From: Mesoterricola sediminis
Lineage (GTDB): Bacteria > Acidobacteriota > Holophagae > Holophagales > Holophagaceae
DNA length: 64,000 bases
Assembly: GCF_030295425.1 (NCBI RefSeq)
Contig: NZ_AP027081.1
Span: 4,137,001-4,201,000 of the forward strand
Reading direction: 5' to 3'
The position numbers and the translations under genes were made by a program. The notes under the pieces are model-generated. The model was not told the DNA's origin, ran no database searches, and saw nothing but the letters and a program-made list of their open reading frames with translations. Of the stretch, positions 1 to 64,000 are shown one piece after another; position 1 is the first letter of the stretch, and the number at the start of each line of letters is the position of its first letter.

Positions 1-2
1 CC

Positions 3-818
3 AAGGTGAAGGCCTTCGTGGCAGAAATGGGCGACCGGATGGACTACAACGTGGCCATGGACACCCGCACCCTCCACATGACGCGCCAGTGGATGGAGGC
101 CGCGGGCCAGAAGGGCATCCCCGCCAGCTTCCTCGTCAAGGGCGGAAAGGTCGTGTGGATCGGCAACCCCATGGAACTGGACGAGGTGCTCGCACAGGTG
201 GAGGCCGGGACCTACGATATGGGCGCCGCCGCCCGGAAGCTGCAGGCTGAAGTCAAGCGCGACCAGGAGCTCTCGCCCCAGATGAAGCTGCATTCGCAGA
301 TCTCCATGGGCGTCAACAGCGCAGTGGAAGTGGGCAACTACGCCAAGGCCCTGCGGTTGATCGACGAAGGTGGCCCCAAGCTGGGCCCGGAATTCAAGGG
401 GAGCCTGGACGCCATGCGCCTGCGGGTCTATGTGAGGTCCGACGCCGGACGCTTCCTGGACCTGGGCAAGGCCCTGAAGGCAGCGGACCCGAAGATGGGC
501 CTCATCGTCGCCGACACCGTCCTCAAGGTGAAGTCGGGGGACCTGGACCCGCGGGTCCTGGAGGCGGCGGTGGAGGAGTACCAGGACGTGCTCGCCAAGG
601 GCACCTACAGCCCGGGCCTGCCCGACGCCCTCATCCTCAACTGGCTGAGCATCATCTATGACCGGATGGGCCGCGCCGCCGACGCCTTCGCCTCCCAGGA
701 GAAGGCCCTCGGCCTCGCCCGCAAGGGCCTGGAGGCGGGCGACGGCCACTTCACCAAGGACCTGGTGGAGGGCTACCAGGCCACCCTCGAGGCCTACCGC
801 AAGAAGCTGCCCAAGTGA
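3..818 (+). CDS. Thioredoxin-fold (TlpA-like) protein, C-terminal part
   Basis: The reading frame is open to the left edge, so the 5-prime end lies outside the window. The visible 271 residues begin late in a thioredoxin fold: a TRQWMEAAGQKGIPASFLV stretch with the cis-proline loop (GIPAS), then a strand pair ending in VWIGNPMELDE. This is the pattern of redoxin/TlpA-like proteins. The remaining ~200 residues are helical and TPR-like, with no motif I recognise. The CxxC active site, if present, would be upstream. Thiol-disulfide exchange is inferred from the fold; the substrate is unknown. Confidence 0.75.
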   Translation, partial: KVKAFVAEMGDRMDYNVAMDTRTLHMTRQWMEAAGQKGIPASFLVKGGKVVWIGNPMELDEVLAQVEAGTYDMGAAARKLQAEVKRDQELSPQMKLHSQISMGVNSAVEVGNYAKALRLIDEGGPKLGPEFKGSLDAMRLRVYVRSDAGRFLDLGKALKAADPKMGLIVADTVLKVKSGDLDPRVLEAAVEEYQDVLAKGTYSPGLPDALILNWLSIIYDRMGRAADAFASQEKALGLARKGLEAGDGHFTKDLVEGYQATLEAYRKKLPK

Positions 819-1056
819 AGCGTCCGCAAAGTTGCCTGAATCATCCGAGGGGAGCGGCCGCTGCCCTTCCATCGGGGGCATAGCCCCCTATGGCGTCGGG
901 AAGGCAGTGCCTTCTCGACTGTCGCCCCCTGGGGGCTCCATGAAAACCGGCCCCGCAAGGGGCCGGTTGAACGAAGGCTGCGCTCGCAGCCGGAGGAGGA
1001 TCGCGCCGGCAGCGTGAGGGATTCGGAACCGGCTAGCGGAATTGGCTGAAATGAGG
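819..1056. other. Non-coding gap with GC palindromes, left flank of IS91-type element
   Basis: No convincing gene. It holds a row of perfect short palindromes: GGGGGC/GCCCCC at 874-888, GCCCCC/GGGGGC around 924-936, a 10-bp stem with GCAA loop at 945-968, and GGCTGCG/CGCAGCC near 975-990. Some may terminate the upstream gene. Clustered hairpins also mark IS91-family ends, so the left end of the element may lie here. Confidence 0.5.
945..968. terminator. Perfect hairpin, terminator-like
   Basis: AACCGGCCCC and GGGGCCGGTT form a perfect 10-bp stem with a GCAA tetraloop. On the minus strand the stem runs into TTTTC, so it reads best as a minus-strand intrinsic terminator. On the plus strand no T-run follows. 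Confidence 0.45.
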
Positions 1057-1104
1057 CTCCTTGAATGTGGCGGTGTTACAGCACCGTACCCCACATTCAA
1101 GGAG
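1057..1104 (+). promoter_or_regulatory. Hairpin sequestering the recombinase ribosome-binding site
   Basis: CTCCTTGAATGTGG (1057-1070) is the exact reverse complement of CCACATTCAAGGAG (1091-1104). An inner CGGTG/CACCG pair (1071-1075 with 1082-1086) extends the stem, with a 4-base bulge and a 6-base loop. The 3-prime arm covers most of the GGAGG Shine-Dalgarno (1101-1105) of the recombinase starting at 1112. In a transcript entering from outside, the site would be hidden. Known IS elements (IS10, IS50, IS200) use comparable hairpins against read-through expression; the role here is inferred. Confidence 0.7.
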
Positions 1105-1111
1105 GTTCATC

Positions 1112-1951
1112 ATGAGCCACAACCCCGTATTGTCGCGACTCGAGTCCGATCTTAGGATGGCCGGGCGTGCCAAAGGAACCATCCAGCAATATCTGGCCTC
1201 CATCCGGCGGTTCCAGGAGATGGTCGGCAAGTCGGCCGACCGTGCCTCCCAGGCGGAAATCCGCCGCTGGGTGGAGCACCTCCAGGCCCAGCCCATCGGC
1301 CCGGAACGCCTGCTATGCCACTACTCGGCGCTGGCCTTCCTATTCCGGAAAACCCTGGGCCAGCCCGACAAGGTGGCCTTCATCTCCATGCCCAGGAAGG
1401 ATGCCCCGCTGCCCACCATCCTGACCGCGGCCGAGGTGGGCCGGGTGCTCAAGTCCTTCACTGTGGCCAAGTACAGCGTGTTCTTCGCCCTGATCTACGC
1501 CACGGGCCTCCGGATCAGCGAGGCCATCGGCCTGGAGACCCAGGACATCGATGCCCTGCGGGGGGTGATCCACGTCCGACATGCCAAGGGTGGGGGCCAG
1601 CGCCTAGTCATGCTCCGCTCCGTCCTGCTGGATATGCTCCGGGAATATTGGAAGTACGAGCGCCCCACGCCACCCCTGCTGTTCTCAACCCGCTTCGGAC
1701 GTCCCCTCTGCCCGGAGACGGCCCGTCGCGCCCTCCTGTGCGCCTCGGCGGCCTCGGGCATCGGGAAGGTGGTCACGCCCCACATGCTCCGGCACAGCTT
1801 CGCCACCTCCCTCCTGGAGAACCGCACGGACCTGAGGACCATCCAGGTCCTGCTCGGCCACAAGTCCATCAAGTCCACCCAGATCTACACCCAGGTCTCG
1901 GCCAGCCAGATCGCTGCCGTCCGGAGTCCCTTGGAGGACCTGGTCCCGTAG
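1112..1951 (+). CDS. Tyrosine recombinase of IS91-type element
   Basis: 279 residues, somewhat short for XerC/XerD-like recombinases. An N-terminal SAM-like core-binding domain spans about 1-90 and a catalytic domain about 100-275. All catalytic residues are visible: R134 (TGLRISE), K159 (HAKGGG), H224 and R227 (HMLRHSF), H250 (LLGHKS) and nucleophile Y259 (TQIYTQ). It is therefore probably active in strand exchange. The ATG at 1112 was chosen because GGAGG lies six bases upstream; the longer frame from 1061 would start inside the hairpin. The stop is three bases before the transposase start, so the two are cotranscribed. Its job in the element is not known; resolution of transposition products is a guess. 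Confidence 0.88.
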   Translation: MSHNPVLSRLESDLRMAGRAKGTIQQYLASIRRFQEMVGKSADRASQAEIRRWVEHLQAQPIGPERLLCHYSALAFLFRKTLGQPDKVAFISMPRKDAPLPTILTAAEVGRVLKSFTVAKYSVFFALIYATGLRISEAIGLETQDIDALRGVIHVRHAKGGGQRLVMLRSVLLDMLREYWKYERPTPPLLFSTRFGRPLCPETARRALLCASAASGIGKVVTPHMLRHSFATSLLENRTDLRTIQVLLGHKSIKSTQIYTQVSASQIAAVRSPLEDLVP

Positions 1952-1954
1952 GCG

Positions 1955-3094
1955 GTGGCCTACTCCCGACCCCGGTTCGACATTGCGGATATCGTCAGGC
2001 GCCATCTCCCTGAACTGGAGGCGGACGCATCCCTGGGTCATCGCCAGACGAAGGTCCTCCGGGCCATCAGCCGCTGCCGCACGGCCGCCATGGGCGGTCA
2101 TGTGGACGTCTGCCCGGACTGCGGCCGGGAGCACCCCAGCTACAACTCCTGCGGCAACCGGCATTGCCCGAAATGCCAGAACCTGGCCCAGGAGAAGTGG
2201 ATCGAGGCCCGGGCCAGGCGGCTCCTGGCGGCAGCGCACTTCCATCTGGTGTTCACCGAGCCGTCCGAACTGCGCCCGATCGCCATGAGCCACGCGCGCC
2301 TGCTCCACGGGATCCTGTTCCAGGCGGCCAGCGCCACGCTCCTGGAACTGGGGCACACCCACCTGGAAGCCACCCTGGGGGTGACGTTCGTGCTCCACAC
2401 CTGGACCCGGGACCTCCGCTACCACCCGCACGCCCATGCCCTGGTCTCCGCCGGCGGCATCGCCTTGGACGGGAGCCGGTGGGTCCCGACCTCCCAGAAA
2501 TTCCTGTTCCACGTCCATCGCCTGGGCGCCCTGTTCAAGGGCAAGTTCATGGCCCTACTGCGCGAGGCTCAGGAGCGGGGCGAACTGGGCCTGACGGGGG
2601 TGGCCTTCAATGTGCTCATGGCAAGGCTCGCCAAGCGGAAGTGGGTGGTCTATGCCAAGCGCCCCTACCGGGAGGCCTGGCACGCCCTCGCCTACCTGGG
2701 CCGCTACGTTCACCGGGTGGGGATCTCCAATTCGAGACTCCTCGAGGTTGCCGATGGCCAGGTGACTTTCCGGACCAAGGGCAAGGCCACGGCCACCCTG
2801 CCGGAGGTGGCCTTCCTACGCCGGTTCCTGCTCCATGTGCTTCCGGAGCAGTTCACCAAGGTCAGGCACTACGGCCTATACGCCTCGCCCAAGCTGCTGG
2901 AGAAGGCCAAGGCCCACCTCGGCGACCAGGCCATCCCGGACCTCTGGCGAAAGCCCGCTCCCGACGATGGCGTGGAGGATCGGCTCATCGCCATCGTCGA
3001 ATGCCGGGACATGCTGTGCCCCGACTGTGGCTCGATGATGGCCCGCAAGCACCTGCCCAGGCCGCGGGCGCCACCCGAGGGGACACCAGCATGA
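1955..3094 (+). CDS. IS91-family HUH transposase
   Basis: 379 residues, GTG start directly after the recombinase stop. The N-terminal zinc-binding domain has C53, C56, C66, H70, C71 and C74 (CPDCG, CGNRHCPKC). The rolling-circle nuclease domain shows the HUH metal site H159/H161 within YHPHAHALVSAGG and the candidate nucleophile tyrosines Y247/Y251 in AYLGRYVHRVGISN, typical of IS801/IS1294-like transposases. A C-terminal CPDCG (about residue 355) may bind zinc. Length and motifs look intact. Known family action is to nick at the oriIS end next to GAAC or CAAG and transpose by a rolling circle. Translation is probably coupled to the upstream gene. Confidence 0.92.
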   Translation: MAYSRPRFDIADIVRRHLPELEADASLGHRQTKVLRAISRCRTAAMGGHVDVCPDCGREHPSYNSCGNRHCPKCQNLAQEKWIEARARRLLAAAHFHLVFTEPSELRPIAMSHARLLHGILFQAASATLLELGHTHLEATLGVTFVLHTWTRDLRYHPHAHALVSAGGIALDGSRWVPTSQKFLFHVHRLGALFKGKFMALLREAQERGELGLTGVAFNVLMARLAKRKWVVYAKRPYREAWHALAYLGRYVHRVGISNSRLLEVADGQVTFRTKGKATATLPEVAFLRRFLLHVLPEQFTKVRHYGLYASPKLLEKAKAHLGDQAIPDLWRKPAPDDGVEDRLIAIVECRDMLCPDCGSMMARKHLPRPRAPPEGTPA

Positions 3095-3487
3095 CTGCCG
3101 TCCCTACTGCGCCCATCACCACCATCCCGTGCCTGGCGTCCCTGCCCGGATTGGGAAGGGTCTGGCCCGAATGGGTCGGCAGCCCGGGACCAGGCTGTCG
3201 CCAGAGAACCTTGCGGACCATGCAGGGCATCGTCGGGGCCCTCCGCATGCCCAAGGGAGCCCGACCCACCCCGAATTCCGCATAACGAGCGCGCCGGCTC
3301 CGCTGCGAACGAGCTTGTTCAACCCCGCAATTCTGGGGGGCTGGGGCCGTCATGCACGCATGGCCGACCGGTACCTGCCCCCGGAATTGCTAACAGTTTT
3401 CATGGGGTCGGAGGCCTTGGCCACCGGATCGGACCGAACGCAGACGCGCCCCGGAGGACCGGGGCGCGACTTCGTGGAGGCTGGGGA
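3095..3487. other. Gap: probable right end of IS91-type element, then native spacer
   Basis: No gene supported. A 64-codon frame starting in ATGA overlap with the transposase stop (3091-3285) has no recognisable composition. A GGTTGAAC/GTTCAACC pair occurs here (about 3317-3324) and near 964-971 in inverted orientation, and GAACGA occurs at both places. These may mark the element ends but do not define them. Confidence 0.4.
3445..3468 (-). terminator. Hairpin after TonB-dependent receptor gene
   Basis: CGCGCCCCGG and CCGGGGCGCG form a 10-bp stem with a 4-base loop, 20 bases past the receptor stop on the minus strand. No T-run follows, so it is either a weak intrinsic terminator or an mRNA-stabilising stem. 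Confidence 0.5.
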
Positions 3488-6454
3488 TCAGAACTGGATG
3501 GAGCACCCGGCGGTAACGGAGCGTCCCGCCATGCCCCGGATCACAAGGCCATAGTTGGGGTCGGCCGTGATCTCGGACTGGTAGCTGCCCTCGTATTTCC
3601 CGCCCCATCGGCCGAGGACGGTGCGGCTGTTGAAGACATTGTGGATGGAGGCGTTCAGGCGGACCTCGATGCCCTTGAAGCGGATGGAGGTGCTCAGGTC
3701 CGTGTTGACGAGCAGGTTCCAGGGCGCATTGCCCATGTCGCCACGCAGGTTGTTGACGGTGACGTAGCTGGTCGGGAGGCCGCCGAAGCCGCTGGTGGCG
3801 CTTGCCGCCCACCGGGCCCCGGCATTCATGGTGGAAGTCAGGCCGACGCCGGACTGATAGATGCTGGTCAGGCCCATCGTGAAGTCGTGACCCAGTACCG
3901 CGAACCTGCATGATCCCTGGAGCTTGAACTCGTGGACCGGATCGCCTTCCATGTTGCCGTCGGCGATGCCCTTGGCGAAGTCGAAGTCGTAGGTGAGGCC
4001 CGCGGAGCCGGCTCCGGTCTGGTTACCGGTCGTCGCGTAGGTGAGGTAGTTCTGGCTCTCGCCCTGGTAGTTGCCGTAGTGATGGGTCCAGGTGTAGTTG
4101 AAGGTGACGCCGTACCGCTCCCCCTGCATGGAGGCGTGGAGGTTGAGGCCGATATAGCGGTTCTTGGGCTCCGGGAAGTTGCTGTTCCAGGTGTGCTGGA
4201 CGCCGTCGGAGTCCACGAATGTCACGGCGCCCGGATGCGGGTTCCAGATGACCTTGGTGGCGCTCAAGGCACTGAAGGCCGCGGAACCGTCCTCGTTCAG
4301 GAAGTAGCTGTCGTCCATGACGTCCTTCAGTTCCCAGAATGTCCAGGAACCACCGACGCTCAGGCCCTTGGCCAGCGTCCAGTCGGCCCCGACGGTCCAG
4401 GCGTTCTTCCGGGGAAGGCGTAGGTCCGTGGCGTGAGGCTGCGGCTTCCCTGTCCCGCCGAGGAGCAGCATCGTCATATCCGGCGTCTGCGATCCCAGGG
4501 TGATGGGGCCTCCGGAGTAGTCCTGGTTGTACGTCCAACTGCCCGGAAACCACATGTCGTAGTAGATGCCGCTGGTCTTGGCCCAGGAGACGGCGGACAT
4601 GGGCATGGACATGAAGTAGCGCCCGAAGTGGGCGAAGATCTTCTTCCGGCCGTCCTGGTCCACGTCCCAGACGAGGCCGATCCTCGGCTGGAGCTGCCTT
4701 CCCGGCTTGTCGTAGTCGGCCAGATGCATGCCGTCGTAGGGTCCGAATGCGCCCTTGTAGTTGAAGGAGTCATACCGCAGGCCGGCGTCGAGGCGGAGGC
4801 CCGGCGCGAGCGTCACCACGTCCTTCAGGTAGTGGCCCTGGAGCACGCCGTTGTACTTCGTGTAGCTCGAGGACCACCGGAGCCGGTACAGGAAGTACCA
4901 ACTGTACGGCGAGGTGATCGAGTTCCCGATGGAATAGATGTCCTCTCCGCCGGTGAAGTCCTCATAAGTCGTGACCTGGCGCAGGTAACCGGCCTTCAGG
5001 TTGTGCCGGCCCAGGGTCCAGGACGCGTCCACCCGGTATTGGGTGTTGGGGTTGTCCCCCCGGGAGTTGAACAGGCCGCCGGTGCCCGTTGTGTACGAGG
5101 CGTACTCCGGCTGGGCGGGCTTGTTCGCGAGAGCGCTGCCGGGCCCGTCGACGAAATAGCGGCCGTCGTAGTACATCACCGGGTAATCGACACCCGTGAT
5201 GGGGCTCGTGCTGGAGGGGTTCTTGAAGTTGCCCACGCTGGCGACCAGGTAGAAGTCGGAGGTCGGCAGCCAGTTCCAGGTCAGGTTGACGTTCTGGTTG
5301 GTGCTTTCGCGGATGGCCCCCGAATCGAGCGTCCCGTAGTCGCTGTACTGGTGGCCCGTGTTGGAGCGGTAGTGGCTGCGGGTGGCGCTCAGGATGAGCT
5401 GGTTCGAGGCATCGATGTACCAGTTCAGCTTGGCGGTCCACTGGTTGGGGCCCGAGATCTTCGTGTCGTCCGACTTCAGCCCGTTCCAGTTCAGGGAGCC
5501 CGTCGCCAAGGTCGTGGGGGGCACGACGTCCCGGAAGCCCTGGAAGCCGACGAAGAAGAAGAGCTTGTCCTTGATGATGGGACCGCCGACCGTGAAGCCG
5601 TACCGGTGGTACTTGTCGTCCTCGGCCGTCCGGGCCCGCTGGGGGGTCCAACCCTCGGCATAGTAGGGGAGGGCCGCGGACTTCGGGAAGTTGGTGCCGT
5701 AGAAGAGGCTGCCCGTGAAGGTGTTGGAGCCGCTCTTGGTGAGGGCGTTGACCACGCCGCCGAAGACGCCGTATTCCGCCCCGAAGGCGTTGGTGACCAC
5801 CTCCACGGTCTCGATGAACTCCCGGGCCGGCTGCACGGAGGCACCCACCCCGTTGGATGTCGAGGTGTTGGAATACGTCTTGTTGGTCAGGTTGCCGTCC
5901 ACCACATAGGCGTTCTGGTCGTTGGAGCCACCCATGACCTGGAAGACGCCCGTATCGGCCACGCGCACACCGGGAACGGAGGCCATGAGTCCGTCAAGGG
6001 CGTTCATGCTCGTCATGTCCATGGGGATCGTGGCGAGGGTTTCCCCCGAGAGGTTCACCCCCACCTGAGTGGAGGTCGTGTCCAATTCCCCGAGCTTGTC
6101 GACCACCTCGACCACGACCGCCTGCACCGAGACGAGCGAGAAATTGGCGATGCGCGTCTCGTTGATGCTGACCTGGAGGCTGGCCGATGCCACCTGGAAT
6201 CCATCGTGGAGGGCGGTGAGGTTCCATCGACCAGCGTTGAGGAGGGGCAGGCGGTACTCACCGGCCGCGCTGGTGACGGCTGTGCGGGAGACCTGGCCGG
6301 ATTTCGCCGTGATCTTCGCGCCCGGCACGGGCCGCCCGGACTTGTCCCGGACCGTGCCGGTTACCTCGCCTGTCTGAAGCGACTGCGCATGCACGGAAAC
6401 GCCTGCGACCAGCAGGGCGCCAATCGACGCAAGCGTTGAGAAGCGGGATGTCAT
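3488..6454 (-). CDS. TonB-dependent outer-membrane receptor, Oar-like
   Basis: 988 residues. Signal peptide about 1-23 (cleavage near VHA-QSL), then a carboxypeptidase-regulatory-like beta domain about 28-110, then a plug (about 120-260) and a large beta barrel ending in F, the usual outer-membrane terminal residue. This layout is typical of Oar-like receptors abundant in Acidobacteriota. Ligand unknown. The ATG at 6454 has AAGGAG seven bases upstream; the frame extends further but without a site. The gene stands alone, divergent from the BlaI/BlaR1 pair. Its base composition and codon use are visibly less GC-rich than the downstream genes, so horizontal acquisition is possible, although large receptors often differ in composition. 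Confidence 0.9.
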   Translation of the reverse strand: MTSRFSTLASIGALLVAGVSVHAQSLQTGEVTGTVRDKSGRPVPGAKITAKSGQVSRTAVTSAAGEYRLPLLNAGRWNLTALHDGFQVASASLQVSINETRIANFSLVSVQAVVVEVVDKLGELDTTSTQVGVNLSGETLATIPMDMTSMNALDGLMASVPGVRVADTGVFQVMGGSNDQNAYVVDGNLTNKTYSNTSTSNGVGASVQPAREFIETVEVVTNAFGAEYGVFGGVVNALTKSGSNTFTGSLFYGTNFPKSAALPYYAEGWTPQRARTAEDDKYHRYGFTVGGPIIKDKLFFFVGFQGFRDVVPPTTLATGSLNWNGLKSDDTKISGPNQWTAKLNWYIDASNQLILSATRSHYRSNTGHQYSDYGTLDSGAIRESTNQNVNLTWNWLPTSDFYLVASVGNFKNPSSTSPITGVDYPVMYYDGRYFVDGPGSALANKPAQPEYASYTTGTGGLFNSRGDNPNTQYRVDASWTLGRHNLKAGYLRQVTTYEDFTGGEDIYSIGNSITSPYSWYFLYRLRWSSSYTKYNGVLQGHYLKDVVTLAPGLRLDAGLRYDSFNYKGAFGPYDGMHLADYDKPGRQLQPRIGLVWDVDQDGRKKIFAHFGRYFMSMPMSAVSWAKTSGIYYDMWFPGSWTYNQDYSGGPITLGSQTPDMTMLLLGGTGKPQPHATDLRLPRKNAWTVGADWTLAKGLSVGGSWTFWELKDVMDDSYFLNEDGSAAFSALSATKVIWNPHPGAVTFVDSDGVQHTWNSNFPEPKNRYIGLNLHASMQGERYGVTFNYTWTHHYGNYQGESQNYLTYATTGNQTGAGSAGLTYDFDFAKGIADGNMEGDPVHEFKLQGSCRFAVLGHDFTMGLTSIYQSGVGLTSTMNAGARWAASATSGFGGLPTSYVTVNNLRGDMGNAPWNLLVNTDLSTSIRFKGIEVRLNASIHNVFNSRTVLGRWGGKYEGSYQSEITADPNYGLVIRGMAGRSVTAGCSIQF

Positions 6455-6927
6455 GGGATTCTCCTTCGATTCGGCGGCGCCTTGCGCCAAGCAGGGAAAT
6501 GGATCCCCTGACGCCTTGAGGCGCGGGGAAGATGCACGGACCTGTCGGAAGAACTGGTTCAAGCGTTGCAACAATCCCCTGCCCCAAGTACTCCACTTTC
6601 CCAAACGGGCTATGCGCCAGTCGGCACCATCAAACGTCTTCACCTCCAGAAGGTAGCCGCTTGATCCTTCGCAACGCCAGTCGCGCAAGGCCCGGACGCC
6701 AACCGCCTTCCGCGGCGTGTCCGAATCGCGGCCCGCATGAAAAGCCGACCCCTACCCGCCTTCAAAAGCCTGGGAACGCTCCCCGCGAAAGGCCCTCGGC
6801 GATTTCGAACCATGGATCGGGCAGGAAACGCCCTGGATGGAACCTGCCGCCTCCGTTGACACAGCCCTGCGAGGCGAGGCGACCGACATGCGGAGATCGA
6901 CAATGGGGCGGAAAGAAAAAAAGGGAC

Positions 6928-6955
6928 TTGCGTCTTACGAAGATCGTCGTACACA
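6928..6955 (+). promoter_or_regulatory. Candidate promoter of blaI-like gene
   Basis: TTGCGT (6928-6933) and TACACA (6950-6955) are 16 bases apart in an otherwise AT-richer patch, about 30 bases before the start. The operator palindrome overlaps the spacer and the -10 region. Confidence 0.5.
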
Positions 6956-6965
6956 TATCTTCGTA
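6936..6965. promoter_or_regulatory. Palindromic operator before blaI-like gene
   Basis: TACGAAGAT (6936-6944) and ATCTTCGTA (6957-6965) are perfect 9-bp inverted arms around a 12-base spacer. BlaI/MecI-type repressors bind dyads of this size that overlap their own promoters. The half-site differs from the staphylococcal TACA/TGTA type. Confidence 0.7.
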
Positions 6966-6983
6966 GACCTGGAGGCCCCTCCC

Positions 6984-7370
6984 ATGAACCATCCCCTGCC
7001 CCGACCCACGGACGGCGAACTGGCCATTCTCCGCGTGCTCTGGGACCGGGGGCCGTCCACGGTGCGGCAGGTGCACGAGGTGTTGTCGGCCGACAAGGAC
7101 CTCGGGTACACGACGGTCCTCAAGCTGCTGCAGGTGATGACGGACAAGGGGCTGGTGGCGCGGGACGATCGCGAGCGTTCCCACGTTTACCGGTCGGCCC
7201 AGAGCGCGGATGCGACGCGGGCCCACCTGGTCCATGACCTGATGGACCGGGCCTTCGGCGGCTCTGCGGCGCAGCTGGTCATGCAGGCGCTGTCGGAGCG
7301 GCCCGCCTCCCGGGAGGAACTGGAGGCCATCCGCGCGCTGCTGGACGGCGCGGAGGGGAGGACGTCATGA
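6984..7370 (+). CDS. BlaI/MecI/CopY-family transcriptional repressor
   Basis: 128 residues, normal for the family. Winged-helix about 8-80 (PTDGELAILRVLWDRGPSTV, then the recognition helix in YTTVLKLLQVMTDKGLV), then a helical dimerisation tail. Family members repress a linked membrane protease operon until cleaved. The ATG at 6984 has GGAGG eight bases upstream; longer frames to 6837 have none. Its stop overlaps the start of the M56 protease gene in ATGA. It probably autoregulates through the 6936-6965 palindrome. The inducing signal is unknown; beta-lactams are only one possibility. Confidence 0.9.
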   Translation: MNHPLPRPTDGELAILRVLWDRGPSTVRQVHEVLSADKDLGYTTVLKLLQVMTDKGLVARDDRERSHVYRSAQSADATRAHLVHDLMDRAFGGSAAQLVMQALSERPASREELEAIRALLDGAEGRTS

Positions 7371-9022
7371 TCCGCCTCGCCGAATCCGCCCTGTTCCAGG
7401 CCCTGGGCTGGACCCTGGTCCATTCCCTTTGGCAGGGGGCGCTCCTGGGTCTCCTGGCCTGGGCCGGGCTCCGCCTCCTCCGGGGACGGCGTCCGGAGGC
7501 GCGCTACGCGCTGGCCGGCGCGGCCCTGGCGGCCATGCCCCTGGCGGCCCTGGCCACGCTGGTCCTGGCCTGGCCCGCGCCCCTGGACCCGGGTCCGGCG
7601 CCGCTGGCCCCCGCGATCCGGGGCATCACCTGGCGGGAGGCCCTGGCCCCCGTCCTGCCCTACGCGGTGGCCACGTGGATGGCCGGGGTCGCGGTGATGG
7701 GCCTTCGCCTCCTCGGGGGCTGGGCCTGGATCCAGCGGCTCCGGACCCAGGGCGCGGAACCCGCGCCCGAGGCCTGGGCCCGGCGCTGCGCGGATCTGGC
7801 GCGGCGCATGGGCATCGGCCGGGGCGCGGTCCTCCTCAGCTCCCGCACGGCGCTGGCGCCCATGGTCCTCGGCTGGATCCGGCCGGTGATCCTGGTGCCC
7901 GCCGCGGCCCTGGCCGCCATGGATCCGGCCGCGCTGGAGGCGGTGATCGCCCACGAGCTCGCCCATGTGGGACGGGCCGACTACCTCTGGAACCTCGCCC
8001 AGTCCGTGGCCGAGGCGCTGTTCTTCTACCACCCGGCGATCTGGTGGATCTCCCGCCAGATCCGCGCCGAGCGCGAGCACTGCTGCGACGATGCGGCGGT
8101 CCGCGCCTGCGGTGACCGCATCCTCTACGCCCGCGCCCTCGCGTCGCTGGAGGAGCTCCGCATTCCCATCGCACCCCGGCCCGGGCTCGCGCCCGCGGCC
8201 ACCGGAGGTCATCTCATGAACCGCATCCGCCGCATCCTCCTGCCCAGCCTCCCGCCCTCGCCGGCGGGGCGGGCCGGATTGTTCTCCCTCCTCGCGGTGA
8301 CCGCCCTCGGCGCCGCCACCGGCCTGGGCCTGGCCCAGGAGAAGCCGGCTCCCGCCGCGCCGGCGGCGCCGGCCGCACCCGCCGCCCCCAAGGCCCCGGC
8401 CGCCCGGGCCGAGAAGGCCCCCGACCTGGACCGCCGCGCCCGGGAGCTGGAGGCCGCCGCCACCGCCTTCCGCAAGCGCGCCGAAGCCGCCCGCAAGGAC
8501 GCCAAGCCCGATCCCGAGCTGGAGCGCCTGGAGAAGGACCTGCGGGAGAAGGCGCGGGCCATGGCCGAGGCCGCGCGCCGCACCACGAAGGTCCGCATCC
8601 CCGCCATCCACGTGGAGGCACGGGAGGTCGAGGTGCCCGACATGGCCGGCCTGAAGGGGCTCGAGCAGCTCAAGGTGGACGTCCACCGCCTGAAGGACCT
8701 GGAGCACCTCAAGGTGGACATCCAGGCCCTGAAGCACCTGGAGGACCTCAAGGGGGACACGGCGCGCCTGGAAGGGCTGGCCGCCTCCGGCACCCACCGC
8801 ATCGTCATCCGCGGCCGCGAGGGGGAGGCGGCCGATCACCAGGTGATCCTGAAGCGCCTGGGGCCTGCGCAGGCCGCCGAGGTGGAGGCGCTCCGGGCCG
8901 AGGTGGCCCGCCTCAAGGCCCGGCTGGAGAAGCTGGCGCCGCCGCCGCCCGCCCCCCCCGAACCCCCCGCGCCCCCCGCGGCGCCGGTCCCCCCGGTCCC
9001 CCCGGTCCCCGACGTCCCCTGA
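7367..9022 (+). CDS. BlaR1/MecR1-like M56 membrane metalloprotease with novel sensor tail
   Basis: 551 residues. N-terminal membrane helices (about 8-30, 45-70, 95-120) precede a cytoplasmic M56 zinc protease with H196-E-L-A-H200 and a downstream E (RAEREHCCDD). A further hydrophobic helix lies about 300-325. The C-terminal ~230 residues are not the penicillin-binding domain of BlaR1: they comprise an Ala/Pro linker, a charged coiled coil, a repeat of the form LKxLExLKVD about 428-465, a second coiled coil and a Pro-rich tail. The family role is signal-driven cleavage of the paired repressor. What this tail senses cannot be told. Translation is coupled to the repressor by a 4-base overlap. 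Confidence 0.88.
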   Translation: MIRLAESALFQALGWTLVHSLWQGALLGLLAWAGLRLLRGRRPEARYALAGAALAAMPLAALATLVLAWPAPLDPGPAPLAPAIRGITWREALAPVLPYAVATWMAGVAVMGLRLLGGWAWIQRLRTQGAEPAPEAWARRCADLARRMGIGRGAVLLSSRTALAPMVLGWIRPVILVPAAALAAMDPAALEAVIAHELAHVGRADYLWNLAQSVAEALFFYHPAIWWISRQIRAEREHCCDDAAVRACGDRILYARALASLEELRIPIAPRPGLAPAATGGHLMNRIRRILLPSLPPSPAGRAGLFSLLAVTALGAATGLGLAQEKPAPAAPAAPAAPAAPKAPAARAEKAPDLDRRARELEAAATAFRKRAEAARKDAKPDPELERLEKDLREKARAMAEAARRTTKVRIPAIHVEAREVEVPDMAGLKGLEQLKVDVHRLKDLEHLKVDIQALKHLEDLKGDTARLEGLAASGTHRIVIRGREGEAADHQVILKRLGPAQAAEVEALRAEVARLKARLEKLAPPPPAPPEPPAPPAAPVPPVPPVPDVP

Positions 9023-9036
9023 GCCCCCCCTGCCCC

Positions 9037-9072
9037 AGGCACCCCGTCCGGACCCCACCGGACGGGGTGCCT
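9037..9072. terminator. Strong hairpin after blaI-blaR1 pair
   Basis: AGGCACCCCGTCCGG and CCGGACGGGGTGCCT form a perfect 15-bp stem with a 6-base loop, 14 bases past the protease stop. There is no clear T-run, so efficiency is uncertain. Confidence 0.65.
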
Positions 9073-9126
9073 GCTTGGGGACGGCCGGCGTTTGTCGCAT
9101 GATGTCTGAGGGTTGCGGAGGCGCGC

Positions 9127-10350
<1,224 letters not shown>

Positions 10351-11296
10351 GGGGTCGGCAGGGCAGGTAGGCCAGCGGAACCTCCAGGACCCCGGGCCGG
10401 TCCCGGAAGCCCAGGCGCAGGAGGGCCCGGCCCGGGGTCTCCCCGACGCGGAGGACGCGCAGGCGCCCGCCCCGGAGCGGCACGACCCGGAAGCCGGCGC
10501 CGATCACCTGGAGGGAGGCGATGGACGGCCGCCCCCCATCCGCCGCCTCGAGGCGCAGGACGCGGCTCCGCCGCGCGGGATCCTGGAAGACGACGCGGGG
10601 GGGCGTCGCGTCCACGGCGGGCCGGAACCGCCAGGCGACGGTGAGCTCGAAGGCGGGCTGGAGGGGGGCGGCGGTGGCGACGCGGAGGCGGTCCACCCCG
10701 CGCCGGACCCCCGCGGGCACCCGGTCCGCCCGGAAGGTGAAGCCGAGCTGGGCCGAGCCTCCGGTTTCGGCCAGGTCCGGCTCCAGGTGCGGCGGCGGGG
10801 CCTCGGCGAGCCGAAGGCCGGCGGGCGCCCCCGATTCCCGCCGGAAGGAGAAGACGCAGCGGGGGCTTTCGTGGGCCAGGAAGGTGCCCAGGTCCCGGTC
10901 GGTCCCGTCCACGGCCAGGTCCGGCCGGACCTGGGCGCGCACGGGCAGGTGGTACCGGCCCTGGCGGGGGTCGTCGGTGCCGATCCGCACGTCCCGGGCC
11001 TGGAAGCCCTCCAGGCCCGCCGCGTCGAAGACCAGGCGGAGCGGGGCCTCGGCGCCCGGGGCCAGGGGGGCCTCCAGGGCCGGGCCCTCCACCCGGACAC
11101 CCGGGGGCACGTCCAGGAGGCGGAGGGCGATGGGCCGGTCGCTGCGGTTGCGGATCCGGTAGGCCTGGGCCCTTCGCTCGGTTGGTCCCAGGCTGCCCAG
11201 GTCCACCTCCCCCGGGGGGTCCACCCGGAGGCGGGGCGGGTCCAGGGGAGCTGGCAGCGTGACGACCGGTGGTGGGGTTGGCAAAAACAGGAGCAT

Positions 11297-11469
11297 GGGC
11301 GGGCCTCCGGCGGAAACGTCTCGCCGGGTCCTTGGATGCACCGCGCTTCTTGGCGGGTGACCGGTAATAAATGATTCTTTATCAGGTGCTTACAAATTTT
11401 TCATATTGTCTTTTTGTCGAAAATCACACGCCCGCCTGCGTACCATGGGTGATTCTTGCGGAGTCCCCT
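11297..11469. other. Divergent AT-rich regulatory spacer
   Basis: The stretch about 11366-11430 is strikingly AT-rich for this genome and must hold the promoter of the RIC-like gene and possibly of the DUF1573-like gene. TTACAA, TATTGT and similar elements are present, but I cannot choose a unique -35/-10 pair. No clear FNR or NsrR dyad seen. Confidence 0.45.
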
Positions 11470-11982
11470 GTGCTGCACGGCGAAAAGGAAGAACGCGAAG
11501 CCTGGAAGGCCGCGCCCCTGTCCGATCTGGTGCGCCACATCGTGGGCTCCTGCCACCAGGAGTGCCGGGTGGACATGGCCCGGCTCGAGACGCTGGTGGA
11601 GCTGATCTCCCTGGAGGAGCAGGCGCCGAGTCCCGGCCTGCTGGAGATCCGGGCCCTCATCGGGAAGTTCTGCGCCGGCATGCGGGCCCACCTGGCCCTG
11701 GAGGAGCGGACCCTCTTCCCCTACATCCTCGCAAGGGAGGCCGGCGTGGAACCCGGCCTCACCCCCGAGGCCCTGGCCTCCCTCAAGAAGGTGCTCGAGG
11801 GGGACCACGAGGCCGAGGCCGGCCTGCTCCGCTCCATCCGGGACCTGACGCTCGGCTTCGCGGGGGAGACGGACCCGGCCAGCGCCGAGGGGCGCATCCA
11901 CGCGGCCATGAAGGTGCTGAGCCAGCGCCTCCAGAAGCACATGTATCTTGAGACCCATTTTCTTTTTCCGAGGACGCGCTAG
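11470..11982 (+). CDS. Hemerythrin-like / RIC iron-sulfur repair-type protein
   Basis: 170 residues from GTG 11470 (GGAG seven bases upstream). An in-frame ATG at 11371 would add 33 residues of unhelpful sequence inside the AT-rich promoter patch. Four-helix signatures of the hemerythrin/YtfE-ScdA family are present: LVRHIVGSCHQECR, AHLALEERTLFPYI, LEGDHEAE and KHMYLETHFLFPR. These supply the His and Glu ligands for a di-iron centre. By family, it repairs Fe-S clusters or handles nitric oxide and oxidative damage in the cytoplasm. It is followed closely by atoD-like, which has its own -10 box. Confidence 0.8.
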   Translation: MLHGEKEEREAWKAAPLSDLVRHIVGSCHQECRVDMARLETLVELISLEEQAPSPGLLEIRALIGKFCAGMRAHLALEERTLFPYILAREAGVEPGLTPEALASLKKVLEGDHEAEAGLLRSIRDLTLGFAGETDPASAEGRIHAAMKVLSQRLQKHMYLETHFLFPRTR

Positions 11983-11985
11983 CCT
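11980..11985 (+). promoter_or_regulatory. -10 box of leaderless atoD-like gene
   Basis: TAGCCT lies exactly six bases before the GTG at 11992 and overlaps the stop codon of the RIC-like gene. No Shine-Dalgarno is present, so transcription may start at the start codon itself. Confidence 0.45.
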
Positions 11986-11991
11986 GTTGGC

Positions 11992-12678
11992 GTGCTCGAG
12001 AAACCCCTCCTCACCCCCAGCGAAGCCGCGGACCGCATCCGGGACGGACAGGTGGTCATGTCCGGCGGGTTCATGGGCTGCGGCGCGCCCCACACCCTCA
12101 TCCAGGCCCTCTGCGGACGCGGCCTGAAGGGCCTCACCCTGATCAGCACCGACACGGCCATCCACGACGCCAGGACGGGCCGCGTCACCGGCATCGGCCA
12201 TCTGGTGCGGGAACGGGCCTTCGCGCGGATCATCGCCAGCCACATCGGCCTCAACCAGGAGACCCAGCGCCAGATGAACGCCGGGGAGACCGAGGTGGTC
12301 CTCGTGCCCCAGGGCACCCTCGCGGAGCGGATCCGCGCCGGGGGCGCCGGCCTGGGCGGGATCCTCACTCCCACGGGGGCGGGGACCGAGGTGGAGCTGG
12401 GCAAGACCGTGATCGAGGTGGAGGGCCGCGCCTACCTCCTCGAGCTGCCCCTCCGGGCCGACGTGGCCCTCGTCAAGGCCGCGCGCGCCGACCGCGCCGG
12501 GAACCTCGTCTTCGCGGGCACGGCGCGCAACTTCAACCCCCTGATGGCCACCGCCGCCGACCTCGTCATCGCGGAGGCGGAGGAGATCGTGGAGATCGGC
12601 GGGCTCGACCCCAACCACGTGCACACCCCCTCCATCTTCGTGGACCTTCTCGTCCGCGCCGAGCGCCTCGAGCCGTGA
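11992..12678 (+). CDS. atoD: Acyl/acetate CoA-transferase, alpha subunit (AtoD-like)
   Basis: 228 residues, the normal subunit length. CoA-transferase family I alpha signature near the start (VVMSGGFMGCGAPHTL), then TLISTDT and the GxGGILTPTGAGTEVE stretch. With the beta subunit it moves CoA between acyl-CoA and a carboxylate such as acetate or acetoacetate. GTG start with no ribosome site, consistent with a leaderless message. The exact substrate cannot be fixed from sequence. Confidence 0.88.
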   Translation: MLEKPLLTPSEAADRIRDGQVVMSGGFMGCGAPHTLIQALCGRGLKGLTLISTDTAIHDARTGRVTGIGHLVRERAFARIIASHIGLNQETQRQMNAGETEVVLVPQGTLAERIRAGGAGLGGILTPTGAGTEVELGKTVIEVEGRAYLLELPLRADVALVKAARADRAGNLVFAGTARNFNPLMATAADLVIAEAEEIVEIGGLDPNHVHTPSIFVDLLVRAERLEP

Positions 12679-12680
12679 CC

Positions 12681-13337
12681 ATGGACTACACCCCCGACAA
12701 GGCCGTCATCGCCCGCCGCATCGCGCGGCTCTTCCGGTCCGGCGACGTGGTGAACCTGGGCATCGGGCTCCCCACCCTCGTGGCGGAGCACCTCCCCGCG
12801 GGCGTGACGATCGTCCTCCAGTCCGAGAACGGCCTCATGGGCCTGGGCCCCGCGCCCGCGCCCGGGCAGGAGGACCGGAACCTGGTGAACGCCGGGGGCG
12901 CGCCCATCTCCGTGCTGCCGGGGGGCTGCTTCTTCGACTCCGCGGCCAGCTTCGGGATCATCCGGGGCGGCCACGTGGACTACACCGTCCTGGGCGTGCT
13001 GGAGGTGGACCAGGAGGGCAACCTCGCCAACTACAAGGTGCCCGGGAAGCTCGTCCCGGGCATGGGCGGGGCCATGGACCTGGTGGCCGGCGCGCGCACC
13101 GTGGTGGCGGCGACCCTGCACTTCGAGCCCTCGGGCGCCTCGCGCCTCCGGCGGCGCTGCGCCCTGCCCCTGACGGCGGCGCGGGAGGTGGACCTGGTCG
13201 TCACGGACCTGGGCCTCTTCGAGGTGCGCGAAGGCCGGTTCCTCCTGCGGGAATGCCTGGGACCCCATCCGCCTGAGTGGATCCTGGCCCGCACGGACGC
13301 GGACATCGAGGTGGCGGAAGGGGCCTGGAAACCCTGA
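12681..13337 (+). CDS. atoA: Acyl/acetate CoA-transferase, beta subunit (AtoA-like)
   Basis: 218 residues. The catalytic glutamate lies in the SENGLMGLG motif (about residue 55), which forms the glutamyl-CoA thioester in this family. The NLGIGLPTLVAEHLP N-terminus is typical. Start taken at ATG 12681; a GTG at 12675 overlaps the alpha stop as GTGA and is an alternative. Directly follows the alpha subunit, so the two form one heteromeric enzyme and operon. Confidence 0.88.
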   Translation: MDYTPDKAVIARRIARLFRSGDVVNLGIGLPTLVAEHLPAGVTIVLQSENGLMGLGPAPAPGQEDRNLVNAGGAPISVLPGGCFFDSAASFGIIRGGHVDYTVLGVLEVDQEGNLANYKVPGKLVPGMGGAMDLVAGARTVVAATLHFEPSGASRLRRRCALPLTAAREVDLVVTDLGLFEVREGRFLLRECLGPHPPEWILARTDADIEVAEGAWKP

Positions 13338-13410
13338 CGCGGGCGTGGCATGCTGGGGCCCTCCGGGATCGTCCCGGAGCTTTTCAGACGCCCAATTCCC
13401 AGAGAGTCCC

Positions 13411-14307
13411 ATGAACGCCACGCCCGGTTCCGGCGCCGATCCCGACGCCTTGATCCCTTATGCCTTCGAGCGCCTCCACCAGGACAGCGACGGCGGCGAA
13501 GCCGCCCGCCTGGAGGCCCAGAGCCGCCTCTTCGAGGAGGCCGATCCCCTGGCCCAGCTCCCGCCCCTGCCCGAGGACGCGGAGATCCTCGACGCCGGTT
13601 CCGGAACCGGCTTCTGGGCCCTGCGCCTCGCCGCCCTCGCCCCCCGGGGGCGGATCACCTGCCTCGACCGGTCCCCCGAACTCCTGGACCTGGCGCGCCG
13701 GCGCCTGGCCGCCCTGGGCCCCCGGGCCTCCTTCCTCTGCCAGGACCTCCGCGCCCTGGACCTGCCGAGGAACGCCTTCCACCTGGTCTTCACGTCCCTG
13801 ACCCTGGCCCACGCGCCGGACCTGGAGGCCGCCCTGGCGGGCCTCACCGCCGCCATCCGGCCCGGAGGCTGGATCGCCTGTTTCGAGCCCGTGGAGCAGG
13901 GGCGGCGCTTCTGCTCGGTCCAGCCGCCGTGCCCCAACCTCGAGCTGCTGGGGGACCAGATCCTGGAGGTGGCCCGGGAGCGGGGCTCGGACCTGGGCGT
14001 CGGCCTCACCATCGTCCACCAGCTGGACCGCATGGGCCTGGAGGCCCCCTCCCTGCGCGCCTACGGCGCCGCCCTCCACGGCGCGGCCGCGGGCACCTGC
14101 GCCCGGGAGGTCATCGTCCCCCTGGCCCGGGCCTACCTGCGCAACCGGTGGGACCCGGAGGCCCTGGACCGGCGCATCGCCGCCGCCCTCGAGGAGGCCG
14201 GACGGCCCCACCTCTGGCTCCACTTCCACCGGGCCGTCGCCATGGCCCGCAAACCCTCACAGGGCCTCGGCGAGGGCGGCCCATCTGCTGTCGGGCAGGT
14301 CGGGTAG
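13411..14307 (+). CDS. Class I SAM-dependent methyltransferase
   Basis: 298 residues. Motif I is ILDAGSGTGFWALRLA (about 59-74), followed by an acidic strand end (ITCLDRS), then FHLVFTSLTLAH and IRPGGWIACFEP, the usual Rossmann methyltransferase series. N-terminal residues YAFERLHQDSDGGEAARLEAQ resemble small-molecule methyltransferases of the UbiE/Methyltransf_11 type. Substrate unknown. The 3-prime end overlaps the convergent DUF4406-like gene by 51 bases. Confidence 0.8.
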   Translation: MNATPGSGADPDALIPYAFERLHQDSDGGEAARLEAQSRLFEEADPLAQLPPLPEDAEILDAGSGTGFWALRLAALAPRGRITCLDRSPELLDLARRRLAALGPRASFLCQDLRALDLPRNAFHLVFTSLTLAHAPDLEAALAGLTAAIRPGGWIACFEPVEQGRRFCSVQPPCPNLELLGDQILEVARERGSDLGVGLTIVHQLDRMGLEAPSLRAYGAALHGAAAGTCAREVIVPLARAYLRNRWDPEALDRRIAAALEEAGRPHLWLHFHRAVAMARKPSQGLGEGGPSAVGQVG

Positions 14308-14697
14308 CTGGACGATGGGCAGACTCGCCGCCAAGGCCGCGTCCCGCTCCCGGCGCATGCCCTCGGTGAGGGTGCGGCCGCAGAGGACGAGCCCGTCACA
14401 GCGCAGGAGCAGCCGCTCGCAGGCCGCCAGGGCCCGGTCCCGGACCGCCAGCCCCCCCGGTCCCGATTCGTCCAGGAACGCGAAGTTGGTGTGGGGCAGC
14501 ACGAGCACCGCCTCGGGCAGCAGGTCCTGCACGAGCCGGGCCCGGGCCATCATGCGCATCTGGTTGCGCTGGATGGCGGGCCTGGACCCGTCGCCGCGGA
14601 ACGGGCCGGCCAGGTAGAGGACCCTGGGCCCGCCACCGAAGCGGGCCTGCAGCTCGGTCCAGGGGGAGGCGGGCTCGGGGCGGCAGGGTGTGGGCAT
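14257..14697 (-). CDS. DUF4406-like / nucleoside 2-deoxyribosyltransferase-fold protein
   Basis: 146 residues. RVLYLAGPFRGDG and the following N, A and PH positions (ARLVQDLLPEAVLVLPHTNF) match DUF4406 and related nucleoside deoxyribosyltransferase-like proteins; LVLCGRTLTEGMRRERDAA resembles their second conserved block (G-GMxxE). Enzyme activity is not proven. Start ATG 14697 has GGAGG five bases upstream, better than ATG 14718. The gene overlaps the end of the methyltransferase on the other strand. Confidence 0.55.
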   Translation of the reverse strand: MPTPCRPEPASPWTELQARFGGGPRVLYLAGPFRGDGSRPAIQRNQMRMMARARLVQDLLPEAVLVLPHTNFAFLDESGPGGLAVRDRALAACERLLLRCDGLVLCGRTLTEGMRRERDAALAASLPIVQLPDLPDSRWAALAEAL

Positions 14698-14761
14698 GGG
14701 ATCCTCCGGATTCAGCATGCCGCCGCGGGAACGACATCGGCTGTCCCGGGCCCCGGGACGC

Positions 14762-14767
14762 TACACT
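14762..14767 (+). promoter_or_regulatory. -10 box of leaderless zincin gene
   Basis: TACACT lies six bases before ATG 14774 with only C residues and no Shine-Dalgarno between, so the message may start at the A of the ATG. Confidence 0.5.
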
Positions 14768-14773
14768 GCCCCC

Positions 14774-15145
14774 ATGAGAATGAACCGGCAGGACTTCGAG
14801 GCGGTGGTGGCGCGGGCCCTGGACCTGATCCCGGAGGACTTCCAACCCTACCTGGCGGGGATTCCCGTGGTCGTGGAAGACGAACCCTCGGACGAATTGC
14901 TGGACGCCATGGAGGTGCCCCTGGACGAGACCCTCTACGGCCTCTACGAGGGCCCCGCCCTGGACGAGGAGGTCCCGGGCTTCGGCGACCTGCCCGCCCG
15001 GATCATCGTGTACCGCCTCCCCCACCTGGAGGCGGCCCGGAACCGGGGCGAGCTGGAGCGGGAGGTGGCCACCACGGTCCTCCACGAGGTGGCCCACCGC
15101 TTCGGCATCGAGGAGGCGCGCCTGGAGGAACTGGGCTGGGATTGA
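14774..15145 (+). CDS. Small zincin-like metallopeptidase (DUF1025/MMP1 family)
   Basis: 123 residues. The C-terminal HEVAHRFGI (HExxHxxG) is the zinc and catalytic motif, after an ATTVLHE helix. The N-terminal MNRQDFEAVVARALDLIPEDF and GLYEG segments are characteristic of this small cytoplasmic family (PF06262). Substrates are unknown. The start was chosen from the -10 box six bases upstream and family length. Confidence 0.85.
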   Translation: MRMNRQDFEAVVARALDLIPEDFQPYLAGIPVVVEDEPSDELLDAMEVPLDETLYGLYEGPALDEEVPGFGDLPARIIVYRLPHLEAARNRGELEREVATTVLHEVAHRFGIEEARLEELGWD

Positions 15146-15168
15146 CCCGGCGGGCGATCCTGGAAATC

Positions 15169-15189
15169 CCTTGAGCCTCAAGGCTTTTT
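15169..15189 (+). terminator. Intrinsic terminator after zincin gene
   Basis: CCTTG/CAAGG stem with AGCCT loop followed by CTTTTTCC, 24 bases past the stop. Confidence 0.6.
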
Positions 15190-15343
15190 CCGGATGATGA
15201 ACTCTCGAATTGAGATTGAGAAATAATTTTTATTAGTGCTTTCTATCCCTCCCCTTCCGTCCTATCCTCGGCTCCGCCCAGCCCGGCAGTACCCCCCATG
15301 GCCCCCCCCGCGGGGGCTTTCCCCTTCAGGCAGGAGAGAGGAC
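15190..15343 (+). promoter_or_regulatory. AT-rich promoter and leader of acetate-uptake operon
   Basis: Bases 15207-15240 are AT-rich (TTGAGA at 15210, TATTAG at 15231, 15 bases apart) and are the likely promoter of the DUF485-ActP pair. The leader then contains a GCCCCC/GGGGGC stem followed by TTT near 15300-15320, which could attenuate transcription; this is weak evidence. Confidence 0.4.
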
Positions 15344-15652
15344 ATGACAGCACCCAGCGCGCATCAAATCCTCCAGGACCCGGAATTCATCCGCCTCGTC
15401 AGGCGCAAGAACACCGTCACGGTGGTCCTCACGATCGTGGAGCTCGTCCTCTACTTCGGCTTCATCGGCCTCGTGGCCTACGACAAGCCCTTCCTCGCGC
15501 GCACCCTCGGGGCGTCGGCCATCACCGCCGGCATCCCGATCGCGGTGGGGGTGATCGTCCTGAGCTGGATCCTGACGGGGATCTACATCTTCTGGGCCAA
15601 CAGCCGCTACGACGTCATGGTCCGGCGGATCAAGGACAAGGTGGGGAGGTGA
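15344..15652 (+). CDS. DUF485 inner-membrane protein (YjcH-like)
   Basis: 102 residues with two membrane helices (about 24-46 and 60-84). The order [15 protein letters not shown], then [29 protein letters not shown] and FWANSRYD matches DUF485, whose genes sit directly before actP in many bacteria. Its role is probably accessory to the symporter. AGGAGAGAG precedes the ATG. The spacer to actP is two bases. Confidence 0.88.
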
Positions 15653-15654
15653 CC

Positions 15655-17493
15655 ATGCAGGCTCCGCAGCAGTCCGTCATCGGCACCCTCAGCCCCCTGG
15701 CCATCACGTTCTTCATGGCCTTCGTCCTGGTCACCCTCGGCATCACGTACTGGGCCGCGCGGCGCACCAAGAGCGCCGCCCAGTTCTATGCGGCCGGCGG
15801 CGGCATCACCGGCTTCCAGAACGGCCTCGCCCTCGCGGGCGACTACATGAGCGCGGCGAGCTTCCTGGGCATCGCCGGCCTCGTCTCCCTCAAGGGCTAC
15901 GACGGCCTCATCTACTCCGTGGGCTGGCTCGTGGGGTGGCCCATCGTCATGTTCCTGATCTCCGAGCCCCTGCGCAACCTGGGCAAGTACACCTTCTCCG
16001 ACGTCGTGGCCTTCCGCCTCCGCATGAAGCCCATCAAGACCGCCGCCGCCATCGGCTCGCTGGTGACGGTGCTCTTCTACCTGACGGCCCAGATGGTGGG
16101 CGCGGGCTCGCTCATCAAGCTCATGTTCAACCTCCCCTACGAGGCCGCCATCTTCCTCGTCGGCGGACTCATCATCGCCTACGTCCTCTTCGGGGGCATG
16201 CTGGCCACGACCTGGGTGCAGATCATCAAGGCCGTGCTCCTCCTGGGCGGCGCCACCCTGCTGGTGGTGCTGTGCATGGCCCAGGTGGACTTCAGCTACC
16301 CGGCCCTGTTCTCCAAGGCCTCCTCCCTGTACGGTGCGAAGTTCCTGGAGCCAGGCGGCCTCGTCACCAAGCCGCTCGACGCCTTCTCCCTGGGCCTGGC
16401 GCTCATGTTCGGCACCGCCGGCCTGCCCCACATCCTCATGCGCTTCTACACCGTCCCCGACGCGCTCGAGGCGCGCAAGTCGGTGTTCTACGCCACGGGC
16501 TTCATCGGCTACTTCTACATCCTCACCGTGACGATCGGCTTCGGGGCCGCCGTGCTCGTGGGTCAGAAGGCCATCACCGCCATCGACGCGGGCGGCAACA
16601 TGTCGGCCCTGGCCCTGGCGGAGCACCTGGGCGGCGGCGTCTTCCTCGGCTTCCTGGCGGCGGTGGCCTTCGCCACCATCCTCGCCGTGGTGGCGGGCCT
16701 CACCCTGGCCGGGGCCTCGGCCCTCTCCCACGACCTCTACGCGGGCGTGCTCCGGCACGGCCAGTCCAACGAACGCGAGGAGATGCGGGTGGCCAAGGTG
16801 TCCACGGTGATCCTGGGCATCCTCGCCATCCTCCTGGGCCTGCTCTTCCAGAAGCAGAACGTGGCCTTCATGGTGGGCCTGGCCTTCGCCGTGGCCTCCA
16901 GCGCCAACTTCCCGGCCCTGGTGATGTCGGTGATGTGGAAGCGGTTCACCACCGCCGGCGCCGTCGCCAGCATCTTCACGGGGCTGACGGTCGCGGTCAC
17001 CCTGATCGCCCTGTCCCCCACGGTCTACGAGGACGTCTTCCAGGACGGCAAGGTGAAGGCGCGGGCCGCCGCGTCGGCGCGGGCGGTCCGGCTCGAGGGC
17101 TACGCCCGCGACGCGGCCCGGGCCGAGGCCGACCTGCAGGGCCGCATCCTCGCGGCGACGCAGGGCCTGGCCGCCCCCGGCCTGCCGGAGCCCGCCCGGG
17201 TGAAGCGGACCGCGGAGCTCAAGGGACTGCAGGCCGACCTGGCCCTGGTCCAGGACGGCGGGCTCCCGGCGGCGCTCGCCGAGGCGCGGGCCGCCAGGAC
17301 CACCGCCGACGCGGCGGTGCGGCCGGCGCCCTTCCCCATGAAGAACCCCGGCGTCTTCTCCATCTTCGGGGCCTTCTTCATGGGCATCGTGGTCTCCCTC
17401 CTCACGCGGGAGAAGGAGGCCGAGGAGAAGTTCGAGGCCGAGAAGGTGCGCACCTTCATCGGCATCGGCGCGGCCGGCGCCTCCGGGCACTGA
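15655..17493 (+). CDS. actP: ActP-type cation/acetate symporter with extra internal segment
   Basis: 612 residues against about 550 for E. coli ActP. Sodium:solute symporter family, about 13 membrane helices. Typical stretches are [20 protein letters not shown] and [14 protein letters not shown]. Moves short carboxylates such as acetate with a cation across the inner membrane. Odd: residues about 463-558 form an Ala-rich, charged helical insert between the penultimate and last membrane helices, longer than in typical family members. GGGGAGG precedes the ATG. Forms an operon with the DUF485 gene; convergent with the exonuclease gene 16 bases away. Confidence 0.9.
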
Positions 17494-17509
17494 GCGCGGC
17501 CCCCGCCGT

Positions 17510-18205
17510 TCAGAACGCGACGCCCCCCTCCGGCGGCAGGAGCCCCTGGGCCTGCCGCCGGGGGTCTCCCACCCGGAGGAGCCCGTCCAGGCCCGTCACC
17601 CCGGCCTCCGCCAGCGGCGGCAGGAGGCGCTGGAGGACCTGGGCGGTGAGGTAGGCGTCCCCCAGGGCGGTGTGGGCCCCCGCCACCGGCGCGCCCAGGG
17701 CCCGGGCCAGGGTGTAGAGGGTCGTCGCCTGGACGGGGGCGTGGAGGGCGGGGTGCGCCGGAAGGCGCTGGCGGAGCCAGCCGTAGAGGGCGAGGGTGTC
17801 CACCGCCCGCCGGCCCGGGACGGGAAGCCGGAGGCGCCGGGCCTCCCGGCCCAGGAAGGCCAGGTCGATGGCCACGCAGTGGCCCACCAGCACCGTGCCC
17901 TCCGCCCAGGCCAGGAAGGCGGGGAGGACCTCGTCGATGGGCGGCGCCGCTTCCACCCGGCCGGGCATGATCCGGTGGATGACGATGCTCCGTTCGTCCA
18001 GGACCGCCCCGGGCCGCACGAGGGCGTCCCAGGTCTCGCCCACCCGGATCCGCCCGCCCTCCATGCGCACGGCGCCCAGGGCGACGATGCCGTCGCGGGC
18101 CGGATCCAGGCCCGTCAGTTCCGTGTCGAGGACGGTGAACCGCGCCGCCTCGAGGCCGGGCCCGCCGGGGTCCAGGAGGCGCGCGATCCGCTCCCGCCAG
18201 CCCAC
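17510..18205 (-). CDS. DnaQ-like 3-prime-5-prime exonuclease (DEDDh)
   Basis: 231 residues. DEDDh residues are visible: D and E in LDTELTGLDP (about 27-29), D in GHCVAIDLAFL (about 113) and H/D in AHTALGDAYLTAQV. This is the proofreading-exonuclease fold of DNA polymerase III epsilon. Its place beside a cNMP/CBS/DUF294 gene and facing an ActP symporter is a recurrent arrangement in other bacteria, as I recall, suggesting a signalling or housekeeping link rather than replication. Seven bases separate it from the upstream DUF294 gene. Confidence 0.85.
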   Translation of the reverse strand: MGWRERIARLLDPGGPGLEAARFTVLDTELTGLDPARDGIVALGAVRMEGGRIRVGETWDALVRPGAVLDERSIVIHRIMPGRVEAAPPIDEVLPAFLAWAEGTVLVGHCVAIDLAFLGREARRLRLPVPGRRAVDTLALYGWLRQRLPAHPALHAPVQATTLYTLARALGAPVAGAHTALGDAYLTAQVLQRLLPPLAEAGVTGLDGLLRVGDPRRQAQGLLPPEGGVAF

Positions 18206-18212
18206 CGCCGCC

Positions 18213-20111
18213 TCAGACGATGAAGGCCCGGTAGCGCTCCGCGACGTCGTCCTGGACCTTCAGGACCAGGCGGAAGACGTTCTTCAGGGAGGTGCGCTCC
18301 AGGTGGCTGAGGGACGCGAGGGGCACCACATTGTCCACGGGCCGGCCCTCCTCGAGGAGGCGGGCCTGGTGGTGGGTGCGGAGGAGGGTGAGGAATTCGA
18401 AGGCCTGCTGGAGCTCGTCGACGCGGTCCGCCGCGAGGGTCGGCCCGTCCCGGAGCGCCTCCAGGCGCTCCCAGGTCGAGGTGGCGCGGATCCCCTGCTC
18501 GAGGGCGAAGAGCCGCGCGAGGTCCACGAGGGGGGCGAGGCCCCGGACCTTGAGGTTGAGGCCGGCCTTGTGCTCGCCGGTGCGTTCAACGGAGACGTTT
18601 CCGAAGAACCCGATGGGCGGCCGGTTCCGCACCAGCGCGGCGGCGAGGAAGCCCAGGAAGGCCGGCTGTTCCCGGATGCACGCGTCCAGGTGGGACCGCA
18701 GGCCCCAGGCCAGGTCCGCGTCCCCGGCCAGGGGCCGGAAGTCGAGGAAGATGAGGGCCCGGAGCACGGCCTGGGGGCTGGGCTCCGACACCCAGGCCTC
18801 GAGGAGGGCCTCCCAGGCGCTGCGCGGGCGGCGCCAGTCGGGGTTCACGGCCATGCAGCCGGCGGGGCAGGGCTCGAAGCCGCAGGCCACCAGTCCGTCC
18901 CGCATGCGCCCGGCCAGCGCGGCGAAGTGGGCCTCCACCCGGTCCCGGTCCGCCGCGGGCGGGTCCTCGTAGAGGAGGGCGTTGTCCTGGTCCGTGCGGA
19001 AGGTCTGCTCCTTCCGGCCCTCGCTGCCCAGGGCCAGCCAGCACCAGGGCACGGGGGCCGGGCCCAGCTCCCGCTCGGCGAGGGCCAGCACCTTGCGCGT
19101 CACGCGGTCGTTGAGCTCGGAGAGGATCCGCACCACGGCCGTGGCCCGCGCCCCCTCCCGCAGGAGGGAGGAGACCACGCCCAGGGCCTTGCGCGCGACG
19201 GGGGCGAGGCCCTCCAGGGTGGCCTGCCCCTCGATGTCCTCGGAGAAGGCGAGGGGGCTCCGGCCCTGGAGCACCATGAAGTCGTGGTTCGACACCACGC
19301 CGGCGAGGGCCCCGTCCCGGGTCACGGCCACGTGGTGGATGCCGGCCTGGAGCATGGCGAGCACCGCCTCGAAGGCCGGGGCGCCCGCGTCCATGGCCAC
19401 GACGGGCCGGCTCATGATGTCCGCCACGGGCGCCTCGGGGGAGGCGCCGCCGGCCACGACCCGGGCCCGCAGGTCCGAATCGGTGACGATGCCCACGGGT
19501 TCGCCACCCGGGCCCAGGACGAAGGCCGCGCTCCCCCGCGCCTCGGTGATGCGCCGCGCCGCCTCCCGCACCGGGGCCCCGGGCGGCACCGTGACGGCGC
19601 CGGCCCGGGCGATCTCCCCCAGGGTCGCCGTGAAGAGGAGGCGGTCGCTCCCCCCCAGGAAGGGGCTGCGCCCCTGCATCTCCCGCGCGGCGACGCCCGC
19701 GTACTTGGCCAGGTGGAAGGCCAGGAGGTACTCGGTGACGGCCGGGTGCGAGGCCATCAGCGCGTTGAGCCGGGCCCGGGGCAGCCGGTAGACGAGGGTG
19801 TCCTCCAGGGCCACGATGGTCGTCTTCTGGCGCCCGCCCAGGAGGGACACGAGACCGAAGGTCTCCCCCCGCTCCCGGGTGTCGACGAGGCGCTCCTCTC
19901 CGGCGTCCCCGCCCCGGAGGGTGATCTTGACGGCGCCCTCCCGGATGATGGGCAGGGCGTCGGCGGTGGCCCCGCCCTGCTCCAGGATGACGGCGCCCCG
20001 GGGATGGAAGACCAGGTCGAGGTGGCGGGCCAGGTCCTCCAGCTCGCCCCGCTCCAGGAACTGGAAGGGGGGCACCTGGGACAGGAATTGGACGGCCTCC
20101 TCGACCAGCAT
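18213..20111 (-). CDS. cNMP-binding / CBS / DUF294 nucleotidyltransferase-like regulator
   Basis: 632 residues. Cyclic-nucleotide-binding domain about 5-130; two CBS repeats about 160-275 (PVGIVTDSDLRARVV and LAGVVSNHDFMV); DUF294 nucleotidyltransferase-like domain with GSEGRKEQTFRTDQDNALL (about 360-380); then the helical DUF294 C-terminal domain. The family resembles GlnD-type transferases but substrates are unknown. By domain content it senses a small nucleotide and adenine-nucleotide state. ATG 20111 follows GAGGTG; a longer frame to 20165 is a GC-rich run. In operon with the exonuclease. Confidence 0.85.
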   Translation of the reverse strand: MLVEEAVQFLSQVPPFQFLERGELEDLARHLDLVFHPRGAVILEQGGATADALPIIREGAVKITLRGGDAGEERLVDTRERGETFGLVSLLGGRQKTTIVALEDTLVYRLPRARLNALMASHPAVTEYLLAFHLAKYAGVAAREMQGRSPFLGGSDRLLFTATLGEIARAGAVTVPPGAPVREAARRITEARGSAAFVLGPGGEPVGIVTDSDLRARVVAGGASPEAPVADIMSRPVVAMDAGAPAFEAVLAMLQAGIHHVAVTRDGALAGVVSNHDFMVLQGRSPLAFSEDIEGQATLEGLAPVARKALGVVSSLLREGARATAVVRILSELNDRVTRKVLALAERELGPAPVPWCWLALGSEGRKEQTFRTDQDNALLYEDPPAADRDRVEAHFAALAGRMRDGLVACGFEPCPAGCMAVNPDWRRPRSAWEALLEAWVSEPSPQAVLRALIFLDFRPLAGDADLAWGLRSHLDACIREQPAFLGFLAAALVRNRPPIGFFGNVSVERTGEHKAGLNLKVRGLAPLVDLARLFALEQGIRATSTWERLEALRDGPTLAADRVDELQQAFEFLTLLRTHHQARLLEEGRPVDNVVPLASLSHLERTSLKNVFRLVLKVQDDVAERYRAFIV

Positions 20112-20220
20112 CCCCACCTCGCCCGCGCCGCGGCCCCCACCCCCGGGACCGGGTTGCAACACCATAGCACCGGGGGCCCCCCCCGCGCAGCGGAAGGGCC
20201 CCCCGGGACGGCGCGCGGGC

Positions 20221-21150
20221 TCAGGCCTCGGCGAAGAGCGGGTGGCTGAGGTAGCGCTCGCCGGTGTCGCAGACGACGGCCACCACGGTCTTGCCCTCGC
20301 CCAGCTCGCGGGCCACCTTCAGGGCGGTGAACACGATGGCGCCGGTGCTGATGCCGGTGAAGACCCCCTCCTCCCGGGTCAGCCGCCGCGCGGTGGCGAT
20401 GGCGTCCTCGTAGCCCACGTCCTCGACGCGCTGGAAGGCCTGGCGGTTCAGGATGGTGGGGACGAAATTGGCGCCCAGGCCCTGGAGCTTGTGGGGACCC
20501 GCCTTGCCCTGGGTGAGCAGGGGGGAGTCCACGGGCTCCACGGCCACGACGAGGGTGCCGGGCTTCTTCTCGGCCAGGACCTCGCCCACGCCGGTGATGG
20601 TTCCGCCGGTGCCGATGCCCGCCACGAAGGCGTCCAGCTCGGGCACCTGCTCCAGGATCTCCAGGGCCGTGGTGCGGCGGTGGACGGCGGGGTTGGCGGG
20701 GTTGTCGAACTGCCGCACCACCCAGTAGCGGGGATCGGCCGCGGCCAGCTCCTCGGCCTTCTCGACGGCGCCCTTCATGCCCAGGGGGCCGGGGGTCAGG
20801 ACGAGGGTGGCCCCGTAGGCCTTGAGGATGGCCCGGCGCTCCAGCGTCATCGTGTCCGGCATGACGAGGGTGATGGGGTAGCCCTTGGCGGCGGCGACGA
20901 AGGCCAGGCCCACGCCGGTGTTGCCGCTGGTGGCCTCGAGGAGCTCCATGCCGGGCTTCAGGGTGCCCTTGGCCTCGGCGTCCTCGATCATGGAGAGGGC
21001 GATGCGGTCCTTGACGCTGCCGCCGGGGTTGGCGCTCTCCAGCTTGAGCCAGATGGTGGCGCTGCCCGGCTCGGCGAGGCGGTTCAGGCGGACGACGGGC
21101 GTCTGCCCGATGAGTTCGTAGGCATGGTCGACACGGTTGGGACGGGGCAT
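20221..21150 (-). CDS. cysK: Cysteine synthase A
   Basis: 309 residues, normal length. The PLP lysine is K47 in NPGGSVKDRIA. The phosphate loop is TSGNTG (74-79) and GTGGTITG is present. Makes cysteine from O-acetylserine and sulfide in the cytoplasm. The ATG at 21150 has AAGGAG upstream. Divergent from the Rrf2 regulator, with a shared palindrome in the 128-base spacer, so that regulator probably controls it. Confidence 0.93.
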   Translation of the reverse strand: MPRPNRVDHAYELIGQTPVVRLNRLAEPGSATIWLKLESANPGGSVKDRIALSMIEDAEAKGTLKPGMELLEATSGNTGVGLAFVAAAKGYPITLVMPDTMTLERRAILKAYGATLVLTPGPLGMKGAVEKAEELAAADPRYWVVRQFDNPANPAVHRRTTALEILEQVPELDAFVAGIGTGGTITGVGEVLAEKKPGTLVVAVEPVDSPLLTQGKAGPHKLQGLGANFVPTILNRQAFQRVEDVGYEDAIATARRLTREEGVFTGISTGAIVFTALKVARELGEGKTVVAVVCDTGERYLSHPLFAEA

Positions 21151-21207
21151 GTCAGGTCTCCTTTCGGGGCGGTGGCCCAGGAACCCCAGGATGGAGGGGC
21201 GGATCCG

Positions 21208-21234
21208 TATTGTCAAGTTTTTCCATAGACAATA
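21208..21234. promoter_or_regulatory. Palindromic operator between cysK and rrf2-type gene
   Basis: TATTGTC (21208-21214) and GACAATA (21228-21234) are perfect inverted arms, 13 bases apart. On the minus strand TTGTCT and ATACGG sixteen or seventeen bases on could be the cysK promoter, so the dyad would cover it. A TATACT box at 21256-21261 serves the plus strand. Confidence 0.65.
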
Positions 21235-21255
21235 GGAACAAACCCCTTTGCCCCC

Positions 21256-21261
21256 TATACT
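21256..21261 (+). promoter_or_regulatory. -10 box of rrf2-type gene
   Basis: TATACT, 17 bases before the ATG at 21279. No good -35 is seen; the operator lies just upstream. Confidence 0.45.
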
Positions 21262-21278
21262 GGGAGGGGAGGTCGGCG

Positions 21279-21719
21279 ATGAAGGTTTCCACCCGGGGAC
21301 GCTACGGGCTTCGGATCATGATGGAGCTGGCCCTCCGGGAGGGCGCGGGCCCCGTCCAGGTGACGGCCGTGGCCCGGAACCAGGGGCTGCCGGCCAAGTA
21401 CATCCACGTCCTGGTGGGCGGCCTCAAGGCCGCGGGCCTCGTGACGGCCCAGCGCGGCCCCTCCGGCGGGCTGGAACTGGCCCGGGAGGCCTCCCGCATC
21501 ACCGCCCTGGACGTGGTGGAGGCCCTGGAGGGGCCCGTCCGACCCGTGGACTGCGACGCGGGGCCCGAGGGCTGCAAGCGGTCCGACGCCTGCGTCACCC
21601 GCGAGGTGTGGCGGGAGATGGGGGAGGCCATGGAGGCCGTCCTGCGCCGCCACACGCTGGCCGACCTGGCCGAGCGGATGCGGGCCGCCTCCGCCGGCGG
21701 GGACGCCTGGATGATCTGA
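21279..21719 (+). CDS. Rrf2-family regulator with three cysteines
   Basis: 146 residues. N-terminal winged helix (STRGRYGLRIMMELALRE, then LPAKYIHVLVGGLKAAGLV and RGPSGGLEL) is typical Rrf2. C92, C99 and C105 (C-x6-C-x5-C) sit where IscR and NsrR carry their iron-sulfur ligands, so cluster sensing is likely; CymR-type members, which also act on cysteine genes, lack them. Probably controls itself and cysK through the 21208-21234 dyad. GGGAGGGGAGG precedes the start. Confidence 0.88.
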   Translation: MKVSTRGRYGLRIMMELALREGAGPVQVTAVARNQGLPAKYIHVLVGGLKAAGLVTAQRGPSGGLELAREASRITALDVVEALEGPVRPVDCDAGPEGCKRSDACVTREVWREMGEAMEAVLRRHTLADLAERMRAASAGGDAWMI

Positions 21720-21792
21720 GGCTCCCGGAGCTGCTAGGATCAGGCTTTCCTGACGCTTCCCCACATCCGGTTTGCCGTCTACGGGAGTCCCC

Positions 21793-23679
21793 ATGACGAC
21801 CACCCTGGCCAGAAAGATCCTGGGGCCCGCCGTGGGCATGACCTTCGCCGCGGCCCTCGCGGCGGCGTGGGCCTTCTCGGCCTACGGCGGCTACCTCACG
21901 CGGCGCACCGCGGCCCAGGAGGCCCGGTCGGCCCTCGACACCGTGGAACTGGTCCTCACCACCACGGACCGCATGATGACGGAGCGCGTGGCCACCGGCA
22001 TGGGCGAGCTGCTGCTGGAGATCCGCCGCCTGGGCGCGCCGGCCCCGGGCCGTCCCGTGACCGTCGGGCCCGAGACCGCCCCGGACCTGGTCCTGGGCGG
22101 CAAGTCCCAGCACGGGCAGAACGCCCTCGTGGACGAGGTGGCCACCCACATGGGGGGCACCGCCACCCTCTTCACCCGGCGGGGCGACAGCTTCATCCGC
22201 ATCGCCACCAACGTGAAGAAGCCCGATGGCTCCCGGGCGGTGGGCACCCTCCTGGACCCCAAGGGCAAGGCCATCCAGCACCTCCTCGCCGGGGAGGGCT
22301 TCCAGGGTCTCGTGACCATCCTCGACCAGCCCTACATCACGTCGTACCAGCCCCTCAAGGACGCCGGGGGCCGGGTCGTGGGCGCGGCCTACACGGGCAT
22401 CCCCATCACCACGCTCGGCCACCTGGCGGAGGTGGTCGGGCGCATGAAGGTCCTGGACCGGGGCTTCCTGGCCATCCAGGACCGGGAGGGCCGCGTCCTC
22501 TTCGGGCCCGCCCACCGCGCGCCGGCGGCCGTGGCCGCCGCCCTGGGCGGGGCGCGGGCGGAGGGCCTCGACTGGCGGGTCCAGGACCGGCCTTACGCGG
22601 CGTGGGGCTGGCGGATCTCGGCGGCCATGGCCGACCAGGACGTGACGGACTTCCTCTGGCGCATCCGCCTCATCACGGTGGCCATCGGCATCGCCGGGTC
22701 CGTGACCGTGGGCTTCGTGTTCAACGCCATCGTCAAGGCGCGCCTCACCCGGCCGGTGAAGGCGGTGCTGGACGGCATCCTCCGGAAGGACCTGACCTGC
22801 CGGATCGACGCGGGGACCGACGACGAGATCGGGGACCTGGGCCGCGCCTACAACGCCAGCAACGAGCAGTTCCAGACCGTGTTCCAGGGCCTCGTGGAGG
22901 ACTCCGAATCGGTGGCCGGGGGCTCCCTGCGCATCAGCTCGACCCTCGAGGACATGCGCGCCGCCTCCCGGGAGATCGCCCAGGGCGGCGAGGCCCAGAG
23001 CGCCAGCATGGCCGCGGTCGCGCGGTCCATGGACAAGCTGGCCCGCATCATCGGCGACGTGGAGGCGGGGGTGGAGGACTCCCGCGCCCGCACCGGCGAG
23101 GCCGTGACCGCCTCGCACAGCGGCATCAGCTCGGGCGAGGCCGCCGCCCGCGCCATGGAGGCCATCCGGGGCTCCACGGCGCGCATGGCCAAGGCCGTGG
23201 CGGTCATCCAGGACATCGCGCGCCAGACCAACCTCCTCAGCCTGAACGCCGCCATCGAGGCCGCCAAGGCGGGGGCCCAGGGCAAGGGCTTCGCCGTGGT
23301 CGCCGAGGAGGTCCGGAAGCTGGCGGAGCGCAGCGCCCAGTCCACCCGCGAGATCCAGGCCACCATCGAGGACGTGGACCTCGTCGTCCTCCAGGGCGCC
23401 GAGGCGGTGGACCAGAACGTCGCGGCCCTGCGCGCCATCGGCGAGCACATCGCCTCCCTGGCGGGGTCCGCCGAGCGCATCGCCACCGCCATGGCCGACG
23501 GCATCCACACCCGGGACGAGGTCCAGCGCCAGGTGGAGGCCACGGAGGCCGGCATCGAGGACAACCGGGCCACCTCCCGGCAGATCGCCGAGCGGGTCGA
23601 CGAGGCCGCCGGCGCCGCCAACGGGCTGGCCGGGGTCGCCGAGAACCTCGCGGCCAAGGTGGCCAAGTACCGCATCTGA
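21793..23679 (+). CDS. Methyl-accepting chemotaxis protein with Cache sensor
   Basis: 628 residues. Membrane helix 1 about 10-32; periplasmic Cache-type domain about 35-285 (LVDEVATHMGGTATLFTRRG and ITSYQPLKDAGGRVVGAAYTG are Cache_3/Cache_2-like); helix 2 about 288-312; HAMP about 313-365; cytoplasmic signalling domain with the hairpin tip EEVRKLAERSAQSTREIQ near 510-527. Reports to CheA/CheW, none of which are in the window. Ligand unknown. Single gene; ATG 21793 with GGGAG upstream. Confidence 0.9.
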   Translation: MTTTLARKILGPAVGMTFAAALAAAWAFSAYGGYLTRRTAAQEARSALDTVELVLTTTDRMMTERVATGMGELLLEIRRLGAPAPGRPVTVGPETAPDLVLGGKSQHGQNALVDEVATHMGGTATLFTRRGDSFIRIATNVKKPDGSRAVGTLLDPKGKAIQHLLAGEGFQGLVTILDQPYITSYQPLKDAGGRVVGAAYTGIPITTLGHLAEVVGRMKVLDRGFLAIQDREGRVLFGPAHRAPAAVAAALGGARAEGLDWRVQDRPYAAWGWRISAAMADQDVTDFLWRIRLITVAIGIAGSVTVGFVFNAIVKARLTRPVKAVLDGILRKDLTCRIDAGTDDEIGDLGRAYNASNEQFQTVFQGLVEDSESVAGGSLRISSTLEDMRAASREIAQGGEAQSASMAAVARSMDKLARIIGDVEAGVEDSRARTGEAVTASHSGISSGEAAARAMEAIRGSTARMAKAVAVIQDIARQTNLLSLNAAIEAAKAGAQGKGFAVVAEEVRKLAERSAQSTREIQATIEDVDLVVLQGAEAVDQNVAALRAIGEHIASLAGSAERIATAMADGIHTRDEVQRQVEATEAGIEDNRATSRQIAERVDEAAGAANGLAGVAENLAAKVAKYRI

Positions 23680-23692
23680 CCGTCCGCCGGCC

Positions 23693-23698
23693 TACACT
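23693..23698 (+). promoter_or_regulatory. -10 box of hexapeptide transferase gene
   Basis: TACACT, 25 bases before ATG 23724, with AGGAGG in between. Same -10 form as at 14762. Confidence 0.45.
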
Positions 23699-23723
23699 GG
23701 GGCATTCCTCCAGGAGGCCACGC

Positions 23724-24470
23724 ATGAACCAGCCGGGCTGGCGTAAGCGGTTCCTCACCCCCATCCAGGTCCTGCTCACGGGGGCCCTCTTCGTGGAGGC
23801 CGCGGCGATCTTCGGCCTGGCGGCGTTCCCGGCGCTCAAGGTGATCGAATGGAGCCTGGACCTGCCCCTGCGGGGGGACCTGCGCCTCCTGGGACTGGGC
23901 CTCGCCCTGGGCGCGGCCTGGTTCGTCTTCGGCGCGGCCCTCCTGGTCCTGCTCCCCCTGGCCCGTTGGATCACCTTCGCCGCCGGGACCCCGGTGGGCA
24001 CCTACAGCTACCTGAGCTGGCAGGGCTGGCGCTGGGCCAGCTACAACGCCCTCACCCTCTTCCTGCGCTTCACCTTCGTCCACTGGATCCGGCTGACGCC
24101 GCTCCTGCCGGCCTTCCACCGCCTCATGGGCATGCGCATCGGGAAGCGGGTCCAGATCAACACGGCCGTGGTGGCGGACCAGAACCTCATTTCCATCGGG
24201 GACGACACCGTCATCGGCGGCGACGTGACCCTGGTGGCCCACGTGGCCGAGCGGGGCCGCCTCCACGCGGCCCCCGTGGTCATCGGCCGGAACGTGACCG
24301 TGGGCCTGATGGCGGTGATCTTCCCCGGGTGCGTCCTGGGGGACGGGTCCATCCTGGCCGCCGGCTCGGTCTTGTCCAAGGGCACCCGGGTGGGGCCCGG
24401 GGAAATCTGGGCCGGCGTCCCCGCCCGCCGGGTGGGAACGAGGCGCCTCCCTGGCCGCACACACTGTTAG
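23724..24470 (+). CDS. Membrane-anchored left-handed-helix (hexapeptide) acyltransferase-like protein
   Basis: 248 residues. The first ~85 contain two hydrophobic helices (about 13-38 and 52-80). From about 140 on, hexapeptide repeats follow ([56 protein letters not shown]), ending in WAGVPARRV, the usual end of acetyltransferases of this fold. Probably modifies an envelope glycan or lipid at the inner membrane; acceptor unknown. AGGAGG lies six bases before the ATG. Confidence 0.75.
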
Positions 24471-24500
24471 GATGTCGGCAGCAACCTGGAGGAAACCGTG

Positions 24501-26657
24501 ATGGGTCACGTTCGCGCGCTGTTCGCGGCGGCAGTCGTCCTGCCGCTGCTGGCCCAGCCCTCCCTGGACGCGCCCCAGGTCCGCGCCTGGGCCTGGGACG
24601 TGGTCAAGACCTGGCGCCTCCAGAAGCGCGACCTCCAGGGGAACCCCCTCTGGGACGCCACCCCCTTCATGGGGGCGGGCTACGAGGCGCAGAACGCCAC
24701 CCTCCTGGACCAGCTGGCCACGGGCGACGCCCGGAACCGGCGGGCGGCCCTCGTGGTGCTGGGCACCCGCCCCCTGGCCGACTGGGGCCCCCGGGGCCTG
24801 CGCAAGGACGCCTGCCGGGACGAAGTGGCCCTCTACCTCTACCGGCACGGCTACCGCTTCCCGGACCGGGAGCCCTTCCTCTACCTGGAGCCCGCTTCCC
24901 GCCTGGAGCGGCCCTGGACCCAGGGCCTGGGCCTCCACCTGGAGGGGGCCGCCTGGCGCTTCCAGTGGATCCCCTCAGCCGCCCTCCTGCCCGGCAAAGC
25001 CGGCGGCGCCCTGCCCCCCGCGCTGGAGGGCGCGCCCGCGCCCACGGCCCTCCTGCGCCTCGCCCACCTCCGGCCGGGGCTCCAGCGCCTGAGGGATCTG
25101 GCGGGCGGAAGCGAGGGCCTGCCCGCCGCCCTGGCCCAGGGCACCCGGGCCGGCTTCCTCCTCCGCCACCTGGGGCCCTGGCTGGACAAGGGCGGTCTCG
25201 AGGGCCTGGCCGACCGGGAGGCCTGGATCCTCCACTACGGCCTGGCCCGGGGCTTCGCCCCCGCCGAGGGCACCCTCGTGTTCCTTCCCGGCGACCTGCC
25301 CGGCCGGGTTTCCCTGGCCCTCGGCCTCCTGAAGTTGAATCCCACCACCGTCGGCGCCCGCTCCCGGACCGTCACCTGGGAGGACGGCCGGGGCGGCAAG
25401 GCCCAGGTCACCCAGGTCCGCGGGGCGGGCGGCGTCCTGCACCTGCTCGCGGGGCCCGGGGGCACCTGGATCTGCGACCGGGAGGCCCCCCTGCGGGCCG
25501 TGGCCTTCCCCTCCCCCCTGGTCACCCTCGCCGAGCGCCAGGCCTGGTGCGGCGTGGCCCTGGCCGGCCTCCGCCCCGGCACCGAGGCCTCCCTCTGGGT
25601 GCTGCCCCGCCTCGGGGCCGGGGCCGCCTTCGAGCGGGCCATGCTGCGCCGCCGGCTCCTGGGCGCGGACCAGCCCACCTGGGCCAACCCGGGCATCGCC
25701 AAGGCCGCGCCCCGCACCGGCGCCCTGTCCGCGGCCCTGGGCGCGGGGCCCACGGAGGCCCTGCTCCAGGCCGCGCTGCGCTTCGACCAGGACGGCATGC
25801 CCGCCCTCTCCCCCCTGCCCGAAGGCAACCTGCCCGTCCAGGCTTCGCAGCGCCAGGCCTGGGAGCGCGAGCGGGACGCCCTGGCCCGGCGGCGCCAGGA
25901 CCGGAGCGGCCTCCAGAAGGAGCTCGGCGCCCTGCTAGGCCTTCTGGACCTGCGCGGCGCCGCCTTCCTCTGGAACGGCTGGACCGCGCCGGAGCCCCTC
26001 ACGGCCGCCCAGCGCGCCGCCCTCGCGGACTTCCAGCGCCTGCGGAAGACGGATCCCCGGAAGGCCGCGGACCTGTTGGCCCACCGGCAGGTGGACGTGT
26101 ACGGCGGGTTCCTGGAGCCCGGGCTCGCGCCGGCCCTGGCCCTGGGGCTCCCCGTGAAGGCGGGCCGCGGGGGCGAGGTCCGGGAGGCCGTGGCGAAGCT
26201 GTGGCCGCGGCTCTTCAAGGGGCGGCAGCAGACCAGGGACTACGCCCAGGGCGTCCCCCTGCACCGGGTGCTCACGGACCAGGCCTTCCGGCCCTCCTGG
26301 GCCCTGGCCGGGGACGTGCTGGTGCTGGCCACCGACGACGAGGCCGCCAAGGCCATGCTGGCGGGCATCCTGGGCCAGGCCCCGAGCCTGGCGGACGCCC
26401 CGTCCCGCGCCTACGGCCGCGCGGAGCTCGACGGGCCCCGGGCGGCCCGGGACCTGGAGGTCCTGCTGCTGGCCTACCTTCGGGCCAACCGCGGCGGGGG
26501 CTACTGGTGGATGGGCGAGCCCGAGCCTTCCGGGGACGAGGCCGCCGCGGAGGTGGCCTCCACCTTCGGGCCCTTCCTGGGAGCCGTGAAGGCCCTGGGC
26601 CGCCGGGAGGTCCAGATCGAGCTCACCGCGGGCGGATTCGAGGCGACGCCGCGATGA
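24501..26657 (+). CDS. YfaA-like (DUF2138-like) protein of alpha-2-macroglobulin operon
   Basis: 718 residues. Signal peptide about 1-20 ([16 protein letters not shown]). No catalytic motif seen. The text resembles DUF2138/YfaA only in general, but position as first gene before DUF1175, A2M, DUF2135 and DUF2300 genes strongly suggests the YfaA role. In Pseudomonas the related Mag proteins form an inner-membrane complex with the macroglobulin. ATG 24501 with GGAGG eight bases upstream; a GTG directly before it is less likely. Its stop overlaps the next start as ATGA. Longer than E. coli YfaA (about 560). Confidence 0.65.
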
Positions 26658-27574
26658 AGCGCGCCCTCGCCGCCGCGGGCGCGGTCCTGGCCGCCGCCGC
26701 CCTCCTCGCGCCCGTGCGCCACCGGGTGCGCGTGGAGCGCGCCGAGGGCAACCCGGTCCAGCGCATCCGGCTGGAGAGCCGGTCCCTCCTGGGCCTGGCC
26801 CGGACGGCCTGGTTCGCCTCCGCCGGCGGGGACGTGCCCGCCTGGGGCGGCGCCCGCGAGGGCTTCTTCGCGGCGCCGACCGCCCCCGGCCGCGTGCGGA
26901 TCTCCGCCTGGCCCGGTTTCCGGCGGGACGTGGCGCTGACGCCCTCCGCCGATCCCGGCGCCATGCCCGCGGCCCGCGCGGACCAGGGCGACCGGGACGC
27001 CTTCCGGCGCTGGTTCGTGGCGATCCTGGAGGCCCAGCTGGACGGCCCGAGCCCGGCGTGGGAGCCCGCCCAGCGCGACTGCGCGGGCCTGCTCCGCTTC
27101 GCCTTCCGGGAGGCCTGGGCCCCGCACACCGAGGCCTGGCGCGCCCGCACCGGCTTCCCCGGATCCCCCGTGGGCGGCGACCCCGCCCGGGAGCTGGCCG
27201 GCCCCTGGGCCCAGGCCTTCCCCACCCCCGACGGGTGGAACGCCTTCGCCAAGGGCGCGTACCTTCGGCGCCTCGCCTGCGTGGACCTGGGCCGCGACAC
27301 CGCCGCCGCCCGCCCCGGCGACCTCGTCTTCTTCGCCCGGGGCGGCCCCCGCGCGACGCCGGACCACGCCATGGCCTTCGTGCGCCCCGACGTGGACGGC
27401 CAGCCCGTGCTCCTCTACCACACCGGACCCGAGGGCAGCGCGGAGGGCGAGGTGCGCCGCGTCCGCCTCGACGAGCTGCTCCACCACCCCGACGGCACGT
27501 TCCGCCCCGTGCCCGAGAACCCCGCCTTCCTCGGTGTCTACCGCTGGAAGGTGCTGGCCGACCCGACTCCCTGA
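26654..27574 (+). CDS. YfaT-like DUF1175 protein, NlpC/P60-like fold
   Basis: 306 residues with an N-terminal signal/anchor (about 3-22). The core has C143 in [16 protein letters not shown] and H238 in TPDHAMAFV, the Cys-His arrangement of NlpC/P60-type peptidases, and a [10 protein letters not shown] stretch. This fits DUF1175, found only beside yfaS-type macroglobulin genes as far as I recall. Possible substrate is peptidoglycan or a bound protein; not shown. Overlaps the upstream gene by 4 bases; 11 bases to the macroglobulin gene. Confidence 0.75.
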
Positions 27575-27585
27575 AAGGTGCTGTG

Positions 27586-30500
27586 ATGCGCTGGTCCACC
27601 TCCGTGCTCCTGATGTCCGCGGCCCTGCTCCTGGGGGGGATGCTCAATTCCTCCTCCCGCGCCCCGGAGGCCCCCTGGCGCGAGCGCGGCTGGACCGGCG
27701 CCTTCGCGGTGCCCCGGCCCGCCCTGCCGGGTCAGGCCGCCTGGCTCGAGGCCTCGGGCCCCATCCCCACCGACGTGCGCCTCCGCCTCCACCGGGTGGA
27801 CGATCCCCCCGCCTTCCTCGCGCGCCTCCTGGCCACCCCCGCCGGCGATCCCGCCCTGGAGGGCAGCCGCGCCGGCCTCGATCCCCTCGACGTCCTCCGG
27901 GAGGCCTTCCTCTGGGGCGGGCGCCGGGCCTTCGTCACCGTCCACCGCACCGCCTCCCGCGCGCTGCGGGACGCCGCCCGGGGCGCGGGAACCCTGCGCC
28001 CCCCCCTGCAGTCCGCCACGGAGCCCCGGGAGGGCGCGGCGGTGCCCCTCGCGGGCAGGCCCGGCCTGACCTTCGTGTCCGAGGTGGTCCCCCGGGTGAC
28101 GGAGGAGATCGCCCGCAGCCCCAAGCGCGCGGACGGCGGCGGCGAGCGCGAGGAGGGCCACCTGAGCCGCATCGAGCTCCCGGCCCAGGAGGCCGGCGTC
28201 TACCTGGTGGAGATCCTGCGGGACGGCGACGCCGCCTACGTGCCCTGGCTCGTCACCGACCTGGCCCTGCTGGGCGCCCAGGACGGCGCCAGCCTCCAGG
28301 TCCGGGCCGTGAGCGCCCGGGACGGCGCCCCCTACCCGGGCGTGCAGGGCCGCCTCTTCGAGGGCGCCCAGGCCCGTCCCCTCCCCTTCGGCGGGGACGG
28401 GGAGGCCCAGACGCAGGCCAGTCCGGGCGTGCGCCGGGTGGTCCTGGCCCAGGCCGGGCGCAACCTGGCCCTCCTGGCCAGCGAGGGCCAGGGCTCCGCC
28501 GCCGTGCGCCAGCGCCTCTACGCCTACACGGAGCGCCCCCTGTACCGGCCCGGCCAGGAGGTCTTCGTGAAGGCCGTCCTCCGCACCGTCGAGGGCGGGG
28601 AGAACCGGGTTCCCAGGGGCGTGGCCGAGCTCCCCTACACCGTGCTCGACCCCGAGGACACCAAGGTGGCCGAGGGGCGCGCCCGCCTCCTCAGCGCCGA
28701 GACCTGCACCTTCGGCGCCAGCGTCGTCCTCCCCGGCCAGGGGCGCCTGGGGGCCTACCGCTGGGTCTTCCAGGGCCCGCAGGGGCCCGCCCAGGCCGAA
28801 TTCAAGGTGGAGCAGTTCGTGAAGCCCGCCTTCGCCGTGGCGGTCACCGCCGACGCCCCCAAGGTGGGCCTCGACGATCCCATGGCCTTCAAGGTCGCGG
28901 CCCGCTATTTCTACGGCGCCGCCGTCCGCAAGGCCAAGGCGGACTGGTTCCTCTACCGCGTCGTGCCCCGCGCCCAGGGCTGGTGGACCCCCGAGGAGGA
29001 CGAGGGCCCCGCCCCCGAGCTCATGGAGAGCGGCCAGCTGGAGCTGGACGAGGACGGCGGCGCCGCCAGCCCCGTCTTCAAGGCCGCCGAGGACGGCCTG
29101 TACCGCTTCGTCGTCAAGGTGACGGACGGAAGCGGGCAGCAGAACTCCGGCAGCGCCCAGGTGCGCGCCTCCGCGGGCGACATGGTGCTCTTCGTGGGCA
29201 CGGACCGCGCCGTGGCGGCGCCCGGCAGGCCCTTCCAGGCCACGGCCAGGGCCGTCGACCTCGAGGGCCGCGAACTCCGCGCCGTGGACATCTCCCTCCG
29301 CGCCGCGCGCATCGTGGCCGAAAAGGAGAGCCGCGACTGGTGGGCCCGGACCTCGGCCCTCAAGCCGGGGGAGACCGTGGCCTCCGCGCGCGGCCCCCGT
29401 TCCGCCCTGACGATCGCCGAGGGCGGCGCCTACCTCGTGGTGGCGGAGGCCCTCGATTCCAAGGGCCGCCGGATCACGGCCCAGTGCATGGTCACCGTCG
29501 CCGCCGAAGGCACCCCCCTGCCCGCCGTCCCCGACCTGCGCGCCTCCGCCGACAAGACCCTGTACCAGGCGGGCGAGACGGCCCGGATCCTGGTGCGCCT
29601 GCCCAGTCCCCGCCTCACCCTCCACTGGACCGTGGAGCACGAAGGCCTCGCGCGCCACCACGCGCGCCGGATCGAGGGGACCACCGCGGTCGTGGAGGTC
29701 CCCGTGACGCCCGAGCTCCAGCCCAACGCCTGGGCCGTGTTCGAGATCGTGTCCGAGGGCCGCCGCCAGCTGGCCGAGGTGCCCATCCGCGCCCCCCGCG
29801 CCGACCGCCGCCTCCAGGTGGAGGTGAAGGCGGACCGCGACGCCTACCAGCCCGGCCAGCCCATGAAGCTCGCCGTCCAGGTCAAGGACCACCAGGGGCG
29901 GCCCGCCGCCGCCGACCTCAGCGTCGGCGTGGTGGACGAGGCCATCTACGCCCTCAGCCCCGAATTCCATCCCGACATCGTCCGGTTCTTCAACCCCACC
30001 CGCCACCACGCCGTCCTGCGCACCGGAAGCACGGAATGGAGCTTCTGGGACATCCTCCGCCGCCAGCGCCCGGTGTGGGCCCTGCGCCAGACCCGCCGCG
30101 GCGAGTTCAAGAGCGACGACGCCGACAAGGTCCGCCAGAACTTCAAGGACACGGCCCACTGGGTCCCCTTCCTCGCGGCCGGATCCGACGGGCGCGCCTC
30201 CACCCAGCTGGTCCTCCCCGACAACCTCACGGCGTGGCGCGCCACCGCGACGGCCGTCACCGCCGACACGCGCGCGGGGGTGGGCCGGGACAAGCGGACC
30301 GCCTCCAAGCCCCTCCAGGTGAGCCTCACCCTGCCCCGGACCCTGTCCCTGGGCGAGGAGGCCCGGGCCGTGGCCCAGGTGCGCAACCTCAGCGGGAAAC
30401 CCCTCCAGGGCAGGCTCTGGCTGGAAGTGACCAATGGGCGACTGGGCGGGACCACCTCCACCGGCTTCGACCTCCAGGACCAGGGCGAGCACCGGCTGAG

Positions 30501-32346
30501 CCTGCCCCTCTCGACGGCCGCCAGGGGCCCCCTCACCGTCACCGCGCGGGTGGAGGGCGGGGGCCTCAAGGACGCCGAGCGCCGCACCGTGGCCGTGGCC
30601 GATCCCCTCGTGCCCGCCAGCGTCAGCGGCTTCCTCCAGCTCCAGGGCGGGTCCGCCGCGGTGGATATCCCCGTGCCCCCGGGCGCGACCGGGGAGACCA
30701 GCCTCGTGGTGACCCCCGTGCGGAGCCTCGAGCAGCTCTGCCTGCCCAGCCTCCCCTACCTCATCGCCTACCCCTACGGCTGCGTGGAGCAGACCCTCTC
30801 CAGCTTCATGCCCAACCTCCAGGTGGCCGCCCTCGTCAAGAAGGGCGCCATGCCCGCGGTGGACTGGAAACAGCTGGTGGACCTGGACCGCAACATCCGG
30901 GACGGGGTGTTCCGGGTCTACGGCTACCAGATGGCGAACGGGGGCTGGGGCTGGTACGCGCCCCATGACTTCGGCCTCCAGGCCAATCCGCACACCACGG
31001 GCTACGCCCTCCAGAGCTTCGCGGCCATGCGGGCCCTGGGCTACCCCGTGGACGACGCGGTCTACGGCCGCGGCGTCCAGGCCGCCTTCAGCCTCTTCCG
31101 CGAATGTGCCCGGCGGGCCGACGCCCTCGCCCCGGGCGCCGTCCCCGAGCGGGGGGAGTCGGCGGATCCCGCCGGGGACGCGGCCTTCCTCCTCCAGGCC
31201 CTCGCCCGGACCGGGGAGCCTGTCGCCGGCCTCGTGGAGGCCACCGCCGCCAAGGTGCTCGCCGGCAAATGGGCGGGCGCCCACGTCGCCGCGCTGGCGG
31301 CCCAGGCCGCCGTCGCCTCCCGCCACCCCCGCGCCGGGGCCCTGCTGGACCGCCTCGAGCAGTCCGCCCAGGCCCAGGGCGGCCTCGCCCACTGGGAGGG
31401 GAACCGCAGGACCTGGCTGGAGTGGAGCTCCGGCGACGTCTTCCCCACCGTGGCGGCCCTCAAGGCCCTCCTGGAAGGCCGGCCCGCGTCGCCCCTCATC
31501 CCCCGGGGCGAGGCCTTCCTGGCCACGCGCTTCCAGGGCTACGGCTGGGAGTCCACCTGGAACACCGCCCAGGTGCTGGACCTCCTTCCCCTGATCGCCC
31601 GGACCCGCCCGCTGACGTGGTCCGGCGGCGACCTGAAGGCCGCCGTGGACGGCGGGCCCGCCTGGGACTTCTCCAGCGCCGAGGCGCCCCGGCCGCGGCG
31701 CTGGGGCTCCCGGGAGCCCCGCCCCGGTTTCCTGCCGATGGAGGCCCCGAAGCCCCTGCGCCTGACCGGGTCCGGCCGGGGCGTCCTGGTGTGGACGTAC
31801 GCCTACCAGGTGCCCGGCAGCGCGAGGCCCCCGCAGGCCGCCAACGCCTCGGGGGCGGCGCGCCTCTCCCTGAAGCGGGGCCTCTGGGCCCTCTCCTCCC
31901 CCCAGGCCACCGGGAACGCCCGCAGGGGCTGGGTCCGCCGGCCCTGGACCGGGAAGCTGGCGGTGGGGGACGAGGCCTGGATGGAACTGGAGGCCGGGGG
32001 TGACCACGAGGCCAGCTACGCCCTCCTGGAGGTCCCCATCCCCGCCGGGCTCGTCCCCAGCGTGAAGCTGGAGGGCTTCGTCCTGGAGGGCCGGCCCTTC
32101 TCCAACGCCGACGCCAGCGACGCCTGGTGGGACAAGCCCCGGGTGGAGGTCCACCCGGACCGGGTGACCTTCCTCTGGCAGAAGTTCTACCCCTGGAGCC
32201 CCCAGCGGGTCCGCATCCTGCTGCGGGCCGGCATGGCCGGGACCTACCGCATCCGCCCGGCCCGCCTCAGCCTGATGTCCAGCGAAGGCCAGTGGGTCAC
32301 CTGCGACGGCGCGGACCTCGCGGTGCGCGAAGGAGGTGCCCAGTGA
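27586..32346 (+). CDS. Bacterial alpha-2-macroglobulin (YfaS/MagD type) with thioester motif
   Basis: 1586 residues. Signal peptide or anchor about 1-22, no lipobox. Then macroglobulin-like domains, including a conserved LYAYTERPLYRPGQEVFVKAV block (about 310), the A2M core near SVGVVDEAIYAL (about 780), and the thioester-containing helical domain with PYGC1066-V-E-Q1069. A terpenoid-cyclase-like helical toroid follows to about 1350, then C-terminal macroglobulin domains. The known family mechanism is that bait cleavage exposes the thioester, which traps the protease. Neighbours identify it as the YfaS branch, where I recall the CxEQ is usually lost, so the intact motif is notable. Periplasmic by inference. 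Confidence 0.92.
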   Translation: MRWSTSVLLMSAALLLGGMLNSSSRAPEAPWRERGWTGAFAVPRPALPGQAAWLEASGPIPTDVRLRLHRVDDPPAFLARLLATPAGDPALEGSRAGLDPLDVLREAFLWGGRRAFVTVHRTASRALRDAARGAGTLRPPLQSATEPREGAAVPLAGRPGLTFVSEVVPRVTEEIARSPKRADGGGEREEGHLSRIELPAQEAGVYLVEILRDGDAAYVPWLVTDLALLGAQDGASLQVRAVSARDGAPYPGVQGRLFEGAQARPLPFGGDGEAQTQASPGVRRVVLAQAGRNLALLASEGQGSAAVRQRLYAYTERPLYRPGQEVFVKAVLRTVEGGENRVPRGVAELPYTVLDPEDTKVAEGRARLLSAETCTFGASVVLPGQGRLGAYRWVFQGPQGPAQAEFKVEQFVKPAFAVAVTADAPKVGLDDPMAFKVAARYFYGAAVRKAKADWFLYRVVPRAQGWWTPEEDEGPAPELMESGQLELDEDGGAASPVFKAAEDGLYRFVVKVTDGSGQQNSGSAQVRASAGDMVLFVGTDRAVAAPGRPFQATARAVDLEGRELRAVDISLRAARIVAEKESRDWWARTSALKPGETVASARGPRSALTIAEGGAYLVVAEALDSKGRRITAQCMVTVAAEGTPLPAVPDLRASADKTLYQAGETARILVRLPSPRLTLHWTVEHEGLARHHARRIEGTTAVVEVPVTPELQPNAWAVFEIVSEGRRQLAEVPIRAPRADRRLQVEVKADRDAYQPGQPMKLAVQVKDHQGRPAAADLSVGVVDEAIYALSPEFHPDIVRFFNPTRHHAVLRTGSTEWSFWDILRRQRPVWALRQTRRGEFKSDDADKVRQNFKDTAHWVPFLAAGSDGRASTQLVLPDNLTAWRATATAVTADTRAGVGRDKRTASKPLQVSLTLPRTLSLGEEARAVAQVRNLSGKPLQGRLWLEVTNGRLGGTTSTGFDLQDQGEHRLSLPLSTAARGPLTVTARVEGGGLKDAERRTVAVADPLVPASVSGFLQLQGGSAAVDIPVPPGATGETSLVVTPVRSLEQLCLPSLPYLIAYPYGCVEQTLSSFMPNLQVAALVKKGAMPAVDWKQLVDLDRNIRDGVFRVYGYQMANGGWGWYAPHDFGLQANPHTTGYALQSFAAMRALGYPVDDAVYGRGVQAAFSLFRECARRADALAPGAVPERGESADPAGDAAFLLQALARTGEPVAGLVEATAAKVLAGKWAGAHVAALAAQAAVASRHPRAGALLDRLEQSAQAQGGLAHWEGNRRTWLEWSSGDVFPTVAALKALLEGRPASPLIPRGEAFLATRFQGYGWESTWNTAQVLDLLPLIARTRPLTWSGGDLKAAVDGGPAWDFSSAEAPRPRRWGSREPRPGFLPMEAPKPLRLTGSGRGVLVWTYAYQVPGSARPPQAANASGAARLSLKRGLWALSSPQATGNARRGWVRRPWTGKLAVGDEAWMELEAGGDHEASYALLEVPIPAGLVPSVKLEGFVLEGRPFSNADASDAWWDKPRVEVHPDRVTFLWQKFYPWSPQRVRILLRAGMAGTYRIRPARLSLMSSEGQWVTCDGADLAVREGGAQ

Positions 32347-33173
32347 AGCCCGCCCTGTTCGCCGTCGTCGCCTGCGCCGCCCTGGCGGCGGCGCCGCCCC
32401 CCTACCGCCCCGACCCGTCCGCCTGGCGCCTGGAGGTGTCCCCCGGCCTCGGCGGCTGGATGGACGCCTCCGTCGTCACCCTCCGCCTGAAGGTCGTGGA
32501 CCCCAACGACCCCGAGCCCCCCCGGGAGGGCGCCGCCGCCTGGGATGACGCGCCCGACGAGGACGACCCCATGGACGAGGGCGGCGCCGCGGAAACGGAG
32601 GTCCAGCGCCGGGCCCGCTGGGAGGCCCGGGAGCGCGCCTGGGAAGCCCGCCGCGCCCGGAACGCCTGGCGGGACCGCACCGTCATCCTCTGGTTCAACG
32701 GGGAGGAGCGGCGGCGCTTCATCCGGGTCGGCTACCCCCTGGAAGAACGCCTCACCTGCCTGGGCGGCGAGAACCGGCTGGAGATCCTCGAGCCCGCCTC
32801 GGGCCAGCGCCTCGTCCGGACCTGGTGGGCGGCCTCGGGCCGGGCCCGGCTCGTGGTCCAGCAGGCGGCCGACGGGGACAGCCCCGGCGGCACCCTGGAG
32901 GTGGTGGAACCCGGGGGGGCCCTGGCGGCCTCCTACCGCCGCACGGCCTCGGGCGGCATGGCCGAATGGAACCGCTACACCCACCCCCACCCGCCCGCGG
33001 GCACGTACACCCTGCGCTGGACCGGCGTCTGGCGCGGCGGCAAGCCCGGCCTGATCACCGTGGAGGCCGTCCTGGACGCGGGCACCGAGCGGGAACGCCG
33101 GTGGTCCTTCCGGAAACTCCTGCTCCCCGGGGCCGGCCCCGTGGTCCTGGGCACGGTGGACGTGGAGGAGTGA
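32343..33173 (+). CDS. YfaP-like DUF2135 protein
   Basis: 276 residues. GTG start overlapping the macroglobulin stop (GTGA), with GAAGGAGGTG well placed. Signal peptide about 1-19. The body is beta-rich: NRLEILEPASGQRLVRTWW, then THPHPPAGTYTLRWTGVW, fitting DUF2135 of yfaS operons. An acidic, low-complexity loop (about 60-85, many D/E) followed by an Arg-rich helix is unusual. Possibly a macroglobulin partner; no enzymatic motif. Confidence 0.72.
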   Translation: MKPALFAVVACAALAAAPPPYRPDPSAWRLEVSPGLGGWMDASVVTLRLKVVDPNDPEPPREGAAAWDDAPDEDDPMDEGGAAETEVQRRARWEARERAWEARRARNAWRDRTVILWFNGEERRRFIRVGYPLEERLTCLGGENRLEILEPASGQRLVRTWWAASGRARLVVQQAADGDSPGGTLEVVEPGGALAASYRRTASGGMAEWNRYTHPHPPAGTYTLRWTGVWRGGKPGLITVEAVLDAGTERERRWSFRKLLLPGAGPVVLGTVDVEE

Positions 33174-33270
33174 TGCGCGCCCACCCGGACCGGGCGCGGA
33201 TCGCCCGCCGCCGCCAAGGCCGTCCGCCCTTCAGGGGCGGGCAGGTCCTGGGCCCCGGCGGCGTGGACCC

Positions 33271-35418
33271 ATGAGGCTCGGGCTTCTCGCGGGTCTGGCC
33301 CTCGCCGCCCGCCTCGGCGCCGGCGAGCCGCGCCTCCTGCCCGGGGAGGGCCTCGCGGTGGCGGAGGCGGAGGGCCCCGTCCGGGTCTGGGGCGAGGCCG
33401 GCCGGGAGACCCCCATGGGCAGCCTGGCGAAACTGGTCTGGCTGGCCCGGTCCGGGCCCGACTGGGCGGCCCGGGCCGTCACCTTCCGCTGCGATGGCCA
33501 CTGGGACGGCCTCCCCTGCTGGAACCGGGAGGGGCACGGGCCCGTGGACCTGGCCGCCGCGGCCCAGGCCAGCTGCAACCTCGCCTTCCTCGCCTGGGCC
33601 CGGGCCGACCTGGCCCGGGCCGAAGCCCGGCAGGGCCCCTCCGCCGCCCGGAGCGCCCTGGCGGCGGATTTCCGCCCCTTCCTCGGCCCGCGGGAACCCC
33701 CCGCCGGCCCCCTGGGCCCCGCCTGGATCGGCACCGGCACCCTGCTGCGCACCAGCCCCGCGGCCTTCGCGGCCTGGCTCGCCGCCCAGGGCGGCCTGCG
33801 GTCCCAGGCCGCCGGGCTCCTGGCCGACGCCGGGGGCGGGTGGGTGAAGACGGGCACCGCGGCCGCGGTGACGGACCCCCAGCGGACCTGGGCCTGGGCG
33901 GCCGGCGTCCGGGAAGGGCGGATCCTCGTCCTCCGCCTTCCGGAGGGCCGGGGAAAGGCGGAGGGCCTGGCCCGCTTCCGGGCGGTGGCCGACGCGCTCG
34001 CAGCGGGGGATCCCCCGCCCGTCTTCGCCGGGGACCCGGACGGGGAGGCCCGCCTCCGGGCGCCCCTGGCCGCCGCGGCCGAGGGGACCCGGGCCTGGGG
34101 CCCCTGGCCCGCCGGCACCTGGACCGTCCAGCTCCACACCCGCCCCGGCGCCTTCGAGGCCGCCACGGGGGCCCCGCCCCAGCGGGCCGCCCTCTGGGTG
34201 GGCGCCACCCTCCACCTGCGGCCCCTGGCCCAGCTCCAGCGCCGCGACCTGGGCGCCCTCCTCCGCCACGAACTGGTCCACCGCCGCCTCGCCGGGGCGG
34301 GGCTCCGCCCCTGGGAGGAGGAGGCCCGCTGCCTGGCCGCCGAAACCCAGGCCGCGCCTCCCGCCGTCTGGCCCGCGCCCCCGGAGGGGGCGGACCAGGC
34401 GGCCCTGGACCAGGCCCTCGCCAGGGGGACCACCCGGGCCCAGGCCTGGGCCTACGCGTACCTGCGGGCCTGGCTGGCGGGGATGCCGCCCCCCTCCCAT
34501 CGGCCGGCCGCCCCCCCGGAAGCCCCCGGCTGGCGGGAGGACCGCCCCGAGGCCCGGGTTACGGTTGTATGGCCTGTCGATCGCTTCCCCCGGGACCTGA
34601 CGGTCAACGGAGCACCCCTCCGGCCCGGCCCGCCCCGCACCTGGCGGGAAGGCGTCACCTTCGGCCCCGGGGCGCCCGTGGCGCGCCTGGAGGGGGAGGT
34701 GCGCATCGAACCAGCGGGCAGGAGCTGGCGGGTGGCCTGGAAGGTGCCCGCCTCCGCCTGGATCGCCGCCGCCGTGGACGGGGAGCTGGGCCCCGGGGCG
34801 CCCGCCGAGGCCCGCCGCGCCCTGGCGGCCGTGCTCGGCGCCTGGCTCGCGGCCCATCCGGGGGGCAACCACCCCGACGGCAGCCTCTGCCCCCTCACCC
34901 ACTGCGCCGTGATCCGGGGCCCGGGCTCCCCGGAGGCCCGGGAATCGGCGGCCGCCGCCCCCCGGGCGGAACCGGGCTGGATCTGGTTCTGCGCCTCCCA
35001 GGGCGGGGTCTCCCTCGCCCCCGCGGCCGTGTGGGGCCGCGGGCCGGTGGACGCGCCCCCCGGAGCCGCCGTTCCCGGCGATCCCTGGGCCGCCTGGACC
35101 CGCAGCCTCACCCCCGCCCAGGTCCAGGCCCTCAAGCGCCAGGTCCGGCCCGGCCTCGCCCCCGGGCAGCGGGGCCTCCGCCTGGGGCCCAGCGGCCCCT
35201 ACCCCGTGGAGGACCTCCGGCTCGCAGCCGGCCGGTCCTTCGGCTGGGCCACCTGGCCCAGCAACGCCTGCGCCGCCCAACTCCTCCCCGACGGGTCCCT
35301 CCGGCTGGAGGGCCACGGCCTGGGCCACAACGTGGGCCTCTGCCTCGCCACGGCCCGCCACCAGGCCGAGGCCGGCATGGCGGCCGAGGAGATCCTCCGG
35401 CGGGCCTTCGTCCCCTGA
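33271..35418 (+). CDS. YfaQ-like DUF2300 protein: PBP-like motifs plus SpoIID-like end
   Basis: 715 residues with signal peptide (about 1-17). The N-terminal part shows the three penicillin-binding-protein motifs in order and spacing: S51-L-A-K54, S101-C-N103 and K193-T-G-T196. A middle HELVH (333-337) looks like a zinc-peptidase motif. The last ~150 residues resemble SpoIID/LytB lytic enzymes: SLTPAQVQALKRQV, then GHGLGHNVGLCLATARHQAEAG and AEEILRRAF. It could bind or process peptidoglycan at the macroglobulin complex. Position matches YfaQ. Start follows the DUF2135 stop by 97 bases with a weak ribosome site. Confidence 0.75.
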   Translation: MRLGLLAGLALAARLGAGEPRLLPGEGLAVAEAEGPVRVWGEAGRETPMGSLAKLVWLARSGPDWAARAVTFRCDGHWDGLPCWNREGHGPVDLAAAAQASCNLAFLAWARADLARAEARQGPSAARSALAADFRPFLGPREPPAGPLGPAWIGTGTLLRTSPAAFAAWLAAQGGLRSQAAGLLADAGGGWVKTGTAAAVTDPQRTWAWAAGVREGRILVLRLPEGRGKAEGLARFRAVADALAAGDPPPVFAGDPDGEARLRAPLAAAAEGTRAWGPWPAGTWTVQLHTRPGAFEAATGAPPQRAALWVGATLHLRPLAQLQRRDLGALLRHELVHRRLAGAGLRPWEEEARCLAAETQAAPPAVWPAPPEGADQAALDQALARGTTRAQAWAYAYLRAWLAGMPPPSHRPAAPPEAPGWREDRPEARVTVVWPVDRFPRDLTVNGAPLRPGPPRTWREGVTFGPGAPVARLEGEVRIEPAGRSWRVAWKVPASAWIAAAVDGELGPGAPAEARRALAAVLGAWLAAHPGGNHPDGSLCPLTHCAVIRGPGSPEARESAAAAPRAEPGWIWFCASQGGVSLAPAAVWGRGPVDAPPGAAVPGDPWAAWTRSLTPAQVQALKRQVRPGLAPGQRGLRLGPSGPYPVEDLRLAAGRSFGWATWPSNACAAQLLPDGSLRLEGHGLGHNVGLCLATARHQAEAGMAAEEILRRAFVP

Positions 35419-35440
35419 CCCCCGCGGGCCTCGCATGGAA

Positions 35441-35463
35441 AAGGCCCCGCGTCGCGGGGCCTT
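35441..35463 (-). terminator. Intrinsic terminator of tRNA-His (also behind yfa-type operon)
   Basis: AAGGCCCCGC and GCGGGGCCTT form a 10-bp stem with a 3-base loop. On the minus strand it is followed by TTCC after the TT of the stem (TTTT in all), 6 bases past the tRNA end. It may also stop the plus-strand operon ending at 35418. Confidence 0.7.
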
Positions 35464-35468
35464 CGATC

Positions 35469-35546
35469 TGGGGCGGATGATGGGACTCGAACCCACGACA
35501 CCTGGAATCACAATCCAGTACTCTAACCAACTGAGCTACATCCGCC
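35469..35546 (-). tRNA. tRNA-His (anticodon GTG)
   Basis: Full cloverleaf on the minus strand: acceptor GCGGATG/CATCCGC, D-arm GCTC..GAGT, anticodon stem CTGGA/TCCAG with loop TTGTGAT (GTG anticodon), T-arm GTGGG-TTCGAGT-CCCAT. The extra 5-prime G (-1) opposite C73 is the histidine identity feature. CCA is encoded (35471-35469). Confidence 0.95.
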
Positions 35547-35643
35547 GTTGGACTGGACAGAATACCCTGGCCGGGCCGGTTTGGAAAGCCTGAATGGGCG
35601 GACCCCCGGTCCTTCCGTTAAACGCTCCGGTTTTTTCCCCGTC

Positions 35644-35649
35644 TATACT
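35644..35649 (+). promoter_or_regulatory. -10 box of degP-like gene
   Basis: TATACT after a T/C-rich tract, 108 bases before the ATG. The -35 is unclear. The long leader holds no gene and no clear riboswitch. Confidence 0.4.
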
Positions 35650-35757
35650 AGGTGCCGCGGCTCCCCCGCTCGCAGGAACCTATTGCAGTTTTTGAACATC
35701 CAGTATCCGTAATCCCGCTTCCCGGCCCGGGCAGGGCACCTTTCGCGAGGACCATCT

Positions 35758-37272
35758 ATGAAACGTCACATCAAGCAACTCTTCATGCTGTCCGCCTTCG
35801 CCGGCGCCTGCATGGCCGTAGGCATGGGTCTCAGCTACCACTGGGTGGCCAAGGCCCAGGAAGAGCAGCCCGTGACGGTGGACGCCAAGGGTCTCGACCG
35901 CCTCCCCCCCATCGCGGAGGTGGCCGACAAGCTCAACCCCACCGTCGTCTCCATCACCAACACGAGCTTCGTCAAGACCCGCGGGCGCGGCGGCGAGAAC
36001 CCCTTCGGCGACGATTTCTTCAACTGGTTCTTCGGGCCCCAGCGCCCCGGCCAGCGCGCCCCCCAGGAGGAGGAGCAGCGGGTCCAGGGCGCCGGCTCCG
36101 GCGTCATCATCAGCCCCGACGGCGAGATCCTCACCAACAACCACGTCATCGACGGCGTGCGCGGCTCCGACACCCAGATCGAGGTGAAGACCTCCGACGG
36201 GCGCTCCTTCAAGGCCACGATCCTGGGCAAGGACAAGGAACTGGACATCGCCCTCATCAAGATCGACGCCAAGCACCTGCCCTACGCCAAGCTCGGCGAC
36301 AGCGACGCCATGCGCATCGGCGAGTGGGTGGTGGCCATCGGCAACCCCCTGGGCCTGGAGCACACGGTCACCCAGGGCATCATCTCCGCCAAGGGCCGCC
36401 AGCTGACGGGGCCCGGCCTCGAGTCCTTCATCCAGACCGACGCCGCCATCAACCGCGGCAACTCCGGCGGCCCCCTGCTCAACCTGCGGGGCGAGGTCAT
36501 CGGCATCAACACCGCGATCCGCCCCGACGGCCAGAACATCGGCTTCGCGGTGCCGGTGAACATGATCAAGCGCATCATCCCCGACCTGAAGTCCGGCAAG
36601 CCCGTCAGCCGTGGCTACCTGGGCGTCGGCACCCGGCCCATGGACGCCGAGTTCCAGTCAAGCCTGGGCATCAAGGAGGGCGCCGTCGTTTCCAACGTGG
36701 ACCGGGGCACCCCCGCGGACAAGGCCGGCATCCAGCGCCTGGACGTGATCACGGGCGTGGACGGCCAGAAGATCCGCAGCGGCGATGAGCTGGTGGCCGC
36801 CATCGCGGGCCGCCGCGCCGGGGAGTCCGTCACCGTCACCGTCTGGCGGGAAGGCAAGTTCAAGGACATCAAGGTCGTCCTGGGCGACCGCCGCGACCTC
36901 CAGAAGGGCGACGCCGACGAGGAGGAGAGCGCCCCCGCCCCCGAGAACGACTCCAAGGGCGGCGAGAAGACCCTGAACCTGGAGAAGTCCTACGGCTTCA
37001 CCGTGGAGGCCCTGAGCCCCGCCAACCGCCACCAGTTCGGCATCCCCAACGACGTCAAGGGCGTCGTCGTCACCTACGTGGCCACCCGCTCCGGCGCGGC
37101 CGACAAGGGCCTCGCCCCCGGCCTCGTCATCACCGCCGTCGGCCCCAGGGACGTGGAGGACCTGGCCCAGTTCAACGCCGAAGTGAAGAAGGCCGGCGGG
37201 AAGAAGCCCCTGCTCCTGCTCGTCAAGGCCCACCGGGGCGGCGCCATCACCCTGGCCATCCCCCCGCGCTAG
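35758..37272 (+). CDS. degP: Periplasmic serine protease Do (DegP/HtrA)
   Basis: 504 residues. An N-terminal signal/anchor helix about 9-28 is followed by the trypsin-like domain with H129 (TNNHV), D163 (LDIALIK) and S236 (NRGNSGGPL), a Gly/Arg/Gln-rich LA loop (about 80-105), then PDZ1 about 275-370 and PDZ2 about 405-500. Normal DegP length and order. Degrades or chaperones misfolded envelope proteins. The N-terminal helix has no clear cleavage site, so it may be membrane-tethered. Ends in a strong intrinsic terminator. Confidence 0.93.
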   Translation: MKRHIKQLFMLSAFAGACMAVGMGLSYHWVAKAQEEQPVTVDAKGLDRLPPIAEVADKLNPTVVSITNTSFVKTRGRGGENPFGDDFFNWFFGPQRPGQRAPQEEEQRVQGAGSGVIISPDGEILTNNHVIDGVRGSDTQIEVKTSDGRSFKATILGKDKELDIALIKIDAKHLPYAKLGDSDAMRIGEWVVAIGNPLGLEHTVTQGIISAKGRQLTGPGLESFIQTDAAINRGNSGGPLLNLRGEVIGINTAIRPDGQNIGFAVPVNMIKRIIPDLKSGKPVSRGYLGVGTRPMDAEFQSSLGIKEGAVVSNVDRGTPADKAGIQRLDVITGVDGQKIRSGDELVAAIAGRRAGESVTVTVWREGKFKDIKVVLGDRRDLQKGDADEEESAPAPENDSKGGEKTLNLEKSYGFTVEALSPANRHQFGIPNDVKGVVVTYVATRSGAADKGLAPGLVITAVGPRDVEDLAQFNAEVKKAGGKKPLLLLVKAHRGGAITLAIPPR

Positions 37273-37292
37273 GGCTTCGCCTTCCGACGCGA

Positions 37293-37322
37293 CTGCCGGG
37301 AATCTTTCCCGGCAGTTTTTTT
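37293..37322 (+). terminator. Strong intrinsic terminator after degP
   Basis: CTGCCGGGAA/TTCCCGGCAG perfect 10-bp stem, 3-base loop, then seven T residues. It lies 20 bases past the degP stop. Confidence 0.92.
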
Positions 37323-37332
37323 ACATAGGCGC

Positions 37333-37338
37333 TATCTT
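37333..37338 (+). promoter_or_regulatory. -10 box of FrzS-like gene
   Basis: TATCTT just downstream of the degP terminator and 25 bases before the ATG at 37364; AAGGA lies between. Confidence 0.45.
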
Positions 37339-37363
37339 AGAGTGGCATTTCCAAGGATCGCAC

Positions 37364-39061
37364 ATGGGCAAGCGTCTCCTCGTGGTGGACAGCGATAGGA
37401 GATTCATCCAGGATCACAAGGCCCAGTTGGAGGCGGCGTTCGAGGTGGACTTCCTGTTCACCACGGAAGGGGCCCTCACCCAGCTGGAATCCGGCGAGTA
37501 CGGCGCGGTCCTCCTCTGCGTCGAGACCAGCGACAACAAGGGCTACGGCCTCTGCCTGGCCATCCGCCGCACCCCGCCCCCGGGGGACCTGAAGATCGCC
37601 CTGATCAGCGCCAAGGCCTCCGAGGAGGAATACGCCCGCCACCGCCAGACCAAGGGCAGGGCCGACCTCTACCTCCACAAGCCCATCGTCTCCAGCCTCC
37701 TCATCCCGGCCCTGGCGGACCTGGTGCCCATGCGGGAGGTGGATCCGGACAACCCGCTGGGCGACCTGGCCGGTGTCGACCTGGGCGAGGAGTGGCTGGA
37801 GAGCCTCCGGAGCGAGCTGGAGCTGCCCGCCGCCCCCGCGCCCGCCCCGGCGACCCCGGCCGCCCCCCAGGCCATCGCCCCCGCCCCAGGCTGGTCGGCG
37901 CCCGTCCCCCCCGCCCGCAACGAAGGCGAAGTCGAGCTGCTCATCTGGCGGGTCAAGGATCTGGAGCAGAAGCTGGCCCACCACTTCGACGAGGCGGCCC
38001 GCAAGGACGAGGAGATCGAGGCCCTGCGCCAGGCCAGCGCGGCCGTGACCCGCAACCTGGACGAGGCCCAGCTCGGCCTCCAGGCCTCCGAGACCCACCG
38101 GGAGCGCGCCGAGGGCCTGGAACGGGAGGCCGAACGGCTCCGGGAGGACCTCCAGGACGCCCTCGACGAGCAGAAGCGCCTCGTGGAGCAGCTGGACGAA
38201 TCCCAGGAGGCCCTCGCCGAGAAGACCCTCTCCCTGGAGACCCTGCAGGCCGCCCAGGACGTGGCCCAGGAGCGCCTGAAGGACCTGGAGGAGGCCCATG
38301 GCCAGCTCCAGGCGCGGCTGGAGGAGGCCGAGGCCGGGGCCGGACAGGTCCAGGCCCTGGAGGCCGCCCTGGCCGAGGCCCGGGAGCACGGCGCCGCCCA
38401 CGAGGCCCGGGCCGCCGGGGCCGAGGGCCGCGCCGGGGACCTGGAGCGGCGCCTGGAGGAACTCGAAGCCCGCCTCGCGGAGCGGGAGGCCCAGGCCGCC
38501 GAGACGGGCGCCCAGGCCGAACGGCTGAAGACGTTGGAGGCCGAGCTGGCCTCCGCCCAGGACCAGGTCAGCTTCCAGGACCTCACCATCCACAACCTCG
38601 TGGAGGAGCGGAACCGCCTCCGGGAGGAGCGCGACCGCCAGGACGAGGCCCTGCAGGGCCAGGGGGCCGAGACCCTCCTCCTCCAGGAGAAGGTCGCCCT
38701 CCTGGAAGGGGCCTCCCGCGACGCCGCCGAGGAGCTGGAGCGCCTGCGCGAGCTGCGCGGCTCCCTGGAGGCCGCCGTGTCCCGCCTGGAGGCCCAGGCC
38801 GACGCCTCCGAGACCGCCCACGAGGCCCAGCGCATGGAGCTCATGGCCGGCATCGACGCCCGCGACGGCCAGCTCGGGGCCCTGGGCGCCGAGATCGAGG
38901 CCCTGAAGGACCGGGTCGCCGCCGTCGAGCGCGAGAAGGCCGAACTGGCCGACCTCGTCCACGGCCGCGACGCCCGCCTCGACACCATCAACGCCGTCCT
39001 CACGGAGCTGGAAGCCAAGGCCCGGCAGGCCATGGACCTGGCCAAGTCCGTCTCGCGCTGA
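37364..39061 (+). CDS. FrzS-like pseudo-receiver plus long coiled coil
   Basis: 565 residues. Residues 1-125 are a response-regulator fold (KRLLVVDSDRRF). The usual phospho-aspartate place reads LLCVETSDNKGYGLC with no aligned Asp, and the segment YARHRQTKGRADLYLHKPI strongly resembles Myxococcus FrzS, whose receiver is also not phosphorylated. A Pro/Ala linker (about 145-180) leads to a long Glu/Ala/Leu coiled coil (about 190-560). FrzS acts at cell poles in gliding motility; whether this protein does so is unknown. Followed by the CNNM gene after three bases. Confidence 0.8.
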   Translation: MGKRLLVVDSDRRFIQDHKAQLEAAFEVDFLFTTEGALTQLESGEYGAVLLCVETSDNKGYGLCLAIRRTPPPGDLKIALISAKASEEEYARHRQTKGRADLYLHKPIVSSLLIPALADLVPMREVDPDNPLGDLAGVDLGEEWLESLRSELELPAAPAPAPATPAAPQAIAPAPGWSAPVPPARNEGEVELLIWRVKDLEQKLAHHFDEAARKDEEIEALRQASAAVTRNLDEAQLGLQASETHRERAEGLEREAERLREDLQDALDEQKRLVEQLDESQEALAEKTLSLETLQAAQDVAQERLKDLEEAHGQLQARLEEAEAGAGQVQALEAALAEAREHGAAHEARAAGAEGRAGDLERRLEELEARLAEREAQAAETGAQAERLKTLEAELASAQDQVSFQDLTIHNLVEERNRLREERDRQDEALQGQGAETLLLQEKVALLEGASRDAAEELERLRELRGSLEAAVSRLEAQADASETAHEAQRMELMAGIDARDGQLGALGAEIEALKDRVAAVEREKAELADLVHGRDARLDTINAVLTELEAKARQAMDLAKSVSR

Positions 39062-39063
39062 TC

Positions 39064-40359
39064 ATGAATCCAGGCGCCCTGATCGCCACGCCCCTGCTCA
39101 TCCTGGCCACGGCCTTCTTCGTGGTCGCGGAGTTCGCCGCCGTGCGCGTGCGCAGCACCCAGCTCGAGGGCCTCCTCGACGAGGACCCGCGCGCCGCGGG
39201 GGCCCTGGAGGTGCACCGGAACCTGGACCGCCACCTCTCCAGCATCCAGGTGGCCATCACCCTGCTCACCATCAGCCTCGGCGCCGTCGGCGAGGACGTG
39301 TTCGTGAAGGCCTTCCGCCACCTCTTCGGGCTCACCCCGTGGCCGCGGGCCGGCTGGATCGCGGGCACCGTCCTCGGGATCGTCCTCATCACCCTCCTGC
39401 AGGTGGTCCTCGCCGAGCTCCTGCCCCGGGGCGTGGCCATCCGGAACGCGCAGGCCTGGGCCCTGCGGACGGCGGGCCCCCTCCTGATGTGGTCCAGGGC
39501 CATCTACCCCGTCACCCGCCTCCTGACCGGCCTCACCCACGGCCTCGAGCGCGCCCTGCACATGCCCGCCGAACCCGAGGAGTCCGCCCCGACCGAGGAG
39601 GAGCTGCGCAGGATGCTCAGCCGCAGCGGCATGAAGATCAGCCGCAAGGAGCTCATCGGCAACCTCTTCGACTTCTCCCGCCGCACCGTGAAGGAGGTGG
39701 CGGTCCCCCGGACCCAGGTGGCCTGCTTCGACGTCCAGCGGAGCCTCGGGGAGAACCTCGCCCTCGCGCGCACCTGCCCCAACACCCGGCTCCCCCTCGT
39801 GGACGGGGACCTGGACCACGTGCTCGGCGTCATCCACCTGCGGGACCTGCTCTGGGCCCTCAACGAGCGGGGCGAGGACCTGGACCTGCGGTCCGTGGCG
39901 CGCCCGGCCTTCCTCGTCCCCGAGATGCGCCTGATCCAGGACCTGCTGCTGGACTTCCAGAAGCGCCAGCAGCACCTGGCCCTCGTGGTGAACGAGCACG
40001 GCGGCGTCGACGGCCTCGTGACCCTGGAGGACGTGCTGGAGGAGCTGGTCGGCGAGATCCAGGACGAGTTCGACCGGGAGGTGGTCAACCTCCGGCGGAC
40101 CCGGAGCGGCGCCTGGCTCGCCCAGGGCAACGTCGCCCTGGAGGAGCTCGAGGACCACCTGGGCCTCCGCCTCGAGGCGGAGGCGGGCTCCGTGAGCCTC
40201 GGCGGGTTCTTCCAGGAGCGCCTGGGGCGGATCCTCCGCGCCGGGGACGAGCTGCGCACCGCCGGATGGCGCATCCGGGTGCTGGAGATGCGGGGCATGG
40301 CCCCCCGCAAGTTCCTCCTCAAGCCCCTGCCCGAGGAGGACCATGCCGGAGACGATTGA
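39064..40359 (+). CDS. CNNM/CorC-type membrane protein with CBS pair
   Basis: 431 residues. An N-terminal CNNM (DUF21) membrane domain with four helices (about 5-160) is followed by a CBS pair about 205-330 (PRTQVACFDVQ, LVDGDLDHVLGVIHLRDLL, VVNEHGGVDGLVTLEDVLEEL) and a C-terminal CorC_HlyC domain (about 345-425). This family (YfjD, CorB/CorC, HlyC-like) is tied to magnesium or cobalt transport and tolerance. The final 17 bases overlap the MurU-like gene, so translation is coupled. Confidence 0.9.
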   Translation: MNPGALIATPLLILATAFFVVAEFAAVRVRSTQLEGLLDEDPRAAGALEVHRNLDRHLSSIQVAITLLTISLGAVGEDVFVKAFRHLFGLTPWPRAGWIAGTVLGIVLITLLQVVLAELLPRGVAIRNAQAWALRTAGPLLMWSRAIYPVTRLLTGLTHGLERALHMPAEPEESAPTEEELRRMLSRSGMKISRKELIGNLFDFSRRTVKEVAVPRTQVACFDVQRSLGENLALARTCPNTRLPLVDGDLDHVLGVIHLRDLLWALNERGEDLDLRSVARPAFLVPEMRLIQDLLLDFQKRQQHLALVVNEHGGVDGLVTLEDVLEELVGEIQDEFDREVVNLRRTRSGAWLAQGNVALEELEDHLGLRLEAEAGSVSLGGFFQERLGRILRAGDELRTAGWRIRVLEMRGMAPRKFLLKPLPEEDHAGDD

Positions 40360-41179
40360 GGGCTTCATCCTGGCCGCGGGCCTGGGCACGCGCATGGGCC
40401 CCCTGTCCAGGGCCCTGCCCAAACCCGCCTGGCCCCTCAAGGGACGCTCCGTCCTCGCCCACGGGGCCGACAGCCTGCGGCGCGCGGGCCTGGTCCGCCT
40501 GGCCTGCAACGCCCACCACCTGCCCGGGCCCCTCCGCGCCGCCGCGGCGGAGGCGGACGTGGAGGTGTTCGAGGAACCCACCCTGCTGGGCTCCGCCGGC
40601 GGCCTGCGCCACGCCCGGGGACGGGCTGCCGATCCGCTGGCCGTCTGGAACGGGGACATCCTGGCCGATCCCCCCTGGGCCCGCTTCCTGGAGGCCCACC
40701 GGGCCCTGGGCGCGGACCTCAGCTGGCTCCTCGTGCCCCACCCCGGCGGCCCCTGGAACCCGGTCTGGCTTTCCCGGGAGGGCCGCATCCTCCCGCCGGG
40801 CGAGACGGGCGAGGGACCCTACCACTTCTGCGGCCCCGCCCTCTGGGGCCCCCGGGCCCTGGCCCTCCTGCCCGACGAGGGCCCCGCCGACACCAAGGCC
40901 CACGTGCTCCCCCACCTGGACCGGGCCTTCGGCATCGTGGTGGAGCCCTTCCCCTTCTGGGAGATCGGCTCCCCCGACCAGCTCATCGAGGCCGCCGGCC
41001 GCGTGGCCCCGGAGGCGGAGGGGCGGATCCCCGGCTCGTACGTCCACCCAACGGCCGAACCTCCTGCCGTACTGACCCGCTGCGTCCTGGGGCCGGGGGC
41101 CCGGGTTCCGCCCGCCGTGCGGGACCGGGACGCCTTCTGGTTCGAGGAAGGGGGTAACCTTGTGCGGCTGGCGCTATAG
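40343..41179 (+). CDS. murU: MurNAc-1-phosphate uridylyltransferase-like nucleotidyltransferase
   Basis: 278 residues. Nucleotidyltransferase signature ILAAGLGTRMGPLSRALPKP (about 9-28), the metal Asp in WNGDILAD and EIGSPDQLIEA near the end of the core. The best match by type is MurU, since the next gene is an AmgK-like sugar kinase: together they turn recycled N-acetylmuramate into UDP-MurNAc, bypassing MurA. A mannose- or glucose-1-phosphate nucleotidyltransferase is the alternative. The C-terminal ~50 residues look like an incomplete hexapeptide region. Overlaps the CNNM gene by 17 bases. Confidence 0.78.
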   Translation: MPETIEGFILAAGLGTRMGPLSRALPKPAWPLKGRSVLAHGADSLRRAGLVRLACNAHHLPGPLRAAAAEADVEVFEEPTLLGSAGGLRHARGRAADPLAVWNGDILADPPWARFLEAHRALGADLSWLLVPHPGGPWNPVWLSREGRILPPGETGEGPYHFCGPALWGPRALALLPDEGPADTKAHVLPHLDRAFGIVVEPFPFWEIGSPDQLIEAAGRVAPEAEGRIPGSYVHPTAEPPAVLTRCVLGPGARVPPAVRDRDAFWFEEGGNLVRLAL

Positions 41180-41182
41180 ACT
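41177..41182 (+). promoter_or_regulatory. -10 box of leaderless amgK-like gene
   Basis: TAGACT, six bases before ATG 41189, overlapping the murU stop region. No Shine-Dalgarno is present. Confidence 0.45.
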
Positions 41183-41188
41183 GTATCC

Positions 41189-42181
41189 ATGAACGCCGTG
41201 CTCCAGACCGTCCTCGACCGCTGGGGGTGCAGGAACCCCGTCCCCCTCTCCGGCGACGCCGGCCTGCGGCAGTACTTCCGGGTCCAGCACCCCCAGCTGG
41301 GCACGGCCCTCGTCGTCCTGTACCCGCCCCCGGCCGACCCTTCGGGCAACGAGGACCCCTACTTCGAGTACCGGGCCCTCCAGGCCTACCTGGACCCCGT
41401 CGTCCGGGTGCCCACCACCATCCAGCACGACGACGAACTGCGCGCCATGCTCGTGGAGGACCTGGGCGACACCACCCTGGAAAAGCGGCTCACCGAGCAC
41501 CCGGAGGAAGAGGGCGCCTGGGCCGCCCAAGTCGCCTCCCTCCTCGGCACATGGCTGGGCCTCCTCACCGAGGGCGCGCCCCCGCGGGCGTTCTTCATGC
41601 TGCGCCGCTTCGACCTGGCGAAGTTCGAGTTCGAATGGGCCTTCTGCCGCGATCACTTCTTCGGCGACTTCCTCCAGAAGGACCCGCCCCTGTGGCTGGA
41701 CCGCTTCATGGACGAGGTCCACCGCGGCCTCGATTCCCGCAGCCACAGCCTGGCCCACCGGGACTTCCACGTGCGCAACCTCATGGTGCGGGGCGACCGC
41801 CTCGTGACCCTGGACTTCCAGGACGCGCGCAAGGGCGCGGCCACCTACGACCTGGCCTCCATCCTCTTCGACGGCTACTGGGACTGGTCCCCCGAGGCCC
41901 AGGGCATCCTCGTCCGCGGCGCCATGGACGAGCTGGGCTGGAGCGAGACCCTCCTGTGGGAGGAGCTGAACCTCAGCGGCCTCCAGCGCAACCTGAAGGC
42001 CCTCGGGACCTTCGGCTACCAGGTGGTGCGCCGGGGCAAGCCCTGCTTCGCCCCCGCCATCCCCCGCACCCTCCGCCACGTCCTCGGCCACTTCCAGCGC
42101 CTGCACCACGGCGAGGGCGTCCTGGCCGCCGAGCACTGGCTCCGCCTGGCCGAGAAGCGCCTCCTCAAGACGGTGGATTAG
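41189..42181 (+). CDS. amgK: AmgK-like anomeric MurNAc/GlcNAc kinase
   Basis: 330 residues, the length of P. putida AmgK. Aminoglycoside-phosphotransferase fold: catalytic loop LAHRDFHVRNLMV (Asp base and Asn) about 190-202 and metal Asp in VTLDFQDARKG about 210-220. Phosphorylates C1 of recovered MurNAc or GlcNAc, feeding MurU. The stop codon is TA of the target plus G of the inserted IS5-type element; the original sequence beyond the insertions would also give TAG. Confidence 0.82.
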   Translation: MNAVLQTVLDRWGCRNPVPLSGDAGLRQYFRVQHPQLGTALVVLYPPPADPSGNEDPYFEYRALQAYLDPVVRVPTTIQHDDELRAMLVEDLGDTTLEKRLTEHPEEEGAWAAQVASLLGTWLGLLTEGAPPRAFFMLRRFDLAKFEFEWAFCRDHFFGDFLQKDPPLWLDRFMDEVHRGLDSRSHSLAHRDFHVRNLMVRGDRLVTLDFQDARKGAATYDLASILFDGYWDWSPEAQGILVRGAMDELGWSETLLWEELNLSGLQRNLKALGTFGYQVVRRGKPCFAPAIPRTLRHVLGHFQRLHHGEGVLAAEHWLRLAEKRLLKTVD

Positions 42182-42199
42182 GCTGTGTTCGGAATCTAG
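42181..42199 (+). repeat. Left terminal inverted repeat of IS5-type element
   Basis: Starts GGCTGTGTTCGGAATCTAG; 17 of 19 positions match the right end at 43531-43549. Confidence 0.85.
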
Positions 42200-42269
42200 A
42201 GATTAGATAATTAGTTAACTTGTACTCATACGTAAAGGCTCGTACACCACGAATTTTCCTGGGGTAACG

Positions 42270-43024
42270 ATGCCGAGACGTTTCCTGACCGATGCCATGT
42301 GGGCAAAGCTTGAACCGCTCCTTCCGCCAGAGCGTGGAGGGATGGGGCGATCCCGTCACCCCAACCGTCCCATGGTGGAGGCGATCCTGTGGAGGCACAG
42401 GACTGGGGCGCCGTGGAGGGACCTGCCGGAGGAATCTGGACCTTGGACAAGCGTGTACACGCGATTTGAGGCCTGGACCAAGCGCGGCGTGTGGCAAAGG
42501 ATCCTGGAGTTCCTGCGCAAGGAAGCCGACCTGGAGTGGGTCATGCTGGATGGCACCATCCTTCGCGCTCATCAACCTTCAGCAGGCAAAAGGGGGGGCT
42601 CTGGAACCAGGCGCTCGGACGATCTCGGGGTGGATGCTCGACCAAGATCCATTTGATCTGCGATGCCCACGGTAATCCTTTGGATTTCCTGGTCACTCCG
42701 GGGCAAGCCCATGAAAGCCGGTCTGCTGAAGGATTGCTGTGCGGTTGGCAGGCAGAGTACGTGTCCGGAGATCGGGCCTACGATGGGAACCCGGTAAGGA
42801 AGGCGATCGAGGCCATGGGTGCGACAGTCGTCATCCCACCTCATCCCCGGCGCAAGAATCCGGCGGCCTGGGACGCACACCTATACAAGGCCCGCCATGC
42901 CATCGAGCATGGGTTCGCCAAGTTCAAACAGTTCAGGGCGCTGGCCGCCAGGTTCGACAAAACGGCGCGAAGTTTCTCAGCCCAGGTGGCTTTGGCCTGC
43001 ATCGTGATCTGGCTGAGGCTATGA
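42270..43024 (+). CDS. IS5-family transposase, orfA and orfB joined by -1 frameshift
   Basis: OrfA (42270-42656 if unshifted, 128 residues) holds the DUF4096 N-terminus (FLTDAMWAKLEPLLPPE, then GAPWRDLP) and the first catalytic D in VMLDGTILRAH. OrfB, in the -1 frame through 43024, continues with LWNQALGRSRGG, second D in YVSGDRAYDGN and the E region in HAIEHGFAKFKQFRAL. The frames join at AAAAGGGGGGG (42588-42598), a slippery run placed exactly where IS5-family proteins read through from GKRGG. The fused protein has about 250 residues, with all DDE residues present, so it may be active. Confidence 0.88.
42588..42598 (+). other. Programmed frameshift site A4G7
   Basis: AAAAGGGGGGG read in orfA frame as AAA AGG GGG G. 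Slipping back one base enters orfB at GG-LWNQALG, restoring the family sequence. Confidence 0.8.
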
Positions 43025-43057
43025 GCGGAGGGTGACAAGCGTTCCGGATCCTCATTG

Positions 43058-43110
43058 ATCCTATGAAACGCGGAGGCGCGGAGGATCTCGCAGAGGGTCG
43101 CGGAGGAAAG
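43058..43110 (+). repeat. Left arm of inverted repeat around GxxExxY gene
   Basis: 53 bases beginning ATCCTAT and containing ACGCGGAGGCGCGGAGGATC; about 90 percent identical to the reverse complement of 43383-43435, with two single-base shifts. Lies 33 bases past the transposase stop. Confidence 0.85.
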
Positions 43111-43160
43111 CGCTCCTGGAACCTGCCACCTCCCAATGACACGTCCCAACGGGAGGCGTG

Positions 43161-43373
43161 ATGGGAAGGCATTGGGGAGAGGTCGACGGGGAGGATCATC
43201 CGCACAAGGAGATCACCCAGGCCATCATCGGGGAGGCCATCGAGATCCAGAAGGCTCTGGGGCACGGACTCCTGGAGGATCCCTACAAGGTCTGTCTGGC
43301 GCACTCCCTGAGACTGGCCGGCCATAAGGTGAAGCGGGAGGTTTTCCTGGATATCGAGTGGAGGGGGCTTGTG
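43161..43373 (+). pseudogene. GxxExxY-family (PDDEXK_3-like) gene, truncated
   Basis: The first ~70 residues match the GxxExxY family: ITQAIIGEAIEIQKALGHGLLED, with Y after the E (GLLEDPYKV), then LRLAGHKVKREVFLDIEW. The family normally continues for another 60 residues with nuclease-like E and K positions. Here the frame runs straight into the right inverted-repeat arm, so the catalytic half is missing. It is read as an internally deleted remnant. Start ATG 43161 with GGGAGG upstream. Family function is not established. Confidence 0.75.
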
Positions 43374-43382
43374 GGCTTGATC

Positions 43383-43435
43383 CTTTCTCCGCGAGCCTCA
43401 GCGAGATCCTCCGCGCCTCCGCGTTCCAATAGGAT
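43383..43435 (-). repeat. Right arm of inverted repeat around GxxExxY gene
   Basis: Reverse complement partner of 43058-43110; begins CTTTCTCCGCGAG and ends AATAGGAT. The arms enclose a 272-base interval with the truncated gene. Confidence 0.85.
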
Positions 43436-43530
43436 GCTGCGAATGCGCGGCGCCATCAGGCACTGCAGCACAGACTCACTATTCCAGCTCCTCCATGCTC
43501 CGGCACGGATGGGTATTAGCCATTACTATC

Positions 43531-43549
43531 CTAGATTACGAACACACCC
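43531..43549 (-). repeat. Right terminal inverted repeat of IS5-type element
   Basis: CTAGATTACGAACACACCC, partner of 42181-42199, followed by the target TA. Confidence 0.83.
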
Positions 43550-43555
43550 TAGCCA
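43546..43555 (+). repeat. Target duplication of IS4-type element, left copy
   Basis: ACCCTAGCCA, identical to 45071-45080. The first four bases belong to the IS5-type right end. Confidence 0.9.
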
Positions 43556-43572
43556 CAATACTGTCGGTACAA
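43556..43572 (+). repeat. Left terminal inverted repeat of IS4-type element
   Basis: CAATACTGTCGGTACAA, a perfect match to the complement of 45054-45070. Confidence 0.93.
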
Positions 43573-43620
43573 GCCTTGCCAAGACGCCTCGGTAGCCTAT
43601 AGTTGCAAGAAGAGGCGACC

Positions 43621-44856
43621 ATGGCGAGGACTGCGGCGACGCTCCCGGCAGGGAGTCGGATCACCGATTACATGAGCTTGGGGGTAGTGGCAAAGACCTT
43701 CCCCCGAACCCACGTTGACGATGTTTTAAAACGCACAGGCAAGACCGGTGCGCGGCAACGGGACCTCCCCGCCCATGTCGTCGTCTACTACGTGATCGCT
43801 CTCGCGTTATTCATGCAGGCTTCCTACGGTGAGGTGCTGAGGTGCCTGCTGGAAGGCGTCCAATGGTTGATGGACAAGGCTGTCGAGCCGAAGGTCTCCC
43901 ACAAATCCAGCATTTCCCAGGCCCGAATTCGGCTTGGTTGGGAACCGATGAAGGTGCTTCACGACGAGATCGTCAAGCCTATCGCGACGCCTCAGACACG
44001 GGGTGCCTGGTTTCGAAACTGGCGGCTGGTGAGCATTGACGGAAGCACCCTTGATGTTCCAGATGAGGCTGAGAACGAGGCAGCCTTCGGATCCATAGAG
44101 TCATCACGAGGCAAAGTCGCATTCCCGAAGGTCCGGTTTGTTTGCCTCTGCGAGCTTGGGACCCATGTGATGTTCGGGAGCTGCGTAGATTCCTATGAGG
44201 TCGGAGAGGTTGCCTTGGCGGAGGACGTGTTACCCCTGCTCGAACCAGGGATGCTCTGCCTGGCCGATCGCGGATTCAATTGCTTCAAGCTATGGAAGTT
44301 GGCCCAAGGAACCGGGGCTGATCTCCTTTGGCGCCTGCGTAAGGACATGAACCTGCCCAGGGAGAAGCAACTGCAGGATGGAAGCTACCTGAGCACCTTC
44401 TACGAGTATTGGTATGACCGGAAGAAGTCCACGAATGGAATTCGGGTCCGCGTTGTGGAATACACCCTGGAGGGGATGGAGGGAGCGGAACCGATCTACC
44501 GCCTGGCGACTACCATCCTCGATCCAGAGAAAGCCCCAGCCAGGGAATTGGCTGCCCTCTATCACGAGCGATGGGAGATCGAGAGTGCGTTCGATGAATT
44601 GAAGACCCATCTCCGGGGTCGCCAGGTAACCCTTCGAAGCAAGACGCCTGACCTGGTCAGACAGGAGTTCTACGGGATGATGATGGCCCACTTTTCCATC
44701 CGCGGCCTGATGCATGAAGCGGCCCTGAAGGGGGATGTCGATCCCGATCGTTTATCGTTCCTGCACGCAGTTCGGGTGATTCGCCGCAAGCTGACGCGTT
44801 TCGCGTCTCTCCCCCCCTCGGGAAAGGCCAGCATTCCATCAGAGCGTCCTATCTGA
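43621..44856 (+). CDS. IS4-family transposase
   Basis: 411 residues. N-terminal IS4-type domain about 10-105 (FPRTHVDDVLKRTGK, then VVYYVIALALFMQASYGEVL). DDE catalytic residues: D in VSIDGSTLDVPD (about 143), D in CLADRGFN and E in YHERWEIESAFDELK, which fits the Y(2)R(3)E(6)K signature exactly. Full length and probably active. ATG 43621 with AAGAGG upstream; a TTG at 43603 is less likely. About 200 non-coding bases separate the stop from the right end. Confidence 0.93.
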   Translation: MARTAATLPAGSRITDYMSLGVVAKTFPRTHVDDVLKRTGKTGARQRDLPAHVVVYYVIALALFMQASYGEVLRCLLEGVQWLMDKAVEPKVSHKSSISQARIRLGWEPMKVLHDEIVKPIATPQTRGAWFRNWRLVSIDGSTLDVPDEAENEAAFGSIESSRGKVAFPKVRFVCLCELGTHVMFGSCVDSYEVGEVALAEDVLPLLEPGMLCLADRGFNCFKLWKLAQGTGADLLWRLRKDMNLPREKQLQDGSYLSTFYEYWYDRKKSTNGIRVRVVEYTLEGMEGAEPIYRLATTILDPEKAPARELAALYHERWEIESAFDELKTHLRGRQVTLRSKTPDLVRQEFYGMMMAHFSIRGLMHEAALKGDVDPDRLSFLHAVRVIRRKLTRFASLPPSGKASIPSERPI

Positions 44857-45053
44857 GCTGCTGAGCGAACCTGCAGGCTGTAGCCGCGACCGGATGAATC
44901 CCAGGGCCATCAAGAGGAAAATGAGCAACTGGCCGACCCGACTACGAAGTCGGGCCGGGACAAGGCGAGTCGAATTCGAAATCGAGGTCCTGGAGACACC
45001 TCAGCCCCGGCACCGGAACCCCAAAGGGCATCGCCGGCGGCCTCGATGATTCA

Positions 45054-45070
45054 TTGTACCGACAGTATTG
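45054..45070 (-). repeat. Right terminal inverted repeat of IS4-type element
   Basis: TTGTACCGACAGTATTG, complement of the left end. Confidence 0.93.
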
Positions 45071-45080
45071 ACCCTAGCCA
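45071..45080 (+). repeat. Target duplication of IS4-type element, right copy
   Basis: ACCCTAGCCA, identical to 43546-43555. Confidence 0.9.
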
Positions 45081-45158
45081 TCCCTGATTGGACCTTCCGA
45101 ACACGCCCCAGGGCAGCGTCCCCGACGCGCGCCTGGGCGGCGTCGTCCCGGGCCGCCT

Positions 45159-45551
45159 TCAGGGCTCCTCGTGCCCGATGCCGTGGGTGATGGCGGAATG
45201 CTGGAAGGCCTCCCAGGCCAGCTGGCGGAAGCGGTCGGTGTGCCCGAAGTCCACGCCCTCGGCCCAGAGCTTGTAGTGGATGAGCTCGTGCTCGAGGATG
45301 CGGCGCACCACCTCCTCCGGGGTGCGGCAGTGGCAGCCGCAGACCTGCACGGGCCACGCGCGGTCGCGCCGGCGCAGCAGCGGAATCGACAGGCGGATCT
45401 CCGGATGCCACACCCCGCGCCGGTCCTTCTCCACCACGAAGAGGCCCGCGCAACGGCTCATGCGGGGGGACCACACGATGGGACAGGGGCGCAGGTCCCA
45501 GCCCGCGGCCCGGAGGATCGCCTGGGCCTGGTGACGGACGGTGACGAGCAT
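45159..45551 (-). CDS. SprT-like zinc metalloprotease-domain protein
   Basis: 130 residues. HELIHYKLWAEG (HExxH) at about 90-101 and GHTDRFRQLAWEAF fit the SprT-like domain, whose third ligand follows this segment. The N-terminal half (CAGLFVVEKDRRGVWHPEIRLSIPLL) is the usual beta sheet. Related proteins act on DNA-protein crosslinks or have unknown roles. Start ATG 45551 is chosen from a CATAAT -10 six bases upstream. Convergent with amgK before the IS insertions. Confidence 0.75.
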   Translation of the reverse strand: MLVTVRHQAQAILRAAGWDLRPCPIVWSPRMSRCAGLFVVEKDRRGVWHPEIRLSIPLLRRRDRAWPVQVCGCHCRTPEEVVRRILEHELIHYKLWAEGVDFGHTDRFRQLAWEAFQHSAITHGIGHEEP

Positions 45552-45557
45552 CCTTCG

Positions 45558-45563
45558 ATTATG
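45558..45563 (-). promoter_or_regulatory. -10 box of leaderless sprT-like gene
   Basis: CATAAT on the minus strand, six bases before ATG 45551. No separate Shine-Dalgarno fits the spacing. Confidence 0.45.
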
Positions 45564-45662
45564 GAAGGTTCCGGCCGGATTGGGCAGGATGACGGCTTTC
45601 CGGCAACCTGCCAGTCGCATCCAGCGACCGGCCCGGCAATCCTGGTCGAGGAGGTGGCCTTC

Positions 45663-46055
45663 ATGCCCCACATCGCCCACGTGGCCCTCTGGACCCGCGA
45701 CCTGGAAGGGCTGGCGGCCTTCTACGCGGAGGTCCTGGACGCCCGGGTGGGCGAACGCTACGAGCACCCCGCCCACGGCTTCGCCTCCCGCTTCCTCGCC
45801 TTCGACGGCGGCCCGACCCTGGAGCTGATGGAGACCCGCCAGCTGACCCTGGAAACGGCCCCCCCGGGCGCCCAGCGCCTGGGCCTCACCCACTTGGCCT
45901 TCTCCCTCGGCTCCCCGGAGGCTGTCGATGCCCTCACGGCGCGCCTGGCCGCCATGGGCCGCCCGGTGCTGGACCGGCCCCGCACGACGGGGGACGGGTA
46001 CTACGAAAGCACCGTCCTGGACCCTGACGGGAACCGCCTGGAGCTGACGGTGTAG
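45663..46055 (+). CDS. VOC (glyoxalase-fold) family protein
   Basis: 130 residues with two beta-alpha-beta-beta-beta modules: HIAHVALWTRDLEGLAAFYAE at the start and LTHLAFSLGSPEAVDALTARL in the second half, ending in VLDPDGNRLELTV. The metal-site positions H (near 6), E (LELME), H (THLAF) and E (RLELT) are present, so it could be a glyoxalase I-like enzyme. Substrate unknown. GAGGAGG lies upstream of the ATG. Its stop abuts the stop of the convergent Lrp gene with no base between. Confidence 0.8.
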   Translation: MPHIAHVALWTRDLEGLAAFYAEVLDARVGERYEHPAHGFASRFLAFDGGPTLELMETRQLTLETAPPGAQRLGLTHLAFSLGSPEAVDALTARLAAMGRPVLDRPRTTGDGYYESTVLDPDGNRLELTV

Positions 46056-46496
46056 CTACCGCCGGTCGAAGCGGGGCGCCAGGACCAGGAGGGTGCGGGT
46101 GCAGGCCACGCCGGGCATCCGGGCCAGGTCGTCCCGGAGGCGGTTCAGGTCCTCGAGGCGCTCCACCTCCACCTGGAGCACCAGGTCGATGTCGCCGCTC
46201 ACGGAATCGGCCACCCGCACCTCCGGGAAGGCCTCCAGGAGCTTGACGGCGCGGTCGTGGCTGGGGCCGCTGCCGTTCACCAGGAGGTAGGCGCGGATGC
46301 CGGGCCGCTTCTCCACGCCCAGGCGCAGGGTGTAGCCGAGGATGACGCCCTCCCGCTCCAGGCGCCGGAGACGCGCCTGCACGGCCGAGCGGGACAGGCC
46401 CACCCGGGCGGCCAGGGTCACCTGGGTCAAGCGGGCGTCCGCGCCCAGTTCGGCGAGGAGGCGGCGGTCCATGTCGTCCAGGTCGCGCTTGGGCAT
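46056..46496 (-). CDS. Lrp/AsnC-family transcriptional regulator
   Basis: 146 residues. N-terminal helix-turn-helix (LDDMDRRLLAELGADARLT, then LAARVGLSRSAVQARLRRLEREGVI) and C-terminal RAM ligand domain (IRAYLLVNGSG, then VADSVSGDIDLVLQVEV), as in Lrp. Senses an amino acid in the usual model. A CAGAAT box five bases before the ATG (46502-46507, minus) and the lack of a Shine-Dalgarno suggest a leaderless message. Target genes not evident; divergent from the TolB-like gene. Confidence 0.88.
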   Translation of the reverse strand: MPKRDLDDMDRRLLAELGADARLTQVTLAARVGLSRSAVQARLRRLEREGVILGYTLRLGVEKRPGIRAYLLVNGSGPSHDRAVKLLEAFPEVRVADSVSGDIDLVLQVEVERLEDLNRLRDDLARMPGVACTRTLLVLAPRFDRR

Positions 46497-46619
46497 CCCG
46501 CATTCTGGCGTTCTGCCGGCGGTTTGGCAACTTGCCGGCTACACCTTGGCCCCTTTTTCGCGAACCCTGAAGGTCAGACGGGTCCGTCCGTCACTTGTCA
46601 GAATCCGATCGAGGCCTCC

Positions 46620-47576
46620 ATGCACCCCAGGTTCCACAGTCCCCTTCCGGTCCGCCTGGCCCTGGCCGCCGCGGCCCTGGCCCTCGTGGCCGGATGTGGG
46701 GGCGGTCCGGCCAGCCAGGCCTCCGCCCCGCCCCCCGCCTACGAGGTGATCTTCGATGGCCAGAACCCCGACGGCTCCCGGATGCTGTACTACGCCCGGC
46801 CGGAGGGCGGCGCCCCCCAGGTGCTGGGCCGTGGCTACCTGGGCACCCGCCCCCAGGCCCGTCCCGACGGCCTGGCCCTCGTGTACGCCAGCCTCCCCAC
46901 GGAAACGGCGCCCATGCAGCTCATGCTGGTCACGGACCTGAGCCAGCCGGCCCTCCGCCTCTCCCCCCCGGGCGTCGGCGAACGGGAGGGGGCCTGGTCC
47001 CCGGACGGCACCCGCCTCGCCTTCCACTCCCAGCAGGACGAACCGGATGGGGACATCTTCGTGGCCCGCCTCCGGGACGGAGCGCTGGAAGGCCGGACCA
47101 ACCTCACGCCGCGCCAGCCCGGCGATCCCGAGATCTCCCCCGACGTCACCCCCGCCTGGTCTCCGGACGGCACCCGCCTGGCCTTCACCTCGTACCGCTC
47201 CGGCAGTCCCGCCCTCTGGGTGATGGCCGCCGATGGGACCCAGGCGCGGCAGCTGACGCCCACGAGCGCGACCCACGGCGACTACTTCCCCACCTGGTCC
47301 CCCGATGGCCAGTGGATCGCCTTCCAGCGCCTCTCCCAGGACGCCGCCCGCATCGGCCTCCTGCCGGCCGATGGCGGATCGCCCGCCTTCTTCGACTTCG
47401 ACGGCCGGGCCTACGCCCCCTCCTGGTCTCCTGACGGCCAATGGATCGCCTTCAGCGGGCTCCGGGACGGGGAGACCGACATCTACCTCCAGGCCCCCCA
47501 CAGCCCCGAGCTGCGCCGGATCGTCCGCCCCGGTGTCGACCAGGGCCCCAGTTGGATGCGCCGGCGCACCCCCTGA
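46620..47576 (+). CDS. TolB-like beta-propeller lipoprotein
   Basis: 318 residues. Lipoprotein signal with LVAGC lipobox (Cys about 26). Then repeated WD40-like PD40 units of the form PAWSPDGTRLAFTS, seen about five times (REGAWSPDGTRLAF, TPAWSPDGTRLAF, PTWSPDGQWIAF, PSWSPDGQWIAF). No TolB N-terminal domain, so it is not TolB itself. Probably a periplasmic or outer-membrane-anchored binding protein. Stands upstream of two cytochrome genes. Confidence 0.82.
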   Translation: MHPRFHSPLPVRLALAAAALALVAGCGGGPASQASAPPPAYEVIFDGQNPDGSRMLYYARPEGGAPQVLGRGYLGTRPQARPDGLALVYASLPTETAPMQLMLVTDLSQPALRLSPPGVGEREGAWSPDGTRLAFHSQQDEPDGDIFVARLRDGALEGRTNLTPRQPGDPEISPDVTPAWSPDGTRLAFTSYRSGSPALWVMAADGTQARQLTPTSATHGDYFPTWSPDGQWIAFQRLSQDAARIGLLPADGGSPAFFDFDGRAYAPSWSPDGQWIAFSGLRDGETDIYLQAPHSPELRRIVRPGVDQGPSWMRRRTP

Positions 47577-47698
47577 GCCGCCCGGCCTGACCGGAGTCCC
47601 GGCCCCGAGCCCCTTCCGGCTCCCCGGCGCCCCGCGCCGGCGGGAGCCCCCCGGGCGGGCCCCGCCCTGCCCCCAACCCACCCCCCAATGAGGTGAAC

Positions 47699-48235
47699 AT
47701 GACCCTGACCCGCCCCTTCCTCCTGGCCCTCCTGGGCGCCGCCGTGGCCCAGGCGGGCACCCCCGACGCCGTCCTCCGCCGCGGCGCCTACCTGGTCCAG
47801 ATCGGCGGCTGCAACGACTGCCATACCCCCCTGAAGCTGGGCCCCCGGGGCCCCGAGCCCGACCTGGCCCGCATGCTGTCGGGCCACCCGGAGGCCCTGA
47901 AGATGCCCCCGGCCCCCGTCCTGCCGGAGGGGCCTTGGGCGGTGACCATGGCCGCCACGTCCACCGCCTTCGCCGGCCCCTGGGGCGTGAGCTATGCGGC
48001 CAACCTGACCCCCGACAAGGAGACGGGCCTGGGCGCGTGGACCGAGGCCCAGTTCCTGCAGATGATCCGCACCGGCCGCCACCTGGGCCAGGGCCGCCCG
48101 GTGCTGCCCCCCATGTCGGTGCACAGTCTCCGGGCCGCCACCGAGGCGGACCAGAAGGCCCTCTTCGCCTACCTGAAATCCATCGCCCCGGTGTCCAACC
48201 GGGTGCCCGCCGCGACCGAACCCACGGTCCCTTGA
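47699..48235 (+). CDS. Mono-haem c-type cytochrome
   Basis: 178 residues. Signal peptide about 1-20 (LLGAAVAQAG). One haem motif CNDCH (about 37-41), distal Met candidates in LPPMSVHSL and a typical alpha-helical end (EADQKALFAYLKSI). Similar to small periplasmic cytochromes paired with dehydrogenases. GAGGTG precedes ATG 47699. The next cytochrome gene starts 11 bases after its stop. Confidence 0.88.
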   Translation: MTLTRPFLLALLGAAVAQAGTPDAVLRRGAYLVQIGGCNDCHTPLKLGPRGPEPDLARMLSGHPEALKMPPAPVLPEGPWAVTMAATSTAFAGPWGVSYAANLTPDKETGLGAWTEAQFLQMIRTGRHLGQGRPVLPPMSVHSLRAATEADQKALFAYLKSIAPVSNRVPAATEPTVP

Positions 48236-48246
48236 GCGGATCGTCC

Positions 48247-49266
48247 ATGCGCCTCCGAAGCCTGCTCGGCGCGGCGCTCCTCGGCCTCGCGCCGGGGATC
48301 GCCCGGCCCACCCTCCAAGCACCCCCCCGCCTGTCCCAGACGGGGCTCTACGCGGCGCCGGGCCTCGTGGCTGCCCGGAACCTCGCCTACGCGCCCCAGT
48401 ACCCCCTGTGGACCGACGGCGCGGCCAAGGCGCGGTGGCTCCACCTGCCCGCCGGCACCGCCATCGACGGGCGGGACGAGGCGGCCTGGGTCTTCCCCGT
48501 GGGCACGAAGGCCTGGAAGGAATTCGCCTTCCAGGGCCGGAAGGTGGAGACGCGCCTCCTCTGGAAGACCGGGCCCCGGACCTGGGTGCTCGCCACCTAC
48601 GCCTGGAACGCCGAACAGACCGACGCCTTCCTCGTGCCCGAGGAAGGCCGGCCCGGCGCCGTCGACCTCGGGGCGGGCGCGCGGCATGACCTCCCGTCCC
48701 GGGCCGACTGCCGGACCTGCCACGGCCAGGGGCAGGTCGACCTGCTGGGCCTCACGGCCCTCCAGCTGTCCCCCGACCGGGACCCCGGCGCCCTCCACGG
48801 CGAGCCGGTCCCACCCGGCGGCGTGACCTTGCGGGAGCTGGTGGCGCGCCGCCTGCTCGTTGGCGCCCGGCCGGACCTGCTCACCCGACCGCCACGCATT
48901 CTGGCGGACAACCCCACCACCCGCGCCATCCTGGGATACCTGGCCGGCAACTGTGCCGCCTGCCATCGCCCGGAGCGGCCCCTGACGGGCCTGGACCTGG
49001 ACCTCCGGCCCTCCGGCGGGGAGGCCGAGGTTCCGGCCCTGCGCACCACCGTGGGCCGCCCCAGCCTGTACCAGACGCCCGGCGCTCCGAGGGCCCCGCG
49101 CATCCAGCCCGGCGATCCCGGACGCAGCACGCTGCTCCACCGCATGGCCTCCCGCAGGCCCGCCTCCCAGATGCCGCCCCTGGGCACGGCCCTGCCGGAC
49201 ACGGAGGCCCTGGCCCGGCTGCGCGCGTGGATCGCAGCACTGCCCCCGGCCGCCGTCAGCCCATGA
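48247..49266 (+). CDS. Di-haem cytochrome c-like protein (SO2930-like)
   Basis: 339 residues with signal peptide (about 1-19). A beta-rich front part (YPLWTDGAAKARWLHLPAGT, then WVFPVGTKAWKEFAF) and two haem motifs, CRTCH (about 156) and CAACH (about 237), near a closing MPPLGT methionine. This pattern resembles the SO2930 di-haem family. Probably passes electrons with the preceding mono-haem protein. Its last 11 bases overlap the convergent DinB-like gene. Confidence 0.78.
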   Translation: MRLRSLLGAALLGLAPGIARPTLQAPPRLSQTGLYAAPGLVAARNLAYAPQYPLWTDGAAKARWLHLPAGTAIDGRDEAAWVFPVGTKAWKEFAFQGRKVETRLLWKTGPRTWVLATYAWNAEQTDAFLVPEEGRPGAVDLGAGARHDLPSRADCRTCHGQGQVDLLGLTALQLSPDRDPGALHGEPVPPGGVTLRELVARRLLVGARPDLLTRPPRILADNPTTRAILGYLAGNCAACHRPERPLTGLDLDLRPSGGEAEVPALRTTVGRPSLYQTPGAPRAPRIQPGDPGRSTLLHRMASRRPASQMPPLGTALPDTEALARLRAWIAALPPAAVSP

Positions 49267-50095
49267 TGGCGAGGGCCGACAGGAAGGGCGCCCCCAGCGC
49301 GGCGTCGCCGTCGATGCGCACGCGCCGGCGGGCCTCCTCCCCCTTCAGGCCCTTGGAGAAGAGGCGCCAGGCGGCATCATCCGTCAGCTCGATGCGCGCC
49401 CGCACCTGGCCGGCGGGTTCCGTATCCAGCCGCCAGCCGTCCTCGGCGCGGACCAGGTGCCAGGTGCCCCCTGCCGGCCCGGTGATCGCCACCGCCAGGG
49501 CGGTGCCCTCCGGCGCCGTCACCGGGCCGTACGTGCGCGGCAGCGCCCGGATGAACAGCTCGAGGACGGGGTGGAGCCAGGCCCGGCCGGCCAGGACCGG
49601 CGCGCCCACCGCCTCCCGGATCTGCTGCTGATGGAGCCAGTACTCGGTGTAGTTCCGCCCCATGTCGAACCAGGCGGCGGAGGCCGTCTCCCCGGCCCAG
49701 GCCACGGGGAAGAGGGCCGGGCCCTCGGGGTCCTGGGCCTGGAGGTGGTCGGCCAGCTGGGGCCCCACGGCGGCCAGCAGGTCCAGGATGACCCGCGGGC
49801 TGAGCCGGCGGGCGACGTCCACCCAGGCGGCGTTGAGGCCGTCCAGGAAGGCCACCAGGTCTCCGTAGCCCGCGATGGGCCGGTCCGGCGGCGGCAGCGG
49901 CTCGGCGTCCCGGCCATGGGACAGGAGGCGGAGCTGGGTGTCCAGCATGTGGGCGGCGAGGTCCTTGACCGTCCAGGGGCCGCAGACCGTGGGCCGCCGC
50001 CAGGCCTCGGCGGGGAGGGCCCCCAGGACGTCCATCAGCTGGTCGTGGAGCGGCCGGAAGAGGTGGGCGGTCAGCGTGGGCGGGAGGGAGGCCAT
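49256..50095 (-). CDS. DinB/maleylpyruvate-isomerase-like (MDMPI) protein
   Basis: 279 residues. DinB-like helical domain at the N-terminus with LPAEAWRRPTVCGPWTVKDLAAHMLDTQ (metal His in AAHML) and a C-terminal MDMPI-type domain. Resembles the TIGR03083 group of putative mycothiol- or bacillithiol-type transferases. The true thiol and substrate are unknown. ATG 50095 chosen since the longer frame (to 50227) runs through an AT-rich promoter. Confidence 0.72.
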   Translation of the reverse strand: MASLPPTLTAHLFRPLHDQLMDVLGALPAEAWRRPTVCGPWTVKDLAAHMLDTQLRLLSHGRDAEPLPPPDRPIAGYGDLVAFLDGLNAAWVDVARRLSPRVILDLLAAVGPQLADHLQAQDPEGPALFPVAWAGETASAAWFDMGRNYTEYWLHQQQIREAVGAPVLAGRAWLHPVLELFIRALPRTYGPVTAPEGTALAVAITGPAGGTWHLVRAEDGWRLDTEPAGQVRARIELTDDAAWRLFSKGLKGEEARRRVRIDGDAALGAPFLSALAIMG

Positions 50096-50210
50096 GGGAC
50101 ACCGGGGGATCCTTCCTTGTAGCACGGCGTCCGCCCGGAACCGGCCCGCTTTTTTCCCCTCCCAGCCTCGCCCCACGGGAACAAGTCCATGTTTATTAAT
50201 AATTAAATAC

Positions 50211-50238
50211 TTGCCAAACCCAGTCAAGAACCTATGCT
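50211..50238 (+). promoter_or_regulatory. Promoter of nitric oxide reductase gene
   Basis: TTGCCA (50211-50216) and TATGCT (50233-50238) are 16 bases apart at the end of an AT-rich patch (50185-50215). No exact FNR or NsrR dyad is visible. The leader of about 95 bases ends in GGGAGGGAGGT. Confidence 0.55.
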
Positions 50239-50337
50239 TGCATCAATTTCCGGGTGTCCGCCCCGCGTCCCGCCCTGGGCCCATCCAGCCCAGGAAGGTC
50301 GCCTTGGGTTCGGTGTGCCCGCTGGGAGGGAGGTCCC

Positions 50338-52557
50338 GTGCGCCGGCTTTGGATCCTGCTGTTCACCGTGATGGGGCTGTCCTTCGCCGTGCTGGGCTGG
50401 CTCGGCCTGCGCATCCGGCAGGGGGCCCCGCCCGTGCCGGCGCGGGTGGTGACGGCGACCGGGGAGCGGGTCTTCGAGGACGGGGACATCGCCGCCGGCC
50501 AGAACGTTTGGCAGTCCATGGGCGGCATGGAGCTGGGCTCCATCTGGGGCCACGGCAGCTACGTCGCGCCGGATTGGACCGCGGACTGGCTCCACCGGGA
50601 GGCCACCACCCTGCTGGACGCCTGGGCCCTGGCGGAGCGCGGCGCCCCCCTGGCGGCCCTCGATCCCGCCACCCGCGCGGGGTACCAGGAGCGCCTGCGG
50701 CTCCACATGCGGCAGAACCGCTACCAGCCCGCCACCGGCACCCTCGTGGTGGACGCCGAGCGGGCCCGGGCCATCCAGGCCACGGCCGCGCACCTGGACG
50801 ACGTCTTTTCCCGGGGCCGCGACGCCTATGCCATTCCCGCCGGGGCCCAGCCCGACCCCGTCCTGCGCCGGCAGCTGGCCGCCTTCGTGTTCTGGACGGC
50901 CTGGGCCGCCACCACGGAGCGCCCCGGGGAGCGCATCACCTACACGAACAACTGGCCCTATGAGCCGCTCGTGGGCAACACCCTCACGGGGGACGCCTGG
51001 ATCTGGACGGGCGTGAGCATCCTGCTCCTCCTCGCGGGCATCGGCGCCATGGCCTGGTGGCACGCGGCCCGCCACGCCCACGGGGAGGAGGCCCCCGTGG
51101 CCGCCCCGGCCACCGATCCCCTCCTGCGCGCCGTCCCCACGCCCAGCCAGCGCGCCACGGTGAAGTACTTCTGGGCCGTCACCGCCCTCATCCTCGTCCA
51201 GGTGCTCATGGGGGTCGTCACGGCCCACTATGGGGTGGAGGGCAACGGCTTCTACGGCGTGCCCCTCGCCCGGTGGCTGCCCTACGTCCTCACCCGCACC
51301 TGGCACACCCAGCTGGGGGTCCTCTGGATCGCCACCGCGTGGCTGGCGGCGGGCCTGTACATCGGCCCCGCCGTGGGCGGCCGGGAGCCCGCGGGCCAGG
51401 CCCTGGGCGTGAACCTGCTCTTCGGGGCCGTGCTGGTCCTGGTGGCGGGCTCCATGGCCGGCCAGTGGCTGAGCGTCATGCACCGCCTGGGCACGGGCAC
51501 CGCCTGGTTCTACCTGGGCCACAGCGGGTACGAGTACATCGACACGGGCCGCCTCTGGCAGGTGGTGCTCCTGGTGGGGCTCTTCCTCTGGCTCTTCCTC
51601 GTGGCGCGCGCCGTGCGCCCCGCCTTCGCCACCGCCGACGCGGCCACCCGCCCCCTGCTGGGCATGTTCCTCCTCGCCTCCCTCGCCATCGCCGGGTTCT
51701 ACGGGGCCGCCCTGGGCTACGGCCGCCACACGAACCTGGCGGTGGCCGAGTACTGGCGCTGGTGGGTGGTCCACCTGTGGGTGGAGGGCTTCTTCGAGGT
51801 CTTCGCGACGGTGGTCATCGCCTTCCTCTTCACCCGGCTCGGCCTCCTGCGCACGGAATCCGCGAGCCGCGCGGTCCTCCTCTCCTCGGCCATCTTCCTG
51901 TCGGGGGGCATCATCGGCACCGCCCACCACCTGTACTTCAGCGGCACCCCCGCCGCCGTCATGGCCCTGGGCGCCACCTTCAGCGCCCTGGAGGTGGTCC
52001 CCCTCATGTTCGTGGGCTTCGAGGCCTGGGAGAACCTGCGCCTGGGCCGGGCCGCGGCCTGGGTCGCCCAGTACCGGTGGCCCATCTACTGCTTCGTGGC
52101 CGTGGCCTTCTGGAACATGGTCGGGGCCGGCCTCTTCGGCTTCATGATCAATCCCCCGGTGGCGCTCTACTACATGCAGGGCCTGAACACGACCCCCGTG
52201 CACGGCCACGCGGCCCTCTTCGGGGTCTACGGCATGCTGGGCATCGGGCTGATGCTCTTCTGCCTCCGGGCCCTGCGCCCCGGCCAGCCCTGGCGGGAGG
52301 GGCCCCTGCGCTTCGCGTTCTGGGCCATCAACGGCGGCCTCATGGCCATGATCGTCCTCAGCATCCTGCCCCTGGGCCTCCTCCAGACCCGGGCCGCCGT
52401 GGAGCACGGGTACTGGTTCGCCCGCAGCGCCGCCTTCCTGCAGTCGGACGGCATGAACCTCATCCGCTGGCTCCGGGTGCCGGGGGACACCCTCTTCGCG
52501 GCCGGCGCCTTCGTCCTCGTGTACTTCATCGCGGCCCTCCCCCGGGCCCGGGCCTGA
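50338..52557 (+). CDS. norZ: Quinol-dependent nitric oxide reductase (qNOR type)
   Basis: 739 residues, the length of single-subunit qNOR. N-terminal helix followed by a NorC-like soluble domain without haem c motif (GQNVWQSMGGMELGSIWGHG), then 12 or so membrane helices of the haem-copper oxidase fold. Haem and iron ligands include the H in RTWHTQLGVLW, H in HLWVEGFFEVF (with the conserved glutamates), the HH pair in GTAHHLYF and H in VHGHAALFG. Reduces NO to N2O using quinol at the inner membrane. GTG 50338 with a strong ribosome site. Stops two bases before the convergent kinase gene. Confidence 0.92.
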   Translation: MRRLWILLFTVMGLSFAVLGWLGLRIRQGAPPVPARVVTATGERVFEDGDIAAGQNVWQSMGGMELGSIWGHGSYVAPDWTADWLHREATTLLDAWALAERGAPLAALDPATRAGYQERLRLHMRQNRYQPATGTLVVDAERARAIQATAAHLDDVFSRGRDAYAIPAGAQPDPVLRRQLAAFVFWTAWAATTERPGERITYTNNWPYEPLVGNTLTGDAWIWTGVSILLLLAGIGAMAWWHAARHAHGEEAPVAAPATDPLLRAVPTPSQRATVKYFWAVTALILVQVLMGVVTAHYGVEGNGFYGVPLARWLPYVLTRTWHTQLGVLWIATAWLAAGLYIGPAVGGREPAGQALGVNLLFGAVLVLVAGSMAGQWLSVMHRLGTGTAWFYLGHSGYEYIDTGRLWQVVLLVGLFLWLFLVARAVRPAFATADAATRPLLGMFLLASLAIAGFYGAALGYGRHTNLAVAEYWRWWVVHLWVEGFFEVFATVVIAFLFTRLGLLRTESASRAVLLSSAIFLSGGIIGTAHHLYFSGTPAAVMALGATFSALEVVPLMFVGFEAWENLRLGRAAAWVAQYRWPIYCFVAVAFWNMVGAGLFGFMINPPVALYYMQGLNTTPVHGHAALFGVYGMLGIGLMLFCLRALRPGQPWREGPLRFAFWAINGGLMAMIVLSILPLGLLQTRAAVEHGYWFARSAAFLQSDGMNLIRWLRVPGDTLFAAGAFVLVYFIAALPRARA

Positions 52558-52559
52558 GG

Positions 52560-53846
52560 TCAGCCGAGGGGCAGCCTCAGGGATGCGCAGGCCCCGCCGC
52601 CCTCGCGGTTGGCGAGGCCGAGGCTGCCGCCGTGGGCCTCGGCGATCTGGCGGCTGAGGACGAGGCCGATGCCGCTGCCCCCGGCCTTGGTGCTGAAGAA
52701 GGGCACGAAGAGGTTCCCGCCCGTGGGCAGCCCCGGGCCCCGGTCCTCCACGCGGAGCTCCACGGCGGGCCCCTGCACGGTCCAACCCAGGTCCACGGGC
52801 GCCCCGGCGTCCACGGCGTTGCGCACGAGGTTGATGAGGGCCTGGGCCAGCTGGTCCCCGTCGGCCTGCAGGGTCACGGGGGGCCCCGGGTGGACGCGGA
52901 CCTCGCAGCGCTGCTCGAGGCCCGCCACGCGCCGCACCAGGACCTCCAGGTCCACGGGCGCCCGGCAGGGTTCCGGCAGGCGGGCCAGGCGCGTGTAGCC
53001 CTCCATGAAGCGGCCCAGGCCCTGGGCCCGGCTCGCGATGATGCCCAGGCCCTGGCGCGTGTCGTCCATCCAGTCCTCGCCCTGGCGCTCCAGGATGCGG
53101 AGGAGGCTCTCGGAGAGGGACTGGATGGGGGCCAGGGAGTTGTTGATCTCGTGCCCCAGCACCCGGATGACCTGGTGCCAGACCTTGCGCTCCTCCTGCC
53201 GCAGGGGGCGGGTCAGGTCGGAGACCACCAGGAGGCGGTGGACCCGCCCCCCCTGCCGGAAGGTGCCCCGGCGGAGGTCGAAGCGCCCCGCCCGGGCGGG
53301 GAAGGCCATGTCCGCCAGCTGCGCGCCCTCCCCGTCCAGGGCCGCGGCCAGGCCCAGTTCCGCCGCGGGACGCCCCAGGAGGCGCTCCTGGGGGCTGCCC
53401 AGGAGGGCCTCCCCGGCCCGGTTCACCAGGCGCAGGAGATCCTCCCCGTCGAAGGCGAACACGGCCACGTCGATCTCGGCCATGACGGCGCGGAGCAGGG
53501 CCGTCGCTTCCATGGCCTTCATGCGCTGCTGCTGGAGGAGCTCGCTCAGGACGTTGAGCTCGTGGTACACCTCGCCGAGGGCGTCGGCGTCGGCGGGCTC
53601 CCGGGCCCGGAAGGAGTAGTCCCCTTCGCGGATGGCCGTGAGGATGTTGGCCAGCGTCTGCAGGGGCCGCTGCACCCGGCGCCGGAGGGCCCGCAGGGAC
53701 ACCGCCGCCGCCGCCGCGCAGGCGGCGAAGAGCAGGAGCTTCCAGGGCAGGGGCCAGGGCGCCCGCGCCAGGAGGATCCCGGCCAGGACCAGGGCCGGCA
53801 GGGCCCCCAGGAGGGCGCCGAGCTGGACCCGCCGGTCGTGGGTCAT
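52560..53846 (-). CDS. NtrY-like sensor histidine kinase
   Basis: 428 residues. Two membrane helices (about 8-28 and 34-54), HAMP-like (about 55-105), PAS (about 118-215), dimerisation box with H232 in VLGHEINNSLAPIQSL and ATPase domain (N-box LINLVRNAVDA, G-boxes VEDRGPGLP and GSGIGLVLSRQ). Close to NtrY-type kinases. Its start overlaps the regulator stop (ATGA), so it is last in the efflux operon. The periplasmic loop is very short, so the signal is probably membrane or cytoplasmic. Confidence 0.9.
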   Translation of the reverse strand: MTHDRRVQLGALLGALPALVLAGILLARAPWPLPWKLLLFAACAAAAAVSLRALRRRVQRPLQTLANILTAIREGDYSFRAREPADADALGEVYHELNVLSELLQQQRMKAMEATALLRAVMAEIDVAVFAFDGEDLLRLVNRAGEALLGSPQERLLGRPAAELGLAAALDGEGAQLADMAFPARAGRFDLRRGTFRQGGRVHRLLVVSDLTRPLRQEERKVWHQVIRVLGHEINNSLAPIQSLSESLLRILERQGEDWMDDTRQGLGIIASRAQGLGRFMEGYTRLARLPEPCRAPVDLEVLVRRVAGLEQRCEVRVHPGPPVTLQADGDQLAQALINLVRNAVDAGAPVDLGWTVQGPAVELRVEDRGPGLPTGGNLFVPFFSTKAGGSGIGLVLSRQIAEAHGGSLGLANREGGGACASLRLPLG

Positions 53847-55204
53847 GCCCGGATGCCCAGCTTGGCCAGGCGCCGGTACATCGCGCTGCGGGAGAGGCCG
53901 AGGGCCTCCGCCGCCGCGGCGGCGCCGCCGTGCCGCGCCAGGGCCTTGCGGATGAGGAGGGCCTCCATGTCCTCCATGCTGAGGTCCTCCAGGGCCGGGC
54001 TCCGGCCGTTCCCCGGGGCGAGCATGAGGTCCGCCGCGGTGATCCAGGGGCCCGAAGCCATGAGCAGGGCCCGCTCCACGGCGTGGGTCAGCTCCCGCAC
54101 GTTGCCGGGCCAGGAATGGGCCAGCAGGGCCTTCTCCGCCCCCGCGTCGAAGCCCGCCACGGCCTTGCGGTAGCGCCCCGCGCGGGCCTCCAGGAACCGC
54201 GCCGCCAGGGGCAGGATGTCCTCCGGGCGCTCCCGGAGCGGGGGCACGTGGATCTCGATGGTGTTGAGGCGGTACCGCAGGTCCTGGCGGAAGCGGCCCG
54301 CCTCCACTTCCGCCTCGAGGTCGGCGTTGGTGGCGCTGAGGACGCGCACGTCGGCGCGGAGGGTGCGGCTGGAGCCCACCCGCTCGAACTCGCCCGTCTC
54401 CAGCACCCGCAGGAGCCGGGCCTGGAGCGTGAGCGGGGCGTTGGCGATCTCGTCCAGGAAGAGGGTGCCCCCGTCCGCGAGCTCGAAACGCCCTGCCCGC
54501 GCCGCCTTGGCGTCGGTGAAGGCCCCCTTCGCGTGCCCGAAGAGCTCGCTCTCCAGCACCCCTTCCGCGAGCCCGCCCGCGTTGAGGGTGAGCAGGGGCC
54601 GGTCCGCCCTGGAGCTGGCGGCGTGGAGGGCCTGGGCCAGGAGGCTCTTGCCGGTCCCGTTCTCGCCGGTGATGAGCACGGAGGCGTCGGAGGGGCCGAT
54701 GCGCGCCACCAGGTCCAGGACCCGGCGCATGGCGGGGGAGGCCGCCACGAGGGTGGGGGCGCCTTCCCGGAGCAGCTGGTTCTCCGCCTCCAGCTGGCGG
54801 GTGCGGCGGAGGGCCCCGGCCAGCTCCAGGTGCGTGCGCAGCGTCGCCAGGAGGCGGGCGTTCTCCCAGGGCTTCTGGATGAAGTCCTTCGCGCCCCGGC
54901 GCATGGCCTCCACCGCCAGGTCGATGCTCCCCCAGGCGGTCATGACGACGACGGGGAGCTCGGGCTCGCGGGCCTGGACCCGCGCGAGCAGGTCCAGGCC
55001 CTCCTGGCCGGAGGTGGTGTCCCGGGTGTAGTTCATGTCCAGGAGCAGGAGGTCCGGCCGCGGCCCCTCCAGGGCGGCCAGCACGGCCTCGGGGGAGGCG
55101 GCGGTCTCCACCTTGTAGCCCTCGGACTTGAGGAGGAGGCGCAGGCTCTCGCGCACACCGGTCTGGTCGTCGGAGATCAGGATGCGGGCGGCGGAGGTGG
55201 GCAT
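53843..55204 (-). CDS. NtrC-family sigma-54-dependent response regulator
   Basis: 453 residues. Receiver about 8-120 with phospho-Asp D56 (LLLLDMNYT); AAA+ domain about 145-370 with Walker A GENGTGKS (180-187) and Walker B GTLFLDEI; Fis-type helix-turn-helix at the end (AAAEALGLSRSAMYRRLAKLG). The sigma-54 contact loop reads GAFTDA (227-232) rather than GAFTGA, a variant seen in other natural regulators. Probably activates its own operon from the -24/-12 promoter at 59646-59661. Confidence 0.92.
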   Translation of the reverse strand: MPTSAARILISDDQTGVRESLRLLLKSEGYKVETAASPEAVLAALEGPRPDLLLLDMNYTRDTTSGQEGLDLLARVQAREPELPVVVMTAWGSIDLAVEAMRRGAKDFIQKPWENARLLATLRTHLELAGALRRTRQLEAENQLLREGAPTLVAASPAMRRVLDLVARIGPSDASVLITGENGTGKSLLAQALHAASSRADRPLLTLNAGGLAEGVLESELFGHAKGAFTDAKAARAGRFELADGGTLFLDEIANAPLTLQARLLRVLETGEFERVGSSRTLRADVRVLSATNADLEAEVEAGRFRQDLRYRLNTIEIHVPPLRERPEDILPLAARFLEARAGRYRKAVAGFDAGAEKALLAHSWPGNVRELTHAVERALLMASGPWITAADLMLAPGNGRSPALEDLSMEDMEALLIRKALARHGGAAAAAEALGLSRSAMYRRLAKLGIRA

Positions 55205-55231
55205 GGAACCCTTCAGGAGGACCTCCCTATC

Positions 55232-57637
55232 CTACTCGTCCCGGAGGGCGACCAAGGGGTCCACCCGGGCGGCTTTCAGGGCGGGCAAGAGGCAGGCCGC
55301 AGCACAAACGAGGGCGAGGCCGGCGGTGACCAGGCCGAAGGTGGACAGGTCCCAGGGGCGGACGCCGACGATCAGCGATTCCAGGAACCGGCCCAGGACC
55401 AGGGAGAGGGCCACGCCTGCGGCGATCCCGCCCAGGGCCATGCGGAGCCCCTGGCCCAGGACCAGGCCGAGCACGCTCCCCACCTGGGCGCCCAGGGCCA
55501 TCCGCACCCCGATCTCCCGGGTGCGCAGGGCCGTCAGGAAGTTGATCACCGCGTAGATCCCCACCCCCGCCAGGAGCAGGGCGAGCCCTGCGAAGGCGCC
55601 CAGGAGCAGGCTCCGGGACCTGGCCGCGTCGCGGTCCGAGGCGACGGCCTCCTCCATGGTCAGGATCGCGCCCACGGGCAGGTCGGGATCCAGCTCCCGC
55701 ACCGCGTTCCGGAGGACGCCGGCCATGGCGGAGGGGGCGGTGGTGGTGCGCACCAGCAGGGCGAAGCGGGCCATGTTCGCGCCGGGCCCCTGGGCGTAGG
55801 CCGCCGGGAAGTAGACCTCGGGCCGGGGCGCCAGGGCCAGTCCGTCGTGGCGCACCGTCCCCACGACGCCCACGATGGGCAGGAAGGGGCCCGAATCGCC
55901 GGCGACGGAGACGGCGCCCTGGAGGACGTCGCCCCCGGGGAAGTCCCGGCGGGCCAAGGCCTGGCTGACGACGCAGGCGTTGGTCTCGAAGGGGGCCAGG
56001 TCCCGTCCCTGCAGGACCGGGATGCCCATGGCCGCGAAGTAGCCGGAGCTGACCTGGTGATGGATGGCCTCGAGGGCGTCGTCGGTGCGGCCCTTCAGGC
56101 TGTAGCTGCTGGTGCGGGTGGAGCCCAGGAACGGGGTCGTGTCGTTCGCCGAGGCCGCGACCACGCCCGGCGACTGCCGGATCCGCTGCAGGAGGCCGTC
56201 GAGGAGGGCCATCCGGCGGGCGGCCTCGCCGTACTTGTAGGCGGGCAGGGTGAAGCGCGCCGCCAGGAGGTGGTCCGCCTTGAAGCCGGGGTCCACGGTG
56301 CTCAGGTGCTGGAAGCTGCGGAGCATGAGGCCGGCCCCCACGAGGAGCGCCGTGGCCAGGGCCGTCTCCGAGGCCACCAGGAGGCCCCGGAGGCGGGGAT
56401 GGGTGCTGCCGCCCCCGCCCTTCCCTTCCTTGAGGAAGTCCGCGAGGCGCATGTTCCGCAGGTTGAACGCGGGCATGAGGCCGAAGAGCAGGGCCGCCGC
56501 CAGCGAGAGCCCCAGCGTGAAGGCCACGGGCCCCGCCCCGAGGGACGGCTGGCGCAGGCCGGGCACCAGGGAGCCCAGGAGCCCCACCAGCCCCGCCAGG
56601 GTCCAACGGGCCAGCAGCAACCCGGCGGCGCCCCCCAGGAGGCCGATGACGAGGCTCTCCGCGAAGGCGCTGCGGACGAGTTCCATCGGACCCGCGCCCA
56701 GCGCGGCCCGGATGGCCATCTCCCGCTGCCGGCCCGCGCTCCGGGCCAGCATGAGGTTCATGATGTTGGCGCAGGCGATGAGCAGGACGCAGCCCACCGC
56801 GCCCATGAGCACCAGGAGGGTGCCCCGGCTGCCCAGGACGACCCGGTCCTTGAGGGGGACGACGTTGGCCGTGAAATGGAGGTTGGTGTCGGGGTAGGCC
56901 GTCTCCAGGCGCGCGGCCGCGGCCCGCAGGTCCTGGGCGCACGAGGCCACCGTGGCGCCGGGCTTCAGGCGCCCCACGGCCCCCATGAAGTGGTTGCCGC
57001 GCTGGCCGAGCTGTTCCTTCGTCAGGCTCAGCGGGACGAGGATCCGCGCGCTGCCGATGCGGTGCGGAAACCGGAAGCCCGGCGGCAGGATGCCCACCAC
57101 CTGGGTGTCCAGGCCGTCCAGGCGGATGGAGCGTCCCACCAGGGCCGGATCGCCGCCGAAGGTGCGCATCCAGAATTCATGGGTGAGGAGGGCGACGCGG
57201 GGGGCCGCTTCCCGGTCCTCCTCGGGCAGGAAGTCCCGGCCCAGCACCGGCTGGACGCGGAGGAGCCCGAGGAAGTTCCAGGAGACCTGCCCCGCGGGGA
57301 CCAGCGCCGGCTCCCCGCCCCCGGTGTAGGTGAGGACGGTGTTGTCGACGCCCGCCATGCCTTCGAGCTGGGTCCCCATGCGCTGCCAGTCCTGGAAGTC
57401 GGGAGCGGAGAGGGGGTTGATGGCGCGGCCCCGGGCGGGGTTGGCGCCCTCGATGGAGACGAGGCGGTCCGCCGCCGGGAAGGGCAGCGGCTGGAGCAGG
57501 ACCCGGTCCACGAGGCTGAAGATCGCGGTGTTGGCCCCGATGCCGAGGGCGAGGATCAGGACGGCGGTGATGGCGAAGCCGGGGCTCCTGCGGAGGGACC
57601 GCAGCGCCCAGCGCAGGTGGTGGAGGGTTCCGTGCAT
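55232..57637 (-). CDS. Two-unit MacB/FtsX-type ABC permease (ADOP-like)
   Basis: 801 residues holding two MacB_PCD plus FtsX units, about 1-420 and 425-800, each with a membrane helix, a periplasmic core domain and three further helices. The first contains the motif LRRSPGFAITAVLILALGIGANTAIFS; the ends LALVCAAACLLPALKAARVDPLVALR and REMAIRAALGAG are classic. This single-chain layout is the one called ADOP in Acidobacteriota, where most copies lack a partner ATPase; here ATPase and adaptor are adjacent. Probably exports a lipid, peptide or drug, or powers envelope lipoprotein work. Confidence 0.88.
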   Translation of the reverse strand: MHGTLHHLRWALRSLRRSPGFAITAVLILALGIGANTAIFSLVDRVLLQPLPFPAADRLVSIEGANPARGRAINPLSAPDFQDWQRMGTQLEGMAGVDNTVLTYTGGGEPALVPAGQVSWNFLGLLRVQPVLGRDFLPEEDREAAPRVALLTHEFWMRTFGGDPALVGRSIRLDGLDTQVVGILPPGFRFPHRIGSARILVPLSLTKEQLGQRGNHFMGAVGRLKPGATVASCAQDLRAAAARLETAYPDTNLHFTANVVPLKDRVVLGSRGTLLVLMGAVGCVLLIACANIMNLMLARSAGRQREMAIRAALGAGPMELVRSAFAESLVIGLLGGAAGLLLARWTLAGLVGLLGSLVPGLRQPSLGAGPVAFTLGLSLAAALLFGLMPAFNLRNMRLADFLKEGKGGGGSTHPRLRGLLVASETALATALLVGAGLMLRSFQHLSTVDPGFKADHLLAARFTLPAYKYGEAARRMALLDGLLQRIRQSPGVVAASANDTTPFLGSTRTSSYSLKGRTDDALEAIHHQVSSGYFAAMGIPVLQGRDLAPFETNACVVSQALARRDFPGGDVLQGAVSVAGDSGPFLPIVGVVGTVRHDGLALAPRPEVYFPAAYAQGPGANMARFALLVRTTTAPSAMAGVLRNAVRELDPDLPVGAILTMEEAVASDRDAARSRSLLLGAFAGLALLLAGVGIYAVINFLTALRTREIGVRMALGAQVGSVLGLVLGQGLRMALGGIAAGVALSLVLGRFLESLIVGVRPWDLSTFGLVTAGLALVCAAACLLPALKAARVDPLVALRDE

Positions 57638-57660
57638 GGGGTTCTCCTCGGGCGCCGGGG

Positions 57661-58356
57661 TCAGGCCTGGCAGGGGGCGTCTTCGACGATGCGGCCGTCG
57701 AAGAGGTGGACCGTGCGCTCCGCGTGCTGGGCGAAGCGGGTGTCGTGGGTCACCATGCAGAGGGTGGATCCGCGCCGGTGGAGGTCCTTCAGGAGGTTCA
57801 TGACGGCCTCGCCGTTGGTGGAGTCCAGGTTCCCGGTGGGCTCGTCGGCGAGGAGGATGGAGGGACGGCCCGCCAGGGCCCGGGCCACGGCCACCCGCTG
57901 CTGCTGGCCGCCGGAGAGCTGGTTGGGCACGTGCTTGGCGCGGTGGGACATGCCCACCTCCTCCAGGGCCTCCAGCACGCGGGGCCGCCGTTCGCCGGCG
58001 GACAGGCCGCGGTAGATCAGGGGCAGCTCCACGTTCTCGTAGACGTTGAGATCCCCGATGAGATTGAAGCTCTGGAAGATGAAGCCGATCTCGTGGTTGC
58101 GGATGCGGGCCCGCCGGGAGAGGCTGAGGCCGGCCACCGCCTTGCCGTTGAGGGTGTAGGCCCCGGCGGTGGGCGTGTCCAGCAGTCCCAGGATGGACAG
58201 CAGGGTGGACTTGCCGCACCCCGAGGGGCCGGAGATGGAGATGAACTCCCCCTGTCTGATGTCCAGGTGGATGTCGGACAGGGCGTGGGTCTCCACCTCG
58301 TCGGTGGTGAACACTTTCTTGATGCCTTCCAGCGAGATCAGGGATCGGGCGGCCAT
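57661..58356 (-). CDS. MacB/LolD-type ABC transporter ATPase
   Basis: 231 residues, normal. Walker A GPSGCGKST (about 40-48), Q-loop FQSFNLI, signature LSGGQQQRVAVARAL, Walker B ILLADEPTGNLDS and the switch His in VTHDTRFA. Energises the permease encoded 23 bases downstream. GAGGAG precedes the ATG. Confidence 0.94.
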   Translation of the reverse strand: MAARSLISLEGIKKVFTTDEVETHALSDIHLDIRQGEFISISGPSGCGKSTLLSILGLLDTPTAGAYTLNGKAVAGLSLSRRARIRNHEIGFIFQSFNLIGDLNVYENVELPLIYRGLSAGERRPRVLEALEEVGMSHRAKHVPNQLSGGQQQRVAVARALAGRPSILLADEPTGNLDSTNGEAVMNLLKDLHRRGSTLCMVTHDTRFAQHAERTVHLFDGRIVEDAPCQA

Positions 58357-58375
58357 GGCGGTCTCCTCGGGTCGG

Positions 58376-59620
58376 TTACTTGATGCGGATGCGGTCGGAT
58401 GCGTCCCAGGCGCTGGTGTCCGACAGGATCACCTGGTCGCCGGGCTTCAGGCCGTCCAGGACTTCGATGGTGGAGACGGAGCCGCGCCCCAGGCGCACCG
58501 TCACCCGCGTGGCCTCCGCGCCGCCGGGGGCCAGGCGGTAGAGGCTCACGGTGCCGTAGGGCTGGGCCTGCACGGGCCGCCCCACGAAGACCCCGTCCGC
58601 CGCCCGGTCCAGCTCGACGATGCCCTCCACGCTCAGGTCGGGCCGGGCCCCCTTGGGCAGGGGCCCCTCCAGGCTCGCGTCCACGGTGACGGTGCCGTTC
58701 ACCACGGCGGGGTCGATGCGGATGACGCGGCCCTGCACGACGCCGTTGCGGGTGTCCACGGCCACCGGCTGGCCCACGACGATGTCCTTGGCCTGGGTCT
58801 CGCTGATCCGGAGTTCGGCCTTGAGGCGGGTGGGCTCGGCCACCCGGGCCAGGGAGGCCCCGGGGGCCAGGCGCTGGCCCACCTGGGCCTGCAGCGCCTG
58901 CAGCACCCCGGTGAGACCCGCCCGCACCTTCAGGGCGGCCACCTGGCTCTGTTTGAGGAGCCAGAGGGCCTTGGCCTGCTCGACCTTCGCCTGGCTCGCG
59001 GCCAACTGGGCCCCCAGGGAGGCCTCGCCCAGCTTGAGGCGGTCCTGTTCGATCTGGTACCGGGTGGAGAGTTCCTCCGCCCGGCCCCGGGCCTGGAGCA
59101 CCACGTGCCGGGCCACGTAGCCGTCCCGGGCCAGGATCTCCTTGGCCTCCAGATCCATGCGCGCGTCGAGGTTGCCGGCCTTCACCGTGGCCAGGGCCGC
59201 GCGCTTGTCCAGCAGGGCCTCCTGGACCCGGGCCTTGGCGCTGGTGTACTCCCCTTCCGCCGCCCGGTACTGCCACTGGGCGTCCAGCGCCGCCTGCTGC
59301 AGCTCGGGGTTGGAGAGCTCGAGGATCACCGTGTCGGCCTTCACGGGGGTGCCCGGCCACACGTGGATCTTCTCCACCCGGCTGTCGAAGCTGGTGGCGA
59401 TCCAGCGCACCTCCACGGGCTGGAGGGTGCCCGTGCCCCGCACCTGGAACACCATCGGCCCCCGCTTCACCGTGTCCACGAGGATGGACGGGCGCTCCAC
59501 GACGGGCACGGCGGGCTTGAGCCGGGCCAGGCCCACGGTGAGCAGGACGACGCCCAGGCCGGCGCCGCCCAGGGCGAGGGCCTTCTTGCGGTTGGGCTGG
59601 GGGGTCCGGGCGAAATCCAT
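58376..59620 (-). CDS. Efflux periplasmic adaptor (MacA/HlyD type)
   Basis: 414 residues. N-terminal anchor helix about 14-33; beta-barrel and lipoyl parts flank a long alpha-helical hairpin (about 105-230, Ala/Glu/Lys-rich) as in MacA. DSRVEKIHVWPGTPVKADTVI is the first lipoyl half, and the end (VLDGLKPGDQVILSD) is typical. Joins the inner-membrane permease to an outer-membrane channel, none of which is encoded here. First gene of the operon, behind a sigma-54 promoter. ATG 59620; a longer frame to 59671 would cross the promoter. Confidence 0.9.
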   Translation of the reverse strand: MDFARTPQPNRKKALALGGAGLGVVLLTVGLARLKPAVPVVERPSILVDTVKRGPMVFQVRGTGTLQPVEVRWIATSFDSRVEKIHVWPGTPVKADTVILELSNPELQQAALDAQWQYRAAEGEYTSAKARVQEALLDKRAALATVKAGNLDARMDLEAKEILARDGYVARHVVLQARGRAEELSTRYQIEQDRLKLGEASLGAQLAASQAKVEQAKALWLLKQSQVAALKVRAGLTGVLQALQAQVGQRLAPGASLARVAEPTRLKAELRISETQAKDIVVGQPVAVDTRNGVVQGRVIRIDPAVVNGTVTVDASLEGPLPKGARPDLSVEGIVELDRAADGVFVGRPVQAQPYGTVSLYRLAPGGAEATRVTVRLGRGSVSTIEVLDGLKPGDQVILSDTSAWDASDRIRIK

Positions 59621-59645
59621 GGGCACTCCGGGGCTGCCCCTGGAT

Positions 59646-59661
59646 AGCGAACCCCGTGCCG
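59646..59661 (-). promoter_or_regulatory. Sigma-54 (-24/-12) promoter of efflux/two-component operon
   Basis: On the minus strand the 16 bases read CGGCACGGGGTTCGCT. Against the consensus TGGCACGRNNNTTGCW only the first base and one base of TTGC differ; the GG and GC anchors are correctly 10 bases apart. The start codon of the adaptor follows 25 bases on, with a ribosome site between. The operon itself encodes the NtrC-type activator. Confidence 0.75.
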
Positions 59662-59721
59662 GATCCTTCAAACGCTCAGGATGGGAAGGTTAGGCCAACG
59701 CCCATCCTCCGGGCCGGGCGC

Positions 59722-59749
59722 CGCGCCGTCCCACTTCCGGGACGGCGCG
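59722..59749 (-). terminator. Hairpin after proC
   Basis: CGCGCCGTCCC/GGGACGGCGCG perfect 11-bp stem with a 6-base loop, 18 bases past the proC stop. No T-run. Confidence 0.6.
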
Positions 59750-59767
59750 TCCCAGAGGAGAGGCAGG

Positions 59768-60577
59768 CTACTTGCCGAGTCCCCCGGCCACCTGGGCGGC
59801 ACGCTCGATGCCCCGGGCCAGGACGGAGCGGATGCGGCCGTCCTCCAGGGCCAGGAGCCCGGCGATGGTGCATCCGGCGGGGGTGGTGACCTCGTCCTTG
59901 AGGGCCGCCGGGTGGCGCCCCGTCTGGAGGACCATGGCGGCGGAGCCCAGGGTCATCCGGGCCGCCAGCTCCACGGCCACGGCCCGCGGCAGGCCGCACT
60001 GCACGCCCCCCTCGGCCAGGGCCTCCAGGATGACGAAGATGAAGGCGGGCCCGCTGGCGCTGAGGCCGGTGACCGCGTCGAAGTGGGGCTCCTCCAGCTC
60101 GATGACGGCCCCCAGGGGCTCGAAGAACGTGCGCGCGACGGCCAGGTGGGCCTCCGTGGCCTCCCGGCCCGGCGCCAGGACCGTGGTGCCCATGCGGATC
60201 GAGCAGGGGGTGTTCGGCATGGCCCGCACCACCGGGGTGGTGGGCTTCACCCGCCCTTCCAGGTAGGCCAGGTCCACGCCGGCGGCGATGGAGACGACGA
60301 GGGGGTCGTGGTCCAGGGCGCCGGCGGTCCGCAGGCCGTCCAGGACGGCCCCCAGGTCCTTGGGCTTCACGCAGAGGAGCACGGCCTCGGCCTGCCGGGC
60401 CGCGTCCGCGGGGGAAGCCGCCCAGGCCACGCCCAGGGCCTCGGCCCGGGCGCGCACGCCCTTGCCCTTGTCGCAGACGATGACCTCCGCCGGCGGTCGT
60501 CCGGCGGCCTCCACCAGGCCGCCGCAGATGGCCTGCCCCATGGTGCCGAACCCGACGATCGCCAGCTTGTAGGTCAT
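59768..60577 (-). CDS. proC: Pyrroline-5-carboxylate reductase
   Basis: 269 residues, normal. N-terminal NAD(P) fold with AIVGFGTMGQAICGGL, then VVRAMPNTPCSIRMG and the C-terminal family signature with GLSASGPAFIFVILEALAEGG and EVTTPAGCTIAGL. Last step of proline synthesis in the cytoplasm. ATG 60577 lies 17 bases after the aspS stop, so the two are probably one operon; the longer open frame upstream is inside aspS. Confidence 0.93.
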   Translation of the reverse strand: MTYKLAIVGFGTMGQAICGGLVEAAGRPPAEVIVCDKGKGVRARAEALGVAWAASPADAARQAEAVLLCVKPKDLGAVLDGLRTAGALDHDPLVVSIAAGVDLAYLEGRVKPTTPVVRAMPNTPCSIRMGTTVLAPGREATEAHLAVARTFFEPLGAVIELEEPHFDAVTGLSASGPAFIFVILEALAEGGVQCGLPRAVAVELAARMTLGSAAMVLQTGRHPAALKDEVTTPAGCTIAGLLALEDGRIRSVLARGIERAAQVAGGLGK

Positions 60578-60594
60578 GCGTGCTCCGGAGGCCC

Positions 60595-62550
60595 CTACAG
60601 GGGCAGGCGCGTGGTCTCCACCTTCACCACCTCGCCGTCCAGCACGACCGTGCTCGTGGACGTGGGCGCGTTGGCGGTCGTGAGCGTGCGCAGGGCGCCC
60701 AGGGGGGCCTGGACCTCCGCGGGGACGCTCTCGAAGAACATGACCCCGGCCCGCCACTGCTGGGCCTGCTCGATCTGCACCCGCAGCTCCCGCAGCTGGC
60801 GGGGATCCACCGGCGAGGGGGCGCTGGTCATCAGGCAGCGGGCCTGGGCGGTCTTGGGGAAGGCGATGACCTCCCGGATGTTGGTGGCGCCCACCAGGAG
60901 CATGACGAGCCGGTCCAGGCCCAGGGCGATGCCGCCGTGGGGCGGGGCCCCGTAGGAGAGGGCGTTGAGGAGGAAGCCGAACTGCTCCTGGATCACGTCC
61001 TCCTGGAAGCCGATCGCCTTGAAGAGGCGGTTCTGCACGTCGGCGTCGTGGATGCGGATGGAGCCGCCGCCCAGCTCGAAGCCGTTGAGGATGACGTCGT
61101 AGGCCATGGCCCGGCAGCTGCCGGGATCGGTCTCCAGGCGGTCCAGGTCGTCGGGGTGGGGGCTCGTGAAGGGGTGGTGGCAGGCCACGAAGCGCCCGTT
61201 CTCCTCGCTCCACTCGAGCAGGGGGAAATCGACCACCCACAGGAACGCGAACGTGGACTCGTCGATGAGGCCCAGGGACCGGGCCAGGCGCAGGCGGATC
61301 TCGCCGAGCACCTTGGAGGTCTGGTCGTCGGCGCCCACCGCGAAGACCGCGAGGCCCTCGCCGTCCACGCCCAGGGCCGCCTTCAGCCTGGCCTCGAGGC
61401 CGGCGTCGATGAACTTCTTGAAGCTGGAGGAGAGGCCGTCCTTCCCCCACTTCACGTAGGGAAGGCCGCCGGCCCCCAGGTGCTTGGCGACATCCTGCAG
61501 CTCATCCAGCTGCTTGCGGCTCATCGCGCCCGCCTGCTCTCCCTGGAAGAAGAGGCCCCGGACGCGGCGCTGGCCGCCGGACTCGGAGGCCGCGCGGAAG
61601 AGGTTGAAGGCGCTCTCGGCGAAGACGCCGGTGACGTCCTGGATCTTCACGGCGCACCGGGTGTCGGGCTTGTCCGAGCCGTACCACTCCATGGCGTCCC
61701 GGTAGGGCAGGCGCGGGAACGGCGCCTGGACCTTCCGGCCCACGAGGGCGGCGAGCTCCACCAGCAGGGGCTCCATCATGTCCTGCACATCCTGGGCGCG
61801 GACGAAACTCATCTCCACGTCCACCTGGGTGAACTCCGGCTGGCGGTCGGCGCGCAGGTCCTCGTCCCGGAAGCACCGGGAGATCTGCACGTAGCGCTCG
61901 AAGCCGGCCACCTGGAGCAGCTGCTTGTAGAGCTGGGGGGACTGGGGGAGGGCGTAGAACTCGCCGTGGTGCACGCGGGAGGGGACGAGGTAGTCCCGGG
62001 CGCCCTCGGGGGTGGACTTGCCCAGGATGGGGGTCTCCACCTCCACGAAGTCGTGCTTCAGGAAGTAGCTGCGGACGATCTGGGCGACCTGGCTCCGCAG
62101 GAGCATGTTGCGCTGGAGGCTCTCGCGGCGGAGGTCGAGGAAGCGCCACTTGAGGCGGAGGTCCTCGTTGGCCTCGGCGGAGTCGTCCACGGGGATGGGC
62201 GGGGTCTGGGCGGTGTTGAGGATGCGCAGGTCGGTGAGGCGGACCTCGATGTCGCCCGTGGGCAGGTTGGGGTTCTTCTGCTCCCGCTCGGCCACGACGC
62301 CCTCGGCCCCCAGGACGAACTCGCCGCGCACCGCCTTGAGGCGGGCCAGGAGCTCGGGGGAGACTTCCGTCTCGTTGGCCACCAGCTGCACGACGCCCCA
62401 GCGGTCCCGCAGATCCAGGAAGACCAGGGAACCGAGGTTCCGGATGCGCTTGCACCAGCCCAGGAGTCGCACGCGCTTGCCGGCGTCCCCGATGCGGAGG
62501 TCGCCGTTGCGGTGAGTACGTTGGAAGTCGCCAAAGGGATCGAGTTTCAT
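60595..62550 (-). CDS. aspS: Aspartyl-tRNA synthetase with C-terminal extension
   Basis: 651 residues against about 590 in E. coli. OB-fold anticodon domain about 20-105 (VRLLGWCKRIRNLGSLVFLDLRD); class II core with motif 2 FRDEDLRADRQPEFTQVDVEMSF; the GAD insertion about 290-420; motif 3 GGIALGLDRLVMLL. The normal end (TSAPSPVDPRQLRELRV) is followed by about 55 more residues with a predicted short helix and beta strands (VVLDGEVVKVETTRLPL). Charges tRNA-Asp; bacterial-type, so it may or may not also charge tRNA-Asn. Confidence 0.95.
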   Translation of the reverse strand: MKLDPFGDFQRTHRNGDLRIGDAGKRVRLLGWCKRIRNLGSLVFLDLRDRWGVVQLVANETEVSPELLARLKAVRGEFVLGAEGVVAEREQKNPNLPTGDIEVRLTDLRILNTAQTPPIPVDDSAEANEDLRLKWRFLDLRRESLQRNMLLRSQVAQIVRSYFLKHDFVEVETPILGKSTPEGARDYLVPSRVHHGEFYALPQSPQLYKQLLQVAGFERYVQISRCFRDEDLRADRQPEFTQVDVEMSFVRAQDVQDMMEPLLVELAALVGRKVQAPFPRLPYRDAMEWYGSDKPDTRCAVKIQDVTGVFAESAFNLFRAASESGGQRRVRGLFFQGEQAGAMSRKQLDELQDVAKHLGAGGLPYVKWGKDGLSSSFKKFIDAGLEARLKAALGVDGEGLAVFAVGADDQTSKVLGEIRLRLARSLGLIDESTFAFLWVVDFPLLEWSEENGRFVACHHPFTSPHPDDLDRLETDPGSCRAMAYDVILNGFELGGGSIRIHDADVQNRLFKAIGFQEDVIQEQFGFLLNALSYGAPPHGGIALGLDRLVMLLVGATNIREVIAFPKTAQARCLMTSAPSPVDPRQLRELRVQIEQAQQWRAGVMFFESVPAEVQAPLGALRTLTTANAPTSTSTVVLDGEVVKVETTRLPL

Positions 62551-62598
62551 AGCCTTCTAGGATCGCACCCGGACGCCTCCGGCTCAAGGATCCCGGCG

Positions 62599-63531
62599 TC
62601 AGGACCGGGGCGTTCTGCCGGGACCCTGCCCGCTGGCGACGGCGAACAGGTTCTCCCAGGAGACGAAGCCCGGGCTGGGCCGGTAGTCGGACCAGGCCCC
62701 CGTGTCGAAGGCCGCCGCCAGGGCCGCGGGGGCCTTGCCGGGGTTCGCCTTCACATGGGCCTGGACGGCCTTCAGGAAATCCCGGTAGCGCAGCAGCTCC
62801 TTCCTGCCGGCCACAGGCCCGTGGCCGGGGATGATGCGGGCGCCCTCCGGGACCCAGCCCGCCACGGCCTCCACCTGGGACACCAGGCCCTCGAAGCTGC
62901 CGCCGCTGTCCGTGTCGATGTAGGGGAGGAGCCCATGGAAGAAGAGATCCCCCATGTGGAGCACCCGCTCCGCGGGGTAGCCGAAGAGCACGTCGCCGTC
63001 GGTGTGGCCCGGCCCCAGGTGGAGCAGGTGGAACTCGGCCCCGCCCAGGTGGATGTCGAGCCGGGCCCGGATCCGCGGATCCTCCTCGCCGAAGGCCAGC
63101 TCCGGCAGGCCGCCTCGCTTGGCCGGTTCCAGGGGGGCCTGGGCCAGCACCATCCGGCGCCGGACGTTGGCGTGGGCGACGATGGCCATCACCTGCTTCT
63201 CCAGCACGAGGTTGGCGCCCACGTGGTCGGGGTGGGCGTGGGTGTTCACCAGGTAGCGGATGGGCTTGTCCGTCACGGAGCGGATGGCCTTGAGCAGGCC
63301 CGGCGCCAGGTGCTCGAACTGGTCGTCCACCAGGACCGCGTAGGCGTCCGTCACGAAGAGCCCCACGTTGCCGCCCTGCCCGAAGAGGACGTAGGCGTGG
63401 TCCGAGAGCTTCTCCACCCGGTGGATCGCTTTCTCCTCCTGGGCGGTCGGCGCCGGCCGGTGCCGGGGGTGGGCCTGGAGGGGAAGAACCGCCAGGAGGG
63501 TGGCCAGGGGCCAAAGGGAGCGGACGCGCAT
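62599..63531 (-). CDS. Secreted metallo-beta-lactamase-fold hydrolase
   Basis: 310 residues with signal peptide (about 1-20). Metal motif NTHAHPDHVGAN (HxHxDH), second His in LGPGHTDGDVLF, Asp in HMGDLFFHG and closing GHGPVAG. Close in plan to SoxH-like and quinoprotein-relay MBL proteins. Substrate unknown. ATG 63531 with GGAGG upstream. Not obviously part of a longer operon. Confidence 0.88.
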   Translation of the reverse strand: MRVRSLWPLATLLAVLPLQAHPRHRPAPTAQEEKAIHRVEKLSDHAYVLFGQGGNVGLFVTDAYAVLVDDQFEHLAPGLLKAIRSVTDKPIRYLVNTHAHPDHVGANLVLEKQVMAIVAHANVRRRMVLAQAPLEPAKRGGLPELAFGEEDPRIRARLDIHLGGAEFHLLHLGPGHTDGDVLFGYPAERVLHMGDLFFHGLLPYIDTDSGGSFEGLVSQVEAVAGWVPEGARIIPGHGPVAGRKELLRYRDFLKAVQAHVKANPGKAPAALAAAFDTGAWSDYRPSPGFVSWENLFAVASGQGPGRTPRS

Positions 63532-63549
63532 GGGAGCCTCCGGGGTCCC

Positions 63550-63555
63550 ATTATA
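63550..63555 (-). promoter_or_regulatory. -10 box of MBL-fold gene
   Basis: Perfect TATAAT on the minus strand, 18 bases before the start codon, just after the MarR-gene hairpin. No good -35 seen. Confidence 0.55.
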
Positions 63556-63560
63556 GGGAC

Positions 63561-63582
63561 GCCCCGCCGGAAGGGGCGGGGC
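63561..63582 (-). terminator. Hairpin after MarR-family gene
   Basis: GCCCCGCC/GGCGGGGC perfect 8-bp stem with 6-base loop, 19 bases past the marR-type stop, followed on the minus strand by GTCCC and then the MBL-gene -10. Confidence 0.5.
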
Positions 63583-63601
63583 GCCGGGGCACACGGGTCC
63601 T

Positions 63602-64000
63602 TCAGGACACCGAGGAGAGGCTTCCGGGCTCCGCGTCCTTGGGGTGGGGGCGGATGGGCATCCCGGGCAGGTCGTTGGCGACCATCACGTCCAGGTTGCG
63701 CATGTACTTGGTGAGGAGGGCCCGGAGGGCCTCCGTCTCCTCCTCGGTCATGCCCCGCTCCGACTGGAGGCGGAGCCCCTCCCCGAGGGCCTCCAGCTGC
63801 TCGCAGAGGGTGACGCCCTCGGGCGTGAGGCGGATCCGGATGCGGCGCCCGTGATTGGGGTCGGGCCCCACCACCAGGTAACCCCGCTGGGTCATCTGCT
63901 GGACCATGCGGGAGATGGTGGGATTGTCCATCCACATGGCCCGGGCCAGCTCGCCGAGGGAGAGGGGCGCGGCCCGGGAGATCACCAGGAGCATCCACAC
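63602..64000 (-). CDS. MarR-family transcriptional regulator, C-terminal part
   Basis: 132 residues visible; the N-terminus lies past the right edge. Winged helix LSLGELARAMWMDNPTISRMVQQMTQRGYLV with wing DPNHGRRIRIRLTPEG, then a helical dimer tail (GMTEEETEALRALLTKYMRNLD), as in MarR repressors. Ligand and targets unknown; the MBL gene downstream could be in the same transcription unit apart from the hairpin between. Confidence 0.85.
   Translation of the reverse strand: MWMLLVISRAAPLSLGELARAMWMDNPTISRMVQQMTQRGYLVVGPDPNHGRRIRIRLTPEGVTLCEQLEALGEGLRLQSERGMTEEETEALRALLTKYMRNLDVMVANDLPGMPIRPHPKDAEPGSLSSVS

Follow-up and report, generated by a model that had tools for sequence, protein, structure and literature searches.

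A predicted PBP-like, HExxH and SpoIID-type fusion protein in the alpha-2-macroglobulin operon of Mesoterricola sediminis

The window analysed here is a stretch of 64,000 nucleotides from Mesoterricola sediminis (Acidobacteriota, Holophagaceae; RefSeq assembly GCF_030295425.1, contig NZ_AP027081.1, positions 4,137,001 to 4,201,000). It carries a set of five genes (Table 1) made up of a gene in the DUF2138/MagB position, a DUF1175 gene, an alpha-2-macroglobulin gene, a DUF2135 gene and, in last place, the fused gene that interests us. A mag-type gene set (DUF1175, macroglobulin, DUF2135 and a YfaQ-type gene) is present in the window. The fused gene is followed by a convergent tRNA-His (35469-35545, minus strand). 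Two transposase-like ORFs lie further along the window (42270-43024 and 43603-44856), the first being divided between two overlapping frames in the manner of IS5-type elements. None of the operon proteins matches a defence family in PADLOC. A plasmid origin of the operon was considered and rejected, since the operon-bearing plasmid matches come only from E. coli, Citrobacter and Deinococcota. The product of the fused gene is predicted to be exported and to combine a PBP-like domain with a SpoIID-type domain and, between them, a probable zinc peptidase.

Table 1. Features of the macroglobulin operon and of the fused protein, in window coordinates
Feature	Position	Strand	Basis
Gene in DUF2138/MagB position, without a Pfam match of its own	24498..26657	+	position only
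DUF1175 protein, NlpC/P60-like, conserved C143-H238-H256	26654..27574	+	DUF1175 4e-45; NLPC_P60 0.015
Alpha-2-macroglobulin, thioester motif GCVEQ at nt 30778-30792	27586..32346	+	
DUF2135-type protein, YfaP/MagF-like position	32343..33173	+	iterated profile reaches YfaP and other operons
Fused gene of 715 aa encoding a signal peptide and the PBP-like, HExxH and SpoIID modules	33271..35418	+	ORF; modules separate or reordered in relatives
Probable signal peptide, residues 1-17	33271..33321	+	by inspection, a short hydrophobic start; model helix 3-14
N-module, PBP/serine-beta-lactamase-like domain, residues ~18-240	33322..33990	+	PBP matches and fold
SLAK: S51 (predicted nucleophile), K54	33421..33432	+	
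SCN: S101, N103	33571..33579	+	
KTGT: K193-T196	33847..33858	+	
HExxH module, residues ~244-425, gluzincin-like zinc peptidase candidate	34000..34545	+	
HELVH, residues 333-337	34267..34281	+	
Third-ligand candidates E349-E351	34315-34323	+	
SpoIID/LytB-type module, residues 426-715	34546..35415	+	
E505, equivalent of C. difficile SpoIID catalytic E101	34783..34785	+	profile alignment; PMC6221140
H534, C540, H544, C545: counterpart of SpoIID zinc site	34870..34905	+	H534 by position only; PMC6221140
GHGLGHNVG, C-terminal SpoIID signature	35311..35337	+	

The original prediction had pointed to penicillin-binding motifs, a HExxH motif and a SpoIID-like end in this protein, and all of them are found where it placed them (SLAK at residue 51, SCN at 101, KTGT at 193 and HELVH at 333, with the SpoIID signature at the C-terminus). 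Shuffling the sequence 200,000 times did not once produce the ordered triad SxxK-(36-66)-SxN-(70-110)-K[ST]G, and the motif residues are conserved in the operon-linked homologues despite an overall identity of about 45-55%. The motif spacings of 50 and 92 residues are typical of class D beta-lactamases and BlaR-type domains and not of the longer PBPs. When the window protein was searched alone against the PDB, the sole match was PBP2 (E 0.0086, residues 81-107), where LPCWNREGHGPVDLAAAAQASCNLAFL aligns with FRCWNRSGHGPVDLKHAIKYSCDVYFY. A profile of 12 Holophagaceae N-modules matched seven sequences in the whole PDB, all of them PBPs (PBP2 best at 2.8e-6 and again at 6.7e-5, together with MrdA and SpoVD), with SxxK and SxN/D in register throughout and KTG in register in one. 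After the addition of three Terriglobia members, the best four matches were PBPs, with a value of 3e-12 across residues 42-238. This extended profile additionally picks up some designed 'Pizza' proteins, in weak matches that are confined to a short segment and are not meaningful. The Terriglobia counterparts match the Pfam Transpeptidase family (PF00905) at 1.5e-28 to 4e-22, and the window protein has no PF00905 match above the cut-off. Profile-profile comparisons link the N-module to its Terriglobia counterparts (1.1e-4) and to the N-terminal domain of YfaQ (8.8e-6), with a control at 0.24.

The two halves of the protein were modelled apart because a full-length alignment of split genes and fused protein misplaced the N-modules. 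The AlphaFold model of the N-module (11 sequences, pTM 0.76) resembles class D and class A beta-lactamases and BlaR1 in Foldseek (probability ~1, TM ~0.5); there are 153 PDB matches at E<=0.001, of which the best 50 are all beta-lactamases or BlaR1. The model has a beta-lactamase/transpeptidase fold, with a helix beginning at S51, a pair of helices flanking S101 and a strand carrying K193. Judged by this topology, the fold does not look like one in which these three residues are far apart, the outcome that would have refuted the original prediction. The S-x-V that forms motif 2 of class D beta-lactamases is absent, SCN being found in the N-module. By motif and predicted fold, the N-module belongs to the serine penicilloyl-transferase superfamily, though it scores below the Pfam cut-off.

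The HExxH motif on its own is found in 1.1% of the shuffles of the window protein. It is invariant as H-E-x-x-H in seven aligned Holophagaceae members, HELVH being the form in the window, and the glutamate pair E350/E351 is invariant among them as well. The module is modelled with a pLDDT of ~90 over residues 12-170 of the HExxH-SpoIID half, and its best Foldseek matches are the M1 gluzincins LTA4H and ERAP1, which are weak (LTA4H probability 0.90, E 0.26). It is homologous (3.5e-9) to HExxH domains that adjoin macroglobulins in Terriglobia and Deinococcota, and it is only through these domains that it can be linked (3e-4) to the C-terminal HEYLH of YfaQ; compared directly, the profiles of the Holophagaceae module and of the C-terminus in Proteobacteria show no significant link (E 0.29). 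These data suggest that the module is probably a zinc peptidase.

Against the curated families, the C-terminal module does not reach the scores of PF08486 or TIGR02669 (E 0.0037 with the latter, a weak match below the cut-off), and its counterparts in relatives pass. The link to SpoIID was made in two steps. The C-terminus of the window protein matches the Terriglobia SpoIID domains in profile-profile comparison (1.8e-16 over 232 columns), and the Terriglobia profile in turn matches the solved SpoIID structures of C. difficile and B. anthracis (1e-28) with the catalytic glutamate aligned. In C. difficile, E101 is catalytic and C140, H145, C146 and H134 form the zinc site (PMC6221140). Through the Terriglobia profile, E505 of the window protein falls on E101, and C540, H544 and C545 fall on C140, H145 and C146, H534 being matched to H134 by position only. 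E505 is the only glutamate invariant across all 14 aligned members, from the window to E. coli. The metal site is a clostridial feature of SpoIID, and its counterpart residues are present in the window protein. Since the SpoIID half was modelled poorly (pTM 0.40) and Foldseek was uninformative on it, the fold assignment rests on sequence profiles. By these profiles and by its conserved residues, the C-module belongs with SpoIID/LytB, though it falls below the curated scores when taken alone. Taken together, the profile matches, the fold match of the N-module and the conservation in operon-linked homologues indicate that the motifs of the original prediction mark true homologous domains.

The distribution of the three modules in relatives was studied with iterated profile searches seeded with the window modules alone and, later, with a search using a Terriglobia PBP profile. 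The window protein carries PBP, HExxH and SpoIID in one chain, which is a new architecture. In Geothrix and relatives, a PBP gene is followed by a HExxH-SpoIID gene, and in some Holophagaceae these two genes lie apart in the genome or the HExxH module is split off beside DUF1175. Two Terriglobia loci (L075 and L094) encode PBP-SpoIID-HExxH in one chain and four others (L062, L067, L068 and L131) a PBP gene followed by a SpoIID-HExxH gene; the Terriglobia module genes are convergent with the macroglobulin, and the catalytic residues of the PBP-like module are kept in all six loci. The Proteobacterial YfaQ reads PBP-like-SpoIID-HExxH. On Deinococcota plasmids, a HExxH gene stands alone after the macroglobulin; two such plasmids carry minimal operons (L133:8899-14712 and L134:2285-8673) composed of DUF1175, the macroglobulin and a HExxH-module protein annotated as hypothetical. 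Whether separate or re-fused, the modules of the relatives usually adjoin a macroglobulin, and the fact that one set of three modules has been recombined again and again next to this operon suggests that they work in one process. A sequencing frameshift was considered as the origin of the fusion in the window and discarded, since the signal-peptide-like start of the second protein in split relatives is absent at the junction rather than out of frame.

A retention test was carried out on about 55 Holophagaceae genomes, comprising a first set and a hold-out set of 24, in which DUF1175 served as the marker of the operon and an intact site was defined as S-K-S-N-K-[TS]-G. Overall, 30 of the 31 genomes with DUF1175 have an intact active site, and the site is altered in all 24 without it, where the gene is nonetheless kept. 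In the first set, it is intact in 14 of the 15 genomes that have both DUF1175 and the N-module, the genome of the window included. One of these 14 (G034) comes from an assembly that is 76% complete and in which no macroglobulin was found. The exception (G028, 91% complete) also has DUF1175 without a macroglobulin being found, and has lost K54. None of the 16 genomes of the first set without DUF1175 has an intact site: S51 is replaced by G, C, D, E, M, N or A, the only serine retained being accompanied by the loss of K54, and just one of these genomes (G002) has a macroglobulin match, which is distant (34%). The hold-out set was made up of further genomes of one genus (g4, including Geothrix-like genomes) for which the presence or absence of DUF1175 had been established beforehand; the site is intact in 16/16 with DUF1175 and in 0/8 without it (Fisher p 5e-7, a value that counts the two ORF pieces of one genome separately and ignores relatedness).

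Missing assembly does not explain this pattern, since complete or nearly complete genomes are found on both sides (G025 and G035 without the operon marker, G008 with it). The altered N-modules could have been one old paralogue. Yet, they are scattered on the tree, and the trees require the site to have switched between the intact and the altered state four times or more, with well-supported branches behind this count, so this explanation was rejected. Given these repeated changes, we conclude that whether the PBP-type active site is under selection depends on the macroglobulin operon. The genome of the window has both kinds of N-module, an intact copy in the operon and an altered second one. 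This second copy (G000:C1:2514053-2514781, or L032:6054-6746 on the minus strand) reads P-H-G-S-D-A-V, every catalytic residue having been replaced. More generally, the altered copies (L017-L030 and L188-L193) keep their ORF and often have D-C-D or D-C-N in place of S-C-N; a new function is possible for them. None of five other genomes of the genus (G001-G005) has DUF1175 or a close homologue of the window macroglobulin; the window genome may thus have gained the operon, or the others may have lost it.

The partners of the fused gene also deserve consideration. The thioester motif of the window macroglobulin is intact and, judging by it, this protein is not a textbook 'type II' macroglobulin. 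GCxEQ is found in 52 of the 83 macroglobulins scored in mag-type operons, most of them outside Pseudomonas and the enterics; the position reads GGVEQ in most Pseudomonas and GGV[IV]N in enterics. The 'type II without thioester' condition therefore looks like a lineage-specific loss. The nearly invariant Cys-His-His of DUF1175 (YfaT/MagC), together with its weak NlpC/P60 match, suggests that this protein is probably a cysteine peptidase. The order in the Pseudomonas loci studied, P. aeruginosa not being among them, is DUF2135, the DUF2138-position gene, DUF1175, macroglobulin, YfaQ-type gene and DUF2135, and we infer by synteny that the counterpart of the window protein is MagE and not MagF. 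Two tandem DUF2135 genes are seen in the operons of two Holophagaceae genomes (L033 and L035), and Burkholderiales loci often have two also.

Bacterial macroglobulin operons are usually read as protease traps in which the partner genes mainly stabilise the trap. The retention of the PBP active site in Holophagaceae only alongside the operon suggests that this protease-trap system is tied to cell-wall work. We regard as the best explanation, and as more likely than not, that the window protein is an exported, cell-wall-directed enzyme serving a macroglobulin-centred envelope-defence operon. In that case, it would act in the periplasm on damaged peptidoglycan. The PBP-like domain would work on, or sense, stem peptides ending in D-Ala, through DD-peptidase, transpeptidase or acyl-enzyme sensing activity. 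DUF1175, as a likely NlpC/P60-type cysteine peptidase, would supply stem cleavage. SpoIID acts on peptide-stripped glycan and depends on prior amidase action (PMC6221140), and the SpoIID domain could then clear the stripped glycan. The macroglobulin would meanwhile disarm the proteases that entered at the breach, the whole serving to 'clean and secure the breach'. Transpeptidation is unlikely as a universal role, given that SxN and KTG have drifted in YfaQ and that the module set is mainly degradative, SpoIID cutting glycan. Several observations weigh against the wall-enzyme explanation: Proteobacterial homologues have SC[GA] for SxN and KT[WF] for KTG and lack the SpoIID metal site and C-terminal signature, which suggests that the full reaction set is dispensable in some lineages; the minimal Deinococcota operon has neither PBP nor SpoIID modules; and MagE of P. 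aeruginosa, the syntenic counterpart, has been reported to be cytoplasmic (PMC5764988). The original prediction, which read the protein as a combination of PBP-like, HExxH and SpoIID parts in a macroglobulin operon that joins protease trapping to wall repair, is borne out as to the composition of the protein, and the fate of the protein is tied to the operon; wall repair by it is a plausible hypothesis, and a role matching that of PbpC a further one.

The main rival to this explanation assigns the firing of the macroglobulin to the HExxH domain, acting as a protease. Damaged peptidoglycan would then be sensed by the PBP-like and SpoIID domains and the HExxH domain would cleave the macroglobulin bait, as a 'convertase', so that the thioester is fired at the damage. 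HExxH is present in every architecture seen (as HDLLH in one member) and is kept in the smallest operons, those of Deinococcota with DUF1175, macroglobulin and HExxH; moreover, the thioester of the window macroglobulin is intact, and the deletion of magE in P. aeruginosa changes MagD processing (PMC5764988), although the higher-mass MagD forms of the mutant may merely carry an unprocessed signal peptide. The pairing of PBP-like and HExxH domains and the BlaR1 fold match also recall BlaR1, whose domain order and membrane insertion are however unlike those of the soluble window protein. As, in addition, the zinc-peptidase fold match is weak (probability 0.90, E 0.26), the thioester has been lost in most Pseudomonas and enteric macroglobulins and no bait cleavage by this domain is known, we consider this scenario a serious alternative of rather low probability. 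A complement-like version of it, in which a secreted protein would read peptidoglycan damage through its PBP-like and SpoIID domains and its zinc-protease domain would cleave and fire a thioester macroglobulin at the breach, as convertases fire C3, is improbable.

Other rivals concern the PBP-like domain. It could be a non-catalytic scaffold or simply bind peptidoglycan, which is what its decayed homologues seem to do: an open frame persists in the 24 genomes with an altered site and in the second copy of the window genome, and the Proteobacterial copies have drifted motifs. Yet all catalytic residues are conserved in 6/6 Terriglobia loci and in 30 of the 31 Holophagaceae that carry the operon, which makes this quite improbable for the window protein. 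Alternatively, the domain could hydrolyse or sense beta-lactams in the manner of class D enzymes or BlaR1, and the operon would respond to these compounds. The size, the motif spacing and the best fold matches of the domain are indeed class D/BlaR1-like, but motif 2 is SxN, of PBP/class A type, rather than the class D SxV, the sequence profiles match class B PBPs and not beta-lactamases, and the linkage is to a macroglobulin and SpoIID rather than to a repressor or an ampC-like regulon. This last reading is therefore very improbable. If the wall-enzyme explanation is right, one partner of a macroglobulin operon is a three-domain wall enzyme, which would provide a testable answer, namely that the macroglobulin system includes dedicated wall chemistry. 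Geothrix has been cultured and, in contrast to E. coli and Pseudomonas, has complete active sites in both its PBP and SpoIID modules, which makes biochemistry feasible where activity should persist.

Among known systems, the closest is YfaQ/DUF2300 of E. coli, syntenic with Pseudomonas MagE. The original prediction had named the window protein DUF2300. Pfam DUF2300 (PF10062) matches neither this protein nor any in 99 genomes of the phylum, its own included, so the label does not hold as a family assignment; it does hold in the sense of a positional and modular counterpart. As BLAST gives no significant match between the window protein and YfaQ, their homology is shown by profiles (8.8e-6 between N-modules, 3.1e-13 for SpoIID via Terriglobia and 3e-4 for HExxH, via Terriglobia only). 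Both share their class of operon position, export, a PBP-like N-domain with SxxK, a SpoIID domain with an invariant glutamate and a HExxH motif. YfaQ differs in having the order PBP-SpoIID-HExxH with a C-terminal HExxH instead of PBP-HExxH-SpoIID, in its drifted SC[GA] and KT[WF], and in a SpoIID domain without the metal-site Cys/His and the GHG...GHGVG end. A 2025 study describes E. coli YfaQ as bipartite, with transpeptidase features at the N-terminus and SpoIID similarity at the C-terminus, and reports that cells lacking yfaQ are wider and that this deletion groups with those of mepS, mepK and nlpI; it names neither a macroglobulin nor YfaT or YfaS, and is not known to mention a HExxH domain (PMC12282094). 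Within the open-access literature, the HExxH module, the macroglobulin link, the shuffling and the co-loss are additions to the published YfaQ work. In P. aeruginosa, MagE has been treated as a possible chaperone or processing factor, its deletion altering MagD processing (PMC5764988), and magD protects against the peptidoglycan-targeting T6SS effectors VgrG3 and Tae1 by a mechanism that was left open (PMC12663445, 2025).

The individual modules have relatives of their own. The C-module shares with SpoIID/LytB (C. difficile 5txu and B. anthracis 4rwr) the catalytic glutamate, a CxxxHC-type metal site and the GHGxGHxVG C-terminal signature, and differs by its fusion to PBP-like and HExxH modules, its location in a macroglobulin operon and its scores below the curated cut-offs. 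The N-module has the SxxK, SxN and KTG of class B PBPs (PBP2/MrdA and SpoVD; PF00905) and shares a nearly literal CWNRxGHGxVDL..SCN stretch with PBP2. Unlike these, it is ~220 residues long and lacks many PBP insertions, the dimerisation domain and the membrane anchor. BlaR1/MecR1 likewise pair a class D-like serine domain with a HExxH metalloprotease and match the N-module fold; nevertheless, in BlaR1, which is integral to the membrane, the peptidase comes first, whereas the window protein is predicted to be soluble, with the sensor-like domain first and a SpoIID domain in addition. By inspection, its signal peptide is its only hydrophobic segment, and a membrane-embedded protease of the BlaR1 type is absent. 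In YfhM (ECAM)-PbpC, a macroglobulin is also encoded beside a PBP-type protein, and the pairing of thioester macroglobulins with PBP1c has been published. PbpC, however, is a full class A PBP (PBP1c), in contrast to the minimal PBP-like domain and larger operon of the window, where this domain has predicted peptidoglycan-cutting partners. As a whole, the protein is a YfaQ/MagE variant that is set apart by its module order, by a complete active site and by a partner macroglobulin that bears a thioester.
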